A DNA stretch of 64,000 nucleotides from Desulfosudis oleivorans (lineage in GTDB: Bacteria > Desulfobacterota > Desulfobacteria > Desulfobacterales > SURF-7). Where the stretch lies: assembly GCA_020723325.1 (NCBI GenBank), contig DYJD01000007.1, positions 1 to 64,000 on the forward strand, written 5' to 3'. Below, piece after piece: positions 1-64,000 of the stretch (positions are counted from its first letter, which is position 1; every line of letters begins with the position of its first letter). A program made the translations under genes and the position numbers. Under the pieces are notes generated by a model, which saw nothing but the letters and a program-made list of their open reading frames with translations, did not search any database and was not told the origin of the DNA.

Positions 1-150
1 CGACCCCGAGAGGTTGGATGGCAGCGACAAAACCCAAACACTCACGAATCGCTTTATCTTGGCGAGCAATAGTATTCGCTGGGTGAAATATTGGCAATTA
101 ATGGTTGCACATTCCGCGCCAAGTTTACATGCGATTCCCCTGCCGGCTCC
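1..150. repeat. Partial copy of TCGGNN-palindrome element with its right flank
   Basis: The first bases read as the closing arm of a hexamer palindrome (CGACCCCGAGAGGTTGGATGG, split here at 20 bases as CGACCCCGAGAGGTTGGATG then G). The following 130 bases match 9731-9880 closely: TTGGATGGCAG, CGAATCGCTTT, GTATTCGCTGG and TTCCGCGCCAAGTTT occur in the same order in both. The left half of the palindrome lies outside the window. I see no gene in 1-283. Confidence 0.7.
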
Positions 151-283
151 CCACTGCGCGCTTTCTATTCTATATCAGATATAGTATAATGCATTCGTAA
201 TGGTGAATTTAACCTTTGCCATTATCGGCCGATCTTAGTTGTTAGAAGCGGCTTTTCAATGACTTCTAAGGACAAGGAGGCAT

Positions 284-835
284 ATGGGCCGGTTGATCGA
301 TTTCTCAAAATATGTGACCGAAAGACGGATTAACCAGAACCCTTCCGATCTTTCCAGCCTGCTCAAACAGGCCGTGCTGCTGCGCAGCCAGCGCGCCGTA
401 AAACGGGAAGGCATCCAAATCACCAACATCGGCAAGCTGAAAACCCTTTTCGAGGCGGGCATTGCCGACATTCTGATCCGCCGTCGCCATGTGGATTCGG
501 ATTTTTTCCTTTGCGGCAATTATATTTCCGCGCTGCTCAGCAGCGTGGTCAATGAGACCCCCAAAAGCTGGTTTGTAATTGATTTCATTACGGAAGGGCT
601 TGAAACCAACAACCCCCGGCGCATTCAGGAAGGCGCCAATGTCTGCTTTCTCATTTGCACGGTCTTCAAGGAGCGCAGCGAACTGCGCGCCATGCGTTAT
701 GAGGATTACGAAAAACTGGGCATGGGTTTGTATTACCAGTATTATGACCAGACCGGCGCTGAAATCGGCTACCATATGAGTCGGCAATACCGCATCATGG
801 TCACGGTGACGGATGAATGCATCCGCACCATTTGA
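284..835 (+). CDS. Hypothetical protein, 183 aa
   Basis: I do not recognise this family. The ATG at 284 follows an AAGGAGG Shine-Dalgarno sequence at 273-279, so the start is well supported. The protein is soluble, with no signal peptide or membrane segment. It has an Arg-rich stretch near residues 65-70 (IRRRH), a mixed central region and a Tyr-rich segment (YYQYYDQ) near residue 147. It stands alone, facing the minus-strand transporter gene that ends 20 bases downstream. Coding is inferred from the ribosome site and from codon use like its neighbours. Confidence 0.75.
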   Translation: MGRLIDFSKYVTERRINQNPSDLSSLLKQAVLLRSQRAVKREGIQITNIGKLKTLFEAGIADILIRRRHVDSDFFLCGNYISALLSSVVNETPKSWFVIDFITEGLETNNPRRIQEGANVCFLICTVFKERSELRAMRYEDYEKLGMGLYYQYYDQTGAEIGYHMSRQYRIMVTVTDECIRTI

Positions 836-855
836 AGCGCGATGCTGTTCTGCTC

Positions 856-1713
856 TTACCGCTCCTTCCGCCGGGCGCTGATCAGGGAAGCAGTTGTTAC
901 CGCCAGTAAAATGATTCCACCGCCGATGAGGGTATGGACCCCCGGGGCTTCCCCAATGGCGAAAAACACCCATACAGGATTAAAGACCGGCTCAATGACG
1001 GCAATGAGGTTGGCGGAAACCGCCGAAACCCGCTTGATGGCAATGGAAAATAAAATCGCCGACAGTCCGATCTGAACAACCCCCAGCACCAAGATGGCGG
1101 CGACGGATTTGAAGGTGACATGGGGCAAGGGAAAAAACAGCGATAAAACAATGCATATCCCGGCCGTGAACCAGTGGGACAGCAAAATGGATTCCAGGGG
1201 CGAGCCGTCTTTCTGCATGCGCATGAATACAAAATAAAAACTGAAAGTGACCGCCGACAGAATGGCCAGCAGGTTGCCGAACAGCCTTCCGCCGCCGAGT
1301 TCGTCGATGAACATGACGATCATGCCGACGACTACCAAAGGAAACGCGGCCATATGCTCCAGACGCGGCCGTTCCTTCAGGATGGCGGCACCAATGAAGA
1401 AAGTTAATACCGGCGCGATATACTGCAACAGGATGGCATTGGCCGCGGTGGTGGTTTTATTGGCGGAAACAAATAAAAGCATGGTCCCGGCATTGGCCAC
1501 GGCCGCGGCGGTCTGGGCAAAAGAAAAATGGATCAGCGGGCGTTTCAAGTAAATCAGGATGACCAAGGAGGCGATGAAACTGCGCAGGCCGGCAATGGCA
1601 ATGGGGTTCCAGTCGATTACCTTGATGAACAACCCGGCAATGCTCCAGAGAAACGCCGTGGCCGCCATTGCCAGAATACCCACGAGGGGACTCGATTTTT
1701 CCTTCACAGCCAT
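856..1713 (-). CDS. EamA/DMT-family transporter
   Basis: A 285-aa integral membrane protein with about ten hydrophobic segments in two similar halves, the layout of the drug/metabolite transporter superfamily (two EamA domains). The N-terminus (LAMAATAFLWSIAGLFIKVI) and the second-repeat end (FNPVWVFFAIGEAP near residue 245) are typical EamA signatures. It probably exports a small metabolite, but the substrate cannot be read from sequence. It overlaps the upstream alkyltransferase-like gene by 10 bases on the same strand, so the two are probably co-transcribed. Confidence 0.9.
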   Translation of the reverse strand: MAVKEKSSPLVGILAMAATAFLWSIAGLFIKVIDWNPIAIAGLRSFIASLVILIYLKRPLIHFSFAQTAAAVANAGTMLLFVSANKTTTAANAILLQYIAPVLTFFIGAAILKERPRLEHMAAFPLVVVGMIVMFIDELGGGRLFGNLLAILSAVTFSFYFVFMRMQKDGSPLESILLSHWFTAGICIVLSLFFPLPHVTFKSVAAILVLGVVQIGLSAILFSIAIKRVSAVSANLIAVIEPVFNPVWVFFAIGEAPGVHTLIGGGIILLAVTTASLISARRKER

Positions 1714-2096
1714 TCAGCCCCGCCTGAAATCCCAGCCACTGATACCATCTCCGATCTTTCCCAGTTATAGCGGGTCATATCCACCCTGCCTTCCTCATCA
1801 AAGCACACCCCTTCCGCCTCCAGCATGGCCCGCTGAATCAGGTCCCCGTCCCCGCCGCCGGCCCTGGGGCTGATCCGGCCCTGGCTGTTGATCACCCGAT
1901 GCCAGGGGACATCCGTGTCATAGGGCAAGGCCGCCATGGCATATCCCACCATCCGGGCCGTTGCCACACCTGAGATCTGCGCCACCCGGCCATAGGAAGC
2001 CACCCGTCCCGCCGGAATCCGGCGAACGATGGCATAAATCCTCTGGTAACGTGACTCCCCAGGATCATTCCTGATTTGACTAGGTATTCTCTTCAT
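1704..2096 (-). CDS. Alkyltransferase-like (ATL) MGMT-family protein
   Basis: A 130-aa protein of the DNA-binding domain of O6-alkylguanine-DNA alkyltransferases. The family signature is present near residues 83-90, but the acceptor cysteine of PCHR is tryptophan (PWHRVINSQG). This is the hallmark of ATL proteins, which bind O6-alkylguanine and flag it for nucleotide excision repair instead of removing the alkyl group. RIPAGRVASYGRVA is the usual DNA-recognition region. The transporter downstream overlaps its 3' end. The family call is firm; the repair role is by homology. Confidence 0.92.
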   Translation of the reverse strand: MKRIPSQIRNDPGESRYQRIYAIVRRIPAGRVASYGRVAQISGVATARMVGYAMAALPYDTDVPWHRVINSQGRISPRAGGGDGDLIQRAMLEAEGVCFDEEGRVDMTRYNWERSEMVSVAGISGGAEWL

Positions 2097-2213
2097 TTTG
2101 CAGCCATGCCGGTCATCTCAATATTCCTGTTGACATATGCAATGAAATACGATTTTTACAAATCATGTGGCGCCGAACCATAGCACAATTATTTTCTTCA
2201 ACCAATCATCATA

Positions 2214-3251
2214 ATGGAAATGAAAACAAATTTGTTGGTCGGTATTTTAATTTGTCTGAGCCTGATTGGTATGGCAATGGATTCATTCTCAATGGAAATG
2301 GACACCAGGAAACTGCCGATTATTTATTCCGAGGATTATAATATATCCTTTTTGGGTTTGGAAAAGCTGCATCCCTTTGATTCCAAGAAATACGGCCGCG
2401 TCTTTAAACTCCTGAACGAAAAGCGGGGCCTGACCTTGTTTCAATTCCATCAGCCTGCACCGGTATCCGATGCCGACCTCCTGCAGATCCATACCCATGC
2501 TTATTTGCACTCGCTTTCGGATTCAGCCACGGCGGCCCGCATAGCGGAGATGCCCCTGCTGGGATACGCCCCCAATTTCATCATCCAAAAATGCCTGCTG
2601 AAACCCATGCGCTACGCCACGGGCGGCAGCATTCGGGGGATTGATCTGGCCTTGAGCCATGGCTGGGCCATCAATCTTTCGGGCGGTTACCACCATGCCA
2701 AAGCCGATTCCGGCGAAGGCTTCTGCTTTTTTGCGGATATCCCGCTGGCTGTAAAAAACCTGCATGAAACCCACCCGGACTTTCAAGTTTTAATCGTGGA
2801 CCTGGACGCCCATCAAGGCAACGGCGTGGCTGCCATCCTGCATGCCGACCAGCGCGTGCATATTTTCGACGTCTACAACTCCCAAATCTACCCCAATGAC
2901 AAGACGGCAGAAAGTTATGTGCAATACAAATACCCGGTGCCGGCGTACATCCGGGATGACGACTATCTATCGATCATCGAGCAGGAACTGCCCAAGGCCA
3001 TCGAATCGTCCAAGGCCGATTTCATCATATACAATGCCGGTACGGATATCTTTGAGGAGGACCCACTAGGCGCCATGGGGGTCAGCCAGGCAGGCATCAT
3101 CCGCAGGGACCAAATCGTTTTTCAAGAAGCCCTTAAAAGAAAGATTCCGATCTTGATGTTGCTGTCCGGCGGCTATACCCAGAAGAGCGCCATTATCATC
3201 GCGGACTCCATCAACAATCTCCTTGAAAAAACGCTGCCATTCTCCAATTAG
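2214..3251 (+). CDS. Class IV histone-deacetylase-like protein with signal peptide
   Basis: A 345-aa protein beginning with a hydrophobic segment (residues 3-24) that looks like a Sec signal peptide, then a zinc-dependent deacetylase domain of the HDAC11 type. Visible active-site motifs are GGYHHA (about residue 159), DLDAHQGNG with the Asp/His zinc ligands (about 194), TD in NAGTDIF (third zinc ligand) and LSGGY with the catalytic Tyr near the C-terminus. Such enzymes hydrolyse acetyl-amide bonds of proteins or polyamines; the substrate here is unknown. ATG 2220 is an equally good start. No strong ribosome site is visible. Confidence 0.88.
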   Translation: MEMKTNLLVGILICLSLIGMAMDSFSMEMDTRKLPIIYSEDYNISFLGLEKLHPFDSKKYGRVFKLLNEKRGLTLFQFHQPAPVSDADLLQIHTHAYLHSLSDSATAARIAEMPLLGYAPNFIIQKCLLKPMRYATGGSIRGIDLALSHGWAINLSGGYHHAKADSGEGFCFFADIPLAVKNLHETHPDFQVLIVDLDAHQGNGVAAILHADQRVHIFDVYNSQIYPNDKTAESYVQYKYPVPAYIRDDDYLSIIEQELPKAIESSKADFIIYNAGTDIFEEDPLGAMGVSQAGIIRRDQIVFQEALKRKIPILMLLSGGYTQKSAIIIADSINNLLEKTLPFSN

Positions 3252-3254
3252 GCG

Positions 3255-3298
3255 TTGTCGCAAGTTTCACTTTTCGGTTTTCATGAAACTTGTGACAA
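3255..3298. terminator. Likely bidirectional terminator between convergent genes
   Basis: TTGTCGCAAGTTTCA and TGAAACTTGTGACAA form a 15-bp stem with one mismatch around a T-rich loop. It lies between the stop of the deacetylase gene and the 3' end of the convergent solute-binding gene, and includes the latter's last codons. Confidence 0.6.
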
Positions 3299-4022
3299 TC
3301 CGCTCATAAGATCCGTCGCGTTTCATTTCCGCCAAGGCTGTGTTGAACCGGACCAGCAGATCGGTTTTTTGAGATATTTTAGCAAAGACCAGATAGGTTT
3401 CATTGACGGCCACAGGCCGGCTCAATGCTTCGATTTTGGTCTGATAGTTGTTCTGTTGAATCAATCGGGCCGCGGCAAGATCAATGGCGATTACGCCAGC
3501 GACTCTGTCCAACAGCAGCTTCTTGAAATTGGCATCATCATTGCCGACTTCTTCCACTGTAAACAAACCTGCCCGCCGGGCTTGATCGAATTCATTGCCA
3601 TAACTCCAGCCGCGGATGATCCCGATATTTTTACCCTTTAGATCAGTGAGTGCTTGGAACTCGATGTTTTTACCTTTTCGGATATACAGCAGCAACTTTT
3701 CAACGTATATCGGATCCGAATAATCAAATATTTTCAAGCGCTCCGAATTTTTATAAATGCCGCCGATACCGGCTTTTGCGGTTTCGCCCATGGCCAAGGC
3801 CCTTTTCCAGGGGTAGGCATTGATAGCTGCCTGTGAGCCTAAACGCTGGAACACCGCTTGAATTAAGCTGGGATACAGCCCTTGGGCCTCACCTTTTTCC
3901 TGAAACATAAAAGGCGGGTTGGCGTTGTCCACGGTAATGAGAACTGCTTCGTCAACACATAGGCCCGTACTTGCAAAAGCCAGACAAAGCAGCACATAAG
4001 CGATGGTCTGAATGAATTTCAT
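3267..4022 (-). CDS. Extracellular solute-binding protein (SBP_bac_3 type)
   Basis: A 251-aa periplasmic binding protein of the amino-acid ABC transporter type. The start chosen is ATG 4022, preceded by AAAGGGGAT, and gives a good signal peptide (KFIQTIAYVLLCLAFASTG). A start 11 codons upstream is possible but has no ribosome site. Family features include DNANPPFMFQEKGEAQGLYPSL after the signal peptide, the LKGKNIGIIRGWSYG segment and a C-terminal MKRDGSYERI helix. No permease or ATPase lies beside it, so it may work with a distant transporter or act as a sensor. Confidence 0.85.
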   Translation of the reverse strand: MKFIQTIAYVLLCLAFASTGLCVDEAVLITVDNANPPFMFQEKGEAQGLYPSLIQAVFQRLGSQAAINAYPWKRALAMGETAKAGIGGIYKNSERLKIFDYSDPIYVEKLLLYIRKGKNIEFQALTDLKGKNIGIIRGWSYGNEFDQARRAGLFTVEEVGNDDANFKKLLLDRVAGVIAIDLAAARLIQQNNYQTKIEALSRPVAVNETYLVFAKISQKTDLLVRFNTALAEMKRDGSYERIVTSFMKTEK

Positions 4023-4185
4023 ATCCCCTTTGTTTGTCGGTGCCTTCAACCCCAATAATTTTAATCAGGCAATTTTACCTTGATCTTCAAACAAGTCGGC
4101 TTTATGAATATCGAAACGGCTTTTTTTAGATGGTTTCTTCATTTTCTATACCAAAAAGCGATTAACATCAACAGGAATAGACAAC

Positions 4186-4563
4186 GTGTGGCAAAAATTG
4201 GCATGGCTGGCCCTGGCAGGGGCGCTGGGAACTTTATCCCGCTTTGGGTTGAGCGGATTGGTGCAGCGAGTTTGCGGTGAATGCTTTCCCTGGGGCACCC
4301 TCAGCGTCAACTGCATCGGTTGTTTTTGTTTCGGCCTGGTCTGGTCCTTGGCAGAAGAACGCCTTTTCATATCCGGTGAGACCCGGTTCATCATACTTAC
4401 CGGCTTCATGGGCGCCTTCACCACCTTTTCCACTTTTGCCTTTGAAACCGGTCAGCAGTTGCGGGATTCCCAGGTGCTGACCGCCCTGGCCAATATCGCC
4501 GCCCATAACTTCATCGGCCTGGGTCTGCTGTTTGCAGGGCTCATGCTCGGTCGTTCCTTATAA
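4186..4563 (+). CDS. crcB: Fluoride channel FluC/CrcB
   Basis: A 125-aa membrane protein with four hydrophobic helices and the Fluc signatures: GALGTLSRFGLSG near the start, WGTLSVNCIGCFCFG in helix 2 and TGFMGAFTTFSTFAFE (about residues 72-87), which holds the channel-lining Phe and Thr residues. Fluc channels expel fluoride as dual-topology dimers. The start is GTG 4186 behind a weak AGGAA. The DUF190 gene follows 11 bases after the stop, a common pairing. I see no fluoride riboswitch upstream. Confidence 0.94.
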   Translation: MWQKLAWLALAGALGTLSRFGLSGLVQRVCGECFPWGTLSVNCIGCFCFGLVWSLAEERLFISGETRFIILTGFMGAFTTFSTFAFETGQQLRDSQVLTALANIAAHNFIGLGLLFAGLMLGRSL

Positions 4564-4574
4564 AGGAAGGTGTC

Positions 4575-4916
4575 ATGAAACTACCATCCGAAGCGGAATT
4601 GCTGCGTATTTTTATCGGTGAAAGCGACAAACATCACGGCCGGCCGCTGTATGAAGCCATTGTGGAAGAGGCGCGGCGCCGGGGGCTTGCCGGCGCCACC
4701 GTGCTCCGCGGCACCCTCGGGTTCGGCGCCAACAGCCGCATCCATACTGCCAAGATATTGCGTTTATCCGAGGACCTGCCCCTGGTCATCGAAATCGTGG
4801 ATACTCCGCAAAAAATAAAGGACTTCCTCCCGGATCTGGACAACATGATTACAGAGGGCCTCGTGACCCTTGAAAAAGTGCGGATCTTCTGTTACCGTCA
4901 CAGCAATCTGGAATGA
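4575..4916 (+). CDS. DUF190 domain-containing protein
   Basis: A 113-aa soluble protein spanning one whole DUF190 domain, a PII-like ferredoxin fold often encoded beside crcB. Typical segments are LRIFIGESDKHHGRPLYEAIV, GLAGATVLRGTLGFG and LPLVIEIVDTPQKI. AAAGGAAGG lies just upstream of the ATG. Operon context suggests a link to fluoride handling, but the molecular role of DUF190 proteins is unknown. Confidence 0.92.
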   Translation: MKLPSEAELLRIFIGESDKHHGRPLYEAIVEEARRRGLAGATVLRGTLGFGANSRIHTAKILRLSEDLPLVIEIVDTPQKIKDFLPDLDNMITEGLVTLEKVRIFCYRHSNLE

Positions 4917-5955
4917 TAATGCCATAGGTCTTGATCATTTGTTTGCCCATCGTCCGCCCCATTTGTTCTATTTGCTCCTGTTCCTGAGCGCTCCGGTATT
5001 CTTGCCCATATCCGAGTGCCGCGCCTTGGATGCGAATAAAATCGTCGTCGTGGCCAACCGTTCCGCCGCCGACAGTCTTGCGCTTGCAAACTACTACATG
5101 CAGAAACGGGGGATTCCGGCTCAAAACCTCTTTGTCATTGAGGCCGCTGATAAAGAACATTGCAGCCGGGAGGAGTATGTCCAATCAATCGCTCTGCCCA
5201 TCCGCAAATTCCTTGCGGACCAAGACCCCATGAAAATCCACTTCCAAGGCATCCTCAGCATGTACGGCGTCCCCCTGACCATCTCCGATTCGGGATTGGG
5301 TTTGAAGGAACAGGCCAAATTGGTGGAACTGCGTGGGAAAGCGCGGCTCCTGCGGTTGCGAGTAGAAAAAAGCAAACCCGCGGACATGGGCGAAAATCAA
5401 GCCCTAAAAAAGGAACTGGATCAAATTGAAACCCGGATTGCCGATATTTCAAGCCAGGAGAACAGCGCTGCCGTGGACTCCGAAATCGCCCTGGTCCGTG
5501 AAAAGGACTATCCTTTGGCCAGTTGGGTACCCAATCCCTTGTGTCTGGCCTATATCGGCAAGAAACCGGCGGGCATGCCCGCCGGCGCCCTCATGGTTTC
5601 CCGTTTGGACGGTCCCACCCCTGGAATTGTGCGGCGCATGATCGACGACAGTTTGGCGGCCGAAAAGAAAGGCCTCCAGGGCAAGAAAGCCTATTTCGAT
5701 GCCAGATGGCCGGACCCCGGCAACAAAGAGCTTTCCGGCTATGCTTTTTATGACCGTTCCATTCACCGGGCCATCGGACCGGTTGGGGAACCCTATGTCT
5801 AGGCTTTTCCCCCGCCGGATGTCTTTTTCAAGCTCCTCCTGGACGGCCGCCTGACCCTGGCGGAAGCCTTTGCCTTGAGCAGTCCTTTCTTGTCCTGGAA
5901 GATTATTCTTATCGGTGATCCCCTTTATCGGCCCTTTAAATCAGATTCCCCTTGA
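4870..5955 (+). pseudogene. TIGR03790-family gene with internal deletion and in-frame amber codon
   Basis: The frame encodes a signal-peptide-like segment (LFYLLLFLSAPVFLPISE), then the TIGR03790 N-terminal region (VVVANRSAADSLALANYYMQ, GILSMYGVPLTI). A TAG at 5800-5802 interrupts it after IGPVGEPYV. Translation continues without a break in the same frame as AFPPPDVFFKLLLDGRLTLAEAF and ends ILIGDPLYRPF before TGA at 5953, the usual family C-terminus. CAG (Gln) is expected where TAG stands. YDRSIHRA also joins IGPVGEPYV directly, whereas family members as I recall them have roughly 80-100 residues between these motifs. The 5' end overlaps the DUF190 gene by 47 bases; a later non-ATG start is possible. 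Confidence 0.75.
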
Positions 5956-5980
5956 CAGAAAAACCCTGCTTTAATATGAA
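5952..5980 (+). promoter_or_regulatory. Sigma-70-like promoter upstream of the cobalamin riboswitch
   Basis: TTGACA at 5952-5957 and TATGAA at 5975-5980 are separated by 17 bases. The -35 box overlaps the stop codon of the decayed TIGR03790 gene. The predicted transcript would begin just before the riboswitch. Confidence 0.5.
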
Positions 5981-5997
5981 AGCCTGAAAAAGTGGTG

Positions 5998-6165
5998 AAG
6001 GGCTTCAGGTGCTCCATTTGGGAGTGAAAAGGGAAACCGGCGCCAATCCGGTACGGTCCCGCCGCTGTGATCGGGGACGAACCTCGCAAGATGTCACTGC
6101 TGTGTTGAAGCGCAGCGGGAAGACGCGAGCTGTAGAATAATCCGAAAGTCAGAAGACCTGCCTGG
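5998..6165 (+). promoter_or_regulatory. Cobalamin (B12) riboswitch
   Basis: The conserved series of the adenosylcobalamin aptamer is present in order: AGGTGCTCC, GGGAGTGAAAAGGGAA, CCGGTACGGTCCCGCC, GCTGTGATCGGGGACGAA, and GTCAGAAGACCTGCC as the distal B12-box segment. A strong intrinsic terminator follows 27 bases later, so the switch probably works by transcription termination when cobalamin is bound. The regulated genes are those from 6245 to 9582. Confidence 0.93.
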
Positions 6166-6192
6166 GGCTGTGGAAAGATAAAGGGAAATGGT

Positions 6193-6229
6193 AAATCCCC
6201 AAGCGTATATGCGCTTGGGGATTTTTTTA
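6193..6229 (+). terminator. Riboswitch expression-platform terminator
   Basis: AAATCCCCAAGCG and CGCTTGGGGATTT form a perfect 13-bp stem around a six-base loop, followed by a T tract. It ends 16 bases before the ATG of the dehydrogenase gene, where a riboswitch-controlled terminator belongs. Confidence 0.92.
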
Positions 6230-6244
6230 TTTTAAGGTGCAAAA

Positions 6245-7285
6245 ATGCAAGCCGCCGTATTGACTAAGCCGGGACAAATGCTGATGCAAGATCTGCCCCA
6301 GCCGGAATGCCCGGAAGGCGGCGTATTGGTGGCGGTCAGGGCTTGCGGCATCTGCTCGGCCGACGCCGGCATGGTGCGACACGGGCATCGCAGCCTCACA
6401 TACCCGCGCATTTTGGGGCATGAAATCGTGGGCGTCATCCAGGAATCCCGGCACAAAAATTTTCCACCCGGCACGGCTGTGCAGATCGCCCCCGGCCTAT
6501 TCTGCGGCTGCTGCCGCGCCTGCCTGGCCGGCGCCGACCATCGCTGCGGGCATATCGAAATCTTCGGCTTCACCCGCAACGGGGGATTCGCGGAATTTGT
6601 AGCCGTGCCCCTGGAAGGCGCCTTGCGCGGAAGCGTCCAGCCTATTCCGGACGGCTTGGATTTCGCCGTGGCCTGCCTGGCCGAGCCCTTGGCCTGCTGT
6701 ATCAACGCCCAGGACAAACTTGGCATCACCCCCCAGGATACGGTTTGCATCCTGGGGGCCGGCCCCTTGGGCCTGCTGCACGCTTTGCTGGCCCGCGGCC
6801 GCAATGCCGAAAACATCATTATCTGCGACCCCAGGGCTGAAAGACGGAGGCGCGCCCGGGCCTTTGGCCTGGAAATCGTGCTGGATACCACGGAAGATTC
6901 CTTTCCGGCCACTATTTTTGAAAGCACCCAAGGCCGGGGGGTGGATGTCCTGATTTTGGCCAGCCGGGATGCGGCCCTGGACGATCATCTGCTGCGGCTG
7001 GCAGCCGGCGGCGGACGTGTGTCTGTTTTCAGCGGCCTGGCGCCGGCCCTAAACACCCGGCCCCTGAATCTGAATGAGCTCCATTACCGCGAGCTGAGCC
7101 TTTGCGGCGCTTACGGCTGTTCCAAGGGCCACAACCAAAAGGCCCTGGAATTCATCTCGCAAAACCATCATGTGGACTGGGCCGCCTTGATCACCCGGCG
7201 CGGTCCCCTATCCCAAATTCAAGATTGCTTCCATCTTCTGAAGCAGGAAAACGCTTTTAAAACCATTGTGGAGGTTACCCCATGA
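6245..7285 (+). CDS. Zinc-dependent medium-chain dehydrogenase under B12 riboswitch
   Basis: A 346-aa MDR-family alcohol/polyol dehydrogenase. The catalytic zinc site is visible as CGICSAD (about residue 36) and GHE (about 59), the structural zinc site as CGCCRACLAGADHRC (about 83-97), and the nucleotide-binding motif as GAGPLG (about 169). AAGGTG precedes the ATG. It is first in a three-gene operon with a TrpD-like gene (ATGA overlap) and cobT, downstream of the riboswitch. The substrate is unknown. Co-regulation suggests, but does not show, a part in making or handling the cobamide lower ligand. Confidence 0.88.
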   Translation: MQAAVLTKPGQMLMQDLPQPECPEGGVLVAVRACGICSADAGMVRHGHRSLTYPRILGHEIVGVIQESRHKNFPPGTAVQIAPGLFCGCCRACLAGADHRCGHIEIFGFTRNGGFAEFVAVPLEGALRGSVQPIPDGLDFAVACLAEPLACCINAQDKLGITPQDTVCILGAGPLGLLHALLARGRNAENIIICDPRAERRRRARAFGLEIVLDTTEDSFPATIFESTQGRGVDVLILASRDAALDDHLLRLAAGGGRVSVFSGLAPALNTRPLNLNELHYRELSLCGAYGCSKGHNQKALEFISQNHHVDWAALITRRGPLSQIQDCFHLLKQENAFKTIVEVTP

Positions 7286-8403
7286 ACACAGCCATGAAAG
7301 CCTTCGGCCATCTCATCAACCGCCTGATGGCCGGAGAATCCTTGTCCAAGGAGGAATCCCGTCTGGCCCTGCTGCAGATCCTGAACAACGAGGTCACTGA
7401 AATCCAGCAGGGTGCTTTTCTTGCGGCCATAACGGCCAAAGGTCCGGTTCCGGAGGAAATCGCCGGCGTCTGGCAAGCCATTTATGAAGTGGACACGGCC
7501 GCGGCCGCGCCCCAAACCCCAACTCCCCTGGTGGACAATTGCGGCACGGGCATGGATGCCTTCAAGTCCTTTAACATCAGCACCGCCGCCGCTGTGGTTG
7601 CCGCCGCCGGCGGTGTACCCATGGCCCGCCATGGGGCCAGGGCCATTACTTCCCGTTGCGGCACTGTGGATCTGTGTGAAGCCTTGGGCGTGGATGTGGA
7701 ATGCCCGGTGGGAACAGTGACCGCCAGCATTGAAAAAGCCAATATCGGCCTTTTCAACGGCATGAGCCCGACCATTCACCCCCAGGCACTTTTTCGCATC
7801 CTATCCCAGATGGGCTTTGGCAGCATCCTGAACATTGCCGCTTCCCTGGCCAATCCCGCCCGGCCATTGCTGGGTGTTAGGGGTGTTTATGCCGCCGATA
7901 TGGTTGTTCCCGTTGCCCGGACCATGCAGGCCATTGGTTTTGCAAAAGCCATGGTCTTTCATGGTTCCGGGATAAACGGCAGCGGCGGAATGGATGAACT
8001 GTCGCCCCTGGGTAATAGCCTGGTAGCTGAACTGACTGCCGACGGCCATATCCGCACTGATACCATCCACCCTTCTGATCTCGGCCTGAATCTCAACGCC
8101 TCCATGGACGCCATCGCCGCCGGGACCGACGCCCAAAGCGAAGCCCTGCGCTTGTTGCGGATTTTCAGCGGGCAAGATCGCGGCCCGCTGTTTGAAACCA
8201 TCTGCCTCAACGCCGCCCCGATTTTTTACATTGCCGGTGGGGCCCCGGATCTGAAATCCGGCCTGGAAAAAGCCCGCGACCTCATTGACAGGGGCCGGGC
8301 CCTTGACTGCCTGCAGCAATGGGTGGCAACCCAAAACATTGACCCTGCCGCCGGCCAGGCCCGTTTAACCCAACTTCTGACCCAGATCGACCACCATGGA
8401 TAA
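7282..8403 (+). CDS. Anthranilate-phosphoribosyltransferase-like protein (TrpD paralogue)
   Basis: A 373-aa member of the TrpD/nucleoside phosphorylase family: an N-terminal helical domain (about 1-75) and a glycosyl-transfer domain starting DNCGTGMDAFKSFNIST. Motifs differ from classical TrpD: GTGGD is GTGMD, and the usual KHGNR is RHGAR (about residue 117). No other trp gene is near. It overlaps the dehydrogenase by ATGA and precedes cobT, which also moves a phosphoribosyl group to an aromatic base. A role in cobamide lower-ligand metabolism is therefore an attractive inference; ordinary tryptophan synthesis is the alternative. Confidence 0.85.
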   Translation: MNTAMKAFGHLINRLMAGESLSKEESRLALLQILNNEVTEIQQGAFLAAITAKGPVPEEIAGVWQAIYEVDTAAAAPQTPTPLVDNCGTGMDAFKSFNISTAAAVVAAAGGVPMARHGARAITSRCGTVDLCEALGVDVECPVGTVTASIEKANIGLFNGMSPTIHPQALFRILSQMGFGSILNIAASLANPARPLLGVRGVYAADMVVPVARTMQAIGFAKAMVFHGSGINGSGGMDELSPLGNSLVAELTADGHIRTDTIHPSDLGLNLNASMDAIAAGTDAQSEALRLLRIFSGQDRGPLFETICLNAAPIFYIAGGAPDLKSGLEKARDLIDRGRALDCLQQWVATQNIDPAAGQARLTQLLTQIDHHG

Positions 8404-8442
8404 ACCCGCATGTCGTCTATATTTAATAAAAATTGAAAGAAT

Positions 8443-8481
8443 TCCACAATTCATAATTCGTAATTCATAATTCATAATTGT
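8443..8481. repeat. Period-7 satellite (AATTCNT units)
   Basis: Imperfect tandem heptamers of the form AATTCAT/AATTCGT lie between the TrpD-like gene and cobT, just upstream of the cobT ribosome site CCGGAGG. Confidence 0.75.
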
Positions 8482-8496
8482 TTTTCCGGAGGTTTT

Positions 8497-9582
8497 ATGA
8501 AATCCACCCCATCCAGCCTAAACCAAATCATCACGGCCATCGGCCCTATTTCCAACGACTGGCTGCAAAAAGCCCGCAGCCGTACCGCCCAACTACTAAT
8601 GCCCCCCAGGGCCTTGGGACACCTGCACGACATTTCCGAGCGCTTGTGCGCCATCGGCCAGACCCTCACCCCCGGCATGGACCGCAAGGCCTTTCTGGTC
8701 ATGGCCGGTGATCACGGCGTGGCGGCCGAGGGTGTCAGCGCCTTTCCCCAGGAGGTCACCGGTGAAATGATCCGCTCCTTTTTGCGGGGCGGGGCCGGCA
8801 TCAATGTATTGGCGGCCCAAGTCAAGGCGGAAGTTTTCGTGGTGGATATGGGGATTGTGCCCCATCTTAATCCCGTTGACCTGCAAGGCGGTGAAAGACT
8901 GGCTGTTGTAAAAATCGCGGCCGGCACCCGCAATTTTACCAAAGGACCGGCCATGTCGCGGCCGGAAGCGGAAAAATCCGTGCTGGCCGGTTTTCAGCAA
9001 GCCGCGGCCCTCTTTGACAAGGGCATTGAGATTCTCGGTACCGGTGATATGGGCATTGCCAATACAACCCCCTCGGCCGCCATCGGCATGGTCCTCACCG
9101 GTGCCGGCCCGGATCAAATGGTGGGCCGGGGCACCGGCGTGAATGACCAAGGCCTTTTGCGCAAAAAAGACGCCATCCGGCGCGGCCTTGAAATCAACCG
9201 CCCCGACAAATCGGATCCATTGGATGTGCTGGCCAAAATCGGCGGCTTTGAAATCGGCGGCATTGCCGGCGCGATTCTGGCAGCCGCCGGTTACGGCAAG
9301 CCGGTGGTGGTGGACGGTTTCATTTCCACGGCCGGCGCTCTCATTGCCCAGGCCCTTTGTCCCACGGCGGTTGATTATATGTTTGCCGGCCACTGTTCCG
9401 AGGAGCCCGGTCACCGCATCATGCTGAGCCATTTGGGGCTCAGGCCCATTCTGGATCTCGGCCTGCGCCTGGGTGAAGGCACCGGCGCGGCCCTGGCCAT
9501 GGGCATCATGGAAGGTGCCGTGCGGATTTTCCGCGACATGGCCACCTTTGCCGAGGCCGGGGTTTCCGGTGCCGGCTCCTGA
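8497..9582 (+). CDS. cobT: Nicotinate-nucleotide--dimethylbenzimidazole phosphoribosyltransferase
   Basis: A 361-aa CobT of normal length. It transfers phosphoribose from nicotinate mononucleotide to a benzimidazole, giving the alpha-ribazole phosphate of the cobamide lower loop. Family motifs include MAGDHGVAAEGVSAFPQEVT (about 69-88), GGAGINVLA, GDMGIANTTPSAAI and GRGTGVNDQG. GHCSEEPGH and the C-terminal LRLGEGTGAALAM contain the catalytic-base region. The ATG follows CCGGAGGTTTT. Last gene of the B12-riboswitch operon; control by its own end-product pathway fits. Confidence 0.96.
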   Translation: MKSTPSSLNQIITAIGPISNDWLQKARSRTAQLLMPPRALGHLHDISERLCAIGQTLTPGMDRKAFLVMAGDHGVAAEGVSAFPQEVTGEMIRSFLRGGAGINVLAAQVKAEVFVVDMGIVPHLNPVDLQGGERLAVVKIAAGTRNFTKGPAMSRPEAEKSVLAGFQQAAALFDKGIEILGTGDMGIANTTPSAAIGMVLTGAGPDQMVGRGTGVNDQGLLRKKDAIRRGLEINRPDKSDPLDVLAKIGGFEIGGIAGAILAAAGYGKPVVVDGFISTAGALIAQALCPTAVDYMFAGHCSEEPGHRIMLSHLGLRPILDLGLRLGEGTGAALAMGIMEGAVRIFRDMATFAEAGVSGAGS

Positions 9583-9647
9583 AAACAAGGACCAAGGCCG
9601 AAAATAATTGATATGATAATTGCGATCGGGTTTTTCCATGCTTCCAG

Positions 9648-9738
9648 CTCGGGGTCGCTATCGGTATCGGAATCGGTATCGAGTTTTTTCATTTTTTTCG
9701 ATACCGATACCGATAGCGATACCGATAGCGACCCCGAG
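9648..9738. repeat. TCGGNN-hexamer palindrome, copy 1
   Basis: CTCGGGGTCGCTATCGGTAT continues as TCGGNN hexamers to a T-rich loop at about 9680-9700, then the complementary GATACC units return to CGACCCCGAG. It lies between cobT and the sensor gene. The right flank 9731-9880 repeats at 1-150. Confidence 0.85.
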
Positions 9739-10000
9739 AGATTGGATGGCAGAGACAAAACTCCATCACCAACGAATCGCTTTGTTTTGGTGGGCAATCG
9801 TATTCGCTGGATGAAGTGTCGGTAATTAATGGCGGCATATTCCGCGCCAAGTTTGCATGCGATTCTCCTGGTCTTCCCAACTTGCGAGCTTGCTTTTCCA
9901 CGTCAAATAGCATAGATTTTCCCTAACACAATACTCCGAAATACGAATTGCAAAACGTTTCCATCACAACCGATATCAGTTCCAATGGGAAACGAAACAA
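9739..10000. other. Non-coding gap; element flank
   Basis: The first 140 bases are the flank shared with the start of the window. The rest, to the ATG at 10001, contains GGGAA about ten bases before the start codon. I see no gene here. Confidence 0.5.
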
Positions 10001-11137
10001 ATGCAAAAACCCCTTGTTCTGATCGTCGAAGACGATGATATGATTGCCGGCCGCATTGCCGAAACCCTGGGAGGAGCGGGATATCCGACGGCCGTAACCG
10101 ATACCGGCGAAGAAGCCGTGCGCCTGGTGCGGGAAAGCAACCCCGGTCTGGTGTTGATGGATATCTGGCTCAAAGGGACCATGGACGGAATCCAGGCAGC
10201 CGGCTGCATCCGCGAACATGGGGATATGCCGCTGATTTATCTCACCGCCTATATGGATGATGCCCTTATTCAACGGGCAAAGCAAACCAGGCCCCAGGCC
10301 TATCTCATGAAACCCTTCAGGCCCAGAGAACTGCTCGCCACCGTGGAGGTTAGTCTGCATCGACATTTGCTTGAAAAGCAACAGCGCGAACTGGAAAGTC
10401 GCATTCAATACATCCAAAAAATGAAAAGCCTGGGTACCATGGCCGGAGCCATCGCCCATCATTTCAACAACATTCTGTTGGTCATCCTGGGGAATGCCGA
10501 GATGATCCTGGAAATCGCCGAACCGGATCCGCCCTTCCGGCACAATGTTGAAGAAATCCGGACAGCCTGCAATAAGGCAAAAGAAATCACCACCCAAATT
10601 CTTGCCTGCACCGGCCATTTCCCCACAATGCCCGTTGCCGTGGATCTGAAATCGATCATTCGGGAAATCGGGCCGGTGTTGGAGTTATATCTGCCCCAAG
10701 GAAGCGTCATACAATACAATCTGCCCCCTGGAGTCGGTTTCATCAACGCCGATGCCGGCCAGATTAAACAAGTGGTCATGAATCTGGTGATCAATGCCGT
10801 GGAATCCCTTGGAAATAAAAGCGGCGCCATCACTATAAGCACCGGCGAAATGGATGCGGATCACGCCTTTCTGACCACTGTCCGTCCGAATAATGACTTG
10901 CCCGCAGGCCGCTATGCTTTTTTGGAAGTTGCCGATAACGGCTGCGGTATGGATGCGAACACGCTAAACCAGATTTTCGATCCGTTTTTCACCACCAAAC
11001 TGTTCGGTCGCGGCCTGGGTTTGTCCGCCGTCCAGGGAATTGTGGGCAATTATTGTGGTGGAATCAAAGTCCAAAGCCGCCCTCAGGTGGGCACGACCAT
11101 CACCATCCTGTTTCCCAAAATCGTGCGGCAGCAGTAG
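10001..11137 (+). CDS. Receiver-histidine kinase hybrid protein
   Basis: A 378-aa cytoplasmic two-component protein with an N-terminal receiver domain (about 1-120; acidic EDDD at 10-13, phospho-acceptor Asp in VLMDIWL near 58, Lys in LMKPF near 109). A short coiled linker precedes a HisKA-like box (AIAHHFNNILLVILGN, His near 153) and an HATPase_c domain with NLVINAVES (N box), DNGCGMD (G1) and GRGLGLSAVQGI (G2). It has no membrane segment or sensor domain, so its input probably comes by phosphotransfer to the receiver. No partner regulator is adjacent. Confidence 0.92.
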   Translation: MQKPLVLIVEDDDMIAGRIAETLGGAGYPTAVTDTGEEAVRLVRESNPGLVLMDIWLKGTMDGIQAAGCIREHGDMPLIYLTAYMDDALIQRAKQTRPQAYLMKPFRPRELLATVEVSLHRHLLEKQQRELESRIQYIQKMKSLGTMAGAIAHHFNNILLVILGNAEMILEIAEPDPPFRHNVEEIRTACNKAKEITTQILACTGHFPTMPVAVDLKSIIREIGPVLELYLPQGSVIQYNLPPGVGFINADAGQIKQVVMNLVINAVESLGNKSGAITISTGEMDADHAFLTTVRPNNDLPAGRYAFLEVADNGCGMDANTLNQIFDPFFTTKLFGRGLGLSAVQGIVGNYCGGIKVQSRPQVGTTITILFPKIVRQQ

Positions 11138-11235
11138 CGATGGAATTTATTAATTGTTTTTCTTGACCCTTGCCGGCCGGCCATGTAATATGTGGGCCAA
11201 TTAGTGTAATCGAAACAGCAATTGGGAAGACGGCA
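11138..11235. other. Leader region upstream of the Trp leader peptide
   Basis: Holds no gene. GGGAAGA at 11224-11230 is placed as ribosome site for the leader peptide at 11236. The promoter of the aroF transcript should lie here, but I cannot pick clear boxes. Confidence 0.4.
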
Positions 11236-11310
11236 ATGCGGCAATTCAACATAAAAATCACGGCAAGATACTGGTGGTGGCGCACCTTGCGGCTCATGCC
11301 CGACGGTTGA
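11236..11310 (+). CDS. Trp-rich attenuator leader peptide for aroF-aroB
   Basis: A 24-codon reading frame, ATG 11236 to TGA 11310, with GGGAAGA upstream. It contains Tyr followed by three tandem Trp codons (RYWWWRT, codons 11-17). About 35 bases downstream is a strong intrinsic terminator, and aroF begins 94 bases after that. This is the classic arrangement of translation-coupled attenuation: when charged tRNA-Trp is scarce the ribosome stalls on the Trp codons and the terminator is not formed. The role is inferred from architecture. Confidence 0.85.
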   Translation: MRQFNIKITARYWWWRTLRLMPDG

Positions 11311-11344
11311 ACCACCTCTTGAATTATCATTAGTTAGGAAATTT

Positions 11345-11382
11345 AAAAACCGCGGGCAGGAAAAACCCGCGGTTTTTGTTTT
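11345..11382 (+). terminator. Attenuator terminator of the aroF leader
   Basis: AAAAACCGCGGG and CCCGCGGTTTTT form a perfect 12-bp stem with a nine-base loop, followed by a T-rich stretch. It lies between the leader-peptide stop and aroF. GGTTGAACCACC at about 11305-11316 could pair alternatively. Confidence 0.88.
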
Positions 11383-11438
11383 ATCAAGGCCGCGGGAATA
11401 ATTGAAGCGGCCTTTTTTCATTTATTAAGGAGGAGAAC

Positions 11439-12476
11439 ATGTTGATCGTCATGAACAAAAACGCAACCCAGGCGACCATCGACGCGGTGGTGGCGGCCAT
11501 CGAAAAACGCGGCTACATTGCCCGTCCCATTGAAGGCGGAGAAAGGGTTTCCATCGGCATTCTGCATAACAAGGGCTCGGTGGACGCCTCCCATTTCAGC
11601 GCCCTGCCCGGGGTCAAGGAAGTCATCCCCGTGACCCGGCCGTATAAACTCGTCAGCCGGGAAGTCCAGCCCTTCAACACCATCATCCAGGTGGGGGATA
11701 TCCGCATCGGCCAAGGCACCCTCACCATGATGGCCGGACCCTGTGCAGTTGAAAGCGAAACCCAGGTCATGACCATTGCCGAACAGGTGAAAAAGGCCGG
11801 TGCCGTCATCTTCCGGGGCGGGGCTTTCAAGCCGCGCACATCGCCCTATTCCTTCCAGGGTCTGGGCGAAGCCGGGCTGAAAATCCTGGCCAAGGTGCGC
11901 GAAAATTTCGGCCTGCCCGTGATCACGGAAGTCATGGATGACGAATCCTTCAGCCTGGTGGAAGCCTATGCGGATATTATTCAGATCGGCACCCGCAACA
12001 TGCAGAACTTCTCCCTGCTGCGCCGGGCCGGACGGTCTGCCAAGCCGGTCATGTTAAAGCGCGGCATGGCCGCCACCATCGATGAATGGCTCATGGCCGC
12101 GGAATACATCCTGGAAGAAGGCAACACCCAGGTCATCTTGTGCGAGCGGGGTGTGCGCACCTTTGTCAACCATAGCCGCAACACCCTGGACATCTCGGCC
12201 ATCCCGGTGGTGCGCCGGGAAAGTCATCTGCCCATCCTGGTGGACCCCAGCCATGCCGCCGGCATCCGCGACCAGGTCCTGCCCCTGAGCCTGGCAGCCG
12301 TGGCCGCCGGTGCCCACGGTCTGATCGTGGAAGTGCATCACAAACCCGAGGATGCCATGAGCGACGGGGCCCAGTCCCTTTATCCCTCCCAATTCCAATA
12401 CCTGTGCCGCAAAGTGGAAGCCATGGCACGCTTCCTTTCGGAAAACGGGGAACCCCCGGCCGGAGGCGTTCAGTGA
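11439..12476 (+). CDS. aroF: 3-deoxy-7-phosphoheptulonate synthase (DAHP synthase, type I-beta)
   Basis: A 345-aa enzyme for the first step of the shikimate pathway, joining phosphoenolpyruvate and erythrose 4-phosphate. The N-terminal 70 residues form the ferredoxin-like regulatory domain of the AroF/AroG-beta type (MLIVMNKNATQATIDAVVAA). The barrel follows: GPCAVESE (about 104), FRGGAFKPRTSPYSFQGLG (about 125), QIGTRNMQN, KPVMLKRGM, and DPSHAAG (about 268). AAGGAGGAG precedes ATG 11439. It overlaps aroB by four bases (GTGA) and is controlled by the upstream Trp leader. Confidence 0.97.
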   Translation: MLIVMNKNATQATIDAVVAAIEKRGYIARPIEGGERVSIGILHNKGSVDASHFSALPGVKEVIPVTRPYKLVSREVQPFNTIIQVGDIRIGQGTLTMMAGPCAVESETQVMTIAEQVKKAGAVIFRGGAFKPRTSPYSFQGLGEAGLKILAKVRENFGLPVITEVMDDESFSLVEAYADIIQIGTRNMQNFSLLRRAGRSAKPVMLKRGMAATIDEWLMAAEYILEEGNTQVILCERGVRTFVNHSRNTLDISAIPVVRRESHLPILVDPSHAAGIRDQVLPLSLAAVAAGAHGLIVEVHHKPEDAMSDGAQSLYPSQFQYLCRKVEAMARFLSENGEPPAGGVQ

Positions 12477-13537
12477 AAACCGTTACGATTCAGGGCCGCA
12501 ACAACATATCCCGCCTGCTGGTGGGCGAAAAACTGGAAAAGCTGGCGCACCATCTGCCCAAGACCGGCAAATGCATCATCATCACCGACGGGAATGTGCT
12601 GCGCCACCATGGCGAGCGCTTTCCCAAGGCCGACCTCATCACCATCGGCCTTGGGGAAGGCAGCAAGACCCTTGAGACCGTCCGCGGTATTTATGAAAAC
12701 CTGATCCGACTGAATGCCGACCGTTCCACCTTTCTGCTGGGCATCGGCGGCGGCATTGTCTGCGACATCACCGGTTTTGCCGCTTCCACCTTCATGCGCG
12801 GCCTGTCCTTTGGTTTTGCCGCCACCACCCTCCTGGCCCAGGTGGATGCCAGCGTTGGCGGGAAAAATGGCGTCAACCTGTATGGTTACAAGAACATGAT
12901 CGGGGTTTTCAACCAGCCCGACTTTGTCATTTGTGATCCGGATCTGCTCCACACCTTGCCGCAAAGCGAAATCCGTGGCGGCCTGGCCGAGATCATCAAA
13001 CACGCCGTCATTGCCGATCCCGATCTTTTTGATTTTCTGGAGGCCCGCCGTGAACAGGTCCTGAACCTTGAGCGGGAAACCATCATGCGCCTGGTCCATG
13101 ACTCGGTGATCATCAAGTCTCAAGTGGTCAACCAGGATGAAACCGAAAAGGGCCGGCGCCGCATCCTGAATTTCGGCCATACCCTGGGCCATGCAGTGGA
13201 AAAAACCATGGGCCTGTCCCATGGCGAAGCCGTGGCTTTCGGCATGACCGTGGCAGCAACCCTCTCGGTGCAAAAAGGGCTGCTGTCCCAGGCGGCTTGT
13301 GACCGCATCATTAACCTGATCGCCGCCTGCGGCCTGCCTGTCCGGCTGACCATGGATCTCGACCAGGTGTTGCCGGCCCTGCAAAAAGACAAAAAACGCA
13401 GCGGTGAATCCATTCATTTTGTGCTGTTGGAGGACATCGGCCGGGCTGTTGTTCTGGAAGTGGGTATGACGGAACTAGAAACAGCAATTAAACTCGAATA
13501 TCGAAATCCGAAATTCGAAACAAATTCAAAATGCTAA
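12473..13537 (+). CDS. aroB: 3-dehydroquinate synthase
   Basis: A 354-aa enzyme converting DAHP to 3-dehydroquinate with NAD and zinc. I place the start at GTG 12473, overlapping the aroF stop as GTGA with GGAGGCG upstream; an ATG further upstream would lie deep inside aroF. Motifs are GGGIVCDITGFAASTFMRG (NAD binding, about residue 91), TTLLAQVDASVGGKNGVN, EIIKHAVI (zinc Glu), FGHTLGHAVE and LSHGEAVAFGM (zinc His). The last dozen codons (EYRNPKFETNSKC) run into a repeat that supplies the stop. Confidence 0.96.
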   Translation: MKTVTIQGRNNISRLLVGEKLEKLAHHLPKTGKCIIITDGNVLRHHGERFPKADLITIGLGEGSKTLETVRGIYENLIRLNADRSTFLLGIGGGIVCDITGFAASTFMRGLSFGFAATTLLAQVDASVGGKNGVNLYGYKNMIGVFNQPDFVICDPDLLHTLPQSEIRGGLAEIIKHAVIADPDLFDFLEARREQVLNLERETIMRLVHDSVIIKSQVVNQDETEKGRRRILNFGHTLGHAVEKTMGLSHGEAVAFGMTVAATLSVQKGLLSQAACDRIINLIAACGLPVRLTMDLDQVLPALQKDKKRSGESIHFVLLEDIGRAVVLEVGMTELETAIKLEYRNPKFETNSKC

Positions 13538-13655
13538 TTACCAAAACAAAATGCTGTCATTTTATGATCGAATAATATTCCAAAGCTGTTTTATTTGAAT
13601 TTTGGTAATTCGAATTTGTTTCGTATTTCGATATTCGGATTTCGGGTTTCGTTGA
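13494..13655. repeat. Long inverted repeat at the 3' end of aroB
   Basis: CGAATATCGAAATCCGAAAT and its complement ATTTCGATATTCGGATTTCG bracket an AT-rich centre, with the inner arms AATTACCAAAA and TTTTGGTAATT also matching. The total is about 160 bases, made of period-7 AATTCGA-like units. The remaining bases to 13808 hold no gene. Confidence 0.75.
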
Positions 13656-13808
13656 CGGGCCAAGACGATGGTCAAGATCTTTTTTCACTTGTCCGGGGTT
13701 TAAAAATCAGATAGAGACGACTCTATGATTGCTATAATTTGCTGCAAACCCCGGCCTTGACAGGCAGTCATGGACGGAATCAAGCTTAGCCTTTTTAAAA
13801 GGAGGGGC

Positions 13809-14840
13809 ATGTCCGATTCGCAATGCTTTTTCACGATTGTTCGGGAAACAACCTGCCCTTTTTACCGGACAGGTGACATATTCCAGCTCACCGGCCTGGC
13901 CCTGGCCCCGCCGGCTTCAAAGCCCGCCTGCATCATTCTGGCAAGCGACATTCGCCGCCTGGAATCCCAAGCAGGCGGCATTATTGATCTGAATATGTTT
14001 GATTGCAGCGGTTGCAGCGGCTCTGTGGGTCTTGCCGTTCATCACGCCCGGCCCCGGGAAGATCTGCCGGAACAGGAAAAAACCATTGGCAACATTGTGG
14101 GGATTTTAAGCGGCTTTTCCATGTTCAGCAGTCTCGACCCCCATCAGATCCGCGATCTTTTGGGCTTTATCCGCCTCGCCCAATATGAATGCGGCCAGGA
14201 TATTGTCAAAATCGGCGAGCCCGGCCGGAATCTTTACATCATCCTGGCCGGCCAGGTGGAAGTGCGGGACAAGGACGGCAGGCGCATCACCCTGCTGGAA
14301 AAAGGCGAGGTTTTCGGCGAGATGAGCCTCTTGAGCGGCGAGCCGGTGAATGCCACCATTCACGTTACAACCCCCACCAAGGTATTGTATTTCCACAGCC
14401 GTGATTTCAGCAAGGTCCTGCATAAATATCCACCGCTGCAACTGTACCTCGCCAAACTGCTCACCAAGCGGCTGGCCCGCACCACCAGTACAATCTTGGA
14501 GGAATCCGGCGCGGGCTTGAGTGGGAGCCTTTCGGAAACACCGCCGCCGGAACTGCTCCAAACCATCAACATCAACCAGAAAACCGGTGTGCTCTCGTTA
14601 AAGCTGAACAACGGCACGGCCCGCATTTCCTTTAGGGACGGCAACATCATCCGGGCTTCCTACGGCAACAAGGAAGACAAAGGCGCCTTTTTTGAAATCC
14701 TGAAAGCCAATGACGGCCGTTTTTATTTTCACCCGGAAATCCCGCCAGAGGAAAAAACCCATCCGGAAATCGGCCATTTCATGTGTTTGCTCATGGAAGG
14801 GGTCAGCCGCATGGATGAAGAAAAAGGAATCGGAAAATAA
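13809..14840 (+). CDS. Cyclic-nucleotide-binding and DUF4388 domain protein
   Basis: A 343-aa protein starting at ATG 13809, chosen because AGGAGGGG lies four bases upstream. The N-terminal 80 residues contain a Cys-rich segment (DCSGCSG). A cNMP-binding beta-barrel follows (about 105-220; GEPGRNLYIILAGQVEV, KGEVFGEMSLLSGEPVNATI). It ends with a DUF4388 (PATAN-type) domain (about 245-340; NQKTGVLSLKLNNGTARISFRDGNIIRAS). The FGEMSLLSGEP loop is like ligand-binding proteins, but the usual RTA arginine after it is replaced by VNA, so binding of cAMP or cGMP is doubtful. It lies four bases before the DUF374 gene. Confidence 0.88.
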   Translation: MSDSQCFFTIVRETTCPFYRTGDIFQLTGLALAPPASKPACIILASDIRRLESQAGGIIDLNMFDCSGCSGSVGLAVHHARPREDLPEQEKTIGNIVGILSGFSMFSSLDPHQIRDLLGFIRLAQYECGQDIVKIGEPGRNLYIILAGQVEVRDKDGRRITLLEKGEVFGEMSLLSGEPVNATIHVTTPTKVLYFHSRDFSKVLHKYPPLQLYLAKLLTKRLARTTSTILEESGAGLSGSLSETPPPELLQTININQKTGVLSLKLNNGTARISFRDGNIIRASYGNKEDKGAFFEILKANDGRFYFHPEIPPEEKTHPEIGHFMCLLMEGVSRMDEEKGIGK

Positions 14841-14844
14841 GCCC

Positions 14845-15579
14845 ATGTCTCAAACCCAGGACTATACTTTCAATACCAAAGAACGTTTACTCCTCAAATT
14901 CGGCATGCCCCTGGTGGCGCGCCTGATCCGCCTCTGGAATCAGAGCTGCCGCACCACCATCATCCATTCCAGTCCGGAAGAAAAAGCCCTGATTCGGGAT
15001 CAAGGCGGCTGCATCTATGCCACCTGGCACCAGCGCATGTTTTACTTCTTCCATTACTTCGGGCCCCAGAAGATCATCATGATGATCAGCCAAAGCAAGG
15101 ACGGCGAATTTGCCACGGCCGTGGCCCGCCATCTTGGTTTTGACGCCGTGCGCGGCAGCACCAACCGCGGGGCTAAAAGCGCCATGCTGACCCTCATCCG
15201 CCGGCTCCGCAAATCCGGCACCAGCGCCGGCATGATGGTGGACGGGTCCCAGGGTCCGGCCCGCATTCTGAAAATGGGCACCATCCACCTGGCCCGGGCC
15301 GTGGGCAAACCGGTCATCCCGGTGGTATGCGGCGCCCGTCGCAAAATCGTCTTCAAAAGTTGGGACCGCTATTTTCTGCCCATGCCTTTTACCGAAATGG
15401 TGATCCTCCACGGCACCCCCCGCCTGGTTCCTTCCCGGGCCACAAACGCCGAATGTGAAGCCATCCGCCTGAAAATCGAAGAAGAAATGAACTACCTGGC
15501 CGACCTCTGCGACCTCTGGTGGGGCGGGAAACCCGTGGGCAAGCCCGGCTATGATCTTCCCGCTGGAGATGCGGGGTAG
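14845..15579 (+). CDS. DUF374 lysophospholipid acyltransferase-like protein
   Basis: A 244-aa protein of the LPLAT superfamily DUF374 group. ATG 14845, four bases after the preceding stop, is the sensible start. Motifs include YATWHQRMFYFF (the HX4D-like block as WHQRM), SKDGEFATAVARHLGFDAVRGST (about 89-111) and GMMVDGSQGPARILKMG (about 131). It probably acylates a lipid A or phospholipid precursor at the inner membrane. It ends just before the palindromic repeat that separates it from the convergent oxidoreductase operon. Confidence 0.9.
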   Translation: MSQTQDYTFNTKERLLLKFGMPLVARLIRLWNQSCRTTIIHSSPEEKALIRDQGGCIYATWHQRMFYFFHYFGPQKIIMMISQSKDGEFATAVARHLGFDAVRGSTNRGAKSAMLTLIRRLRKSGTSAGMMVDGSQGPARILKMGTIHLARAVGKPVIPVVCGARRKIVFKSWDRYFLPMPFTEMVILHGTPRLVPSRATNAECEAIRLKIEEEMNYLADLCDLWWGGKPVGKPGYDLPAGDAG

Positions 15580-15644
15580 CTGTCGCTCCCCCGGCTTTTA
15601 TCCAGTATCCCGGATACTACTGCTTTTGCTCTTCCATCCAACCT

Positions 15645-15751
15645 CTCGGGGTCAGAATCGGTATCGGTATCGGTATCGGTATCGGGATCGGTATCGAGTT
15701 TTTTTTCTTTTTTTTTCCGACCCCGATACCGATTCCGACCCCGACCCCGAG
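15645..15751. repeat. TCGGNN-hexamer palindrome, copy 2
   Basis: CTCGGGGTCAGAATCGGTAT, further GGTATC units, a T-rich loop at 15700-15717, then GACCCCGATACC units back to CCCCGAG. Its left flank (TTCCATCCAACCTCTC) is the reverse complement of the flank of the copy at position 1. It sits between converging genes and may terminate both. Confidence 0.88.
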
Positions 15752-15756
15752 AAGCC

Positions 15757-16656
15757 CTACATGTGTTCCCCCTGAACCTGGGGCAAGCCGGCCTTGCGCA
15801 GGAGCAAATTCCAATCCTCGTTCACCATATTCTGAATCTCGCTGAGATCCTGGTCGGAAAGGTGCTTGAAGCGGCCCTGCAGCTTGAAATACTCCCGCAC
15901 GAGATAACCCTTGGGACTCAGATTAATGGTGTATTTGACCCCGTTTTCCACTTCATACAAGGGAAAAATATTGGTCTGAACCGCCATGCGGGCGATTTTC
16001 ACGGACAGTTCCGAGGGGATGCGCCAGCCGGTGGGGCAGCTTGCGAAAATATGCAGGAAACGGGAACCTTTGATGGCCTTGGCCTTGGCCACCTTGGCCA
16101 TCAGATCCTGGGGGTAGGCGATGCTGGCCGTGGCCGCATAGGGGATGCGGTGGGCCACCAGGGCCTCCACAATGTTCTTTTTACGCATCCGCTTCCATTC
16201 CCGGCCGGGAGTGGTGGTGGTCCAGGCCCCGTAAGGGGTGGAGGAACTGCGCTGGACCCCGGTGTTCATGTAGGCTTCGTTGTCATAGCACACATAGATG
16301 AAATCCTCATTGCGCTCCACAGCGCCGCTCAGGGCCTGGAAGCCGATGTCGAAAGTGCCGCCGTCGCCGGCCCAGGTCACCACCGTGGTCTGGGTGTCGC
16401 CTTTCATGTCTAGGGCCGCGCGCACACCGCTGGCCACGGCCCCGCCGGTTTCAAAAGCCGTATGGATCAGGGGGATGCGCAGGGAGGACATGGGGTAAGA
16501 GCCGGCGATGATGGACCAGCAGCAGGCCGGCATGACCATGATGGCCTGGTTCCCCAGGGCCTGCAGAAAAAAACGCATGGCAATGGCTGCGCCGCACCCG
16601 GCGCAACCCACATGGCCGGAAACCATGTGTTCGTGATCATGATTTGGGGCCTGCAA
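15757..16656 (-). CDS. porB: 2-oxoacid:ferredoxin oxidoreductase, beta (TPP) subunit
   Basis: A 299-aa thiamine-diphosphate subunit. CAGCGAA near the start and the GDGGTFDIGFQALSGAVERN segment (about 95), followed by NEAYMNTG, form the TPP/magnesium site; Cys residues at about 18, 21 and 46 could bind a 4Fe-4S cluster. I take TTG 16656 as start, because AAGAGGTG precedes it within the alpha-subunit gene. ATG 16626 is the alternative. Last gene of a four-gene operon. The substrate, pyruvate or a branched 2-oxoacid, cannot be fixed by eye. Confidence 0.9.
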   Translation of the reverse strand: MQAPNHDHEHMVSGHVGCAGCGAAIAMRFFLQALGNQAIMVMPACCWSIIAGSYPMSSLRIPLIHTAFETGGAVASGVRAALDMKGDTQTTVVTWAGDGGTFDIGFQALSGAVERNEDFIYVCYDNEAYMNTGVQRSSSTPYGAWTTTTPGREWKRMRKKNIVEALVAHRIPYAATASIAYPQDLMAKVAKAKAIKGSRFLHIFASCPTGWRIPSELSVKIARMAVQTNIFPLYEVENGVKYTINLSPKGYLVREYFKLQGRFKHLSDQDLSEIQNMVNEDWNLLLRKAGLPQVQGEHM

Positions 16657-17815
16657 GCTGCACCTCTTGAAGTCCGATCCAGATGCTCTCCGGATCCGGA
16701 CGTTTTAGGGTTTTAAGCCGGGTAAGGATTTCCCCGAGGGATTCCAGCGTAACATCCCGGCCGCCCAAACCGGCGATGAAACCGAATACCGGCGGCCGCC
16801 GCGCAAGACCGTACAAGGCCGCCCGCACTTCCTGGGCAAAGATCCCGCCGGCGCCAAAGGAAAAATTGCGGTCGATCACCCCCACCTTACGGGCATTTTT
16901 CAAATAACCGCGCACCGCCTCGACCGGAAAGGGCCTGAAGAGTTTGACCTTGAGCACCCCGATTTTTTCCCCTTGGGCCCTTTGATCCAAAACAAATTGC
17001 CGGCTGGTGCTGGTGATGGTGCCGGAGGTCACCAGAATGATTTCGGCGTCTTGGCATAAAAAAGGCTCCACCGCCCCGTACCTGCGGCCGAAGATCCGTT
17101 CAAAATCCCCTTCGAACTTTTCCAGCTCGCTGAGGGCAGCCTGCATGACCAGATGGATCTGGTAGCGCATTTCCATATAAATATTGGGAGGCGACAATTG
17201 ATTCAGGGCGCAGGGATTGGCAGGATCCAGTTGAATGCGGGGGATGATGGGCGGCAAGAACTCATCCACCTGGGCCTGGGAGGGAATGTCCACCGGCTCG
17301 TAGGTATGGGAGAGAAAAAAGGCATCCAGGACCACCATCACCGGCAGGTTGACGGCTTCCGCCAATCGAAAGGCCAGCAGGGTGGTGTCCAGCACCTCCT
17401 GACCGGTTTCACAATACAGTTGGATCCAACCCGTGTCCCGTTGGGAAAGGCTGTCGGTCTGGTCGGCCCAGATATTCCAACCCGGGGCCAGGGCGCGGTT
17501 GACTTCGGCCATGACAATGGGCAGCCTGGCGCCGGAAGACCAATGCAGCAACTCATGCATGAGGGCCAGTCCCTGGGATGAGGTGGCCGTAAAGGTGCGC
17601 ATACCCGTGCTGGCCGCGCCGATCATCACCGCCAGGGCCGAATGCTCGCTTTCGACTCTCAGGAAACGGGCCTTGATGGTGCCGTCGGCACAATAGTCGG
17701 AAAGGCGCTCCACGATATGGGTCTGGGGCGTGATGGGATAGGCGGAGATAACTTGCACCTTGGCCAGTCGCACAGCCTCGGCCACGGCATGACTGCCTTC
17801 CAGCACCTGCTTCAT
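16637..17815 (-). CDS. porA: 2-oxoacid:ferredoxin oxidoreductase, alpha subunit
   Basis: A 392-aa alpha subunit. The start is ATG 17815, which overlaps the upstream gene's stop as ATGA and has GGAGGAGGAGC before it. SAYPITPQTHIVERLSDY near the N-terminus and VESEHSALAVMIGAASTGMRTFTATSSQGL are the standard pyrimidine-binding domain signatures. The C-terminal half includes IGVLKVKLFRPFP and VIDRNFSFGAGG. With the beta and gamma subunits and the linked FAD/ferredoxin protein it would decarboxylate a 2-oxoacid to acyl-CoA, reducing ferredoxin. Confidence 0.93.
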   Translation of the reverse strand: MKQVLEGSHAVAEAVRLAKVQVISAYPITPQTHIVERLSDYCADGTIKARFLRVESEHSALAVMIGAASTGMRTFTATSSQGLALMHELLHWSSGARLPIVMAEVNRALAPGWNIWADQTDSLSQRDTGWIQLYCETGQEVLDTTLLAFRLAEAVNLPVMVVLDAFFLSHTYEPVDIPSQAQVDEFLPPIIPRIQLDPANPCALNQLSPPNIYMEMRYQIHLVMQAALSELEKFEGDFERIFGRRYGAVEPFLCQDAEIILVTSGTITSTSRQFVLDQRAQGEKIGVLKVKLFRPFPVEAVRGYLKNARKVGVIDRNFSFGAGGIFAQEVRAALYGLARRPPVFGFIAGLGGRDVTLESLGEILTRLKTLKRPDPESIWIGLQEVQLAGPKS

Positions 17816-19575
17816 GAATCTTGCTCCTCCTCCAGCACCATGGCGTTGCGCGGGCATTCCACCACACAAATGCCGCAGCCTTTGCAATAGTCATAGTCAA
17901 TGCGGCGGCCGCGCTTGGAATCCTCTTGTCGGACCGCCAGATCCGGGCAGAAAAGCCGGCAGTTGTCGCACTGGTTGCAGAGCCCGCAATTGAAGCAGCG
18001 TTCCGCCTCCCGGATGGCCATGCCGGCGGATATTTTCAGGTCGATTTCCGCAAAGGAGGCCACCCGCTCCGCTTGCAGCAGGCGCGGCTGAATCATGCGT
18101 GGCGCGTATTGGAAATGATCAATATTGATCTCTTCATAGGCCACCACATGGGAACTGCGGTTGAGGCGCTCGCCTTTTAGAAAGGCTTCCATGGAAAGAC
18201 TGCCCCCCGGCCCCACAGCCGCCGCGGCCAGGGTCTCGGCCACGGCAGCCGTACCGCCGGTAAGGAGCACATGCAAGGCCATGGCCCCTTCCTTGGCCGA
18301 AGCCACGGCATGCACCACGCTCTGAATCTCCGTCACCGGATCACCGCAATAAACCACCGGAACGGAATTCGCCCCTTGGGTGAGCACCGCCTGGCGCAGT
18401 TTCAGATGGGAAACCGCCCCTGCTTCCGGAACATGCCAGGGTTCGGCCGCTTCAAATCCAATGGCTTTGAAAACCTGATCCACGGTCAACTCCCGGATGC
18501 GGTTTTCATCCGGCACTACCCGCATGCGACCGTCAGCGCCCATTGCACCGATCTTCATCTGCTGCAGGGTCAGACGCAGACCATTCCCTTCTTTTTCAAT
18601 ACGGATGGGCGCATACAGCTCGAGCAATTCAACCCCCTCCAGGAGGGCCAGCTCGATTTCCTCGGCAAAAGCCGGCATGTCCTCCCGCCGGCGGCGGTAG
18701 ATGATCATGGCTCGCGCCCCCAGTCTTCGCAGGCAGCGGGCCACATCCACGGCCGTGTTCCCGCCGCCGATGACCGCCGCCGTGCCCTGGAATCCCGGCC
18801 CACCGCCCTGGGCAACGGAACAAAGGAAGGCAAGACCTTCGGAAATGCCGGGCAGGTCCTCCCCCGGAATTCTCAAAAGGGGCATGCGCTGCGCCCCGCA
18901 GGCCATGAAAACCGCCCCATAGGTTTCTCCGGCGGAGTGCAAAAAGTCGCGGCCCACAGCCTGACCGCAATAAATGGAAACGCCGCTGTTCCTGATGCGC
19001 TCGATTTCAGGTTGAAGGGCGGCAAGGGGCAGCCGATAGCGGGGCAGGCCCCAGCGCAGGATTCCACCGGGTTCCGGCAGGGCTTCAAACACATGACAGT
19101 CATAACCCAGCAAATGCAGAAAATGAGCCGCGGCCAGGCCGGCCGGTCCTGCCCCCACCACTGCGATTCTTTTTCCTGTGAACGCCATGGGTTCAATGCC
19201 GGAAGTCAGCTTGTAGCGCTGGGCCGTATCCGCCACAAAGCGTTCCAGGGCACGGATGGAAACCGCTTCGTCAAAGCGCCCGCGATTGCAGACCTTTTCA
19301 CAAGGATGAAAGCAGATCCGGCCGCACACCGCCGGAAAGGGGTTTTCCACCAGGATGGTATCCCAGGCTTCCTTGAAAAAGCCTTGGGTGTTCAACATTT
19401 GAATCCGGCCGATGTCTTCCGCCGCAGGGCAGGCCACGCTGCAAGGCGCGGTTTTTTCATAATAGCGCGGCATCAAATAACGCCACGAGCCGGTTTTGTT
19501 GCTTTCCGAAGTAGTATAGGATCTTGAGATCAACAACCGCTCGGGCAACCGGATTGAATTATTCTTGGCTTTCAT
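17812..19575 (-). CDS. GltD-like FAD oxidoreductase fused to ferredoxin domain (POR-associated)
   Basis: A 587-aa fusion. The N-terminal part is the Fer4_20/GltD-like domain with a Cys set (CSVACPAAEDI, CGRICFHPCEKVC). The FAD domain follows (VVGAGPAGLAAAHFL, about 140) with a second dinucleotide fold (GGGNTAVDVARCLRRLG, about 273). The C-terminus is a 2x4Fe-4S ferredoxin (CFNCGLCNQCDNCRLFCP and CKGCGICVVECP), taking the place of a separate delta subunit. It probably passes electrons between NAD(P)H and ferredoxin or the POR core. MPRYYEK at residue 36 is an alternative start. Confidence 0.9.
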   Translation of the reverse strand: MKAKNNSIRLPERLLISRSYTTSESNKTGSWRYLMPRYYEKTAPCSVACPAAEDIGRIQMLNTQGFFKEAWDTILVENPFPAVCGRICFHPCEKVCNRGRFDEAVSIRALERFVADTAQRYKLTSGIEPMAFTGKRIAVVGAGPAGLAAAHFLHLLGYDCHVFEALPEPGGILRWGLPRYRLPLAALQPEIERIRNSGVSIYCGQAVGRDFLHSAGETYGAVFMACGAQRMPLLRIPGEDLPGISEGLAFLCSVAQGGGPGFQGTAAVIGGGNTAVDVARCLRRLGARAMIIYRRRREDMPAFAEEIELALLEGVELLELYAPIRIEKEGNGLRLTLQQMKIGAMGADGRMRVVPDENRIRELTVDQVFKAIGFEAAEPWHVPEAGAVSHLKLRQAVLTQGANSVPVVYCGDPVTEIQSVVHAVASAKEGAMALHVLLTGGTAAVAETLAAAAVGPGGSLSMEAFLKGERLNRSSHVVAYEEINIDHFQYAPRMIQPRLLQAERVASFAEIDLKISAGMAIREAERCFNCGLCNQCDNCRLFCPDLAVRQEDSKRGRRIDYDYCKGCGICVVECPRNAMVLEEEQDS

Positions 19576-19599
19576 GGCTCACTATCCGAGATCCCACAT

Positions 19600-19664
19600 C
19601 TCAATTTCAAATCTCAAATCTCAAATCTCAAATCTCAAATTTCAAATCTCAAATCTCAAATCCC
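19600..19664. repeat. Period-7 satellite (CTCAAAT)n
   Basis: About eight copies of CTCAAAT, two of them TTCAAAT, lie between the gamma subunit and the FAD-ferredoxin gene. The last codons and stop of the gamma subunit (EGFEI, TGA) are made from these repeats. Confidence 0.9.
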
Positions 19665-20206
19665 TCCACCGCCAGATAAGCATCCTTGGCCGCCTGAACA
19701 TTTTTTTCCACCTGATCCGGAACCTCCTCCTGGATGGCTTTGACGACAGCTTCCATGGGCGGCATGCCCAAAACCCTGGCAAAGGCCCCCATCATGGCCG
19801 TGTTTAAAATGGGATGGGTCCTGGTTCCCAGACCGTTATCCCGGGCGATGCGGGTGGCATCCACCCAGGCCGGCCGAAAGGCGCTGTTCCAATGGTCCCC
19901 TTTTGGGACTGCCGGGGCATTGATGAGGATATAACCGCCCTTCTTCATCCCTTTGGACACATCCACCGCCTGCAGGATGGAACGATCCATGACCACCACA
20001 TGATCCGGATGATAAACATTTGTCCGAATGAGGATTTCCTGTTTGTCCAGGCGCAGATAGGCCTCCACCGGCGCCCCCCGGCGCTCCACGCCGAACAGGG
20101 GAAAACTCTGCACATAATAACCGGCTTTGAAAAAGGCATTGGCCAGCAGAATGGAAGCCACCACTGTGCCCTGGCCGCCGCGGCCGTGAAAACGAATCTC
20201 CAACAT
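19649..20206 (-). CDS. porC: 2-oxoacid:ferredoxin oxidoreductase, gamma subunit
   Basis: A 185-aa gamma subunit (POR/EKR family). ATG 20206 gives MLEIRFHGRGGQGTVVASILLA, the usual N-terminus. FPLFGVERRGAPVEAYLRLD and THPILNTAMMGAFARVLG are also typical. It is first in the operon, followed by the FAD-ferredoxin, alpha and beta genes. No clear ribosome site precedes it, perhaps because period-7 repeats occupy the upstream region. The C-terminus ends within the CTCAAAT satellite. Confidence 0.9.
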   Translation of the reverse strand: MLEIRFHGRGGQGTVVASILLANAFFKAGYYVQSFPLFGVERRGAPVEAYLRLDKQEILIRTNVYHPDHVVVMDRSILQAVDVSKGMKKGGYILINAPAVPKGDHWNSAFRPAWVDATRIARDNGLGTRTHPILNTAMMGAFARVLGMPPMEAVVKAIQEEVPDQVEKNVQAAKDAYLAVEGFEI

Positions 20207-20556
20207 AAAATAAAGCAATTATGAATTATGAATTACGAATTTGGAATTGTGGTATTCTGTCAATTTGGACTTGCTCATTTTTTCGTCCATCCTTTCATAG
20301 TGGGAGCGGCTTCCGGTCGCGATTCGGCCGAAACCATGAGCAAGACCGTCAATTTTTTTTGAAATCGTGTTGGATGACAGCATACCCCCCTTGCCAAAAA
20401 ACAATTATGAATTACGAATTAGGAATTAGGAATTGTGGTATTCTACCAATTTTTATTTGGAAAAACTTGCTTTGTGACAGTATATCGCCTTACTATTTAT
20501 TCATTGATAGAATTCCTCAATTCATAATTCGTAATTCCTAATTCCTAATTGCTTTT
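20207..20556. repeat. Repeat-filled gap: period-7 satellites and REP-like element
   Basis: No gene. Two direct copies of a segment ending GGAATTGTGGTATTCT lie at about 20219-20262 and 20402-20445; satellite units AATTCCT/AATTCGT return in inverted orientation at 20515-20550. Between them, 20300-20352 carries GTGGGAGCGGCTTCCGGTCG, similar to 24199-24255. Confidence 0.8.
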
Positions 20557-21156
20557 TCAACTGTGGAATACGACCACAACAGCCCGGGCCGACTCTTCCC
20601 CCACGCAGCGGAAGCTGTGGGCAATGTCGGATTCAAAATAGATGCTGTCCCCGGGGTTGAGGACATGCACCTGGTCCACGCTACGGAATTCCAGGGTTCC
20701 TTCCAGCACATGCAAAAATTCCTCACCCTTGTGACTGACGAAAATCATGTCGGCGGTGTCCAGTTTGGGAAACTCGACGATAAAAGGCTCCATGTGTTTG
20801 TTGGTTTTTTTGGCTTCCAGGGTTTCATAGATATAATTGACTTCCCCTTGCTGATGATGGGGCCGTCGTTCGATCCTTACCCGTTCATGCTTGCGGGTGA
20901 CGGCGATCTTTTCGCTGCCCGCAGTGTCCTGGAAAAAATAGACCATACCCACTTGCAGGGCTGTGGCCAGCGTCAACAGAGTAGCCACGGGAGGAATGAT
21001 TTCGTGGTTTTCGATCTGCCTGAGCATTTCCTGGGGCAGACCGGTTTTGGCTGTCATATCCTGCAGGGTATAACGATGTTTCTGCCGAAGTTCCTTGATT
21101 TTGTCGCCGATGCGAAAAGCCTTGACTGCCAGACCGTCCATGTGTTGCTCGTTCAT
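20557..21156 (-). CDS. XRE-family regulator with cupin domain
   Basis: A 199-aa transcription factor with an N-terminal HTH_3 (about 15-70; IKELRQKHRYTLQDMTAKTGLPQEMLRQIENHEIIPPVATL) and a C-terminal cupin sensor (about 120-195; HKGEEFLHVLEGTLEF, LNPGDSIYFESDIAHSFR). AAGGAGG lies six bases before the ATG. Proteins of this layout repress nearby metabolic genes in response to a small ligand. It diverges from the crotonase gene at 21523, a plausible target. Confidence 0.93.
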   Translation of the reverse strand: MNEQHMDGLAVKAFRIGDKIKELRQKHRYTLQDMTAKTGLPQEMLRQIENHEIIPPVATLLTLATALQVGMVYFFQDTAGSEKIAVTRKHERVRIERRPHHQQGEVNYIYETLEAKKTNKHMEPFIVEFPKLDTADMIFVSHKGEEFLHVLEGTLEFRSVDQVHVLNPGDSIYFESDIAHSFRCVGEESARAVVVVFHS

Positions 21157-21328
21157 CGGACCTCCTTGCGCGGAAACTACTGGTCAACCGATTTCCGGAA
21201 ACGATATTGCACGGTTTATCAGGTTGGTTGGTTTTGTTTCCAAGGATACGAAATGATGGTTCAGTATGGCAGGACCTGTCCGGGATGTCAAGACGGCTAT
21301 ACTTCCGAATCAGGGCAATCGCATCTGC

Positions 21329-21410
21329 TTTTCGGGGTCGGGGTCGCTATCGGTATCGGGGTCGTTTTTTTTTCGATACCGATTCCGACCCCGATACCGA
21401 CCCCGAAAAA
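21329..21410. repeat. TCGGNN-hexamer palindrome, copy 3
   Basis: TTTTCGGGGTCGGGGTCGCT, GGTATC and GGGGTC units, a nine-T loop, then CGATACC and GACCCCG units ending CCCCGAAAAA. It lies between the divergent regulator and crotonase genes, so here it cannot be a simple gene-end terminator. Confidence 0.88.
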
Positions 21411-21522
21411 GCACCATACAGTTCCCCTACCCCCTAATTTAAAGTTGTTTTTCAAGCCGTATCAGGTATGATATTTTGTTCAAAACTAAGGACAGATCCA
21501 AAATCAAACAAAGGAGCAACCC

Positions 21523-22239
21523 ATGGAACCAGAAGTTCTTTTTGAGGTGGAAAATCAAGTGGCCCTGATCACCCTCAACCGGCCCCAGCGGCATAATGCC
21601 ATCAACCAAAAATTGCTGTGTCTGTTATATGACCATATGGAAACCGTTACCGCCGACGACGGAATCCGGGCCGCCGTTATCACCGGCGCCGGTAAATCCT
21701 TTTGTTCCGGAATCGATCTGGAAGCGGCCATGACCGAAAACCTGTTCAATCCCAGAAACGACGGCCGGGACTTGCCGGATATTTTCCGGGCCTGCACCAA
21801 ACCCTTGATCGGCGCCGTCAACGGCCATGCCATCACCGGCGGATTTGAAATCGCCTTGAACTGTGATTTTTTAATTGCTTCGGAAGCGGCCTTTTTCACC
21901 GACACCCATGCCAAGGTGGGGATCCATCCGGGTTGGGGCATGACCCAGTTGTTGCAGCAAGCCGTAGGTCAGCGCCGGGCCCGCCAGATGTCCTTCACCT
22001 GCCGGCCCATTTCCGCCCTGCGCGCCCTGGAGTGGGGGCTGGTGAACGAGGTGATGGCCCCGGAAATGCTGCTTCCCAGAGCCAAACAGATCGCCGCCGA
22101 CATTTGCGCGGTGAAACAGGACATACTGCGGGACATTCACGATCTGATCGACTTCCGCAACAGCACGCCCCTCACGGAAGCATATGCCCGTGAGCGTGAA
22201 GGATTCAGGGCCTTTACCGGAAAGCTGTTCAAGGCTTGA
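21523..22239 (+). CDS. Enoyl-CoA hydratase/isomerase-family (crotonase) protein
   Basis: A 238-aa crotonase-fold protein with AAGGAGC upstream. The CoA and oxyanion-hole segments are present (GAGKSFCSGIDLEA near 58 and NGHAITGGFEIALNCD near 97). Where classical hydratases carry two catalytic glutamates, I read His/Val in HAKVGIHPGWGMTQ and Gln in RARQMSF, so ordinary hydration is doubtful. Another crotonase reaction is more likely. It is followed by the ABC-F gene after 25 bases and diverges from the XRE-cupin regulator. Confidence 0.85.
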   Translation: MEPEVLFEVENQVALITLNRPQRHNAINQKLLCLLYDHMETVTADDGIRAAVITGAGKSFCSGIDLEAAMTENLFNPRNDGRDLPDIFRACTKPLIGAVNGHAITGGFEIALNCDFLIASEAAFFTDTHAKVGIHPGWGMTQLLQQAVGQRRARQMSFTCRPISALRALEWGLVNEVMAPEMLLPRAKQIAADICAVKQDILRDIHDLIDFRNSTPLTEAYAREREGFRAFTGKLFKA

Positions 22240-22264
22240 ATTCGCTGAAAAGGAAGAAGTATTC

Positions 22265-24148
22265 ATGGTCCGCATTGAAAATTTAACCAAAAGCTTCGGC
22301 AGCCGGATTCTACTGGATGACATCAGCTTCACCATCAATTCCCGGGAGCGCATCGGCCTGGTGGGCCGCAACGGCCACGGCAAGACCACCTTTTTACGCC
22401 TGTTGATGGGTGAAGAGGAGCCGGACAAAGGCAGCATTCAAATCCCCAGGCAGTATCGCATCGGTCATGTGAAACAAACCCTGGATTTCAAGTCCGATAC
22501 GGTGCTGGCGGAATGTATGCTCGACCTGCCGGCCTCTGAAAAGGGCAATACCTGGAAAGCGGAAAAAATCCTGGCCGGGCTGGGTTTCTCCCTGACGGAT
22601 ATGCAGCGGCCGCCCTATGAATTTTCCGGCGGATATCAAGTGCGCTTGAATCTGGCCAAGGTGCTGGTTTCGGAGCCGGATCTCCTGCTGCTGGACGAGC
22701 CCACCAATTATCTAGACATCACGGCCATCCGCTGGATTGAGCGTTTTCTAGTGAGCTGGCCCCATGAGTTGATGCTTATCACCCATGACCGCGGCTTCAT
22801 GGACCAGGTGGTGACCCATACGGCTGGAATCCACCGCCTGAAAGTCCGCAAGATTCCGGGTGATACCGGCAAATATTACGCCCAGATGGCCCAGGAAGAG
22901 GAGGTATATGAAAAAACCAGGGTGAATGACGAGCGGCGCCGGAAGGAGATCGAGCTGTTCATCAGCCGCTTCCGGGCCAAAGCCCGTCTGGCCAACATGG
23001 TCCAGTCGCGCATCAAGACCCTTTCCAAGCTGGAAAAGCAGGACAAGCTGGAAAAAGTCCGCACCCTTGATTTTTCCTTCCGCAGCAAACCTTACAAGGG
23101 TAAGACCGTGCTGACCTTGCGCGACATAGGATTCGGCTATGAGCCGCAACAACCCTTGTTCAGCGGCTTGAATGCCGTGATCCAAAGCCAGGACCGGGTG
23201 GGGGTCATCGGCCGCAACGGCAAAGGCAAGACCACCCTGTTGAAACTCCTGGCCGGTGATTTTCAGCCCAACAGCGGTGCTGTGATTTACAATCCAGGGG
23301 TGGAGGCCGGCTTTTTCGACCAGACCCGCTCGGATCGTCTGGATGAAACCAAGACCGTGGAAGAAGAAATCCTTTACACCCATGCGGATATCGACCGCCT
23401 CACCGCCCGCAACATTTGCGGCGCCATGATGTTCTCCGGGGACGAGGCCCTCAAGAAAATCGCCGTGCTTTCCGGTGGTGAAAAAAGCCGGGTCATGCTG
23501 GGCAAGCTGCTGGTGACGCCGGTGAATCTGTTGCTGCTGGATGAGCCCACCAACCACCTGGACATGGAATCCTGCGACGCCCTGCTGGCGGCCATCGATA
23601 ATTTCGACGGCGCCGTGGTGATGGTCACCCACAATGAAATGTTTCTGCATGCCCTGGCCAAGCGCCTGATCGTGTTTCAGGATGACCAGGCGGTTGTCTT
23701 TGATGGCGGTTATCAGGAATTTCTGGACAAGGACGGCTGGGGCGAGGCCGGTGTTGAAGAAAAAACCGGCTCAATGGTAACGACGGAGACTGTTCCGGAA
23801 ACCGAAGCGGGCAAACTCAGCAAGAAAGAGTTGCGGCGGCGAAGGTCGGAAATCACGGCCCTGCGTTCCCGGGTGTTGAAACCCCTGGAACAAGACATCC
23901 GCAAGACAGAAGAAGCCATCACCGCCCTGGAAACGGAATTGGCCGAATACCATGCTGAGATGCAGGCTGCTTCCCAGGCCGGGGACGGCAAACGCATCGT
24001 GGCTTTGTCCCAAAATATTCATCGCTGCCAGACCGACATTGATCGTCATTATGACGACCTTGCCCGACTCACGGAAAAATATGATTATGAACGCCTGGCG
24101 CTGGACCGGCAATTGGGGGTGGAGGCCGCGGAATTGCAGGATTCCTGA
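22265..24148 (+). CDS. ABC-F family ATP-binding protein
   Basis: A 627-aa protein starting at ATG 22265 with AAGGAAGAA upstream. Two ABC ATPase domains in tandem and no membrane part: GRNGHGKTT / LLLLDEPTNYLD (about 35 and 143) and GRNGKGKTT / LSGGEKSRVMLGKLL / LLLLDEPTNHLD (about 318, 407, 425). A charged linker (KTRVNDERRRKEIELFISRFRAK) joins the two, as in ribosome-associated ABC-F proteins. The C-terminal 120 residues form an Uup-like coiled coil. It probably acts on the ribosome; no resistance role can be assigned. Confidence 0.93.
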   Translation: MVRIENLTKSFGSRILLDDISFTINSRERIGLVGRNGHGKTTFLRLLMGEEEPDKGSIQIPRQYRIGHVKQTLDFKSDTVLAECMLDLPASEKGNTWKAEKILAGLGFSLTDMQRPPYEFSGGYQVRLNLAKVLVSEPDLLLLDEPTNYLDITAIRWIERFLVSWPHELMLITHDRGFMDQVVTHTAGIHRLKVRKIPGDTGKYYAQMAQEEEVYEKTRVNDERRRKEIELFISRFRAKARLANMVQSRIKTLSKLEKQDKLEKVRTLDFSFRSKPYKGKTVLTLRDIGFGYEPQQPLFSGLNAVIQSQDRVGVIGRNGKGKTTLLKLLAGDFQPNSGAVIYNPGVEAGFFDQTRSDRLDETKTVEEEILYTHADIDRLTARNICGAMMFSGDEALKKIAVLSGGEKSRVMLGKLLVTPVNLLLLDEPTNHLDMESCDALLAAIDNFDGAVVMVTHNEMFLHALAKRLIVFQDDQAVVFDGGYQEFLDKDGWGEAGVEEKTGSMVTTETVPETEAGKLSKKELRRRRSEITALRSRVLKPLEQDIRKTEEAITALETELAEYHAEMQAASQAGDGKRIVALSQNIHRCQTDIDRHYDDLARLTEKYDYERLALDRQLGVEAAELQDS

Positions 24149-24198
24149 GATCCGGCCTGAAGTTTTGGTCTTGATCACCCTTTCGGCTGTCTCCCGTT

Positions 24199-24255
24199 GT
24201 GGGAGCGGCTTCCAGCCGCGATAAGGCTGGAACGATCATCAAGACCGGAATTTTA
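24199..24255. repeat. REP-like palindrome
   Basis: GTGGGAGCGGCTTCCAGCCG followed by CGATAAGGCTGGAA forms nested short stems. It is closely similar to 20300-20352 and is dispersed, non-coding DNA between operons. Confidence 0.7.
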
Positions 24256-24287
24256 GAACACTTGCTCAAAAAGCCGGACCTATTCAA

Positions 24288-24317
24288 TTGACATGCCCCA
24301 CTAATTAACGTTATAAA
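24288..24317 (+). promoter_or_regulatory. Sigma-70-like promoter for the membrane protein-GspE pair
   Basis: TTGACA at 24288-24293 and TATAAA at 24312-24317 are separated by 18 bases, about 50 bases upstream of the small membrane protein gene. Confidence 0.5.
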
Positions 24318-24366
24318 TTAAAGTGGATGGTAAGCGTTCTGAAAAGCTTAAATCACTTGTCTTTTG

Positions 24367-24618
24367 ATGGAAAACTCTTTCATGCCCGATAAAAAAGAAA
24401 ATTTCCAATTAATCTGGGGTATCGCCCTGACCCTGGCCGGTTTGGGAGTATATTGGCGCATCCCCCAGGTCATGCCTCGCCTGGCTGAAATCGAATATTT
24501 CTCCTCAGGTCTTTTTGTTGTTCGCTTTTGTTTTTATCTGATGGGAACGATCCTCCTGGCAGGGGGTCTGCGCAAGATTTATCGGTATTACCGCCGTCCG
24601 GACAATAATCAAGGATGA
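24367..24618 (+). CDS. Small membrane protein upstream of GspE-like ATPase
   Basis: An 83-aa protein with two hydrophobic segments (about IWGIALTLAGLGVYWRI and LFVVRFCFYLMGTILLAGGL) and a basic tail (RKIYRYYRRP). I do not recognise a family. ATG 24367 is taken as start; ATG 24382 is an alternative and neither has a strong ribosome site. It ends four bases before the GspE-like gene, so it is probably translated with it and may anchor or assist that ATPase. Confidence 0.7.
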   Translation: MENSFMPDKKENFQLIWGIALTLAGLGVYWRIPQVMPRLAEIEYFSSGLFVVRFCFYLMGTILLAGGLRKIYRYYRRPDNNQG

Positions 24619-24622
24619 AACC

Positions 24623-26929
24623 ATGATCACCGACCCACTCACCAAGAATCCGTCTGATGTGCAAGATCTGAAATCCGAGGTCGAATACCGCCAAAAAGCC
24701 CAGGCCTTGAATAAAAAAATCTTTGCCGCATCCAATCTGGATGAGATCATTGTCGACCTCCAGAGCGAGATTATCGAATTGTTCGACTCGGAACGACTAA
24801 CGATTTATTACGTCGACGGCATCAAGCGGGAGCTGGTTTCGCGCTTCAAGTCCGGGGATGAGATTTCCGAAATTCGTGTGCCCCTGGCCCCTTCCAGCAT
24901 TGTCGGCTATTCGTCTTACCGGCAGAAACTGCTCAATATCAAAGATGTATATGATGACGAAGAGCTGAAGAGCATTGACCCCACGCTCCATTTTGATCGC
25001 AGTTGGGATGAACGCACCGGTCTGCGCACCCGGCAGGTGCTGGTGGTGCCCATCATCTTCAAGAAAATGCTGCTGGGCGCCATTCAGTTGATCAACCGCA
25101 AAGACAACACGCCTTTTACGGCCCTGGATGAAAAAAATCTCAAGGAACTCTCCGAAACCATGGGGATCGGTTTGTTCAATCAAAAAAGGATGGCCTCGGC
25201 CCGGAGCGGCAGAAAGAACAAATACGATTACCTGCTGGAAAACCACATCCTGACCCAGAAGGAACTGAAGAAGATCGTCCTCACGGCCCGGGAAAAACGC
25301 ATGACCCCGGAAGAAGTGATGGTGGCGGAATACAAAATCCAGAAAAAGGACATTCTGGATTCCCTTAGTCGTTATTACAATGTGCCCTTTACTCTGTTCA
25401 ACAAAAACCACCCCATTCCAGGGGATCTGTTGACCGGCCTGAAAGTGCCCTTCATGAAAAACAATGTCTGGGTGCCCCTCAAGACCGAAGACAACCAGGT
25501 GGTCATTGCCATCGACGATCCCCATGACCTGCAGAAAAGCGGGGAAATAAAATCCCTGTTTCCGGGCAGGAAAATAAAATTCACCCTGGCCTTTCCGGAC
25601 GACATCCTGGAATTCATCAAGTTGTTCACCCAGGATGAGAAAGAACTAGCCTCCATTGACGAGATCATCTCCCAGTTGCAGGATGATGAATCCGGCATTG
25701 AAGAAGATGTCTCGGCCATGGATGAGGAAAGCAGCGCCGTGGTCCAACTGGTCAACAAGATCATCATCGACGCCAATTCCCGGGGGGCTTCGGATATTCA
25801 TGTGGAGCCCTATCCTGGTAAAAACAACACCCAGGTGCGCATCCGGGTGGACGGCGCCTGTACCTTGTACCAGACCATTCCCTTTCAATACAAAGCCGCG
25901 GTGGTTTCCCGCATCAAGATCATGTCCGACCTGGATATCGCCGAACGCCGCCTGCCCCAAGACGGCAAGATCAAGTTTAAAAAATACGGCGGGCTGGACA
26001 TCGAACTGCGCGTGGCCACCATCCCCACCCAGGGCGGTGTGGAAGACGTGGTCATGCGTATTCTGGCAGCCGGCGAGCCCCTGCCCTTGGACAAAATGGG
26101 CTTTGCCAAACTGAATTATGAGAATTTTCTGAGCGCCATCACCAAGCCTTACGGTATTGTGTTTGTGTGCGGCCCCACCGGTTCCGGAAAAACCACTACC
26201 TTGCATTCGGCCCTGGGCTACATCAACCGCGTGGAAACCAAGATTTGGACCGCCGAGGACCCGGTGGAAATCACCCAGAAAGGCCTGCGCCAGGTCCAGG
26301 TCAAACCCAAAATCGGCTTTGATTTTGCCGCCGCCATGCGCGCCTTTTTGCGGGCCGATCCGGACGTCATCATGGTGGGTGAAATGCGCGACAAGGAAAC
26401 CACCCACATCGGCATCGAGGCCTCCCTCACCGGCCATCTGGTTTTTTCCACCCTGCATACCAACAGCGCGCCGGAAAGCGTCACCCGTTTGCTGGATATG
26501 GGCATGGACCCTTTCAATTTTGCCGACGCCATCCTGGCCATCCTGGCCCAGCGTCTGGTGCGCACCCTTTGCAAGAACTGCAAGAAGTCCTACCATCCCC
26601 TGGAATCGGAATTCAACGAACTGGTGCGGGAATACGGCGTTGATGACTTTGAAAAAGCCGGGATCAAATATGACGAAAAGCTGACCCTGTATAAAGCCGC
26701 CGGTTGCGATATCTGCAGCAACACCGGTTACCGGGGCCGGATGGGCATCCATGAGCTCCTCATGGGCACCGATGAGATCAAAAGGCTGATCCAGCGCAGC
26801 GCGCCCATGGAGGAGATCCGCGATCAAGCCATGAAGGAAGGCATGACGACCCTCAAGCAGGACGGCATCATTAAAATCTTTGGCGGACACACGGATCTGC
26901 TGCAAGTGCGCAAGGTATGTATAAAATAA
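24623..26929 (+). CDS. GspE/PilB-type secretion ATPase with N-terminal GAF domain
   Basis: A 768-aa hexameric ATPase of type II secretion/type IV pilus systems. A GAF-like sensor domain comes first (about 25-190), then an MshEN-type domain (about 205-340) that binds c-di-GMP in relatives, then the T2SSE ATPase. Visible are GPTGSGKTTT (Walker A, about 516), an Asp box around TAEDPVEI, VIMVGEMRD (Walker B, about 583), and a zinc tetracysteine (CKNCKK and CDICSNTGYRGR). AAGGATG precedes the ATG. No pilin or secretin gene is beside it, so it probably serves a machine encoded elsewhere. Confidence 0.93.
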   Translation: MITDPLTKNPSDVQDLKSEVEYRQKAQALNKKIFAASNLDEIIVDLQSEIIELFDSERLTIYYVDGIKRELVSRFKSGDEISEIRVPLAPSSIVGYSSYRQKLLNIKDVYDDEELKSIDPTLHFDRSWDERTGLRTRQVLVVPIIFKKMLLGAIQLINRKDNTPFTALDEKNLKELSETMGIGLFNQKRMASARSGRKNKYDYLLENHILTQKELKKIVLTAREKRMTPEEVMVAEYKIQKKDILDSLSRYYNVPFTLFNKNHPIPGDLLTGLKVPFMKNNVWVPLKTEDNQVVIAIDDPHDLQKSGEIKSLFPGRKIKFTLAFPDDILEFIKLFTQDEKELASIDEIISQLQDDESGIEEDVSAMDEESSAVVQLVNKIIIDANSRGASDIHVEPYPGKNNTQVRIRVDGACTLYQTIPFQYKAAVVSRIKIMSDLDIAERRLPQDGKIKFKKYGGLDIELRVATIPTQGGVEDVVMRILAAGEPLPLDKMGFAKLNYENFLSAITKPYGIVFVCGPTGSGKTTTLHSALGYINRVETKIWTAEDPVEITQKGLRQVQVKPKIGFDFAAAMRAFLRADPDVIMVGEMRDKETTHIGIEASLTGHLVFSTLHTNSAPESVTRLLDMGMDPFNFADAILAILAQRLVRTLCKNCKKSYHPLESEFNELVREYGVDDFEKAGIKYDEKLTLYKAAGCDICSNTGYRGRMGIHELLMGTDEIKRLIQRSAPMEEIRDQAMKEGMTTLKQDGIIKIFGGHTDLLQVRKVCIK

Positions 26930-26994
26930 AGTTGGAAGCGACTAAAGTGAGCTAAAGTTTCGGAATGCTGTCAATTTAATTGACCGCGCCCAAG

Positions 26995-27042
26995 GCGCGT
27001 TCCACAATTCCTAATTCGTAATTCCTAATTCCTAATTGCTTT
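26995..27042. repeat. Period-7 satellite (AATTCCT)n at the 3' end of the M48 gene
   Basis: Heptamers AATTCCT/AATTCGT/AATTGCT. The last codons and stop of the M48 peptidase gene (AIRN, TAG) are written in this repeat. Confidence 0.85.
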
Positions 27043-28866
27043 AAATTTTGCTAACTGCTCTTCATAATGAGCACGTTCCTGCTTTTCAATGAGCTGGATG
27101 GCTCTTTGCTCTGCCTCGACGGCTTGGGAGTAGTAGCCGTTGATATAATAGCTCTCTGCCAGAGTATCTAGAATATGGGGGCTGGCTTTCAATTGCGCCG
27201 CCTTGCGGGCCAGGACCAGAGCCTGCTCCGGATTGCGCAAGGACGATTCTTCACAGGTGGCGAAAAGCCAGGCAAGATTGTTCAGGGTCTCTGCATCGTT
27301 GGGTCCCAGGGCCAAAGCCTTTTCATAGGCCCTTACCGCTTCCCTATAATCTTTCATGAAAATGTAGTGATAGTCGCCCAGTTCTCTGTACAAGACAGGA
27401 TTGTGCGGCTCTTCCTCAAGTTGCCGGGTTAGTAGGGTCTTGGAAAGTTGGCTAATGAGCTTTTGTCCGGCAGAGCTGTAATTGAGCTGCTGATAAGCGC
27501 CCATCAGCAGCAGAAAACCGCAGGTATAAATTCCGATGCTTTTTTGGACTTTGCGGTGGTGACGTCTGATAAAGTCCGGCTCCGTGGTGCAATTTTTCAC
27601 GTAATCCACCCGTTCCCGGATGCTGAAATGATGCCAGTTGGGCTTGTCCGGTGATTGGCCGCTGATTCGCGCAATTTTTTCCAGGGAGGAGATCAGGGGC
27701 CATGGACCGACGGCCGTTTCAAACACATGGATATCGGCCTGGCGCTCGAAATTGCGGATAAAATAGCCGAAAACATAGCGAAAGAAGAGGTAAAACACCA
27801 TCAGCAAAAAAAGCGCGTTGATGCTCGGGTTGAGCATGAACCAGCGCAAACCGGCGCTTCCCAACAGGCGATACAAAGGCGGAAAGTAAATGATCAGGCT
27901 TGAAACCATCTGGAGAAGCAGGCTGTAACTAAAAAGAATGGTGGGCATCAGACTGATGAAAAACAGCAACAGAAATACCAGATGTTTTTTCTTGATGTGG
28001 CCGATTTCATGGGCCATGACCGCATCGATTTCCTCATGGGTAAGAAAACGCAACAAGGCTGGAGTGACTAGAATATACCGGAATCTGGCTATCAGCCCCA
28101 TGACGCCGGCCGTGAGCATGCGACCGCCGAAGATCGGCCAGCTCAGAATATCGGCATAACCCACCTTGGCTTTGCGACAAAAGGCTTCGATGCGCTCCCG
28201 GGCCGGACCAGGCTCCAAAGGCCGGCAACCCCAGAATCTCTGCACCAAAAGCGGACTGAAAAAGGCAACGATTAACAGAAAAACAAGGAAATAGATTGCA
28301 TCTCCCAGGGGGGTGGCTAAAAATTTTTGCAGGGCCTGAAAAGGCAATAAATGCAGAATATCCGTGAAAGCCGAGAGCAGAAACCAGGGGACCAGGATGG
28401 GAATGGAAAGGGCCAGATTGGAGCGGATGTATTCCCGGCGGGAGACGGCCTCGGCATGGATCAAACAGTATGAACGGTGGGCAAAGAACCAGATGATGAC
28501 CAGATGACTGCAGAACAGGAAAAGAAAGAGGGCTGCTTCCAAGGTGGGGACGGATTTGAAAAATGCCAGACGGCCGGTGAAAACAGGCAATCCCAGACCA
28601 TATATATCCACACCAAAAAGCATTACCGCCAGGATGGACTGGCGCGAGATCAGCGTCTCCAGACGCGGCTCCATTTCCTGGGGGCCTTTGGCGATCATGC
28701 TCCTTTCCAGACGGAAAAATTGCCAGCCGGTAAAAATGAGAAAGAACGCGATCAAGGCAAGCAATCCCAAAAGCGCTTGATCTGCAGAAACCTCCATGGC
28801 CTCCGGTGCTTGATAGGTGGCGTAGATCAGGAGCACGATGATGAAATAGAGTATATTACCAAACAT
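27025..28866 (-). CDS. M48-family membrane metallopeptidase with TPR tail
   Basis: A 613-aa integral membrane protein. Several hydrophobic helices fill the first 230 residues. The zinc protease motif HEIGHIKKKH (HExxH, about residue 287) stands between membrane segments, as in HtpX/Ste24-type proteases. The C-terminal 140 residues hold TPR-like repeats (AVRAYEKALALGPNDAETLNNLAWLFATCEE). It probably takes part in membrane protein quality control. The ATG lies nine bases after the queH stop, so it is the last gene of the maf-yggS-queH operon. Confidence 0.9.
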   Translation of the reverse strand: MFGNILYFIIVLLIYATYQAPEAMEVSADQALLGLLALIAFFLIFTGWQFFRLERSMIAKGPQEMEPRLETLISRQSILAVMLFGVDIYGLGLPVFTGRLAFFKSVPTLEAALFLFLFCSHLVIIWFFAHRSYCLIHAEAVSRREYIRSNLALSIPILVPWFLLSAFTDILHLLPFQALQKFLATPLGDAIYFLVFLLIVAFFSPLLVQRFWGCRPLEPGPARERIEAFCRKAKVGYADILSWPIFGGRMLTAGVMGLIARFRYILVTPALLRFLTHEEIDAVMAHEIGHIKKKHLVFLLLFFISLMPTILFSYSLLLQMVSSLIIYFPPLYRLLGSAGLRWFMLNPSINALFLLMVFYLFFRYVFGYFIRNFERQADIHVFETAVGPWPLISSLEKIARISGQSPDKPNWHHFSIRERVDYVKNCTTEPDFIRRHHRKVQKSIGIYTCGFLLLMGAYQQLNYSSAGQKLISQLSKTLLTRQLEEEPHNPVLYRELGDYHYIFMKDYREAVRAYEKALALGPNDAETLNNLAWLFATCEESSLRNPEQALVLARKAAQLKASPHILDTLAESYYINGYYSQAVEAEQRAIQLIEKQERAHYEEQLAKFKAIRN

Positions 28867-28875
28867 GAAAAAAGC

Positions 28876-29424
28876 TCATTGCCGGGACCGCAAGGTGGGT
28901 TGGTAATACCGTTCCTTTTCACTGAATATACAGCCGCAATACGACTGGCGATACATGCCGGCCTCCTTGGAAAGCCGCACACCTTCCTGCCAGCCTTGCC
29001 TGAAATCCTGATAATAAAAAGTCACCCCGCTTTCACGGGCAATTTCCTCGCCCACGGATTTGATCAGGTCATGGCGCTGGAACTTGCTGTACAGCAGGGT
29101 GCTGGAAAAACAGTCAAAGCTTTCTTGCTTGGCCAGGCGTGCGGCGGCCCCCAGGCGCTCCCTATAGCAAATCCGGCAGCGATCCTTTTCACCGGAAAGC
29201 AGCTTCCGCAGAAAGTCTTCCAGCTCATAGTCTTCCTGGCAGATCAGGGGCAGCTCCATTTGCCGGGCATAGTCTGTGAGGGTCGTCTCCCGTTTCAGAC
29301 ATTCGGTATAAGGGTGGATGTTGTAGCGAAAAAAAAAGCCCGTCACTTCCAGACCCTGCTCCCGCATTATCCGCAAGGGGAAAATGGTGCATGGTCCGCA
29401 GCAGGTGTGCAGAAGCAGCTTCAT
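28876..29424 (-). CDS. queH: Epoxyqueuosine reductase QueH
   Basis: A 182-aa DUF208 protein, the non-QueG enzyme that reduces epoxyqueuosine to queuosine in tRNA. The Cys pairs expected for its metal cluster are visible: HTCCGPC at the N-terminus, RCRICYRERL at about 83, and YRQSYCGCIFSE at about 161. Length is normal. Its ATG overlaps the yggS stop (ATGA), giving tight coupling. Confidence 0.94.
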   Translation of the reverse strand: MKLLLHTCCGPCTIFPLRIMREQGLEVTGFFFRYNIHPYTECLKRETTLTDYARQMELPLICQEDYELEDFLRKLLSGEKDRCRICYRERLGAAARLAKQESFDCFSSTLLYSKFQRHDLIKSVGEEIARESGVTFYYQDFRQGWQEGVRLSKEAGMYRQSYCGCIFSEKERYYQPTLRSRQ

Positions 29425-30104
29425 CCGCGTTCTCCGAACAAGGCCGAACCGATACGCACCAAGGTTGCGCCCTCCTGGATAGCCACCTCAAAATCGCCGG
29501 TCATGCCCATGGAAAGCTCTTCCATGCGCACATTGGAAATATTTTCAGCTTGAATACGGTCCCGGATCAAACGCAATTCCCGGAAATAGGGTGCCACCTT
29601 TTCCGGTTCATTATAGAGGGGCGGAATGGTCATCAGGCCCAGGATGCGCAGGTTGCCGAAGCGGCTCAATTCCCGGGCCAGGTCCATGACCGCCTCCGGC
29701 GCCACGCCGGATTTGGAAGCCTCCATGCCGGTATTGACCTGCAGCAGGATGCCCTGGATTTTGCCGATTTTTTGAGCTTCCTTTTGCAGTTCCGCTCCCA
29801 GTTTGACCGAATCCACCGTATGGATCAGGTCGAACAGTTTCACCGCGTATTTGGCTTTCTTGGACTGCAAGTGGCCGATGAAATGCCAGGAAACCGGCTG
29901 ATCAGCCAGGACGGCGATTTTTTCCCGGGCCTCCTGGATATAGCTTTCGCCGATAATCCGGATACCGGCGCCAATGGCTTCCCGCACATCTTCAGCCGGC
30001 CAGGTCTTGCTCACGGCCACCAGGCGCACCGCTTCCGGCCGGCGGCCGCAGGCCACGGCGGCAGCCTGAATCCGGCGGCAAAGGTTGTCCAGCCGCGCTT
30101 TCAT
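29421..30104 (-). CDS. YggS/PLPBP-family pyridoxal-phosphate homeostasis protein
   Basis: A 227-aa alanine-racemase-fold PLP-binding protein. VRLVAVSKTWPAEDVREAI holds the PLP lysine (near residue 33). WHFIGHLQSKKAKY, LLQVNTGMEASKSG and LGLMTIPPLYNE are family marks, and SMGMTGDFEVAIQEGATLVRIGSALFG closes the barrel. It keeps free PLP balanced and has no known catalytic activity. It overlaps both maf upstream and queH downstream by four bases. Confidence 0.95.
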   Translation of the reverse strand: MKARLDNLCRRIQAAAVACGRRPEAVRLVAVSKTWPAEDVREAIGAGIRIIGESYIQEAREKIAVLADQPVSWHFIGHLQSKKAKYAVKLFDLIHTVDSVKLGAELQKEAQKIGKIQGILLQVNTGMEASKSGVAPEAVMDLARELSRFGNLRILGLMTIPPLYNEPEKVAPYFRELRLIRDRIQAENISNVRMEELSMGMTGDFEVAIQEGATLVRIGSALFGERG

Positions 30105-30736
30105 GAACCTTCACCCGCGGCCAGGGCCGGCTCCCTCCGTTCTTCCCTGGTAATAACCCCATGCAAAATCAAATGCTCGATGACTTCGCACACCGGCAGC
30201 CCCACCACATTGGTGTAGGAACCGTTGATGCTCTTGACTAGAAAAGTGCCCAGGCCCTGAACAGCATAGGCCCCGGCCTTGTCAAACGGTTCCTGGGTAT
30301 GAATATACCATTCGATTTCCTTTTCCGACAGGGTTTTGAATTGAACATGGGTTTTGACCACTTCCACATGACAGTGATTTTCAGCCCTACAGAAAATGGC
30401 ATAACCGGTGAGGACCTGGTGAACCTGCCCGCTGAGTTTCCTCAACATCTCCCGGGCTTCGGCAATGGATCGCGGCTTGCCCAGAATGGAGCCGTTGATC
30501 AACACAATGGTGTCGGCGCCGATGACCCAACTGGTTGGATAGCGGCCGGCGATATCCCCGGCCTTGGCTTCCGCCAGGATCCGGACATACTCTTCCGGAC
30601 GGGTGATGGGAATGCTGCTCTCATCGATGTTGCTCGGGATCACTTGAAAATGCAACCCGGCCTGCTGCAACAGGTAGCGCCGGCGGGGGGATTGGGACGC
30701 CAGAATCAGATGCGGATACTCGTTTGGTTTCAACAT
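30101..30736 (-). CDS. maf: Maf-family nucleoside triphosphate pyrophosphatase
   Basis: A 211-aa house-cleaning pyrophosphatase. The start is ATG 30736, with AAGGATG nearby and giving MLKPNEYPHLILASQSPRRR; upstream codons would add an unusual extension. SQSPRRRYLLQQAG, IGADTIVLINGSILGKP and AYAVQGLGTFLVKSINGSYTNVVGLP carry the conserved Ser-Arg, Asp and Lys residues. It is first in the maf-yggS-queH-M48 operon. Confidence 0.94.
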   Translation of the reverse strand: MLKPNEYPHLILASQSPRRRYLLQQAGLHFQVIPSNIDESSIPITRPEEYVRILAEAKAGDIAGRYPTSWVIGADTIVLINGSILGKPRSIAEAREMLRKLSGQVHQVLTGYAIFCRAENHCHVEVVKTHVQFKTLSEKEIEWYIHTQEPFDKAGAYAVQGLGTFLVKSINGSYTNVVGLPVCEVIEHLILHGVITREERREPALAAGEGS

Positions 30737-30866
30737 GGCCGCATCCTTATCAAAAGCCACCTGCTTTGACAACAGGGCAATTGCATATAAAAAATATCCC
30801 ATGCCCCTATTGTGCCATTAACCCCAAAAACCCAGTGCGTTTCCCCTGCAAAGCCGCTGTGAATTC

Positions 30867-30895
30867 TTGACAATCCTCCAAATACCCGCTACAAA
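30867..30895 (+). promoter_or_regulatory. Promoter of the tRNA-Leu gene
   Basis: TTGACA at 30867-30872 and TACAAA at 30890-30895 are separated by 17 bases, ending 47 bases before the tRNA. Confidence 0.55.
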
Positions 30896-30942
30896 AGATA
30901 CCTCTGTTTTGACAAAAACGCTCACCAATGATCATCACGCTT

Positions 30943-31031
30943 GCCTGGGTGGCGGAATAGGTAGACGCAAGGGACTTAAAATCCCTCGGTCCTTAGTGGC
31001 TGTACCGGTTCGATTCCGGTCCCAGGCACCA
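30943..31031 (+). tRNA. tRNA-Leu (anticodon UAA), CCA encoded
   Basis: GCCTGGG pairs with CCCAGGC in the acceptor stem, followed by A and an encoded CCA. The anticodon stem AGGGA/TCCCT encloses CTTAAAA, giving anticodon TAA. The long variable arm (CGGTCCTTAGTGGCTG) is typical of a class II tRNA, and GGTTCGATTCC is the T loop. Its 3' half is repeated exactly at 61889-61951. Confidence 0.97.
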
Positions 31032-31037
31032 TAAAAT
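30975..31037 (+). other. attL-like site: 63-bp direct repeat within tRNA-Leu
   Basis: From the anticodon loop to six bases beyond the CCA, this 63-bp segment is identical to 61889-61951. It is the left boundary of a putative integrated island. Confidence 0.85.
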
Positions 31038-31382
31038 TACTGAACCAAACGCCACACGAGTATCTTTCTCCTGCCGGAGGCAGAAGGATACTGTCCCTAT
31101 GTTTTTAATCTGTGTGAATCTGTGAAATCTGTGGATAGTTATTATTCAATCCGCCGATTACGCCGATGGCCGCAGATTATAAAGAGAAAAAACACCAAGA
31201 GAATCCTCTCCCTGCCGGAGGCAAAAATATCGGTCTTTTGTTTTTAATCTGTGTGAATCTGTGAAATCTGTGGATAATTATTATTCAATCCGCCGATTAC
31301 GCAGATGATAAAGAATCAAAACATTAAGAGTCTTTTCCCTGCCGGAGGCAACAGACGCTTCCTATTCAATTTTTCATCTGGG
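31038..31382. repeat. Tandem repeats of the CTGTGGATA / CTGCCGGAGGCA family
   Basis: No gene. Two units of about 135 bases (about 31069 and 31205) share CTGCCGGAGGCA, TTTTTAATCTGTGTGAATCT, CTGTGGATA and TTATTATTCAATCCGCCGAT; a third partial unit begins at 31338 and runs into the end of the next gene. The family recurs at 31803-32200, 50930-51010, 51640-51780 and 52560-52880. Confidence 0.9.
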
Positions 31383-31799
31383 TTAATCTTTGTCATCTGT
31401 GGATTTCCGGCCGGAATCAAGGATCAGTCGCTTATAATCCAACTGTGATGCCCCGAAGTTAATCAAAAGACCACGTTTTGAACCAGTTGCCTTCAGGTAA
31501 TTGATCACCTGGGCCACCTCAATCCCGGTCAGTTTCTGCAAGGCCTTCAATTCCACGATGACCGATCCATAACAGATGAAATCAGCCTTGAAGAATGTTC
31601 GCAACTGTTTGCCGCGATAAAAGACCGGCAACTCTTTTTCTCTCACATACGGAATATTCTGGGTTTGAAACTCGATTTCCAATGCTTCCTGATACACCGT
31701 CTCCAAAAAGCCGGGACCCAGTTCACGATGGACCGTCATGGCAGCCCCAATGATGGCGTAGGTCTCCAGGTCCTGATCATGATTTCCATCAATGCTCAT
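31383..31799 (-). CDS. GxxExxY protein (PDDEXK_3 family)
   Basis: A 138-aa protein with the name-giving motif GPGFLETVY (about residue 27) and a PD-(D/E)XK-like core: Asp in KADFICYG, then ExK in VIVELKAL (about 80-86). [15 protein letters not shown] follows. A nuclease fold is likely, but activity and target are unknown. It is surrounded on both sides by the CTGTGGATA repeats, and its last codons (KSTDDKD) lie inside one. Its position just inside the island edge suggests foreign origin. Confidence 0.88.
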
Positions 31800-32506
31800 C
31801 TAAGAGATCCTTTTCTTTCTATCCACCGATTACGACGATTTACGCAGATAACTGAAAAAATGAAAGACATTCTTTCCACCGATTACGCAGATCTACTCAG
31901 ATCACTGAAAAAACGAAAGTGTTTTTTTCCTGCCGGAGGCAAAACCATACTGCTTTTTTGCTTTTATCTGTGTCAATCTGCGTAATCTGCGGATAAACTT
32001 TTTTCCCGCCGGAGGTAATAAATCACATCTTTTTTCTATCCACCGATTACGCAGATTTCCGCAGATAAATGAAAAAACTGAAAGACATTCTTTCACTGCC
32101 GGAGGCAACTAATACCGGCCTTTTGATTTTAAATCTGTGTGAATCTGAGTAATCTGTGGATAAACCTCTTTTCCCGCCGGAGGCAGAGAGATTGGCCCAA
32201 AAGATTTTTTGAGGCTGACTTCCGTCCTGTATCCGCATCTGAAACACTATTGTGATACAGATAAACCCAATCGGATGTTTTGATATCCGATAAAAACAGT
32301 ATAGAATAAATAATTCAATGCATTATGAGGGTATTTTGTTGGAAATGCAATACAATTGAACAGTTATGGTTAATATGGCTAAAAACGATGAATTAATAAA
32401 TACTTATCGGTATTGACAACCCGCCCGCTTTCAGGTTTAGATAACAATCTTCTTAACATTGTTAAAGTCGGGCATTCATTTTCATCAATTTCATAGGCTG
32501 GTTTTC
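31800..32506. repeat. Repeat-rich gap, then AT-rich DNA
   Basis: 31803-32200 carries several copies of the CCACCGATTACGCAGAT / CTGCCGGAGGCA family, partly inverted relative to those at 31069-31340. 32200-32506 is AT-rich without a recognisable gene and should hold the promoter of the ADP-ribosylglycohydrolase gene. Confidence 0.85.
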
Positions 32507-33454
32507 GTGGTGGCAGTTGCAGTAAAACACATCCAGACAGACCTCTCAAAAGCCAGGGGCATGCTGTTCGGCCTGGCCATCGGCGACGCCCTGGGCTGGC
32601 CCTCGGAATTCCTCAAGCTCCCGGAAATAAAACGCCGCTACGGCCCAAAAGGCATCACCGACCTGGCCAACCCGGCCCTCTATACCGACGACACCCAGAT
32701 GAGCATTGCCATTGCCGAGGCATTGGTCCGCGCCGGCGACAAGGACATAGAAGGACTCATGGAAGCCGTCCGGGATGAATTCGTAAAGTGGCGCCATTCC
32801 CCGGAAAACAACCGTGCCCCAGGCAACACCTGTCTGGCCGGCGTCCACAACCTGGAACGTGGCGCCCACTGGACCGAAAGCGGTCTCAACTCCAAGGGCT
32901 GCGGATCGGCCATGCGCGCGGCTCCCATCGGCTATCTTTTTCAGCACCACCCGGAAAAACTCCGGGCCGTGGCCCACGCCACCGGCGTCTGCACTCATGC
33001 CCACCGCACCGCCGACGCCGCCTGCATCGGCGCGGCCTACCTGGTGAAGCTGGCCCTGGACGGTACGCCCCCGGACCGGATGATCCCCGAACTCCTGGCC
33101 TTCACCCACGGCATCTCCCTTGAATTCGACAAAGCCATCCACAAGGTCCAGGAATGCCTGCCCTGGACAGACCCGGAAGCCGCCCTGCTCCACCTCGGCG
33201 AAGGCTGGATCGCCGAAGAAGCCGTGGCTCTGGCCCTCTACTGCTTCCTGAAACACCCCCACAACTACGCCGACACCATCATCCGCGCCGCCAACACCAA
33301 CGGCGACTCGGACTCCATTGCCTGCATCGCCGGGGGGATCAGCGGGGCGTATCTGGGGGTTGAGGCGATTCCCAGTGATTGGGTGCGACGGATTGAAAAG
33401 ACGGAATACCTCGATGGTCTTGCCGCTCGGCTGGCGGAAAAGAAATCCTTATGA
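32507..33454 (+). CDS. ADP-ribosylglycohydrolase family protein
   Basis: A DraG/ARH-type hydrolase of about 315 aa, which removes ADP-ribose from proteins or other acceptors. GMLFGLAIGDALGWPSEF opens the domain. The dinuclear metal ligands are in YTDDTQMS (about residue 53) and NGDSDSIACIAGGISGAYLG (about 276-295). GSAMRAAPIG and THAHRTADAACIGAAYL are also typical. The start is uncertain: GTG 32507 or 32510 are plausible and ribosome sites are weak. Fragments of this gene recur at 34938 and 36640. Confidence 0.85.
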   Translation: MVAVAVKHIQTDLSKARGMLFGLAIGDALGWPSEFLKLPEIKRRYGPKGITDLANPALYTDDTQMSIAIAEALVRAGDKDIEGLMEAVRDEFVKWRHSPENNRAPGNTCLAGVHNLERGAHWTESGLNSKGCGSAMRAAPIGYLFQHHPEKLRAVAHATGVCTHAHRTADAACIGAAYLVKLALDGTPPDRMIPELLAFTHGISLEFDKAIHKVQECLPWTDPEAALLHLGEGWIAEEAVALALYCFLKHPHNYADTIIRAANTNGDSDSIACIAGGISGAYLGVEAIPSDWVRRIEKTEYLDGLAARLAEKKSL

Positions 33455-33559
33455 ATACAAAAACAAATATGATAGCGAAAGAGGAGAGAATCGATTTTCG
33501 AGACAAAGGTCCATGATTTATCGCGATCATAGAATTCATCCATCAAAAGGCTCATAACG

Positions 33560-34942
33560 ATGGGGCAATACATGGATTTAAAAAAGTTAAAAGAATCTCG
33601 GCATGTTGAGTTTAAAACATCCTTTGGCAAGGAATGCATCATCACTCTTGCCGCTTTCGCCAATACCGAAGGGGGGAGAATTCTCCTGGGCATTGATGAC
33701 AAAGGGACCGTGACCGGGGTTGATTTTCAGCCGGAAATCGAACAGCGATATTTGAATGAGATCAAACTATCCACCTATCCTCAAATTATGCCCGACATAG
33801 AAGCCGTAGAGGTGGATGGAAAAACAGTCTTGATTTTCAAGATCAGCGAATACCCTGTCAAGCCAGTGTCCTACAAAGGGCGCTATTACAAACGGGTCAA
33901 AAACAGCAATCATCAGTTGTCCCTGGACGAGATCGTCAACTTGCAGCTCCAGAGTCTGAATATCTCCTATGATGCTTACCCGGTAAAGGAAAGCCTTCAG
34001 GCCCTTGATGAAAAGCTCCTGGAAAAATTCGTTCAAAAAGTCAACGCAATGGGCCGGGTCAATCTAAACGATGATTTGTTGACGAACATGACCAAATTGA
34101 AGCTGATCCAATCCGGCCAGCCCACCCTGGCTGCCATGCTGCTGTTCGGTAATCACGGCTATTCCATCCACATCGGCCGGTTTAAATCGGAAGATACGAT
34201 CCTGGATGATTTACTCATCAAGGAACCGCTGTTGAAAGCGTTGGATGAAGTAATGCTGTTCATTAAAAAGCATATCAATCTGTCGTTTCATTTCGACGGC
34301 AGCCTTGAACGCAAGGAACAGTGGCAGTATCCACTGGATGTGATCCGTGAATTGTTGCTGAACGCCGTGGTTCACAGGGATTACAAACACACCACAGACA
34401 TCGTGATCAAGATATTTGACGACAAAATCATTTTTACCAATCCGGGGAGACTATACGGCGACCTCACCCTGAAAGATCTGGAACGAGATGATTATATCTC
34501 TTCCATCCGCAACAAGCTCTTGGCCGAATCCTTTTATCTCATGGGGGACATCGAACGGTACGGCACCGGCTTTGTTCGAATCCGGAAAACTTTAAAGCAA
34601 GTTCCCAATGTTTCTTTTATTATTGATGAAATGGGCCACTTTTTCAGGGTTCAGTTGATCCATCGGCCTGTCCCGGCGCCCCCTTCTGAAAAGCGCACAT
34701 CAGGGAATGAGGGAATAAATGAGGGATTAACTGAGGGAATAACTGAGGGAATAAATCAATTGTATGCGTATATACTGCAGAACCCTGGGAATAGGTTGCC
34801 AGAGCTTGCCGCAGCCCTGAATATCCCAAGGAAAACACTGGAGCGATGGATCAAAGTCGGCAGAGAAAGCGGTCTGTTTGAATTTCGCGGGAGCAAGAAA
34901 ACCGGCGGATATCATGCTTTAGCCAAAAGGAATGACAAATGA
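33560..34942 (+). CDS. ATP-binding protein with AlbA_2/schlafen-like domain
   Basis: A 460-aa protein. The N-terminal AlbA_2 domain is clear (HVEFKTSFGKECIITLAAFANTEGGRILLGIDDKG, about 15-50). An HATPase_c_4 region follows (RELLLNAVVHRDYKH, about 274, and ERYGTGFVRIRKTL, about 333). A tail repeats NEGI/TEGI four times (about 379-395) before a winged-helix-like end. Such proteins are common in defence islands; their molecular role is unsettled. A second, decayed member lies at 51200-51640. Confidence 0.88.
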   Translation: MGQYMDLKKLKESRHVEFKTSFGKECIITLAAFANTEGGRILLGIDDKGTVTGVDFQPEIEQRYLNEIKLSTYPQIMPDIEAVEVDGKTVLIFKISEYPVKPVSYKGRYYKRVKNSNHQLSLDEIVNLQLQSLNISYDAYPVKESLQALDEKLLEKFVQKVNAMGRVNLNDDLLTNMTKLKLIQSGQPTLAAMLLFGNHGYSIHIGRFKSEDTILDDLLIKEPLLKALDEVMLFIKKHINLSFHFDGSLERKEQWQYPLDVIRELLLNAVVHRDYKHTTDIVIKIFDDKIIFTNPGRLYGDLTLKDLERDDYISSIRNKLLAESFYLMGDIERYGTGFVRIRKTLKQVPNVSFIIDEMGHFFRVQLIHRPVPAPPSEKRTSGNEGINEGLTEGITEGINQLYAYILQNPGNRLPELAAALNIPRKTLERWIKVGRESGLFEFRGSKKTGGYHALAKRNDK

Positions 34943-34993
34943 TCCCCGAACTCCTGGCCTTCACACACGGTATTTCCCTCGAATTCGATTGAT
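34938..34993 (+). pseudogene. Fragment of ADP-ribosylglycohydrolase gene (scar 1)
   Basis: ATGATCCCCGAACTCCTGGC continues as a near-identical copy of about 33088-33133 of the hydrolase gene (MIPELLAFTHGISLEFD) and then stops. It begins inside the last codons of the AlbA_2 gene. The rest of 34943-35132 is AT-rich and empty. Confidence 0.85.
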
Positions 34994-35132
34994 TCAAAAA
35001 GAATTCAAGGTTTGAATGTTCAGGGTTCAAGGTTGAATAACAATCAGGTATTTTAAAAAATTCGGTTATATTGTGTAAAAATATATAGTATGGTATGCAT
35101 TAATTTATAATAAATAACTTTTGGGGTCTTTT

Positions 35133-36575
35133 TTGAAAGATTTCTTGGATCGCAGCGAGATCATCAGCGTGCTCACCGGGTTCAATCCCTGGTGGAGTGA
35201 GCGTCGCCTGGAAGTGCCCCCGTTTCGGCGCCTGGCCTTTGACGCCTGCAGGCGCTATCTGGAGGATACCAGCTTGCGCCGGGCCGTGCTCCTGTCCGGG
35301 CCGCGGTGGGTGGGCAAAACCACCGTGCTTCAGCAGATGGCCCAGGCATTGGTCCAAAAAGGAGACAACCCCAAAAGCGTCCTCTACCTGAGCCTGGATC
35401 ATCCCCTGTTAAAATTACTATCACTCAGGGAGATCCTGTCGCTCTTTCACGAGAGCGCCTATCCCGACGGCCAGCCGGCCACCCTGTTGCTCGATGAAGT
35501 CCAGTACGCCCCGCAATGGGAAACCGAGATCAAACTGCTCATCGATCACAAGCCCCAGTATCGCATCCTGGCCACCGGCTCCGCCTCCGTGGTCCATCAG
35601 GACCGCCTGACGGAAAGCGGCGTGGGTCGCTGGATCACCGTTCCCATTCCCACCCTTTCATTTTTTGAATTTGTCAGCATGCGCAACCAGCCGCCCGAGG
35701 GCATTGCCCCGGATCTGCGGGTCAGCACCATCTTCTCCTTTTCGTCCGGCGACCTGTCCGCCCTGGCAGCCCGAATGCGGCCCCTGCAGCCGCTTTTTCA
35801 ACGCTATCTTCTGGTGGGAGGTTTCCCGGAAACCGCCAACCAGGAAAACATCGACCTGTGCCAGCGGCTGCTGCGGGAAGATGTGGTGGAACGGGTGCTG
35901 AAGCGGGACATGACGGCTCTCTTCGGGGTCAGAAATATCAACGATCTCGAAAAGCTTTTCATCTATCTGTGCCTGCATTCCGGCGGTATCCTGGCCCACC
36001 AGGCCTGCGCCCGGGATTTGGGCACCACCACCACCACGGTGGCCAACCACCTGACCCTGCTGGAACAGGCCAATCTCATCTATCGCCTGCCGCCTTCCGG
36101 GCTGAGCGGCAAACGAATGCTCAAGGCCCGCAACAAATACTATCTGGTGGATGCAGCCCTGCGCAATGCCGTGCTCCTCAAAGGGGAAGAGATTTTCACC
36201 AACCCCAAGGAGATGGGCACCATCGTGGAGACCACCGTGCTGCGCCACCTGTTTGCCTACTATTACCGGGACACGCCGGAGATCGTCTACTGGCGGGATG
36301 CGATAACCCAGAAGGAGGTGGACATCATCGTGCGCAGCCCGGCCTATGTGTTGCCGTTCGAAGTCAAATACAGCGCCAATCCGCAATTGGATGCAAAGAG
36401 CGGGCTTGGTATCTACTGCGCATCTGAAAACCCGAAGCAGGGGTATCTGGTGACCCAGCGGGATGCGGATTTTGCGGTTGCCCGATTGAAGGGTGTGGAT
36501 ACGACCTTTTTGAAGATTCCGGCGTATATTCTTTGTTATTTGTTGGGGCAGTCGGAGCGGTTGTTGTGGGGATGA
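35133..36575 (+). CDS. AAA_14/DUF4143 ATP-binding protein
   Basis: A 480-aa protein with AAA_14 ATPase (GPRWVGKTT Walker A, about residue 54; TLLLDEVQYAPQWE Walker B, about 112; ILATGSASV sensor) and a C-terminal DUF4143 region. The end has a PD-(D/E)XK look: EVDIIVRSPAYVLPFEVKYS (about 407-426). TTG 35133 after GGGGT is my choice of start; TTG 35121 is possible. Cellular role unknown. It stands alone between two recombination scars. Confidence 0.85.
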   Translation: MKDFLDRSEIISVLTGFNPWWSERRLEVPPFRRLAFDACRRYLEDTSLRRAVLLSGPRWVGKTTVLQQMAQALVQKGDNPKSVLYLSLDHPLLKLLSLREILSLFHESAYPDGQPATLLLDEVQYAPQWETEIKLLIDHKPQYRILATGSASVVHQDRLTESGVGRWITVPIPTLSFFEFVSMRNQPPEGIAPDLRVSTIFSFSSGDLSALAARMRPLQPLFQRYLLVGGFPETANQENIDLCQRLLREDVVERVLKRDMTALFGVRNINDLEKLFIYLCLHSGGILAHQACARDLGTTTTTVANHLTLLEQANLIYRLPPSGLSGKRMLKARNKYYLVDAALRNAVLLKGEEIFTNPKEMGTIVETTVLRHLFAYYYRDTPEIVYWRDAITQKEVDIIVRSPAYVLPFEVKYSANPQLDAKSGLGIYCASENPKQGYLVTQRDADFAVARLKGVDTTFLKIPAYILCYLLGQSERLLWG

Positions 36576-36598
36576 ATAGAATGAATCCAATCCCGCCC

Positions 36599-36668
36599 GA
36601 ACCCGGCGGATACCATGCCATAGCCAAAAGGAAGGACAGATGATCCCCGAACTCCTGGTCTTCACCTC
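36599..36668 (+). pseudogene. Chimeric scar 2: AlbA_2 C-terminus joined to ADP-ribosylglycohydrolase fragment
   Basis: GGATACCATGCCATAGCCAA encodes GGYHAIAKRKDR, like the C-terminus of the 33560 gene (GGYHALAKRNDK). It runs straight into ATGATCCCCGAACTCCTGGT, the same hydrolase fragment and the same junction as at 34905-34993. 36669-36796 shows nothing else, apart from AGGG ahead of hsdM. Confidence 0.8.
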
Positions 36669-36796
36669 GAAGATATTCAGGCCTGGCAGAATGCACGGAA
36701 CCTCGTGACGGAAGGACGGTACAATATGATCCGAGTCTATTCAAAAATCAGAGTGGCGGTTCTATGTAATATATACAATAACGCTATAGGGTTGAA

Positions 36797-39535
36797 ATGA
36801 ACAAACCAAAACTAACATTGAATAAACTGGAAAACCTCCTGCTCACCGCTTGCGACGACCTGCGCGGCAGCATGGATGCCAGCGAGTATAAAGAGTACAT
36901 TTTCGGTATGCTGTTCTTGAAACGCGCCAGCGACCTGTTCGATCAACGCCGGGCGGAATTGAAAAAGGAACTTGCGGCCAAAGGAATGGCGCCGAAGGAC
37001 ATTGAGACCGCCTTGAAAGAGCCGGACTATTATTCCGGCAAGTATTTTTTTGTGCCCCAACGGGCGCGTTGGAATGAAGCGTGGGAAGAGGAGGTGACCA
37101 AGGACGGCAAGACCGAGGTTGTCCGCCATCCGGCCCTGAAGCATGTGAAGGTCAACGTCGGCACCACCTTGAACAAGGCCTTGGAGGCCATCGAGGACGC
37201 CAATGTGGATGCGCTGCAGGATGTGCTCAAGGGGATCAACTTCAACCGTAAGATCGGCCAGCGCACCTTGGACGACGACACCTTGGCCGACTTTGTCCAG
37301 AACTTCGAGAAAATCCCCCTTAAGGATGAAGACTTTGAGTTCCCCGATCTGCTAGGCGCGGCCTACGAGTGGCTGATCAAGTATTTTGCCGATTCAGCCG
37401 GTAAAAAGGCGGGAGAATTCTACACACCGGCCGAGGTGGTGCGCATCTGCGTGGAAATCTGCGATCCGCAAGAGGGGATGAGCATATATGATCCCACGGC
37501 CGGGTCGGGCGGCATGCTGATCCAGACCCGGGACTACCTGCGCGAATGCGGCGGCCGGCCAAATGAGATATCCCTCAGCGGCCAGGAAAAGATCGGCACC
37601 ACCTGGTCCATCTGTAAAATGAACATGCTGCTGCACGGCATTTCCCATGCCGATATCCGTCAGCAGGACACCATCCGGGAACCCCAGCATCTGGATGAAA
37701 ACAACGAACTCAAGCGCTTCGACCGGGTGCTGGCCAATCCGCCCTTCAGCCAGAATTACATCAAAAAGGATCTCAAATTCCCCGGCCGTTTTCCGGTGAT
37801 GATGCCGGAAAAAGGCAAAAAAGCCGACCTCATGTTTGTGCAGCACATGCTGGCCGTGCTCAAGCACGACGGCCGCATGGCCACGGTCATGCCCCACGGC
37901 GTGCTATTCCGGGGCGGAGAAGAGCGCGAGGCTCGCAAACACTTTATTGAAAAGGGTTATCTGGAAGCCGTCATCGGACTGCCCAGCAATCTGTTTTACG
38001 GCACCGGCATCCCCGCCTGCCTGCTGGTCATGAATAAAGAAGGCGCAGCCAAGCGTGACCATGTGCTCTTCATCAACGCGGACCGGGAATATCGTGAAGG
38101 CAAAGCCCAGAATCATTTGCGGCCCGAAGATATCGACAAGATCGTGAATGCCTATCGCCGGGAAGAAGACATTCCCGCCTATGCCCGCAAGGTGCCCCGG
38201 GCGGAAATCGCGGCCGAGGAATACAACTGCAATATCCGCCGTTATGTGGACAACGCACCGCCGCCCGAACCCCATGATGTGCGCGCCCATCTGCACGGCG
38301 GGGTGCCCGTTGTGGAAGTGGATGCCCTGGAGCACTTCTGGCGCAATTATGCCGGTCTGCGCGAGGCCTGCTTCGTGCCCCGGGATGCCACCTATCTGGA
38401 CTTGAGCGATGCCATTGCCGACAAACGCCAAATTGCCGAAGTGGTGGCCGGTCATCCGGGCGTGATCGAGCGGCACCGGACTTTTATGCAGCAACTGGAC
38501 AAATGGTGGTACGACAGCCTGCCCATGGTGGAAGCCTTGGCGCCCGATCCGGCCAACCAGCACGAAAACTCGGGCAATGTCTACCTCATGCGCCGCAGCC
38601 TGTTAAAAAGCATTGCCGGAATGATGGCCGCCCAGGAGCTGCTGACCCTGTTTCAGGTGCGCGGCGCTTTTGCCAACTACGTAAACCGGCTCAAGGCGGA
38701 TTTCAAATCCATCGCCGCCAGCGGCTGGGGGCCGGAGCTGATTCCGGACGAGGACATTCTGCAAAGCCAGTTTCCGGAAGTGCTCGAGGAACTGGAACAG
38801 GCCCAGGCCCGTCTGGCCGAGTTACAGGCCCTGTTTGCCGCCGCCGATGATGACGATTTTGAAGATACCGAAGACACCGGCGTCATGGCCGGCAGCGAGG
38901 TGAAAAGCCAAAAGGAAGACCTCAAAAACGCCAATGTGGAGTGGAAAGCCCACCTGAAAAATCTGAAAGCCCTGGCAACCAACCTCTTCACGGAAATCAA
39001 GGCGGCCGGCCTGTTGCCTGAGGATGCCAAGAAAGCATATTACTGCTCGGACGGTTTCGCCCAAAAAGAGCCCAGCTTCGAGAACGGCCATCGCATTCTC
39101 GAACTGGCTGAACAGGTGAACCATCCGTCTGAATATATCGAGCCGCTAACTCTCGCCATGGAACAAGGCGGACTGGCCTGGGAACGCGCCTATCGCATCG
39201 AGCAAAGTCTTTCCCGACACAAGGTGCTGGAGGACGAAGTCAAGGCTCTGAAGGCCATTATTAAAGGCATTGAAAACAAGCGCGATGAATTGGTGGAGAG
39301 TGCGCGTGAAAAAATCTCCAGGGACGAAGCCCGCACCGTGATTGTAGAACGGCTGCGCCGTGTATTGATGAACACTTATGAAGCCTATCTGCGGGCCGAC
39401 CAGCGGGCTTGTGTCAAGGCTATTGAGAATCTGTGGAGTAAATATGCGGTAACAGCTAAGACCATTGAGGCAGAGCGGGATGCGGCGTCAAGGCAGTTGA
39501 AGAGTTTTTGGGTGGAGTTGGGGTATGAAGCCTGA
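36797..39535 (+). CDS. hsdM: Type I restriction-modification methyltransferase subunit
   Basis: A 912-aa adenine methyltransferase. HsdM_N (about 5-170) is followed by the N6_Mtase domain with [17 protein letters not shown] (AdoMet site, about 233) and the catalytic NPPF motif in [13 protein letters not shown] (about 313). Ordinary HsdM proteins have about 500 residues. Here some 400 further residues form a mostly helical tail, with an acidic patch ([14 protein letters not shown], about 686) and coiled coils near the end. hsdS follows after 29 bases. It methylates the recognition site set by HsdS. Confidence 0.95.
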
Positions 39536-39564
39536 AAAATAAAATGGATAAAAGGCACTGAGCT

Positions 39565-40869
39565 ATGAGCGAAGGAGTGACAAATATAACAATCGGTGAT
39601 TTGGTTGATGGGTTTAGGGGAGTATCTTATCAGCCAGAACATTTACTTGAGGAGCCTACAGAGACTTCAGTTATCCTTCTACGTGCTAATAATATCCAAA
39701 ATGGGCAATTAACTTATGACGATATTCAAATTGTTCCGAATCGATTAGTGAAAGAACACCAATTCTTGCAAAAGGGAGATATAGTTGTCTGCATGTCCAA
39801 TGGTAGTAAAATGTTAGTAGGGAAATCCGCACAATATAATGAGGAAATGGATAAAAAATTCACCATTGGAGCTTTTTGTTCGGTTTTTAAACCTAAAAAA
39901 AATACAATTAGAGAATTCATTCGGTATCTATTTGGTAACCAAACGTATCAACATTATATTGATATCTTTTTAGCAGGCAGTGCAATCAACAACCTAAAGA
40001 ACTCTGATATTGAAGCCATTCCTTTCAGTATTCCTTCTATAGAAAAACAACGAAGAATTGGGACCATACTTTCCACCCTCGACCAATCCATCGAAAAAAC
40101 CGAAGCCCTAATCCACAAATACCAGCAAATCAAGGCCGGGTTAATGTACGACCTGTTTACCCGTGGCCTCACCGCTGACGGCAAACTCCGCCCACCCAGA
40201 GAACAAGCCCCGGAGCTGTATCAGGAAACACTCATCGGGTGGATTCCGAAGGCGTGGGATTGTGTTCCTGTAAGCGATTTGTGCTCGCAAGTGGTGGATT
40301 GCCCTCATTCGACTCCTTCATATCAGGATAGTGGTATTCCATGTATTCGTACAGCAGATATGGAACCAGGACAGCTTCTTTTGGAGCATGTTTATAGGGT
40401 CAATTATAGCGATTACTTGAAAAGAGTTCAGCGACTAATTCCACAGGATGGAGATATTATCTATTCTCGTGAAGGTGAGCGATTGGGGATTGCATCTCCT
40501 GTTGGGAAAGACAAAGTCTGTTTAGGACAAAGAGTAATGCTGTTAAGACCAGGTCAAGGCATAGACCCAGATTTTTTATTATGGAGCATGAACTTGCCAC
40601 AATTTTATAGAAGGGTTGTAAGAGGCTTGGGGGCGACAACATCGCCACATGTTAATGTTGGCGATATCAAAGAAATAAGGACTTATCGTCCACCAGAAAA
40701 AGAACAAATATACATTGGAAAAGCTATCAAAACAGTTCAATTGAAATTAATAAATGAAAAAGTATATAGAGAAAAGCTAATAACTCAAAAATCCGGCCTC
40801 ATGCACGACCTTCTAACCGGCAAATTCCAGGTCAAAATCGACTCAGCGGAAACCGTCCATGGCTCATAA
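39565..40869 (+). CDS. hsdS: Type I restriction specificity subunit
   Basis: A 434-aa specificity subunit with two target-recognition domains (about 1-165 and 225-410). Each is followed by a conserved helix: IEKQRRIGTILSTLDQSIEKTEALIHKYQQIKAGLMYDLFTRGL and a C-terminal IKTVQLKLINEKVYREKLITQKSGLMHDLLTGKF equivalent. The recognition domains are strikingly AT-rich, while the central conserved part and the last codons are GC-rich like hsdM, as expected if domains were exchanged by recombination. The two recognition domains predict a bipartite target. Confidence 0.94.
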   Translation: MSEGVTNITIGDLVDGFRGVSYQPEHLLEEPTETSVILLRANNIQNGQLTYDDIQIVPNRLVKEHQFLQKGDIVVCMSNGSKMLVGKSAQYNEEMDKKFTIGAFCSVFKPKKNTIREFIRYLFGNQTYQHYIDIFLAGSAINNLKNSDIEAIPFSIPSIEKQRRIGTILSTLDQSIEKTEALIHKYQQIKAGLMYDLFTRGLTADGKLRPPREQAPELYQETLIGWIPKAWDCVPVSDLCSQVVDCPHSTPSYQDSGIPCIRTADMEPGQLLLEHVYRVNYSDYLKRVQRLIPQDGDIIYSREGERLGIASPVGKDKVCLGQRVMLLRPGQGIDPDFLLWSMNLPQFYRRVVRGLGATTSPHVNVGDIKEIRTYRPPEKEQIYIGKAIKTVQLKLINEKVYREKLITQKSGLMHDLLTGKFQVKIDSAETVHGS

Positions 40870-41089
40870 TATTGCCTGGAAACAAGAGATACCATTAATG
40901 CAACGCAAAAGCGGGTTGCCATTTTTTTTAAGGAACATTCTCGTTCCATCGCCCCAATGTGGGTGTGAGGTTTATAACCCCTTATATTTGCAGCGATAAT
41001 TTATGCAAAATAACAAAATTTTAAACTTTCGGTTTGCCAAACACTTCCAATGCATATATAAACTATGCATTGGAAATGTTTGATAAACC
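40870..41089. other. Gap upstream of AbiEi
   Basis: No gene. It ends with a 43-base palindrome and the start of the antitoxin gene. Confidence 0.5.
41039..41081 (+). promoter_or_regulatory. Palindromic operator of the AbiE module
   Basis: AAACACTTCCAATGCATA and TATGCATTGGAAATGTTT are complementary over 18 bases with one mismatch, separated by TATAAAC. It lies eight bases before ATG 41090 and covers promoter-like TATATAAACT. AbiEi antitoxins are known to repress their own operon by binding inverted repeats here. Confidence 0.8.
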
Positions 41090-41911
41090 ATGACAACCAA
41101 ACCCGAACCATCCCTGGAACAAACATTGCCCGAAGGGCAGTTGGTGAATCGCGCCTGGCTGCGGGCGCGCGGCTTCAACCGGCCCCGGGTGGACTATGCC
41201 ATTCGGGCGGGCAAGTTAAGCGCCGTGGCCCATGGCATCTATCGCCGGCCGGGGCCTGCGCTGAAATGGGAGCATGTGGTCTATTCCCTGAACCAGATGG
41301 GCTGCCCGGTGCGTGTGGGCGGCCGCAGCGCTCTGGAGTTGCAGGGCATGGCCCATTATCTGCCTCTGGGCGATACACAACGGATCGATCTTTATGGCGG
41401 GGGTAAGGTGCCGTCATGGGTGCAGGCATTTCAGGCGCCGTTTCAATTCGTGATTCACACCCCGAAGCTGTTTGATCCGCTGCCCGAGGCAGCCGTGCAT
41501 TACCGGCCGTTTGGGGCTTGGGATTGGCCTATACCGTTCAGCATGCCCGAGCTGGCCATGCTGGAGCTGTTGGCCGGGGTGCGCCATGGGGCTGATTTCA
41601 CCATGGCCGACAAGTTTTTCGAGGTGGCGGTCAATCTGCGGCCCGGTTTGCTGCGCGACCTGTTGCGGGCCTGCACCCAGGTCAAGGCCAAGCGGCTTTT
41701 TCTGTGGTTCAGCGACCGTCATGGGCATGCCTGGCGCCAGACGTTGGACACCGAAGGGGTCGATCTGGGCCGTGGCAAGCGGCTTATCGTCAAGGGTGGC
41801 GCTTTTGATGCCGTCCATCAAATAACAGTTCCTAGGGATATGCTTGTTGCGGCAAGAGGGCATAAACGAGCGGTTGAAGAATGCTTTCTTGGTTTATTTA
41901 ATGGGCCATAA
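41090..41911 (+). CDS. Type IV toxin-antitoxin antitoxin AbiEi
   Basis: A 273-aa protein with an N-terminal winged-helix domain (NRAWLRARGFNRPRVDYAIRAGKLSAVAHGIYRRPG, about 20-55) and the AbiEi antitoxin domain (about 70-240). The final 25 residues or so appear to be read out of frame from toxin coding sequence, because the downstream toxin gene is joined by deletion. The natural C-terminus is therefore probably altered. It sits inside the hsd operon, between hsdS and hsdR. Confidence 0.85.
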   Translation: MTTKPEPSLEQTLPEGQLVNRAWLRARGFNRPRVDYAIRAGKLSAVAHGIYRRPGPALKWEHVVYSLNQMGCPVRVGGRSALELQGMAHYLPLGDTQRIDLYGGGKVPSWVQAFQAPFQFVIHTPKLFDPLPEAAVHYRPFGAWDWPIPFSMPELAMLELLAGVRHGADFTMADKFFEVAVNLRPGLLRDLLRACTQVKAKRLFLWFSDRHGHAWRQTLDTEGVDLGRGKRLIVKGGAFDAVHQITVPRDMLVAARGHKRAVEECFLGLFNGP

Positions 41912-42245
41912 CCGGCCCATGGCCGAATTACTGGCACCCCATGCCCAGGACATCACGCCGCAATATCATGCGGAGCTGGAGGGCATGGTGGATGTGCCGG
42001 TGGCGCTTGAACATTTGCGGGAGACGCTGCCGGAATTGGTCCGGGTGATCCACTCAACCATGACCGATGGAGACAAACGCTTTTTGCTGGCCCTGAAACG
42101 CGGGGATCAGAACTGGCGGGATTTTGTTTTACCGGAGGTGGCCCGGCTGCCGGCCATCCAGTGGAAGTTGCACAACCTGGCGCGCATGCAACCGGTCAAG
42201 CGGCGGCAGGCAGCCGAAAAGCTGGAAACTATTTTATTCGGATAG
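41844..42245 (+). pseudogene. AbiEii toxin, C-terminal fragment only
   Basis: A 133-residue frame matching the C-terminal part of AbiEii/AbiGii nucleotidyltransferase toxins (NERLKNAFLVYLMGHNRPMAELL, VIHSTMTDGDKRFLLALKRG, LPAIQWKLHNLARM). Intact toxins have about 300 residues with an N-terminal GGT and DxD nucleotidyltransferase site; none of that is here. Only about 400 bases are available between antitoxin and hsdR, so the catalytic half was deleted and the toxin should be inactive. Confidence 0.85.
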
Positions 42246-42249
42246 GGCT

Positions 42250-45200
42250 ATGACGGAATACCTGGAGGTGGAGAAACCGTTTTTGGATCAACTGGCTGCC
42301 CTGGGCTGGGAAGTGATCGACCAGGGGACCGGCGGGGTGCCGGCTGATCCGGCGTACAGTCTGCGCCAAAGTTTTCGCCAGTGGCTGTTGCCCGAGGTGT
42401 TTGCCAAGTCGGTCTCGGCCATTAATACCATGGCGTCCGGCGCGTCATGGCTGACGGAAAAGCAGCTCCACGACCTGCACGATCAGATCCTGCGTCAGCC
42501 CAACCGCACCCTGCTGGAGGCCAACGAGGCCGTTCAGAAACTGCTGTTCAAGGCCCAGGTGGATTGCAATGAAATCACCGGCGAGCAGGACCCGGTGGTC
42601 CGCTTGATCGATTTTGACAAACCGGAAAACAACCACTTTCACGCCATCAATCAGTTCCGCGTCGATACACCGGGGTGCGTGAAGCAGTTCATTATCCCGG
42701 ACATTGTGCTTTTTTTGAACGGGATTCCCCTGGCCGTAGTGGAATGCAAAAAGGGCGGTCCCACCTGCGCCAACCCCATGCATGAAGCCTTCGAGCAGTT
42801 GCAGCGCTATATGAACCGGCGGGCGGCCACCCAGCAGCAAGGGCTGCGGGAGGGCGAGCCGCGCCTGTTTCACACGGCTCTTTTTCTGATCCGCACCTGC
42901 GGACTGGAAGCGGATTTCGGGACCATTACCTCGGGCATGGAGCACTTTTTCCCCTGGAAGACCCAGTGGCCCCAAAAGGATGAACCGGTCGACAAAACGG
43001 CCGAACGCATGAACCCGCAGCAGCGGCTCATCAGCGGTATGCTGAACAAATCGAACCTGCTGCACATCCTGCGGACCTGTTCGGTCTTTATGGACACGGA
43101 CAGTGGGGCACGCATCAAGGTGGTGTGCCGCTATCAGCAGTTCCGGGCGGCGGGCAAGATTTGCGACCGCTTGCGTCACGGCAAAACCCAGACCCATAAA
43201 AGCGGGGTGGTCTGGCACACCCAGGGGTCGGGCAAGTCCCTGACCATGGTGTTTGCGGCGCGCATGATGCGAGCCTCGCTGGATTTGAGTGATTATAAAA
43301 TTGTGCTGGTCAACGACCGTATCGATCTGGAGGAGCAGTTGAGCAGAACCGCCACCCTGATCGGCGGCCGGGTCAATATGATCGAAAACACCGGCGCCTT
43401 GCGCCGTCAGCTTTCGCCGGACAGCTCCGATATCAACATGGTGATGGTTCATAAATTCCAGCAGCGGGAAGCGGCCTTGAGCTTGAAGGTGGCCGAGGCG
43501 CTGGGCACCTACCAGGCCATGCCGCCGGGCCGGTCTTTTGGCGTAGTCAATGACTCCGAGCGCATTCTGCTGATGATCGACGAGGCCCACCGCACCCAGG
43601 GTTCTGACCTGGGGGACAATATTTTCGAGGCCTTTCCCAATGCCGTACGCATCGCCTTTACCGGCACGCCACTGATTACCGAGCGCCATGGGGAGAAAAA
43701 GACCTATAAGCGCTTTGGCCAGTATATCGACACCTATCGGTTGATGGATGCGGTCAATGACGGGGCCACCTTACAGATTCTCTATGAGGGCAAAACCGCC
43801 AACGCAGCCTTGAATGACAAGCACGGCTTTGAGAGCGCTTTCGAGGACCTGTTCAAGGAACGCAGCGAGGAAGAGCTGCTGGCCATCAAGAAAAAATACG
43901 GCGCCACCGGCGACATTTTGGAAGCAGAGGCGCGCATCAAGGCCATTGCCACGGATTTGGTGGAGCACTACATCAGTCATATCCTGCCCAACGGTTTCAA
44001 GGCCCAGGTGGTGTGCCATTCCAAACTGGCGGCTGTGCGCTATCAGGCAGCCATCCGGGAAGCCTTGCAGGCGCGACTGACCAAGGAGAAGACAGTGGAC
44101 CAGCCGGATCTGGATCTGATCAGGCGGCTGGCCTTTTTAAAGGCGGTGGTGGTGATATCGGGCGACGGCACCAACGAGGCGGCCTACGTTACCGAGGCAC
44201 GCAAGGAGGCCAGGGCGCTGAACGCGGTGGAAAATTTCTGCAAGCCCTTTAATCTGGACGATCCTGATAAAACCGAGACGGGGATTGCCTTTCTGATTGT
44301 CTGCGACATGCTGATGACCGGATTTGACGCGCCTGTCGAGCAGGTGATGTATATCGACAAAAAGATCCGGGAACACGTCCTGTTGCAGGCCATTGCCCGG
44401 ACCAATCGTGTCAGCAAGGGCAAAAAACGGGGCTACGTGGTGGACTATATCGGCCTGGCCAATCACCTTACCGAGGCCTTGACCCTGTATGCGGCCTCCG
44501 AGGAACAGCAGGAACTGGCCGATGGCCTGAAAAGTATCACTTCCGAAGTGCCGGTGCTGGAAGAACGTTTTCAGCGCTTGCTGCAACTGTTCGCCGTAAA
44601 CCGGGTGAATCATGTGGATGCGTTTGTGCAGGGCACGTTGCCCGATGTGGCGGCCGATGCGGCGGTGGTGCATGCGGCGGTGACCTTGCTGAAGGATGAA
44701 AAGCTCCGGGCCGATTTCGAGGTTTATTTGAAAAAGTTTTTGATGAGCATGGACATCATTCTGCCCCATTCAGCAGCGCATCCCTACCGGGTGCCGGCCA
44801 AGCGGTTCGGTTATATTTTAGGGGTGGCCAAGGAACGGTATAAGGATACCAGTCTGGATTTGGGCGACGCAGGGCAAAAGGTCAAGGCGCTGATCAACGC
44901 CCATTTGATTAGCCTGGGCATCAACCCCAAGGTGCCGCCGGTGGAACTGCTGGCCGATGACTTCATGGAGAAACTCAACCAGCATGCCGGCGGAAATTTC
45001 GAAGCCAAGGCCAGTGAAATGGAGCACGCCATTCGCAAACACTGTACGGTGCACCATGATGAAGACCCGGCGTTTTACAAGAGTTTGTCTGAAAAGGTGG
45101 AGAATCTGATCAAGCAATATAGGGGACAATGGGATCTACTATCTAAAGAGCTGGAAAAACTGCGCGCTGAGGCCATTGCCGGGCGCACGACCGGCGAAGC

Positions 45201-45519
45201 GGGTATGAGCAAAGAGGCCACCACCTTTTATGCCCATATTGCCAATGAGGCCTTTACGGATGGAAAAGTGCCCGCCGATGCCAAGGCCAAGATGAAGGTG
45301 CTGATGGAAACGATTGTCGAGACCTTGCAGGAGAGCATCGGCAGTATCGATTATTGGACCAATGCCGACAAACAAAAGAAAACCCGCAGCGACATCAAGA
45401 CAGCCCTTATGTTGACCGGCATTGAAGAGTTAAGACAGAACCGTGAGCGGGTGGCGGTGGAAATCATGAAGCTGGCGAAAAACCGCCACGATGAATTACT
45501 CAAAGGCACCAAAGAATGA
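42250..45519 (+). CDS. hsdR: Type I restriction endonuclease subunit R
   Basis: A 1089-aa motor/nuclease subunit. The start is ATG 42250, just after the toxin remnant. The nuclease domain is N-terminal (about 140-200; IPDIVLFLNGIPLAVVECKKGG carries the D and ExK of the PD-(D/E)XK site). The SF2 translocase follows: HTQGSGKSLTM (Walker A, about 322), LLMIDEAHRTQGSD (DEAH, about 440), AFTGTP and QAIARTNRVSKGKKRGYVVDY (motif VI). With HsdM and HsdS it cuts unmethylated DNA after translocation. It overlaps the peptidase gene by four bases. Confidence 0.95.
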   Translation: MTEYLEVEKPFLDQLAALGWEVIDQGTGGVPADPAYSLRQSFRQWLLPEVFAKSVSAINTMASGASWLTEKQLHDLHDQILRQPNRTLLEANEAVQKLLFKAQVDCNEITGEQDPVVRLIDFDKPENNHFHAINQFRVDTPGCVKQFIIPDIVLFLNGIPLAVVECKKGGPTCANPMHEAFEQLQRYMNRRAATQQQGLREGEPRLFHTALFLIRTCGLEADFGTITSGMEHFFPWKTQWPQKDEPVDKTAERMNPQQRLISGMLNKSNLLHILRTCSVFMDTDSGARIKVVCRYQQFRAAGKICDRLRHGKTQTHKSGVVWHTQGSGKSLTMVFAARMMRASLDLSDYKIVLVNDRIDLEEQLSRTATLIGGRVNMIENTGALRRQLSPDSSDINMVMVHKFQQREAALSLKVAEALGTYQAMPPGRSFGVVNDSERILLMIDEAHRTQGSDLGDNIFEAFPNAVRIAFTGTPLITERHGEKKTYKRFGQYIDTYRLMDAVNDGATLQILYEGKTANAALNDKHGFESAFEDLFKERSEEELLAIKKKYGATGDILEAEARIKAIATDLVEHYISHILPNGFKAQVVCHSKLAAVRYQAAIREALQARLTKEKTVDQPDLDLIRRLAFLKAVVVISGDGTNEAAYVTEARKEARALNAVENFCKPFNLDDPDKTETGIAFLIVCDMLMTGFDAPVEQVMYIDKKIREHVLLQAIARTNRVSKGKKRGYVVDYIGLANHLTEALTLYAASEEQQELADGLKSITSEVPVLEERFQRLLQLFAVNRVNHVDAFVQGTLPDVAADAAVVHAAVTLLKDEKLRADFEVYLKKFLMSMDIILPHSAAHPYRVPAKRFGYILGVAKERYKDTSLDLGDAGQKVKALINAHLISLGINPKVPPVELLADDFMEKLNQHAGGNFEAKASEMEHAIRKHCTVHHDEDPAFYKSLSEKVENLIKQYRGQWDLLSKELEKLRAEAIAGRTTGEAGMSKEATTFYAHIANEAFTDGKVPADAKAKMKVLMETIVETLQESIGSIDYWTNADKQKKTRSDIKTALMLTGIEELRQNRERVAVEIMKLAKNRHDELLKGTKE

Positions 45520-46223
45520 ACGCACGACGCGTAAAAGATATAGACTATCAATTGTTGCCCGGAACAGACCGCAAGACCACGGATATAGTCATAGAGCGTA
45601 ACGGTGTCGTAACAGTGCGCCCGCCCAGAGGGCTCACCCCTGAGCAGGTGGATGTGGTGGTGGAGAGCAAGCGCATGTGGATCTATCGCAACCTGGCCGA
45701 GTGGCGTGACTTGAACGCCACGGCCGTGGTGCGCGAGTGGGTCAACGGCGAAAGCTTTCTTTACTTGGGACGTTCCTATCGTTTGGCGTTGGTTGCAGAC
45801 CAAAATGCCGATTTGATACTGAAAGATGGACGGTTCTGCCTAAGGCGAACATTGATTGAGAATGGCGGCGAAGAAGCGGCCAAGCATGCCTTCGAATCCT
45901 TTTATTGTGAAAAAGGTGAAAAGCGTATCAGCGAGCGCGTTGCTTATTTTTCCCCTAAGGTCGGGGTCTGTCCTTCAGGGTCCGTCGTTAAGGCTTTGGG
46001 ATATCGTTGGGCAAGCTGTTCTGATAAAGGCGTTCTCTCTTTTCATTGGAAATGCATGATGGCGCCCCCCAAGATCATCGATTACATGGTGATCCATGAG
46101 CTGTGCCATTTGCATCAGAGAGACCACACGGATGCTTTTTGGAACGAGGTGGATAAGGTGATGCCCGATTTCGGGGAGCGCAAGACGTGGTTAAAGAAAC
46201 ATGGCGCGGGATTGGATTTGTAA
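45516..46223 (+). CDS. YgjP-like (M48/SprT-type) metallopeptidase
   Basis: A 235-aa protein of the YgjP-like metallopeptidase family. The zinc motif is VIHELCHLHQRDHTDAFWNEVD (HExxH, about residue 190), preceded by GYRWASCSDKGVLSFHWKCMMAPPKIIDYMV. Its ATG overlaps the hsdR stop (ATGA). Such genes commonly follow type I R-M operons, but a role in restriction has not been shown. Confidence 0.92.
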   Translation: MNARRVKDIDYQLLPGTDRKTTDIVIERNGVVTVRPPRGLTPEQVDVVVESKRMWIYRNLAEWRDLNATAVVREWVNGESFLYLGRSYRLALVADQNADLILKDGRFCLRRTLIENGGEEAAKHAFESFYCEKGEKRISERVAYFSPKVGVCPSGSVVKALGYRWASCSDKGVLSFHWKCMMAPPKIIDYMVIHELCHLHQRDHTDAFWNEVDKVMPDFGERKTWLKKHGAGLDL

Positions 46224-46323
46224 TCTTATAGTGTTCATGCACCAAAAAACAATTGATCATTTCCGTGTGATAGAGGGTATATGGTCGATGAACTATCTGA
46301 TGCGTAAAAAAATAAGATAAAAG

Positions 46324-47991
46324 ATGGATATTAAAACAGCGTGGCTAAAACCAACCTCGTCTAAAACCGGGCGGGATCATTTAGGCATACAGGGGCCTTG
46401 TATCAATATTTATGGCCAGTTGCTGCCCGGTATCACAAACGTTACAGAACGCGCACGATATTATTCATTTTACCCCTGGTTTTTATGGGCTTGCCGTCAG
46501 CAGTATACAGAATCGACATGGGAATTTATCATCGAGCGGTTCAGACGGGCAGACTGCTTGTTCACGCTCATTGCTGCAAGGCATTCGAAGCAAAAAAATG
46601 AACCGGAAGAGCATCATGGAATCGGCATGGTCGGACGGGATACTTTAACGCCACTGATGGATATTCTTGAAAAGGGAGAATCCATAGCATTATCCCGATA
46701 CACAATCCTGGAAGATGGTTTCAAGGAAAGGTATTTTAAAAATAAGCTTGGCGGCCTGGGGCAATATTATGCGGGGCCTCTTTTAGAGTTTGGGATTCTG
46801 GGGGGAAACAGCAAAAGCGGATTCCAATATGATCGCAAAAAGGGCGGCATGCTGGCCGAGGCATTTGATGAGGGCGTTGATCGCGCTTTGTTTTTTAGAA
46901 CCCTTGAGGCGGATACGGTTACACTGGATCTTCTGGATGCATTATACGGGTTTTGCCCATGCCAGTTAAAACATAATCCCAACGAGCAGGCCTGCTTGGT
47001 TGATTTGTTTTTTGCGCAGGAAAATTTTTTGGATGCCTCCGCAGGGTTGAAGCGCAGACAGACACTTTGCCTGTATTTGGATTTAATAAAAAATATCGAA
47101 GCGCAAAATATAAGCTTTGATCATCATATCTTCCGTTCGTGTGTATATACAGGATATCTTCCGGATGGTAAGCCCTGGCGGCTCGACCCGGCATTGAAAA
47201 AGATTCAAGCCGCATGGCGAGTCTTCCAAAAAAACGAGTTGCTGTCCATTGCACTTCAGGGGGTGTTCTGGGTTGGCCTCAGGGCCTTGGAGGCGCAGCA
47301 GCTGAGACAAAATCGATTTCCATCCGTGGAATCGTTTGCTGAATGGTTTGTTCAATCTGATAGTTTGAAAGCGGCTGTTGGTGAAAACTTATCTGAACAG
47401 TTTTCTGTCGTACTTTCAGATGCGCGGCAAATGCTTCCGTCGCTCAATGCGTTTTCAGATCCCCTTCATGAAATGGCCATGGCCACCGAGATCATCCAAA
47501 GAAGCCGGGTTAAAACAACTGAAAATCTTCCAGAGGCGGTAATTCCACTGTCCTTAGGAATTTTAACGAACCTAATCCTGAGGAATGGCGCATCCCCCGA
47601 TCCTTATGAAAATATCACATTTCCCGAAGACTATAAATGGTATTATCCCGTCAATCTGGAGAGTTTTGCACACTATTCCGATAAAGAGTGGCCTAACATG
47701 AAATCGGCGGAAGTGATCGCATTTTTAATCGGGCATTGGGGATTTGAAAATCACTTTCGTGTTGCCATGAGAAAACTGCGGTACGATTCACGCGATACCT
47801 TCCAGGTGCGCCCCACTGATTATGGCCTGGAGTGGAAAAATACGCCGGAGCCGATATACACCAACCCGCGTTTTGTTCAGGGGGTTCGAATTTTGTGGGA
47901 CATTGATGCAGTTGCGCCGGTCAATGGCAACCGGTGTTTCCGGTTAACAGATCTGGGCCGAAAATTGTTAGAGGATTTTAGTGAGCTCTGA
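46324..47991 (+). CDS. Unknown protein, 555 aa, coupled to a PLD nuclease
   Basis: I do not recognise a characterised domain. The N-terminus reads KTAWLKPTSSKTGRDHLGIQ, then CINIYGQLLPGITNVTERARYYSFYPWFLWA. The centre has Gly-rich GGLGQYYAGPLLEFGILGG (about 142), and the C-terminus looks like a winged helix ending CFRLTDLGRKLLEDF. No membrane segment or signal peptide. It overlaps the PLD gene by 11 bases, whose ribosome site GAGGA lies within its last codons, so the two are translationally coupled. Codon use is more AT-rich than hsdR. The island setting suggests a defence role; this is inference. Confidence 0.85.
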   Translation: MDIKTAWLKPTSSKTGRDHLGIQGPCINIYGQLLPGITNVTERARYYSFYPWFLWACRQQYTESTWEFIIERFRRADCLFTLIAARHSKQKNEPEEHHGIGMVGRDTLTPLMDILEKGESIALSRYTILEDGFKERYFKNKLGGLGQYYAGPLLEFGILGGNSKSGFQYDRKKGGMLAEAFDEGVDRALFFRTLEADTVTLDLLDALYGFCPCQLKHNPNEQACLVDLFFAQENFLDASAGLKRRQTLCLYLDLIKNIEAQNISFDHHIFRSCVYTGYLPDGKPWRLDPALKKIQAAWRVFQKNELLSIALQGVFWVGLRALEAQQLRQNRFPSVESFAEWFVQSDSLKAAVGENLSEQFSVVLSDARQMLPSLNAFSDPLHEMAMATEIIQRSRVKTTENLPEAVIPLSLGILTNLILRNGASPDPYENITFPEDYKWYYPVNLESFAHYSDKEWPNMKSAEVIAFLIGHWGFENHFRVAMRKLRYDSRDTFQVRPTDYGLEWKNTPEPIYTNPRFVQGVRILWDIDAVAPVNGNRCFRLTDLGRKLLEDFSEL

Positions 47992-50569
47992 TTATTCAGA
48001 TATCGCGCTGCAGGACATTCTTAAAAACGGCAAGTATGATGCGTCCATTATTTTGACGTTTAATGCGTTCTTGCCTTTTTATGAAGAGGTGGTTCTGCGT
48101 GCGCTTCAGTCTGGCGGGTGTCGGAACAATGTGCTGTTGATGGATGCCCGGCAGCTTCATGAATCCTTAAATACGCCATCCATGCGGCCCAGACTTGCCG
48201 GCTTTGAGTATACGCTGCTTCCCATCAAAGCGGCGCGCGCTTTCCACCCCAAGATTATTTTTCTTGTGGGCGAGAAAAAGGGATGTATCCTAGTGGGGAG
48301 CCATAATGTCACCATCAGTGGATTCCGGCAAAACCTGGAAATTACATCAAAGATTCAGTTCGGATCACTTAAAGATAAAGCATCGGTAGCCTACGCGATT
48401 CAGGTCTGGCAATTTATAAAGGATTGGATAGACCAGCAGCGGGATTATATTCCCGAGGAATTGCTTGAGAGTGTCTATCGTCTTCCCTATCTGGCGCCCT
48501 GGTTGCGAGATCGTGTGGAAGCGCAAGACGGGGAGGTCCAGTTTTTTGGCACGCAGGCAGAAGGGGTGTCATTGTACGACCAGGTCTTTTCGCGGGTATC
48601 GGGTGATATTGAACGGATAAGTATTGTCGGCCCTTTTTTTGATAATCGGTTGGCGGTTATAAAGGCGCTTTCAAAGCGTTTTTCCCCTTCTGAATTTTTT
48701 GTGGGGATCGATCCGAATACGGTCGTAATAAGCAACCATTCAGATCAGCTGTCGGGTATTAATTTCGTAAATGCAGCCGATTTCGGACCCAAGACTACCT
48801 ATCTGCATGCGAAAATCATTTATATTGAATCGAAGTCTGGCGAACATTGGCTTGTCACCGGTAGCGCCAACCCAAGCGATCCAGCCTGGATTGCAGGTCC
48901 TGACGCAAGGAATGCAGAGGCAGTTGTCCTTCATACCGGCAAAATAGCAGAACTGACAGCTGGTAACTTGGGGGTCGTCAAACTCAAGAATTGTAAAATC
49001 ATATCAGCCGACGAGTGGCTCGAAATCGAACAGCGTACTACTCACACGTCAGATAGCGATTTTGAAACCAGTAAATTGATAATTGCGACCGTCGGGGAGG
49101 ATAAAATCGTTTTGCCAGAAGTGGATTTTGCCATAGATGATTTTATTCAGGCTGAAGTTTACGGTGAAAATGCCGAGTTGACTGCGGTTGTGGAAAAAGC
49201 CATGGCAGTCAGGGATGGAATAGCGATCCCCGTGAGCGGTATGGATGTGAGATATATTCGCTCAATAAAAATAACCCTTTCCGGCGGTCGGTATATTTTT
49301 ACGTGGGTACATCATACAATTGAATTGTCACGGCGCAGTGAAAGTTCGAGACAGGCGAAATTCAGAGCTGCAATGTCGACCCTTGAATCAGATGATCCGG
49401 ATTTGTCAAATCTGATCAATATTGTCGGGAATGTAATTTTTGATGAACGGCAAGATGTTGATCCAAAAGCCCTAAGGGAGTCAAGGCCAAAGGAAAAAGA
49501 GGGAGGGCCGGAGGGCCATCGAATCATTGATTTGGAAGCGGATATACCGGAAAGAAAGTTTAAAAACAATAATCGTCGAATGGTCAATTCGGGCGATTTG
49601 GGCCTGGTAATGGACGCATTGATTTACAATCTTGGTTTTGGGTTGAGGCCTGTGAAGGGGCCGGGTGGTTACACGAAAGGACGGGATGAGGAGGATATGA
49701 TCGGCGCTGCTGATGATGATGACGACACAAACGACAACATTGGCGGGTTGGGCGATCCCGAATTAATAAAAATTTGCCATGCCAAGGTTAGAAATATCGT
49801 AAACCGTATGCGGAGCCAGTTTGCGCTCGCACAAAAGCGAAAGGGCAAATATTATATTCCTGTTGTTCAATTGGTGGCTGTGATGGCCTTGTTTCGTCAG
49901 CTACGAAAAATTGAGAAAAGAGATGGCGCTATTCCACCCGGCGAAACCTTGGTTCCGGAAAAAGAACGAGAGAGACTGTTGTCCGGGGTACTACCCTATT
50001 TATACGGGAAAGATTTCCAATTTGTCAATAAAGCAGAAGAAGAGCTTATCGACGAGCCAATCGATGAAATCTCCAAACTCAAAGGGCTGTTGTTGTGGTT
50101 GGCAAAAGATTGCGGGATCGATATTCGTTCAAGTGGTCATGTACAGCTTGGAATCGATTATGATAAACTGCGGGAAGATGCCATCTCCAAAGCAAAGATT
50201 TTGGTTTTGGCACCTCTTGCGGCCTCTGATGCGGATGCTCTCTATGAAGCTGAAAAAAGCATAAAAGAGACAGCTACAGATTTAGATACCGCGCTCGATT
50301 GGTTCAACACACATCGATATTGGGGAATCAAGTTCTTGAAATATGTTCAAGAACTGAAGCGAAAAAAAATATCTAAAAATAAACAGCCAAAGATTGGAGA
50401 TATGGTTTTTCTCAATTCAACCGGGTATGATTTTTTCAACATTGTTTACTCCATATCGGAATATACAAATAGCGTTAAACTGGCTGGAATAGAGGGCAAA
50501 GAGGGCATAAGGGAGTATCTGAAATCCAATTTGATTTTTTTCAAATTGCCGTCTGTTGAAAAATATTGA
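47981..50569 (+). CDS. Phospholipase D-like (HKD) protein, 862 aa
   Basis: A GTG start at 47981 with GAGGA upstream. Two HKD motifs stand in the first third: FHPKIIFL with GSHNVTISG (about 88-112), and YLHAKIIY with TGSANPSDPAW (about 270-300), forming one PLD active site. The remaining 550 residues are unfamiliar: a hinge rich in acidic residues (GAADDDDDTNDN, about 571) and a helical C-terminus. PLD domains in defence systems usually cut DNA, but lipid hydrolysis cannot be ruled out. It is coupled to the 555-aa unknown and followed by a helicase-tail remnant. Confidence 0.85.
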   Translation: MSSDYSDIALQDILKNGKYDASIILTFNAFLPFYEEVVLRALQSGGCRNNVLLMDARQLHESLNTPSMRPRLAGFEYTLLPIKAARAFHPKIIFLVGEKKGCILVGSHNVTISGFRQNLEITSKIQFGSLKDKASVAYAIQVWQFIKDWIDQQRDYIPEELLESVYRLPYLAPWLRDRVEAQDGEVQFFGTQAEGVSLYDQVFSRVSGDIERISIVGPFFDNRLAVIKALSKRFSPSEFFVGIDPNTVVISNHSDQLSGINFVNAADFGPKTTYLHAKIIYIESKSGEHWLVTGSANPSDPAWIAGPDARNAEAVVLHTGKIAELTAGNLGVVKLKNCKIISADEWLEIEQRTTHTSDSDFETSKLIIATVGEDKIVLPEVDFAIDDFIQAEVYGENAELTAVVEKAMAVRDGIAIPVSGMDVRYIRSIKITLSGGRYIFTWVHHTIELSRRSESSRQAKFRAAMSTLESDDPDLSNLINIVGNVIFDERQDVDPKALRESRPKEKEGGPEGHRIIDLEADIPERKFKNNNRRMVNSGDLGLVMDALIYNLGFGLRPVKGPGGYTKGRDEEDMIGAADDDDDTNDNIGGLGDPELIKICHAKVRNIVNRMRSQFALAQKRKGKYYIPVVQLVAVMALFRQLRKIEKRDGAIPPGETLVPEKERERLLSGVLPYLYGKDFQFVNKAEEELIDEPIDEISKLKGLLLWLAKDCGIDIRSSGHVQLGIDYDKLREDAISKAKILVLAPLAASDADALYEAEKSIKETATDLDTALDWFNTHRYWGIKFLKYVQELKRKKISKNKQPKIGDMVFLNSTGYDFFNIVYSISEYTNSVKLAGIEGKEGIREYLKSNLIFFKLPSVEKY

Positions 50570-50602
50570 AGACAGAAGGGAGTGGTGGCAGGTTTTTGAC
50601 TA

Positions 50603-50803
50603 GTGATCGGTAAATATATCACTAAAGACCCTTTTTTCAGAGATGGGATGAATTTATTTAACATCGAAACGGAGCGCTGGTCCAAGGAACAGATTCAAAA
50701 GCTGACGTATGTGGGAATCACGCGGACGCGCTACCAATTATTCGTTCCCTTTATTGATGAATGCGAATTGATCCGTAACCTTTTTAAAGCGAAAAAAGAT
50801 TGA
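50603..50803 (+). pseudogene. Remnant of a UvrD-like helicase C-terminus
   Basis: A 66-codon open stretch just behind the PLD gene ends ETERWSKEQIQKLTYVGITRTRYQLF, resembling motif VI (VAITRA-type) of superfamily 1 helicases, then VPFIDECELIRNLF. An in-frame stop (TGA 50597) stands just upstream, and a ribosome-like AAGGGAG with GTG at 50583 leads only to a short dead frame. The body of the gene has apparently been deleted. Confidence 0.55.
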
Positions 50804-50911
50804 TTTCAATACAAAAATTACCCATTATTCGCTATTCGAATCAGGAGAATAGATGATGGATCGCTCTGATCTTCTCAGATTTGATGAAGGGAAAAGCCTT
50901 TAAGGACGGAA
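50804..50911. other. Short gap with no gene
   Basis: AT-rich DNA between helicase and RhuM remnants; nothing recognisable. Confidence 0.4.
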
Positions 50912-51196
50912 ATGAATAAAGAGAGTACCGAGCTAGATCGGTTTATCCACAGATTACACGGATGGACACAGATGGAAGATCATAGGGACGTTTTTTGCCT
51001 TAGGCAGGGAAAAGATTTTATCAAGAAGCCAGGGGCAGACGAATACGCCACTCGTACGGTCGATCTGATTGGTACATTCAGCTATCACCTAAAAAAGGTA
51101 TTTGCCGACAGTGAGCTGGAAGAGGACTCAGTTATTCGAAATTTTCGAATAACTGCCGCTGACGGTAAAAGCTACAACACCAAGCATCCCCATTAG
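50912..51196 (+). pseudogene. RhuM-family remnant fused to a repeat
   Basis: The first 35 codons come from the TTTATCCACAGATTAC repeat. After that, HLKKVFADSELEEDSVIRNFRITAADGKSYNT resembles the region of RhuM/Fic-associated DNA-binding proteins where HLKKIFESGEL and TAADGKTY occur. A stop follows at once, where intact proteins continue for over 200 residues. It is a short remnant, not a functional gene. Confidence 0.5.
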
Positions 51197-51199
51197 CTC

Positions 51200-51640
51200 A
51201 AAGCAGAAGGACCGGAAAACGGGGTCTATGTCCGACTCGGTTCCACCAACCGCCAGGCGGACCGGGAGCTCATCGCGGAGTTGAGCCGGTCGGTGGAAGG
51301 GATTGCTTTTAATGAAATGCCGTTGCCGGAAATGTCCGTTGACGATCTGGATTTGCTCGCTGCCCGGTAATTATTCCAGGGGCGCCGCGAACTGGACAAG
51401 CAAGAACTGCTGACACTGAAATGGTTCCAACCAAAGGTGCCATGCTCAAGATCCGCAATCCGGTCATCGCCAGGATTTTCCGAGAATTGAAACTCATTGA
51501 ACAATGGGGCAGCGGCGTGCGCAATATTCTCCGGGAAGCTCAGGAACAAAACCTGCCGGAGCCCATTTTCGAAGAAATCGGCACGCGGCTTCGCTTGAGC
51601 GTGCTCCTTGCGGAAAAGAATAAAGAGACTACCGAGCTAA
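51200..51640 (+). pseudogene. Decayed AlbA_2-type ATP-binding gene
   Basis: Frame 1 gives GPENGVYVRLGSTNRQADRELIAELSRSVEG, then an in-frame TAA at 51368, then LFQGRRELDKQELLTLK. After a deletion and frameshift near 51420, a second frame continues IRNPVIARIFRELKLIEQWGSGVRNILREA to EEIGTRLRLSVLL. Both parts match the C-terminal half of AlbA_2/HATPase_c_4 proteins. The 3' end runs into a repeat. No start codon or N-terminal domain remains. Confidence 0.8.
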
Positions 51641-51790
51641 AACGGTTTATCCACAGATTACGCAGATGGGCACAGATTAAAAAAAGAAAAAGGCGGTGTC
51701 CTTTTACCTCCGGCAGGGAGAACCTACTTTTTTTGTTTCAGGTTGTTATAATCTGCGTTAATCGGTTTAATCTGGAGATGGCAAACCACT
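51620..51790. repeat. TTTATCCACAGATTAC / CCTCCGGCAGG repeat
   Basis: GAATAAAGAGACTACCGAGC, then CGGTTTATCCACAGATTACG, also occur at about 50909-50960 with few changes. CCTCCGGCAGG and GTTATAATCTGCGTTAATCG follow, leading to the HEPN gene. Confidence 0.8.
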
Positions 51791-51791
51791 T

Positions 51792-52163
51792 CTATATCAG
51801 GTCATCTTCGATTTTTTTTATCACCAAGGCAAGCGGTTGGATTCGGTTTTTACAGACCTCAAATATTGCTTCCGCGTTCAGATCAAAATAATGATGGCTG
51901 ATTATATCCCGCATGGCCTTGACTTTGTTCCATTCGATTTGGGGGTAGTTAGCTAACAGGCTATGCTCCGTCACTTTATCGAGATTTTTTAGATTTTCGC
52001 CGATAGCAATCATCTGCATACAAATGGCGTCCAATTTTTCCATGCCTGTTTCTGAACCGGTAAAATCCTCCGGCGTATTGATTGGTTTAAACCGTGCTAT
52101 AATTTTTTGCGTTGACTGGTAAATCTGTCGCAATATTTCGATAGCCAGTTCCTTGTCATACAT
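51792..52163 (-). CDS. hepT: HepT-like HEPN ribonuclease toxin (DUF86)
   Basis: A 123-aa helical HEPN protein. The RNase motif Rx4HxY is present as RDIISHHY (about residue 86), and MQMIAIGENLKNL is typical of DUF86. It overlaps the nucleotidyltransferase gene by eight bases. In characterised pairs the MNT partner AMPylates the Tyr of this motif and silences the RNase. It lies between two blocks of dispersed repeats. Confidence 0.9.
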   Translation of the reverse strand: MYDKELAIEILRQIYQSTQKIIARFKPINTPEDFTGSETGMEKLDAICMQMIAIGENLKNLDKVTEHSLLANYPQIEWNKVKAMRDIISHHYFDLNAEAIFEVCKNRIQPLALVIKKIEDDLI

Positions 52164-52446
52164 AAAACGCCTCTTTATCGATCCTGCGCTTCAGAAAGTG
52201 GTTCATTGTTTTCCGGTAACTGACAATATCTACGGACCGATGGAAGGCCGCTTCCAGGTCTTGCTTAATGCCGATGAGATTGAAAAGATCCTGATTCGTC
52301 AGTTCCACCACGATGTCGATGTCACTGTTGGCGGTCATATTATTCTTTGCCACCGAACCAAAAATGCCGATTTTGATGATATGATATTGGGCCTTTTTGT
52401 TGGCCTTGAATTGTTGAAGGGTTTGAAGGATATCTTCGCGATTCAT
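52156..52446 (-). CDS. mntA: MntA-like minimal nucleotidyltransferase antitoxin
   Basis: A 96-aa nucleotidyltransferase-fold protein. FGSVAKNNMTANSDIDIVVEL has the GSx(n)DxD catalytic signature (about 29-49), and a third acidic residue stands in SVDIVSY. It is upstream of and overlaps the HEPN gene, the standard toxin-antitoxin order. The pair appears intact. Confidence 0.92.
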   Translation of the reverse strand: MNREDILQTLQQFKANKKAQYHIIKIGIFGSVAKNNMTANSDIDIVVELTNQDLFNLIGIKQDLEAAFHRSVDIVSYRKTMNHFLKRRIDKEAFYV

Positions 52447-53034
52447 GGTTCAGCCTCATTATTTTTCATACAGCCTTGAATTTACGCTGTTTTTTCGTTT
52501 ATAGTACCTTTTTGAGCCTAATTTGTCAAATACTTAGCCACAGAAGATGAAAGACGTGGCTAACGCGAAGGAGAAAAGAAATTTCTCCATAGATGACGCA
52601 GATAAGCAAAGAAAAAAACAATAATGGCTGTATTCTTCCGCCCCAGGCAGGGAAAAACGGTTTATCCACAGATTGCGCAGATGGACACAGATGAAAAAAC
52701 AAGAGAATAGTATCTTTTGCCTCCGGCAGGTAAAAGCGGGTTATCCACAGATTACACAGATGGACACAGATGAAAAACGACAATAGCTTTATTCTGCCTG
52801 CGGCAGAGAAAGAAACCTTTTGTTTTCTTTTAAATAATCTGCGTAAATCGGTGTAATCGGCGGATAGAAAAAAAGCATGCTTCATAAAATCATCTGTGAC
52901 CGTATCTGACACGGCATTGTGATATCAAGGAAAAACAGAAGCCTTGCACCTGGATTCCGGATCGAGCCCGGAAGGACGGGATCTCGGCATAATTTTTTTA
53001 TCAATTTGATACCTTTCAACAACGGGTGGCGGAT
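52447..53034. repeat. Repeat-filled gap
   Basis: 52560-52880 holds at least three units with TTATCCACAGATT, CAGATGGACACAGATGAAAA and TGCCTCCGGCAGG. No gene is visible; a promoter for the next operon should lie in 52900-53030. Confidence 0.85.
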
Positions 53035-53502
53035 ATGGCAGAGCTGAAAAAATGCACGGAACAGCAGCAAGAGGAATCCTGCACCATCCAGTGCACCATC
53101 AATCTTTCCATGCTGTTCGATTCAGCCATGCAACGAAAAGGATTCGACCAGAAGTGGGAAGCCTTTCTTAAATCAGACCCGGCCAATCAGCGGGTATATA
53201 AAATAACCGGCAATCTCCTGGAATACCGATCCGAACAGCTCATTCCCCGGAAAACAGACCGACGGCCGCCCCTGCTCTTGGTGTTCGGCAATCCGGCCTC
53301 CCATTCGGTGGCTTCCGGAATGTTTTTTTCCTTTGAAGGCCAGGGCCGGGAACACCGGTTCTGGAAACATATCCTCCAGCCCGCGGGTATACTGGATTTC
53401 CCGGTGCCGAAAGGTGGCAGCATCGAGGAACTGAATGCCGACCGGCGGGAAAGGATGTTTGGGCTCGATTATGAGAGTCCTTTCCGGAAAGGAATGCAAT
53501 GA
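53035..53502 (+). CDS. Hypothetical protein before sbcD, possibly C-terminally truncated
   Basis: A 155-aa protein. LLLVFGNPASHSVASGMFFSFEGQGREHRFWKHI (about 79-112) is a distinctive conserved-looking block that recalls uracil-DNA-glycosylase-fold proteins, but I cannot confirm that. Family members as I remember them continue past SPFR for several dozen residues; here the protein stops at SPFRKGMQ, where its TGA overlaps the sbcD ATG. It may thus be cut by fusion to the sbcCD operon. GTG 53026 is an alternative start. Confidence 0.65.
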   Translation: MAELKKCTEQQQEESCTIQCTINLSMLFDSAMQRKGFDQKWEAFLKSDPANQRVYKITGNLLEYRSEQLIPRKTDRRPPLLLVFGNPASHSVASGMFFSFEGQGREHRFWKHILQPAGILDFPVPKGGSIEELNADRRERMFGLDYESPFRKGMQ

Positions 53503-54725
53503 GGATACTCCATACTTCCGATTGGCACATCGGCCGTTCGCTCTATGGCCGCAAACGCTATGATGAATTCGCCGCCTTTTTTGACTGGCTGGCGAAACTG
53601 ATCACAGAGCAGCAGATAGATGCCTTGCTGGTTGCCGGGGATATTTTTGATACCAGCACGCCGAGCAACCGGTCCCAGGAATTGTATTATCGTTTTCTGT
53701 GCCGGGTGGCGCGATCCAGTTGCCGTCATATTATCGTTATTGCCGGCAATCATGACTCGCCATCTTTTCTGAACGCGCCCAAAGAGATTCTGCGGGCATT
53801 GGATGTCCATGTGATCGGGGCCATGACAGCCCAGCATGCGGATGAAGTCCTGGTGCTGAAAGACACCCACGACCATCCCCAGGCGATTGTCTGCGCGGTC
53901 CCCTATCTGCGCGACAGGGATATCCGGACCGTCGATGCCGGAGAAACCCTGGAGGATAAAAGCGCAAAACTGGTGGCGGGTCTCCAAGCGCACTATGCCG
54001 CGGTCTGCCGCATCGCGGAGCAGTGCCGGGAAGAAATCGGTGAAGTGCCCATCATCGCCATGGGGCATCTGTTCACTGCCGGCGGAAAAACGGTTGATGA
54101 TGACGGTGTGCGAGAACTGTATGTCGGGGCCCTGACGCGGGTGGGTGCCGATGCTTTTCCCACTTGCATCGATTACCTGGCCCTTGGGCATCTGCATGTG
54201 GCCCAATGCGTCGGTCAGCGGGAGAACATGCGCTATTCGGGTTCCCCGATTCCCATGGGGTACAATGAAGCCGGGCATGCGAAAAAAGTGGTCCTGGTGG
54301 AATTCAACAGCCGGGTCCCGGCGATTCAGGAAATCCAGGTGCCGTGCTTTCAACCGCTCGTAAGAATCTCCGGTTCGCTGGCGGTGATCCAGGACCGCAT
54401 CGATGAACTCAAACGTCAGGACAGCAATGCCTGGCTTGAAATCGAATATACCGGGCAGGAGATTGTTGGTGATATGCGGGAACTCATCGAGACGTCTCTG
54501 GCAGGCTCCGCCATGGAAGTCCGCCGTATCAAAAACAAGCGGGTCATCGATCGGGTGCTGGGTGAAATAATGGATGATGCGACGCTGGATGACATGGATG
54601 TGCAGGATGTCTTTGCGCGCTGCCTGGACACGCATGCGGTGTTGCCGGAGGAGCGGGACGAACTGGTTCAGGCATATCATGAAATTCTCGCGTCGCTCCA
54701 TGAAGAAGACCAAAACGCAGAATAG
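53499..54725 (+). CDS. sbcD: Exonuclease SbcD
   Basis: A 408-aa Mre11-type nuclease. Metal-binding motifs are visible in order: HTSDWHIG (residues 5-12), VAGDIFDTS (about 46), AGNHDS (about 84), and GHLH (about 230). It works with SbcC on DNA hairpins, ends and blocked replication forks. It overlaps the preceding gene by four bases and sbcC starts 11 bases after its stop. Composition is GC-rich, closer to core genes than to its repeat-rich surroundings. Confidence 0.96.
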   Translation: MRILHTSDWHIGRSLYGRKRYDEFAAFFDWLAKLITEQQIDALLVAGDIFDTSTPSNRSQELYYRFLCRVARSSCRHIIVIAGNHDSPSFLNAPKEILRALDVHVIGAMTAQHADEVLVLKDTHDHPQAIVCAVPYLRDRDIRTVDAGETLEDKSAKLVAGLQAHYAAVCRIAEQCREEIGEVPIIAMGHLFTAGGKTVDDDGVRELYVGALTRVGADAFPTCIDYLALGHLHVAQCVGQRENMRYSGSPIPMGYNEAGHAKKVVLVEFNSRVPAIQEIQVPCFQPLVRISGSLAVIQDRIDELKRQDSNAWLEIEYTGQEIVGDMRELIETSLAGSAMEVRRIKNKRVIDRVLGEIMDDATLDDMDVQDVFARCLDTHAVLPEERDELVQAYHEILASLHEEDQNAE

Positions 54726-54736
54726 AAGGGCGTTGT

Positions 54737-57700
54737 ATGAAGATCCTGGAACTCCGCTTTAAAAATTTGAATTCACTCTATGGCGAATGGGTCATCGATT
54801 TTTCATCCCCCGAATACTTGTCCGACGGCATTTTTGCCATCACCGGACCAACCGGTGCCGGCAAATCAACCATTCTGGACGCCATTTGCCTGGCCTTGTA
54901 TGGCGCTACGCCCCGGCTTGGGAAAATCACCAAAAGCGGCAATGAAATCATGTCCCGGCAAACAGGGGAATGTTATGCGGAGGTGACCTTCGCCTCTCAG
55001 GCGGGTACGTTTCGTTGCCACTGGAGTCAGCACCGGGCACGCAAAAAGGCGGATGGCAATTTGACGGATTCGCGGCATGAGATTTCCAATGCCAAATACG
55101 GCCAGATTCTTGAAAACAGGAAAAAGGATGTGGCCGCGGTGATCGAAGAGAAGACCGGGATGGACTTCGATCGTTTCACCCGTTCCATTCTGTTGGCGCA
55201 GGGTGGGTTCGCGGCGTTTCTAGAGGCCTCCCCGGATGCCCGGGCACCCATTCTGGAGCAGATCACCGGCACGGATATTTACACGGATATCTCCATGCGG
55301 GTTCACGAGCGCCAGCGTGCCGAGCGGGAAAAGCTGAATGCTCTCCAGGCCGAGACAGCCGGGATTACCTTTCTGAGTGCGGATCAGGAGAAAAAAATAT
55401 CCGAAGAGCTCGCGGAAAAGCAGCAAGCGGAAAAGGGCCTTTCCGGAAAAATTCAGGAGACACAGATCGCGCTTCAATGGCTGACCGGTATCGATGCATT
55501 GGGCCATGAACTTGCCGGTATCGGGAAGGAAGCCGACAGCCTCGCCCGGGAGGTTGCGGGATTTCAAACCGAGCGGGAAAGATTGGCGCGCGCCGATAAA
55601 GTCGCCGAAATGGAGGGTGCGTTTGCGGCGGTCTTGGCCATGCGACAGCAACAAAAGAACGATCAGGAAGCTTTGAAAAAAAGCGCGGAACAAATGCCGA
55701 AGGCCGCGCTGGTGTTGACGCAGAAAGAGGACCTGCTCCAAAAAGCGGAATCTTCAGTCGCCAAGGCGAAAGCGGAACAACAAGCGGAAGCCCCGCGGAT
55801 CATGGCTGTCCGGGCGTTGGATTTAAAGATTGTCGAAAAACAGAAGACTTTGACTGCCGGGGAAACTGAATGCGCAAAGATCGAGGCCCAACTCAAAGGC
55901 AACAAAATCAAACGCCAAAAGGCTGCGGATAATCAGGCAACCTCCTTGAAAGCCCTTGATCGGATCCAGGAATATTGCTCCGCCAACGCCAAGGATGAAG
56001 GCTTGATTGGCGAGCTTGCTGGAATCACGGAGCATGTCAACAATCTGAACGCCATTTTCAAAGAGATCGCCGAGAGGAAAGCATCCATTGGAACAGCGCA
56101 AAAAGTGGCGGAGGCAAGCGTTACCTTGTATGCGGATGAGGAAAAGCACTCCATCGAGCAACAGAAACACTACAAGACCGCCAAGGACAATCTGGAAACA
56201 GAAACGGCGGCTTTAAAGACCCACCTGGGAGCACGCTCGCTGCGGGAGTATCGGGATGAGCAGAAGGCCCTGCTGCGGGAAATGGTCTATCTGAAAAAAA
56301 TATCCGACCTCGAAGCGGAGCGGAAAAACCTGGAGGACGGCAAGCCATGCCCTTTATGTGGTTCGGTAAACCATCCGTTCGCCGAAGGCAATGTGCCGGA
56401 ATTGGACGCCACGGAAAAGCGGATCAATGAATTGTCGCTGATTATCGACAAGGCCGAGAAGCTTGAAACCCGCATCAAAACGCTTGAGACCAAGGAAAAG
56501 CAGGCGGCCGTCGGCTTGGTGGCGGCCGAAAAGCAATTGAATCAGGCCAAATTCAAGAAAGAGGATACGGAAAAAGATCTGAAACGACTGCGGGAGGAAC
56601 TGGACCGGATAACCGGTCATTACGCGCAGCAACGTGAAATGACACTTTCCCGGTTGAAGCCGGTTGGTGTCACCGAATTGCCGGAAGGGGATGTGTCGAC
56701 TATTCTGGCCGCTTTGAAAGCGCGTTTGGATCAATGGCAGAAGTACCAACGGGAAAAAGCCGAGATGGAGAAGCAGAACAATGCGCTGGCCTCGGAAATC
56801 AAACAGCTGGATGGTATCCTGGAAACCATCGGCAAGTCCTTGACGGAGAAACAAGCAGGCGTTGAGGCCTTGAAAAAGGATTGTGAACAGCTGCGGAAGG
56901 AGCGCACGGAGCTGTATGGTATCAAAGATCCCGATAAAGAGGCGTCTCGTCTGGAAAAGCAGCTTGCGGAAACGGAAAAGATGGAAAAATCCGCCAGAGA
57001 AACCCGTGATGAGACCAAACAACAAGTGACGGATACACAAACCCGCATCCAAACGCTGCAAGAATCGCTTTCCAGGCGGCTGCCCGAACTGGAGACCCTC
57101 GAAAAAGCCTTTGCCGCAGGTTTGGACAAAGCCGGATTCAAGGACGAACAAACCTTTCTGGAAGACAGGCTGCCGCTGGAAGCGCGAAATGTCCTGGCTG
57201 AAAGGGCCAAGAAACTGGAGAAAAGACAGGATGAGCTGGCCACCCGGAAAAAAGACCGGGAAACCCGTCTGGCTCAGGAAAAGGAAAAGAACCTCTCGGC
57301 ATCCTCCCTGGAAGACCTGAAAAAAGCATTTGCAGCGCTTGAAACCGCAACGAAACAAATCGGTGAAGAGATCGGCGCAAAAAAGCAGCAGCTTGCGGAC
57401 AACACGACCGCCAAGGCAAAAATTCAGACCCAACAGGCCCTCATGGAAGCCCAGAAAAAAGAATGCCTGCGATGGGACAAGCTTCACCTGCTGATCGGCT
57501 CGGCGGACGGCAAAAAATACCGCAATTTCGCTCAAGGGCTGACCTTTGAATTGATGGTGTCCCAGGCCAACCGTCAGCTGGCGAAAATGACCGACCGGTA
57601 TTTGCTGATCCGCGACGACGGCCAGCCCCTGGAACTCAACGTAATCGACAACTACCAAGCCGGTGAAATCCGCTCCACCAAGAACCTGTCCGGTGGTGAA

Positions 57701-57994
57701 AGTTTTATCGTCAGCCTGTCGCTGGCCCTGGGCCTTTCGAAAATGGCCAGCCGCAAAGTGCGGGTCGATTCCCTGTTTCTGGATGAAGGGTTCGGCACCC
57801 TGGATGAAGATGCGCTGGAGACGGCCCTTGCGACCCTGTCCGGATTGCAGCAGGATGGTAAGCTGATCGGGGTGATTTCCCATGTGCCGGCCCTGCAGGA
57901 GCGCATCGGCACCCAGATCTTCGTGCGTCCGATTTCCGGCGGAAGAAGCACCATCGCCGGGCCGGGTTGCCAAAGACAACCAATGGCCGAATAG
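54737..57994 (+). CDS. sbcC: Exonuclease SbcC (Rad50-like SMC ATPase)
   Basis: A 1085-aa Rad50-like protein. N-terminal ATPase half with GPTGAGKSTILDAICLALYG (Walker A, about 35). Long coiled coils surround a zinc hook, GKPCPLCGSVNHP (CxxC, about residue 539). The C-terminal half has LSGGESFIVSLSLALGLSK (signature) and VDSLFLDEGFGTLDEDAL (Walker B, about 1012). AGAAGGG precedes the ATG. The complex may be housekeeping or, in this island, part of the defence load. Confidence 0.96.
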   Translation: MKILELRFKNLNSLYGEWVIDFSSPEYLSDGIFAITGPTGAGKSTILDAICLALYGATPRLGKITKSGNEIMSRQTGECYAEVTFASQAGTFRCHWSQHRARKKADGNLTDSRHEISNAKYGQILENRKKDVAAVIEEKTGMDFDRFTRSILLAQGGFAAFLEASPDARAPILEQITGTDIYTDISMRVHERQRAEREKLNALQAETAGITFLSADQEKKISEELAEKQQAEKGLSGKIQETQIALQWLTGIDALGHELAGIGKEADSLAREVAGFQTERERLARADKVAEMEGAFAAVLAMRQQQKNDQEALKKSAEQMPKAALVLTQKEDLLQKAESSVAKAKAEQQAEAPRIMAVRALDLKIVEKQKTLTAGETECAKIEAQLKGNKIKRQKAADNQATSLKALDRIQEYCSANAKDEGLIGELAGITEHVNNLNAIFKEIAERKASIGTAQKVAEASVTLYADEEKHSIEQQKHYKTAKDNLETETAALKTHLGARSLREYRDEQKALLREMVYLKKISDLEAERKNLEDGKPCPLCGSVNHPFAEGNVPELDATEKRINELSLIIDKAEKLETRIKTLETKEKQAAVGLVAAEKQLNQAKFKKEDTEKDLKRLREELDRITGHYAQQREMTLSRLKPVGVTELPEGDVSTILAALKARLDQWQKYQREKAEMEKQNNALASEIKQLDGILETIGKSLTEKQAGVEALKKDCEQLRKERTELYGIKDPDKEASRLEKQLAETEKMEKSARETRDETKQQVTDTQTRIQTLQESLSRRLPELETLEKAFAAGLDKAGFKDEQTFLEDRLPLEARNVLAERAKKLEKRQDELATRKKDRETRLAQEKEKNLSASSLEDLKKAFAALETATKQIGEEIGAKKQQLADNTTAKAKIQTQQALMEAQKKECLRWDKLHLLIGSADGKKYRNFAQGLTFELMVSQANRQLAKMTDRYLLIRDDGQPLELNVIDNYQAGEIRSTKNLSGGESFIVSLSLALGLSKMASRKVRVDSLFLDEGFGTLDEDALETALATLSGLQQDGKLIGVISHVPALQERIGTQIFVRPISGGRSTIAGPGCQRQPMAE

Positions 57995-58062
57995 AAGATG
58001 CTGGCCATTAAAGGTGCCTCCAATATCATTATCGAATTACGACGTGGCCACAAAAAAATTTT

Positions 58063-58103
58063 ACAGTAAAACTGTTGACAGTTATACTGTCGGATGCTAT
58101 ATT
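58063..58103 (+). promoter_or_regulatory. Promoter with two ACAGTnnnACTGT palindromes (MerR-VWA operon)
   Basis: ACAGTAAAACTGT (58063-58075) and ACAGTTATACTGT (58078-58090) are two perfect palindromes of the same type, 15 bases centre to centre. TTGACA (58075-58080) and TATATT (58098-58103) with a 17-base spacer form a near-consensus promoter, whose -35 box is shared with the palindromes. Transcription should begin at about 58110, the annotated ATG. Autoregulation by the MerR-like product is the natural inference. Confidence 0.8.
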
Positions 58104-58109
58104 TGAAAT

Positions 58110-58742
58110 ATGAAAATGGATGATTTGAAAAAATATCAGAATCGGAATGATTTCAAAATGGACGAGCTTCTTGAAGTTGCGAATTTTTTCGTAGAGGCAA
58201 TTGCCCCTATGCAACCATCTGTGCGCGTATCCAAACAGCTGACCGAAAGAAATCTACGCTATTATATAAACCAGGGGTTGGTTGACCCTCCGATTGGTAA
58301 AGATGGTTTGTCCGCCATTTATGGTTATCGCCATTTATTGCAACTCATCTCATTAAAGCGTTTGCAGGCTTCGTATTTACCGGTAAAAAAAATTGCGGAG
58401 CTAATCAATGGAAAATCTGATGATAGCCTTCATTGTATTGCGGTTGACCAGTTGACTGAATTGCAAAAACAAACCGACAATCCTGCTCTTTCATTTCTGA
58501 ATGCCATTTCGGTGCCACAAAATAATGAAAATCAAATTGATCAAGTGGACTTTTCACCACTGTCGGCATCAATTCGCGAACCGTCAGATAAGAATAAAAA
58601 ACCGCTGAAAAAACAGAGTCTGTCCTGGGACCGATATAAATTGGCGGATGGAATTGAAATCCATATCCGAAATGGTCAATCCCCTAAAAACATTAAATCG
58701 AAAATAAAAAGGGCAATAGATGATTTTTTAAATTCCCTTTAA
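58110..58742 (+). CDS. MerR-like transcriptional regulator
   Basis: A 210-aa protein with a MerR-type winged helix (RVSKQLTERNLRYYINQGLVDPPIGKDGLSAIYGYRHLLQLISLKRLQ, about 38-85), a linker, and a C-terminal segment (LADGIEIHIRNGQSPKNIKSKIKRAIDDFLNSL) of unknown use. If ATG 58110 is correct the mRNA is almost leaderless, since the -10 box ends at 58103; ATG 58158 (MDELLEVANFF) is an alternative. The VWA gene follows after 34 bases. Confidence 0.85.
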   Translation: MKMDDLKKYQNRNDFKMDELLEVANFFVEAIAPMQPSVRVSKQLTERNLRYYINQGLVDPPIGKDGLSAIYGYRHLLQLISLKRLQASYLPVKKIAELINGKSDDSLHCIAVDQLTELQKQTDNPALSFLNAISVPQNNENQIDQVDFSPLSASIREPSDKNKKPLKKQSLSWDRYKLADGIEIHIRNGQSPKNIKSKIKRAIDDFLNSL

Positions 58743-58776
58743 TTGTTTGGGCATACATAAAAATGGGGGTGAAAAT

Positions 58777-60036
58777 ATGGCAAATAACTTGAAACCAAAA
58801 ATTGAAATTATTCCATTAAAGAAAAAGGTTATCGCCGGAAAATCCTCGAAAATGGATTTTCTGGTTCGCATCACTGCGCCTAAATCAGAGCTTGAAACGC
58901 AACGTCCAAAATTGAATCTGGGTCTTGTTTTAGATCGTTCTGGTTCAATGAGCGGTAGCAAAATTCAGAAAGCAACGGAAGCTGCAGTCTATTGCCTTGA
59001 TCAAATGCTGGAAACAGACCGATTTAGTTTGACCGTTTTTGACAACGAGATTGACATTATCGTCCCATCTGTTCATCCAAAGAACCGAGCCAAAATAAAA
59101 TCGGCGATTAGTCGGATTGATGCAAGAGGAACCACCGCATTGCATTCAGCCTGGGTTGAAGGTGGCAGACAAGTTGCCGCTCATATGGATTCCAAAATGA
59201 TCAACCGGGTTCTTTTGATTACCGATGGACTCGCCAATGAAGGTGAAACCAACACGGATGTCATCGTTTCCCAGGCAAAAGGTCTGTATGAGCGGGGAAT
59301 TTCAACCACAACCATTGGTGTTGGCAACGATTTCAATGAAGAACTTTTGGTCCCGATGTCACAGGCGGCTGGCGGTAACAATTGGTTTGTTGAATCCGCA
59401 AATGATTTTCAGAGAATCTTTGAAACAGAAATGGAAGGTTTGGTTCGGGAACGTTTTACAAGTGTTCTGATGGATATCAAACCTGAAGACAGTGTCAAAA
59501 TTGCAGACATAATTAATGATTTCGATAAAGATTTCGAAAGCAAATATATCCTTCCAAATTTGGTTGATGAAGAGTCGTTGGACATCATTGTCAGAACCAA
59601 ACTTTCCGCAAAGGACAAAGGGATTCATCCTGTTTTCACGATAGATTTAGAATGGAATTTCATTGGAAATGATAAAAAACAATCGGTCGCAGAAATGGCT
59701 TCGATAGAATACGCTCGTAAAGAGGAAGCAGATAAAGAAAAACCAAACTTTGAAGTCAAAAAAGTCATTAAGTTATTGGAAGCTGCGCGAATTAAACGCC
59801 AAGCCATCGAATATCTGGACCAGGGAGATTATGTTGCGTCCTCACAAGCATTGCAATCTATGGCTCCAGTGATGCGGGAGTTGGCTGAAGAATATGATGA
59901 TAAGGAGTTGGCTGCCGAAGCAGATTATCTGGATGATTTCTCCGAAAAAGTTCAACATGAAAAGCAAAGAGCTTATTCCAGAAAATCATTACGTTACGCC
60001 TCAATCAATAGGCAGCGCGGTAAAAAGACGAAATGA
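58777..60036 (+). CDS. VWA-domain protein paired with MerR regulator
   Basis: A 419-aa cytoplasmic protein. ATG 58777 is chosen for the GGGGGTGA eight bases upstream. The von Willebrand A domain (about 45-225) has a complete MIDAS: DRSGSMSGSK (about 52), Thr in RGTTALHSAW (about 113) and Asp in LLITDGLANEGETN (about 150). The remaining 190 residues, with a beta-rich part and a helical, charged tail (YSRKSLRYASINRQRGKKTK), are unfamiliar. No MoxR ATPase, protease or phosphatase partner is present. Confidence 0.88.
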   Translation: MANNLKPKIEIIPLKKKVIAGKSSKMDFLVRITAPKSELETQRPKLNLGLVLDRSGSMSGSKIQKATEAAVYCLDQMLETDRFSLTVFDNEIDIIVPSVHPKNRAKIKSAISRIDARGTTALHSAWVEGGRQVAAHMDSKMINRVLLITDGLANEGETNTDVIVSQAKGLYERGISTTTIGVGNDFNEELLVPMSQAAGGNNWFVESANDFQRIFETEMEGLVRERFTSVLMDIKPEDSVKIADIINDFDKDFESKYILPNLVDEESLDIIVRTKLSAKDKGIHPVFTIDLEWNFIGNDKKQSVAEMASIEYARKEEADKEKPNFEVKKVIKLLEAARIKRQAIEYLDQGDYVASSQALQSMAPVMRELAEEYDDKELAAEADYLDDFSEKVQHEKQRAYSRKSLRYASINRQRGKKTK

Positions 60037-60111
60037 AAACCCATTTGTTGTTTGTTTGGGGCAAACTATCGTCAAGATGAATTTAAAAATTACGAACATT
60101 TTGTTGGCGTA

Positions 60112-60222
60112 ATGTCGAAATTCATTCCTGAAACATTTTTTTTAGCCAATCCTTTTGAATTTGAAAAGCTCATTTATGATGCATTGATCCAAATTGCTCC
60201 TGATCTGTTTTCTCAATGCTGA
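60112..60222 (+). CDS. Possible short or truncated reading frame after the VWA gene
   Basis: A 36-codon frame (ANPFEFEKLIYDALIQIAPDLF near its end) directly after the VWA gene. It could be the beginning of a third gene of the MerR-VWA operon that has been lost by deletion, or chance. There is no clear ribosome site. Confidence 0.25.
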   Translation: MSKFIPETFFLANPFEFEKLIYDALIQIAPDLFSQC

Positions 60223-60241
60223 ACAGAAAAGGTTTCAATGA

Positions 60242-60475
60242 ATGCTGACCATCAAATGTGCCGCCTGTAAAAAGAAGCTGTGGAAATATGAAAAACTGGG
60301 CCAGGGCGAGGTGCTCCGCTGCCACAAGGAGCGCATCGTCAAACTGTACCAGTCGGTGGTTTGGGAGCATAAAATCAGGTGCCGGTGCGGGAAGGAGATC
60401 GGCATTGACAAGGGCGACCATATCAAGATGATTGCCAAAGCCTTCACCTATTCCGGAACAAAGGTGAATATCTGA
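60242..60475 (+). CDS. Small zinc-ribbon-like protein
   Basis: A 77-aa protein with CAAC near the N-terminus (residues 6-9), a Cys-His pair (RCHKERI, about 27) and CRCG (about 47-50), arranged as a plausible zinc-binding ribbon. AAAGG stands ten bases upstream of ATG 60242. Similar small proteins occur in this bacterial group, but I know no function. It lies between the MerR-VWA module and the AbiE remnant. Confidence 0.7.
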   Translation: MLTIKCAACKKKLWKYEKLGQGEVLRCHKERIVKLYQSVVWEHKIRCRCGKEIGIDKGDHIKMIAKAFTYSGTKVNI

Positions 60476-60563
60476 CCTGAATATTGGATCCTTTTCCATC
60501 ATGACTTTGATGACCAATAAAAAATACATCTCCTATGGAGACTTGGAATGCCTAATGCTATAC

Positions 60564-60908
60564 TCATCCCAATCCTCTGTGTTTTCGAACATTCAGCGCC
60601 TTCCATTGGAGCAGCGGCTGGCGCTCGATGAGTTGCTGGAGATCAGTATCATCGGTGAGCAGAGACGCGTTGATTTCGCCCAGATCGAGCAACCGGTCGA
60701 GAAAGGCCAATTCATTTTCGGCAAGTGGTAAAACGGCGGACAATGATTCCCGGCAGGTTTCGACAAGATATTGGCCATCGTTTTCAGTGGTTTCCTGGTC
60801 CTTGGAGATTCGATCTCGGAGGGTCGGGACAAGCTGACGTTCCAATTCTACTATATCAAAATCCACATCGCTGGGTGACACTGTCCGCCAATCCCTGAAG
60901 GCGAGAAT
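60564..60908 (-). pseudogene. AbiEii toxin, C-terminal fragment (second module)
   Basis: The frame reads FRDWRTVSPSDVDFDIVELERQLVPTL and goes on to PLAENELAFLDRLLDLGEI, LLTDD and LLQWKALNVRKH, typical of the C-terminal third of AbiEii toxins. It begins directly at the antitoxin's stop; the N-terminal nucleotidyltransferase domain is absent. ATG 60881 could start a 105-aa peptide, but without the catalytic site. Confidence 0.8.
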
Positions 60909-60909
60909 C

Positions 60910-61572
60910 TCACAATACTTCCTCCCATGACTTATCGAGGATTTCCGCCGGCATCATCAGATTCCAATCTTTGACCCATCGCGATTGGACACGTTTGCCC
61001 CGGGTGATGTAATGGGGCTGTTTTGGACGAAGCGCCCTCAGGGCCTCAAGATGCACCGCTTCCACCATCAGGGGTTCCCGGTGCTGTTCCAGGAAGAATC
61101 CCACTTTGGCGGCGGTGGTGGCGTTTTCCAGCAATAGCGTGTATTCAACGACCTTGTCCAAATCAAAAAATTCGATGGATTCCAGGGAGCGCCAGATTTC
61201 CTCCCAGCTCCCCCCCAGGTCCGGTCGGTCCAGCATGTCCACCAGGGTTCGTTCGAGACCGGTCACGCGGATTTCCACACCGGAACGATTGTGGCGGATA
61301 ACCCCGAACAGCTCTTTTCCCTTGATCCGCAAGATGTTCGGTACGGGGGCCCGGATGAATTCATAGGCGCGGAATATCAGCGGAAGGGCTTTGAAAACAG
61401 AGAAGTAATGGAGCCTTCTGTAGAATGAGTAGGCCTTCCCATGGAAATCCAGGGCGGTGTGGTACCCCAGCACGGCATCCGGTGATATTTTGCCAGCAAC
61501 GAGATAGGGATCGATGGGGAATGAATCCGGATCGGTTCCGGGAGGGACCGTCGCATACAAACCCCGGCGCAC
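60910..61572 (-). CDS. AbiEi-type antitoxin, 5'-truncated
   Basis: A 220-aa product if started at GTG 61572. The frame stays open to 61686 and encodes further family-like sequence (ELEQFLAKRASFNSNTRKALLNYHRNKRHIIPVRRGLYATV), but no start codon lies between there and a TGA at 61687-61689, so the true N-terminus has been lost. GVEIRVTGLERTLVDMLDRPDLGGSWEEIWRSL (about 95-127) is typical of AbiEi antitoxins. It reads toward the toxin fragment at 60564. Confidence 0.75.
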   Translation of the reverse strand: MRRGLYATVPPGTDPDSFPIDPYLVAGKISPDAVLGYHTALDFHGKAYSFYRRLHYFSVFKALPLIFRAYEFIRAPVPNILRIKGKELFGVIRHNRSGVEIRVTGLERTLVDMLDRPDLGGSWEEIWRSLESIEFFDLDKVVEYTLLLENATTAAKVGFFLEQHREPLMVEAVHLEALRALRPKQPHYITRGKRVQSRWVKDWNLMMPAEILDKSWEEVL

Positions 61573-61689
61573 CGGAATGATGTGTCTCTTATTTCGGTGG
61601 TAATTCAGAAGCGCCTTACGGGTATTGGAGTTGAAAGAGGCCCGCTTGGCCAGAAATTGTTCCAGTTCGGGTTTAGTACCATCCGATCA

Positions 61690-61888
61690 AGAGAACAAAT
61701 TTGCTGATATTCTGATATTATTTCAAGGGCAATTTGAACGCCCCGCCCCTATTTCACTGTGCCTAAATTGTGCCCGTCAAGGTCAAATTTTTCAAAATTT
61801 CTCCAAACAAAACCCCAAACGCTGTCAAAATTATTTTTTAAATCAAATTGTTGAAAAAAAGTGCTTTTCAGTTTTTTCAAAAAATGGG
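61690..61888. other. AT-rich right end of the island
   Basis: I see no gene and no integrase fragment between the truncated antitoxin and the attR-like repeat. Confidence 0.5.
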
Positions 61889-61951
61889 CTTAAAATCCCT
61901 CGGTCCTTAGTGGCTGTACCGGTTCGATTCCGGTCCCAGGCACCATAAAAT
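61889..61951 (+). other. attR-like site: 3' fragment of tRNA-Leu
   Basis: An exact 63-bp copy of 30975-31037: anticodon-loop end, variable arm, T arm, acceptor strand, CCA and six bases beyond. The 5' half of a tRNA is absent, so it is not a gene. It marks the right boundary of the island. Confidence 0.9.
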
Positions 61952-62493
61952 CAATAAGATACAAAAATTTCTGTCGTAAACCGGAAATGGTCAGTTGATT
62001 GATTCGCTGAGCCGGGAACAGAAAACCCGGCCACCAGGGCAGGCAGCCGGGTCAACAATGGATAGCTGGTCATGGTCCGACTGAAGGGATTTCATCTTGC
62101 TAAGCCGTTCTAGGGAGCCTTGTTAAAATGAAAACCCGGCCATTACTGACCGGGTTACATGGTACCGGACGTGGGGGGTGTCCGGCTTTAAGTAGGGGAA
62201 TTGGCTATACAGCTTATTTTCTTGTCATGTCAAATGAAAAATCCGACCGTCCATCCCAGGGCTGGCCGGGTCGTTATTATTAACCAATAGATTCAAACTG
62301 TTACCAGGTAACGGTTTGCCTTGGTAGCAAATATGGTCGATTTGTGGAGTTGACAGCGCAACCGCCGGACTGTTAATGTACAAACTGCAGGGGCTATGTG
62401 CATTGTTTTTAATGGGTTGCAATGGGACACAACATGACAAGTTTTCTGCATTCTTGAGGTGATCGTTTCCAGCCTTTCAAATAAGGAGACAAT
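61952..62493. other. Hairpin-rich non-coding DNA
   Basis: No gene. Several GC-rich stems share one theme: AACCCGGCCACC...GCCGGGTC at about 62021, AACCCGGCCATTACTGACCGGGTT at about 62132 (stem ACCCGG/CCGGGT) and GACCG...GGCCGGGTCG at about 62246. 62370-62483 is similar to 63345-63458. AAGGAGA ahead of 62494 is the VOC gene's ribosome site. Confidence 0.6.
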
Positions 62494-62889
62494 ATGAAAA
62501 CAAATGAACTATCGACATGCTTTTGTACTGATGATGTAGACGCATGCCGTGAATTTTATACCCGATATTTTTCAGCAAAAGCAATTTTCGATTGTGGCTG
62601 GTATGTCAACCTGAGCATAGGCAAAGATGGCCCCACTATTCAATTCATGCAGCCAAAAGAAAGCATGCCGACTTTTGGTGGTACAGGCGTGATGCTCAAT
62701 TTCAAAGTTGATGATGTTGATGCGGAATATTCTAGATTGACTGAATCTGGTCTAAAAATAGCAATGCCATTGGAGGATCACCCTTGGGGAGATAGAGGGT
62801 TTTCGGTTATTGATCCTATCGGTAACTCTGTTTACATCTACTCAGACCGTGAACCTTCAGATGAATTTAAGCGATATTACAAGGGCTAA
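62494..62889 (+). CDS. VOC-family (glyoxalase/bleomycin-resistance fold) protein
   Basis: A 131-aa single-domain VOC protein. TCFCTDDVDACREFYTRYFSAKAIFDCGWYVNL begins the first beta-alpha-beta-beta-beta unit, and PLEDHPWGDRGFSVIDPIGNSVYIYSD closes the second, with the usual metal-ligand Glu/His positions only partly kept. Substrate unknown. AAGGAGA precedes the ATG. The stop lies in GGGCTAACAAGGC, as in integron-cassette genes. Confidence 0.9.
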   Translation: MKTNELSTCFCTDDVDACREFYTRYFSAKAIFDCGWYVNLSIGKDGPTIQFMQPKESMPTFGGTGVMLNFKVDDVDAEYSRLTESGLKIAMPLEDHPWGDRGFSVIDPIGNSVYIYSDREPSDEFKRYYKG

Positions 62890-62966
62890 CAAGGCAAATG
62901 CAATCGGACAGCAGAAGCGCCGCTCCTTCGTCGCTCTGCTTTTTTACTACCGGGGATTTGCATCGT
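62882..62966 (+). repeat. attC-like sequence after the VOC gene
   Basis: GGCTAACAAGGCAAATGCAA overlaps the VOC stop. AGCAGA...GCTCTGCT and GCAAAT...ATTTGC could pair as arms. The expected right-hand GTTAGGC-like core is not seen, so this is at best a degenerate cassette recombination site. Confidence 0.3.
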
Positions 62967-62984
62967 TCAACAAAAGAGCCAAAA

Positions 62985-63285
62985 ATGACGCGAAAGGACG
63001 AATACAACAATTTTGTGGAGCACCCGCGGTATGGCAAGCGTCCCAGAATTACCGGATTGAACCCAAAAACTGATTATCTCGACGTGTTCCTACATTTGCA
63101 TTCCGGGGATCGAGAATGGGGTGTTTCATCCTCGGCAGATGGAGCGAATTAGGATGATTCTGAATCAAATCCCAGAGTGTTATCGATCAGGTCGCACTTA
63201 CGCCGACGCTATGTCACGATTGGGTGAGATTGAGAAAAAAAACGAATCGGATAAGAGCGGGTCTCTCTCCCGCCCTCCCAACTGA
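62985..63285 (+). pseudogene. Possible frameshifted small gene
   Basis: ATG 62985 opens a 55-codon frame (NNFVEHPRYGKRPRITGLNP near the start). A second frame from about 63098 continues IENGVFHPRQMERIRMILNQ and YRSGRTYADAMSRLGEI to a TGA at 63283. Each half looks protein-like, so one frameshifted gene is possible. I do not recognise the family. Confidence 0.3.
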
Positions 63286-63344
63286 AAAATAGCGTTTTCA
63301 AGATTGAAAACCGGACGGGATTAACAAATTGAAAGCGGATGCCA

Positions 63345-63458
63345 GATTGATAAAGTGCAGAATGTCTGGAGCTATGTGAATCATTTTTAAGGGTTTGCAC
63401 TAGACCACAACATGGCAAGTTTTCTGCACTTTTAGAGTATTCGTTTCTATCCTTTCAA
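63345..63458. repeat. Second copy of an upstream repeat (see 62370-62483)
   Basis: GAGCTATGTGAAT, TTTTTAAGGGTTTGCA, ACAACATGGCAAGTTTTCTG and CCTTTCAAAT occur in the same order at 62370-62483. Both copies lie upstream of a gene (BrnT and VOC). The rest of 63286-63597 contains no gene, only the BrnT promoter region. Confidence 0.7.
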
Positions 63459-63559
63459 ATTAGAATTTTTCTACGTTTATATAAGATATCGGCAGAAAAT
63501 TGATTTTTATCGGCTATTCGAGTAGGCTTGATAATAATCTATGTTCGCCAGAGAAAACC

Positions 63560-63592
63560 TTGACATGTACATACAATCGTGCATACTATAAT
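63560..63592 (+). promoter_or_regulatory. brnTA promoter/operator region
   Basis: TTGACA at 63560-63565 and TATAAT at 63587-63592 are both perfect boxes but 21 bases apart; CATACT at 63582 gives a better 16-base spacing. GTACATAC and GTGCATAC form a direct repeat in between, a candidate BrnA site. Confidence 0.45.
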
Positions 63593-63597
63593 TCATC

Positions 63598-63864
63598 ATG
63601 TTTGAATGGGACAAAGCGAAGGCCAAAAATAACCAATCCAAGCACGGTATCTCATTCGCCGATACATTTGCGGTCTTCGAAGATCCTAACGCCGTAACGC
63701 TTGAGGATTCCAGCGGCGATGAGCAACGGTATATTACCATTGGAATGGACACCTTCAGCCGCATTTTGGTGGTAGTTTACACATGGCGTGGTGAAAATAT
63801 CCGTATAATTTCAGCACGTAAAGCCGTGCGCTATGAGGTGAGACAATATGAAGGCGAAATATGA
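63598..63864 (+). CDS. brnT: BrnT-family ribonuclease toxin
   Basis: An 88-aa RelE-like toxin of full length. FEWDKAKAKNNQSKHGISFADTFAVFEDP at the N-terminus and IRIISARKAVRYEVRQYE at the C-terminus are the BrnT signatures. It cleaves RNA when released from BrnA. The antitoxin gene overlaps its end by 17 bases. Confidence 0.94.
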   Translation: MFEWDKAKAKNNQSKHGISFADTFAVFEDPNAVTLEDSSGDEQRYITIGMDTFSRILVVVYTWRGENIRIISARKAVRYEVRQYEGEI

Positions 63865-64000
63865 TTTCAGTAAAGGTAAACGTGGTGCCGTTCTTCCTTC
63901 TTCTGGTAACAAGGTCCGCATTACTATCAGGCTTGACCAAGATATTGTAGATTGGTTTCGTTCTAAAGTTGAGGAACAAGGTGGTGGCAATTACCAGTCA
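63848..64000 (+). CDS. brnA: BrnA-family antitoxin (cut by window end)
   Basis: The first 51 residues are visible. The basic N-terminus (KAKYDFSKGKRGAVLP) and VRITIRLDQDIVDWFRSKVEEQGGGNYQ match the ribbon-helix-helix antitoxin BrnA, which binds BrnT and represses the operon. The 3' end lies outside the window. Confidence 0.88.
   Translation, partial: MKAKYDFSKGKRGAVLPSSGNKVRITIRLDQDIVDWFRSKVEEQGGGNYQS

Follow-up and report, generated by a model that had tools for sequence, protein, structure and literature searches.

The operon carried by the window (the whole stretch of 64,000 nucleotides that was analysed) is best read as a module, repressed by B12, that serves to assemble the cobamide nucleotide loop. 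In this reading, to which we give a probability of about 0.52, a medium-chain dehydrogenase (MDR) and a TrpD-like protein (TrpDL) make or prepare a dedicated lower-ligand base, or its ribotide, for CobT. The evidence comprises the constant pairing of MDR with TrpDL and their correlated distances, the proximity of CobT, MDR-CobT fusions, riboswitches, operons with further cobamide genes, CbiR neighbours, the residue pattern of TrpDL, and the host genome's own set of CobT, CobS and a single ThiC without BluB. The pair appears to be a so far undescribed step in the synthesis of the base that B12-like cofactors carry.

Operon layout and control region

A sequence-only reading had placed a riboswitch and terminator before three genes, the first two joined by an ATGA overlap, and every one of these elements was confirmed on the forward strand (Table 1). 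The aptamer belongs to RF00174, its covariance-model score lying well above the gathering cut-off of 31.5 bits. The terminator hairpin (6196-6221) is followed by seven T at 6222-6228; its folding energy of -20.5 kcal/mol (z -6.5) was equalled by none of 200 shuffles. Both elements are seen in the DNA itself, and from the family to which they belong they would be expected to respond to cobamide, a high level turning the operon off. Since the same arrangement was seen again in other genomes and phyla, it is beyond chance. The 93-base gap 5' of cobT contains no hairpin beating shuffles (8404-8490, z +1.8), so cobT is likely to be co-transcribed with mdr and trpDL. Separately, two sets of neighbours raise a possible shikimate link, on which our reading does not build: aroF and aroB lie 2 kb downstream of the operon in the window, and a dehydroquinase gene precedes TrpDL in locus L039.

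Table 1. Elements of the operon, with positions in the window
Feature	Position	Strand	Evidence
Cobalamin riboswitch aptamer (RF00174)	5990-6179	+	117.4 bits, E 9e-29, whole model (1-189) aligned
Intrinsic terminator 3' of riboswitch: hairpin of 11 bp, then a T-run	6196-6228	+	Folding
mdr, first gene: zinc-/NAD-dependent medium-chain dehydrogenase	6245-7285	+	ORF of 346 aa, Pfam ADH_N and ADH_zinc_N
ATGA shared by the mdr stop and the trpDL start	7282-7285	+	Sequence
trpDL: TrpD-fold, predicted PRPP-dependent phosphoribosyltransferase, altered acceptor site	7282-8403	+	ORF of 373 aa
cobT: base-activating phosphoribosyltransferase	8497-9582	+	ORF of 361 aa, TIGR03160

Recurrence of the gene pair and its neighbours

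We searched 59 genomes of the window's order with an MDR threshold of E 1e-35; most sources in the analysis as a whole are MAGs. TrpDL occurred in 13 genomes, and the MDR family in all 13 of these. Three further genomes carried MDR with a TrpD-like gene or piece alongside: in G017 and G021 its neighbour is a TrpD-like gene at 35-36%, and in G042 a 44% N-terminal TrpDL piece follows it 32 bases before the contig end. The G017 and G021 pairs showed no riboswitch at gathering and no CobT in the stretch, and offered no clue to a pathway. At the same threshold, no MDR was found in the other 43 genomes.

The linkage, for which the sequence-only reading asked whether it recurs behind B12 riboswitches, was found again widely, MDR-CobT fusions included. 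Of the order's 13 TrpDL loci, 11 have a riboswitch just upstream, as do 7 of 10 additional bacterial loci, Bacillota and Chloroflexota among them. Of the 80 nearest public loci, 76 have MDR no more than 1.5 kb from TrpDL, and 35 have a CobT of one or the other class no more than 4 kb away (bacterial in 17, archaeal-type in 18 others). MDR and TrpDL distances are correlated (r 0.84, n=79). Seven loci have MDR and CobT in single frames of 703-745 aa, and in the L123 fusion both halves were recognised. A Dehalococcoidales operon comprises cbiB, a cobD/hisC-like gene, MDR, TrpDL, cobT and cobS, and Aquificota contigs carry cobU, cobyric acid synthase, cbiB and cobT. CbiR, a cobamide-remodelling enzyme, adjoins TrpDL in L069 and lies 2.7 kb before MDR in L061. 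The MDR-TrpDL pair was found in methanogenic archaea, ANME-1 and several anaerobic bacterial phyla. Peptococcaceae are also among the carriers, and with them in view a purinyl cobamide was considered as the product.

Some loci count against a role in preparing a base for CobT: 11 Methanomassiliicoccales and several Methanothrix loci of the 80 have no CobT nearby. B12 riboswitches precede B12-independent isozymes as well, for example NrdDG in delta-proteobacteria (PMC545781, in extract). This precedent and the 11 Methanomassiliicoccales loci would suit a pair that is a B12-independent stand-in, or another metabolic set repressed by B12, with cobT a mere neighbour. We consider this improbable in view of the repeated linkage to two CobT classes, the fusions, and the operons shared with cbiB, cobS or cobU. 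Among the matches listed from the open-access literature (titles and abstract starts), there was no description of MDR or TrpD-like genes with cobT; the excerpted text of PMC8620254 mentions trpD and cobT in separate contexts.

TrpDL has a TrpD fold and a changed acceptor site

TrpDL has the fold of anthranilate phosphoribosyltransferase (AnPRT; Z 39.6, rmsd 2.1 over 336 residues) and exceeds the TIGR01245 trpD cut-off (254.4 vs 199.05 bits), and annotation pipelines would name it TrpD. That it is an ordinary AnPRT, there by chance, nevertheless strikes us as scarcely credible. TrpDL turned out not to be the only trpD of the genome, a separate canonical copy (G000:C101) scoring 423.8 bits, and 12 of the 13 TrpDL-bearing genomes of the order hold a second, canonical-type TrpD. 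In the tree, TrpDL is one side of a branch with support 100, a clade separate from TrpD. Its MDR partner is constant, and the residues of its acceptor site are lost throughout, as follows.

The Asn and Arg residues of AnPRT, which we take, in part from PDB titles and alignments, to bind anthranilate, are intact in 17 of 17 other TrpD of the same alignment. The PRPP/Mg motifs GTGxD, NxST and DE are kept in 86 of 86 aligned TrpDL and the acceptor-site Asn is Ala or Ser in all of them, where the counts for Met91 and Ala/Ser119 are partly selected because public loci were found by patterns including GTGMD and ARHG[AS]RA. All 86 also have Leu and Gly in place of two Arg; these losses lie outside the search patterns, and the Arg column depends on the aligner, MAFFT setting it against Leu174 and HMMER against Gln176 (Q stands at position 176 in 69 sequences, K in 10, N in 4, R in 2 and H in 1). 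Since the residues marking the anthranilate site are lost, an acceptor other than anthranilate is likely, as judged from sequence. Compared with AnPRT of S. solfataricus (2gvq/1zyk) and M. tuberculosis (4x5b), the fold and the PRPP/Mg motifs are common, whereas TrpDL has a two-residue insert with an invariant Asn159 and a clade of its own. The M. tuberculosis variants N138A, R193A/L and R194A in PDB titles were engineered, whereas TrpDL naturally carries Ala/Ser and not Arg. The sequence-only proposal of an unusual lower ligand is supported in part: a set that probably makes, modifies or activates such a ligand is the best reading.

The dehydrogenase partner

With its Pfam ADH_N and ADH_zinc_N domains, MDR is a zinc dehydrogenase of the medium-chain class. 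The catalytic Cys/His/Glu, four structural Cys and Rossmann glycines are present in 77-78 of 78 MDR partners, and the acidic NAD residue in all 78. These domains and ligands are the same as in L-threonine 3-dehydrogenase and scyllo-inosose 3-dehydrogenase, but MDR falls far under the cut-offs for both and has constant residues of its own, such as H280, Y281 and Y290. The nearness of L-threonine 3-dehydrogenase models (138-144 bits) raises the idea that MDR makes the aminopropanol arm, as a threonine or aminoacetone dehydrogenase, and that TrpDL is incidental. We regard this as very improbable: the scores are far from the equivalog cut-offs (137.9 vs 458.35 and 143.8 vs 380 bits), CobD-like and CbiB-like genes sit in the same clusters as the pair (L060, L061, L062, L113), and MDR without a TrpD-like partner was not found in the 59 genomes.

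CobT and other base-making routes

CobT exceeds the TIGR03160 equivalog cut-off (423.6 vs 319.3 bits) and keeps the catalytic Glu (E327 at the position of Salmonella E317). Both features are shared with the NaMN:base phosphoribosyltransferases of Thermus and Salmonella (1j33, 1d0s); CobT of the window's type differs from these in being genetically tied, and in places fused, to MDR. It is the one CobT-family match in the window's genome, where CobS is also present, so the two tandem CobT homologues of phenolic activation by ArsAB were not found there. TrpDL-linked CobTs are not one clade in the CobT tree. Relatives of the window's CobT occur without MDR-TrpDL, which counts against a base prepared by the pair. 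Pocket residues of CobT were rejected as a guide to the base, TrpDL-linked and BzaF-linked CobT not being separated by them.

BluB was over the cut-off in none of the 59 genomes of the order, the window's own included. The window's genome has a single protein of the ThiC family; it scores as ThiC (586 bits for TIGR00190, cut-off 460) and lies under the BzaB cut-off (522 vs 700 bits); a second one, which BzaA/B or BzaF besides ThiC would demand, was not found. No ThiC-family match at all was obtained in the genome of Formimonas, which has the riboswitch and both MDR and TrpDL. The anaerobic benzimidazole pathway (bzaAB/bzaF-cobT) likewise has its base-making genes clustered with cobT, whereas the window's genome has MDR and TrpDL in place of a second ThiC-family protein. 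In Propionibacterium, a base-making enzyme is fused to CobT as well (BluB/CobT2; PMC4657239, in extract), but MDR is unrelated to BluB.

A ThiC paralogue abuts cobT in 5 of the 59 genomes; we call such proteins BzaF-like, a name given here, as no BzaF model was among the matches. In NCBIfam they are over the ThiC cut-offs and under that of BzaB (about 500 vs 700). Their clade (support 96) stands apart from the ThiC clade and includes the five cobT-abutting copies and five archaeal ones. In the class of Methanothrix (99 genomes), they occur in 17 of 34 genomes with TrpDL and 54 of 65 without it (Fisher p 0.0009, in a test that ignores relatedness and depends on a BzaF-like name confirmed by no model), and this negative association gives weaker support to the view that the pair prepares a base. 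Against that view, the window's order has them in 2 of 13 genomes with TrpDL and 12 of 46 without (p 0.71), 6 of 42 public TrpDL-bearing genomes searched have them, with some fragments left unclassified, and G050 has a BzaF-like protein although the fusion is the only CobT found in it. Desulfamplus magnetovallimortis, a cultured carrier of the pair like Candidatus Formimonas warabiya, has BzaF-like proteins too. We therefore rejected the pair as a plain substitute for Bza, the negative association being left in one class; partial co-occurrence shows it to be no mere alternative to the known anaerobic benzimidazole route.

The BzaF-like proteins in half of the TrpDL-bearing genomes of the Methanothrix class also agree with another explanation, as do co-regulation and fusion with CobT: the pair might renew CobT's phosphoribosyl donor for any base. 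TrpDL would make a beta-ribotide from PRPP and a leaving group, either nicotinate or an analogue of it, and the ribotide would be used by CobT with inversion. This seems unlikely to us, because the dehydrogenase is left unexplained and nicotinate phosphoribosyltransferase is equally common with TrpDL (9 of 13) and without it (30 of 46; p 1.0, counting PF04095 over the cut-off with weak matches included). Nicotinate recycling for want of PncB was rejected, having no relation to TrpDL presence.

Proposed steps and significance

If the pair does prepare a base for CobT, TrpDL would join PRPP, whose use is suggested by the conserved motifs, to an acceptor, aromatic or N-heterocyclic, without the carboxylate of anthranilate. 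MDR would carry out an NAD+-dependent oxidation of a hydroxyl, as its conserved zinc and NAD residues imply. CobT would convert the product to the alpha-ribotide; the MDR-CobT fusion, seen in one lineage, hints at channelling. A bolder version, which we hold possible but doubtful, makes MDR-TrpDL a third de novo lower-ligand route beside oxygen-dependent BluB and radical-SAM BzaAB/BzaF, common to archaea and several anaerobic phyla, with a ligand that is undescribed or untraced to genes. TrpDL would then phosphoribosylate a heterocycle, and oxidation of a hydroxyl by MDR would let a new ring close or aromatise.

In a comparative survey (PMC6461909, in extract), just 58% of the predicted producers of cobamides had a predictable lower-ligand structure, and for part of this gap the module would serve as a genetic marker. 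Its carriers are anaerobes, methanogens and relatives of sulfate reducers included, with B12 control in bacteria. The name TrpD can cover other proteins: the curated trpD model was passed by all three TrpDL scored (window, L075, L100), so tryptophan pathways are possibly miscounted in metabolic reconstructions.

A probable cobalamin-controlled operon of three genes

The sequence-only reading had placed three genes behind a cobalamin riboswitch, and the analysis confirmed a high-scoring riboswitch, a hairpin followed by a T-run and an ATGA overlap. The 93-base gap 5' of cobT folds no better than shuffled sequences, so we infer a single transcript for the genes of the zinc dehydrogenase (MDR), the TrpD-like protein (TrpDL, here also used for its orthologues) and CobT, the base-activating phosphoribosyltransferase.

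Several neighbours were recorded. An imperfect inverted repeat, seen by eye, directly follows cobT. Genes for DAHP synthase and 3-dehydroquinate synthase lie 2 kb downstream of cobT, and a type II dehydroquinase gene stands 5' of TrpDL in another locus, L039; these possibly reflect a shikimate link, or chance. In the TIGR03790-family gene, reading through an in-frame TAG lifts the match to the family from 130.8 bits to 168.8 and gains a second matched stretch, the TAG being either a stop mutation or amber read-through.

Features of the window and of compared loci (L numbers)
Feature	Stretch	Position	Details
TIGR03790-family gene	window	4870-5955	TAG at 5800-5802, frame open on to 5955
Cobalamin riboswitch, full-length	window	5990-6179	117.4 bits
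11-bp hairpin, then seven T	window		3' of riboswitch; z -6.5 vs shuffles
MDR-family zinc dehydrogenase	window	6245-7285	346 aa
TrpDL	window	7282-8403	373 aa; ATGA overlap with MDR gene
CobT	window	8497-9582	
Inverted repeat	window	9640-9745	tatcggtatcg-like units
DAHP synthase and 3-dehydroquinate synthase genes	window	11439-13537	
Phenol_MetA_deg gene	L034	2946-3881	scored here
Phenol_MetA_deg gene	L060	9150-10100	
Second kind of MDR + TrpD-like pair	L045	8348-10453	
Second kind of MDR + TrpD-like pair	L047	9453-11757	

TrpDL is separate from canonical TrpD and forms a unit with MDR

The window's genome does hold a canonical-type TrpD elsewhere, a point the sequence-only reading had left to be checked; it scores 423.8 bits, against 254.4 for TrpDL. 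The comparison covered 59 genomes (that of the window among them), most of them drafts and almost all belonging to the window's order or family. TrpDL, defined as an orthologue of the window's protein at no less than 49% identity, occurred in 13 of them, and 12 of these had a second, canonical-type TrpD match (32-36%); the exception, genome G047, has a truncated TrpDL. In the tree, a branch of support 100 parts 86 TrpDL from 17 other TrpD and an odd copy from genome G021.

MDR and TrpDL form a unit, lying side by side (within 1 kb) in 12 of the 13 loci; in genome G046 MDR is found elsewhere. With the window's MDR as query at E 1e-35, matches were found in 16 of the 59 genomes, namely the 13 with TrpDL plus G017, G021 and G042, and none in the remaining 43. 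G042 has an N-terminal TrpDL piece, 44% identical, after MDR and just before the contig end, and G017 and G021 carry a TrpD-like gene at 35-36% beside it. A public scan gave 309 stretches encoding a TrpDL relative, perhaps ordinary TrpD among them; in the best 80 of these, seven being contigs already among the 13 loci, MDR lay within 1.5 kb of TrpDL in 76. Four loci were exceptions: L072, L064 (which is the contig of G046), and L069 and L082, where the contig is short or ends. Between MDR and TrpDL, pairwise distances correlated (r 0.84, n = 79 pairs; none of 999 permutations reached this value), with shared ancestry contributing.

The G021 and G017 pair (L045 and L047) is a putative sister module, with KKGAR where KHGNR is expected, no riboswitch at gathering cut-off and no CobT within the stretch. 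A gene of the Pfam family Phenol_MetA_deg follows TrpDL in L034 and L060, with clustered relatives in three more loci. Methanomassiliicoccales-type loci (L083, L089, L117 and others) show an opposite-strand dihydropteroate synthase gene (assignment scored in L132) after the pair, then two more genes in constant order.

Linkage to cobamide assembly and probable B12 control

The linkage to CobT recurs among the 59 genomes and the best 80 of 309 public loci. In 10 of the 13 TrpDL loci CobT is near the module or part of a fusion with it; of the others, L040 ends with its contig, and G046 and G052 have CobT elsewhere. Among those 80 public loci, 17 have a bacterial CobT within 4 kb and 18 further ones an archaeal-type CobT (TIGR00303). 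MDR and CobT form a single reading frame of 703-745 aa in seven distinct loci (L039, L042, L043, L044, L103, L118 and L124). A Dehalococcoidales contig reads cbiB, cobD/hisC-like, MDR, TrpDL, cobT, cobS, its outer genes cut by the contig ends. On two Aquificota contigs the pair accompanies BtuFC-like and ABC ATPase genes and cobU, one of them also carrying cobyric acid synthase, cbiB and a cut cobT. CbiR was found in two loci (253 bits, cut-off 105).

In the window's order, 11 of the 13 loci have a cobalamin riboswitch ahead of the module; the L033 contig starts at the gene, and L039 has none at gathering cut-off. The same holds for 7 of 10 other bacterial loci (none in L115, L118 and L121), with or without an adjoining CobT; they include Peptococcaceae, Desulfitobacteriaceae, Formimonas and Dehalococcoidia.

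Altered acceptor site of TrpDL

The structure predicted for TrpDL by AlphaFold2 (pLDDT 89.2, pTM 0.90) resembles anthranilate phosphoribosyltransferases, with a best Z of 39.6 and an rmsd of 2.1 across 336 residues. All 86 TrpDL retain the residues for PRPP and magnesium. By contrast, the Asn of the KHGN motif, present in 17 of 17 other TrpD, is replaced by Ala in 79 and by Ser in 7, and the two Arg of R..LG.RT (17/17 and 16/17 in other TrpD) by Leu and Gly throughout the 86. Public loci were partly picked by patterns covering Met91 and Ala/Ser119, so counts there are partly selected; this selection does not touch the Arg losses or the 13 TrpDL from the 59 genomes. PDB titles show M. tuberculosis N138, R193 and R194 mutated and studied with anthranilate and PRPP; we take these residues to bind anthranilate. 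Asn159, His166 and Arg172 are TrpDL's own constants (86/86).

MDR partners keep the zinc ligands (77-78 of 78) and the acidic NAD-binding residue (78/78), and His280, Tyr281 and Tyr290 are constant (n=78), suggesting that the enzyme is an active NAD dehydrogenase, probably with one set substrate; no curated equivalog cut-off was reached in the cases scored. CobT keeps its catalytic Glu, and its pocket is common to all CobT groups compared.

A candidate lower-ligand module

The window's genome encodes CobS, a single CobT and one ThiC-family protein scoring as ThiC. Its CobS and CobT predict that some base is activated, possibly adenine. Neither known base-making route, Bza or BluB, is visible there; no BluB scored above cut-off, and sub-threshold nitroreductase-type matches occur in 59 of 59 genomes.

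In our reading MDR-TrpDL would serve cobamide assembly as a module for the lower ligand or the nucleotide loop, and the chance that it is a new route is fair. On the simplest reading, TrpDL and MDR would make or prepare the base that CobT activates. The CobT fusions, the B12 control and the altered acceptor site argue for this, as does, more weakly, the distribution of BzaF-like proteins (our name for ThiC paralogues, unconfirmed by NCBIfam scoring), which share a clade with copies abutting cobT in five genomes. In the class to which Methanothrix belongs (99 genomes), BzaF-like proteins, counted at 50% identity or more to one reference, occur in 17 of 34 genomes with TrpDL and 54 of 65 without (p 0.0009, uncorrected for relatedness). 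A plain substitute for Bza is countered by those 17 genomes with both, by a BzaF-like paralogue in 6 of 42 public TrpDL-bearing genomes, and by the window's order, which shows no difference (2/13 with TrpDL, 12/46 without, p 0.71). Besides a BzaF-like protein, genome G045 has an MDR-CobT fusion and a second CobT that falls in the BzaF-linked clade. In G050 the fusion is the only CobT found and a BzaF-like protein is also present, so the module's role may be independent of which base is used. That the module instead renews CobT's nicotinate donor is not favoured, since PncB is equally common with TrpDL (9/13) and without (30/46).

The component families are known; the combination of MDR, TrpDL and CobT was not found among the open-access literature matches listed. 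There is no trpD in the main text of a survey of B12 elements in delta-proteobacteria from 2004 (PMC545781), nor in that of a comparative survey of cobamide genes (PMC6461909).

A third ThiC-like type, 43-47% identical to ThiC and about 40% to the BzaF-like reference, forms one clade in five relatives (L199, L202, L203, L205 and L210).
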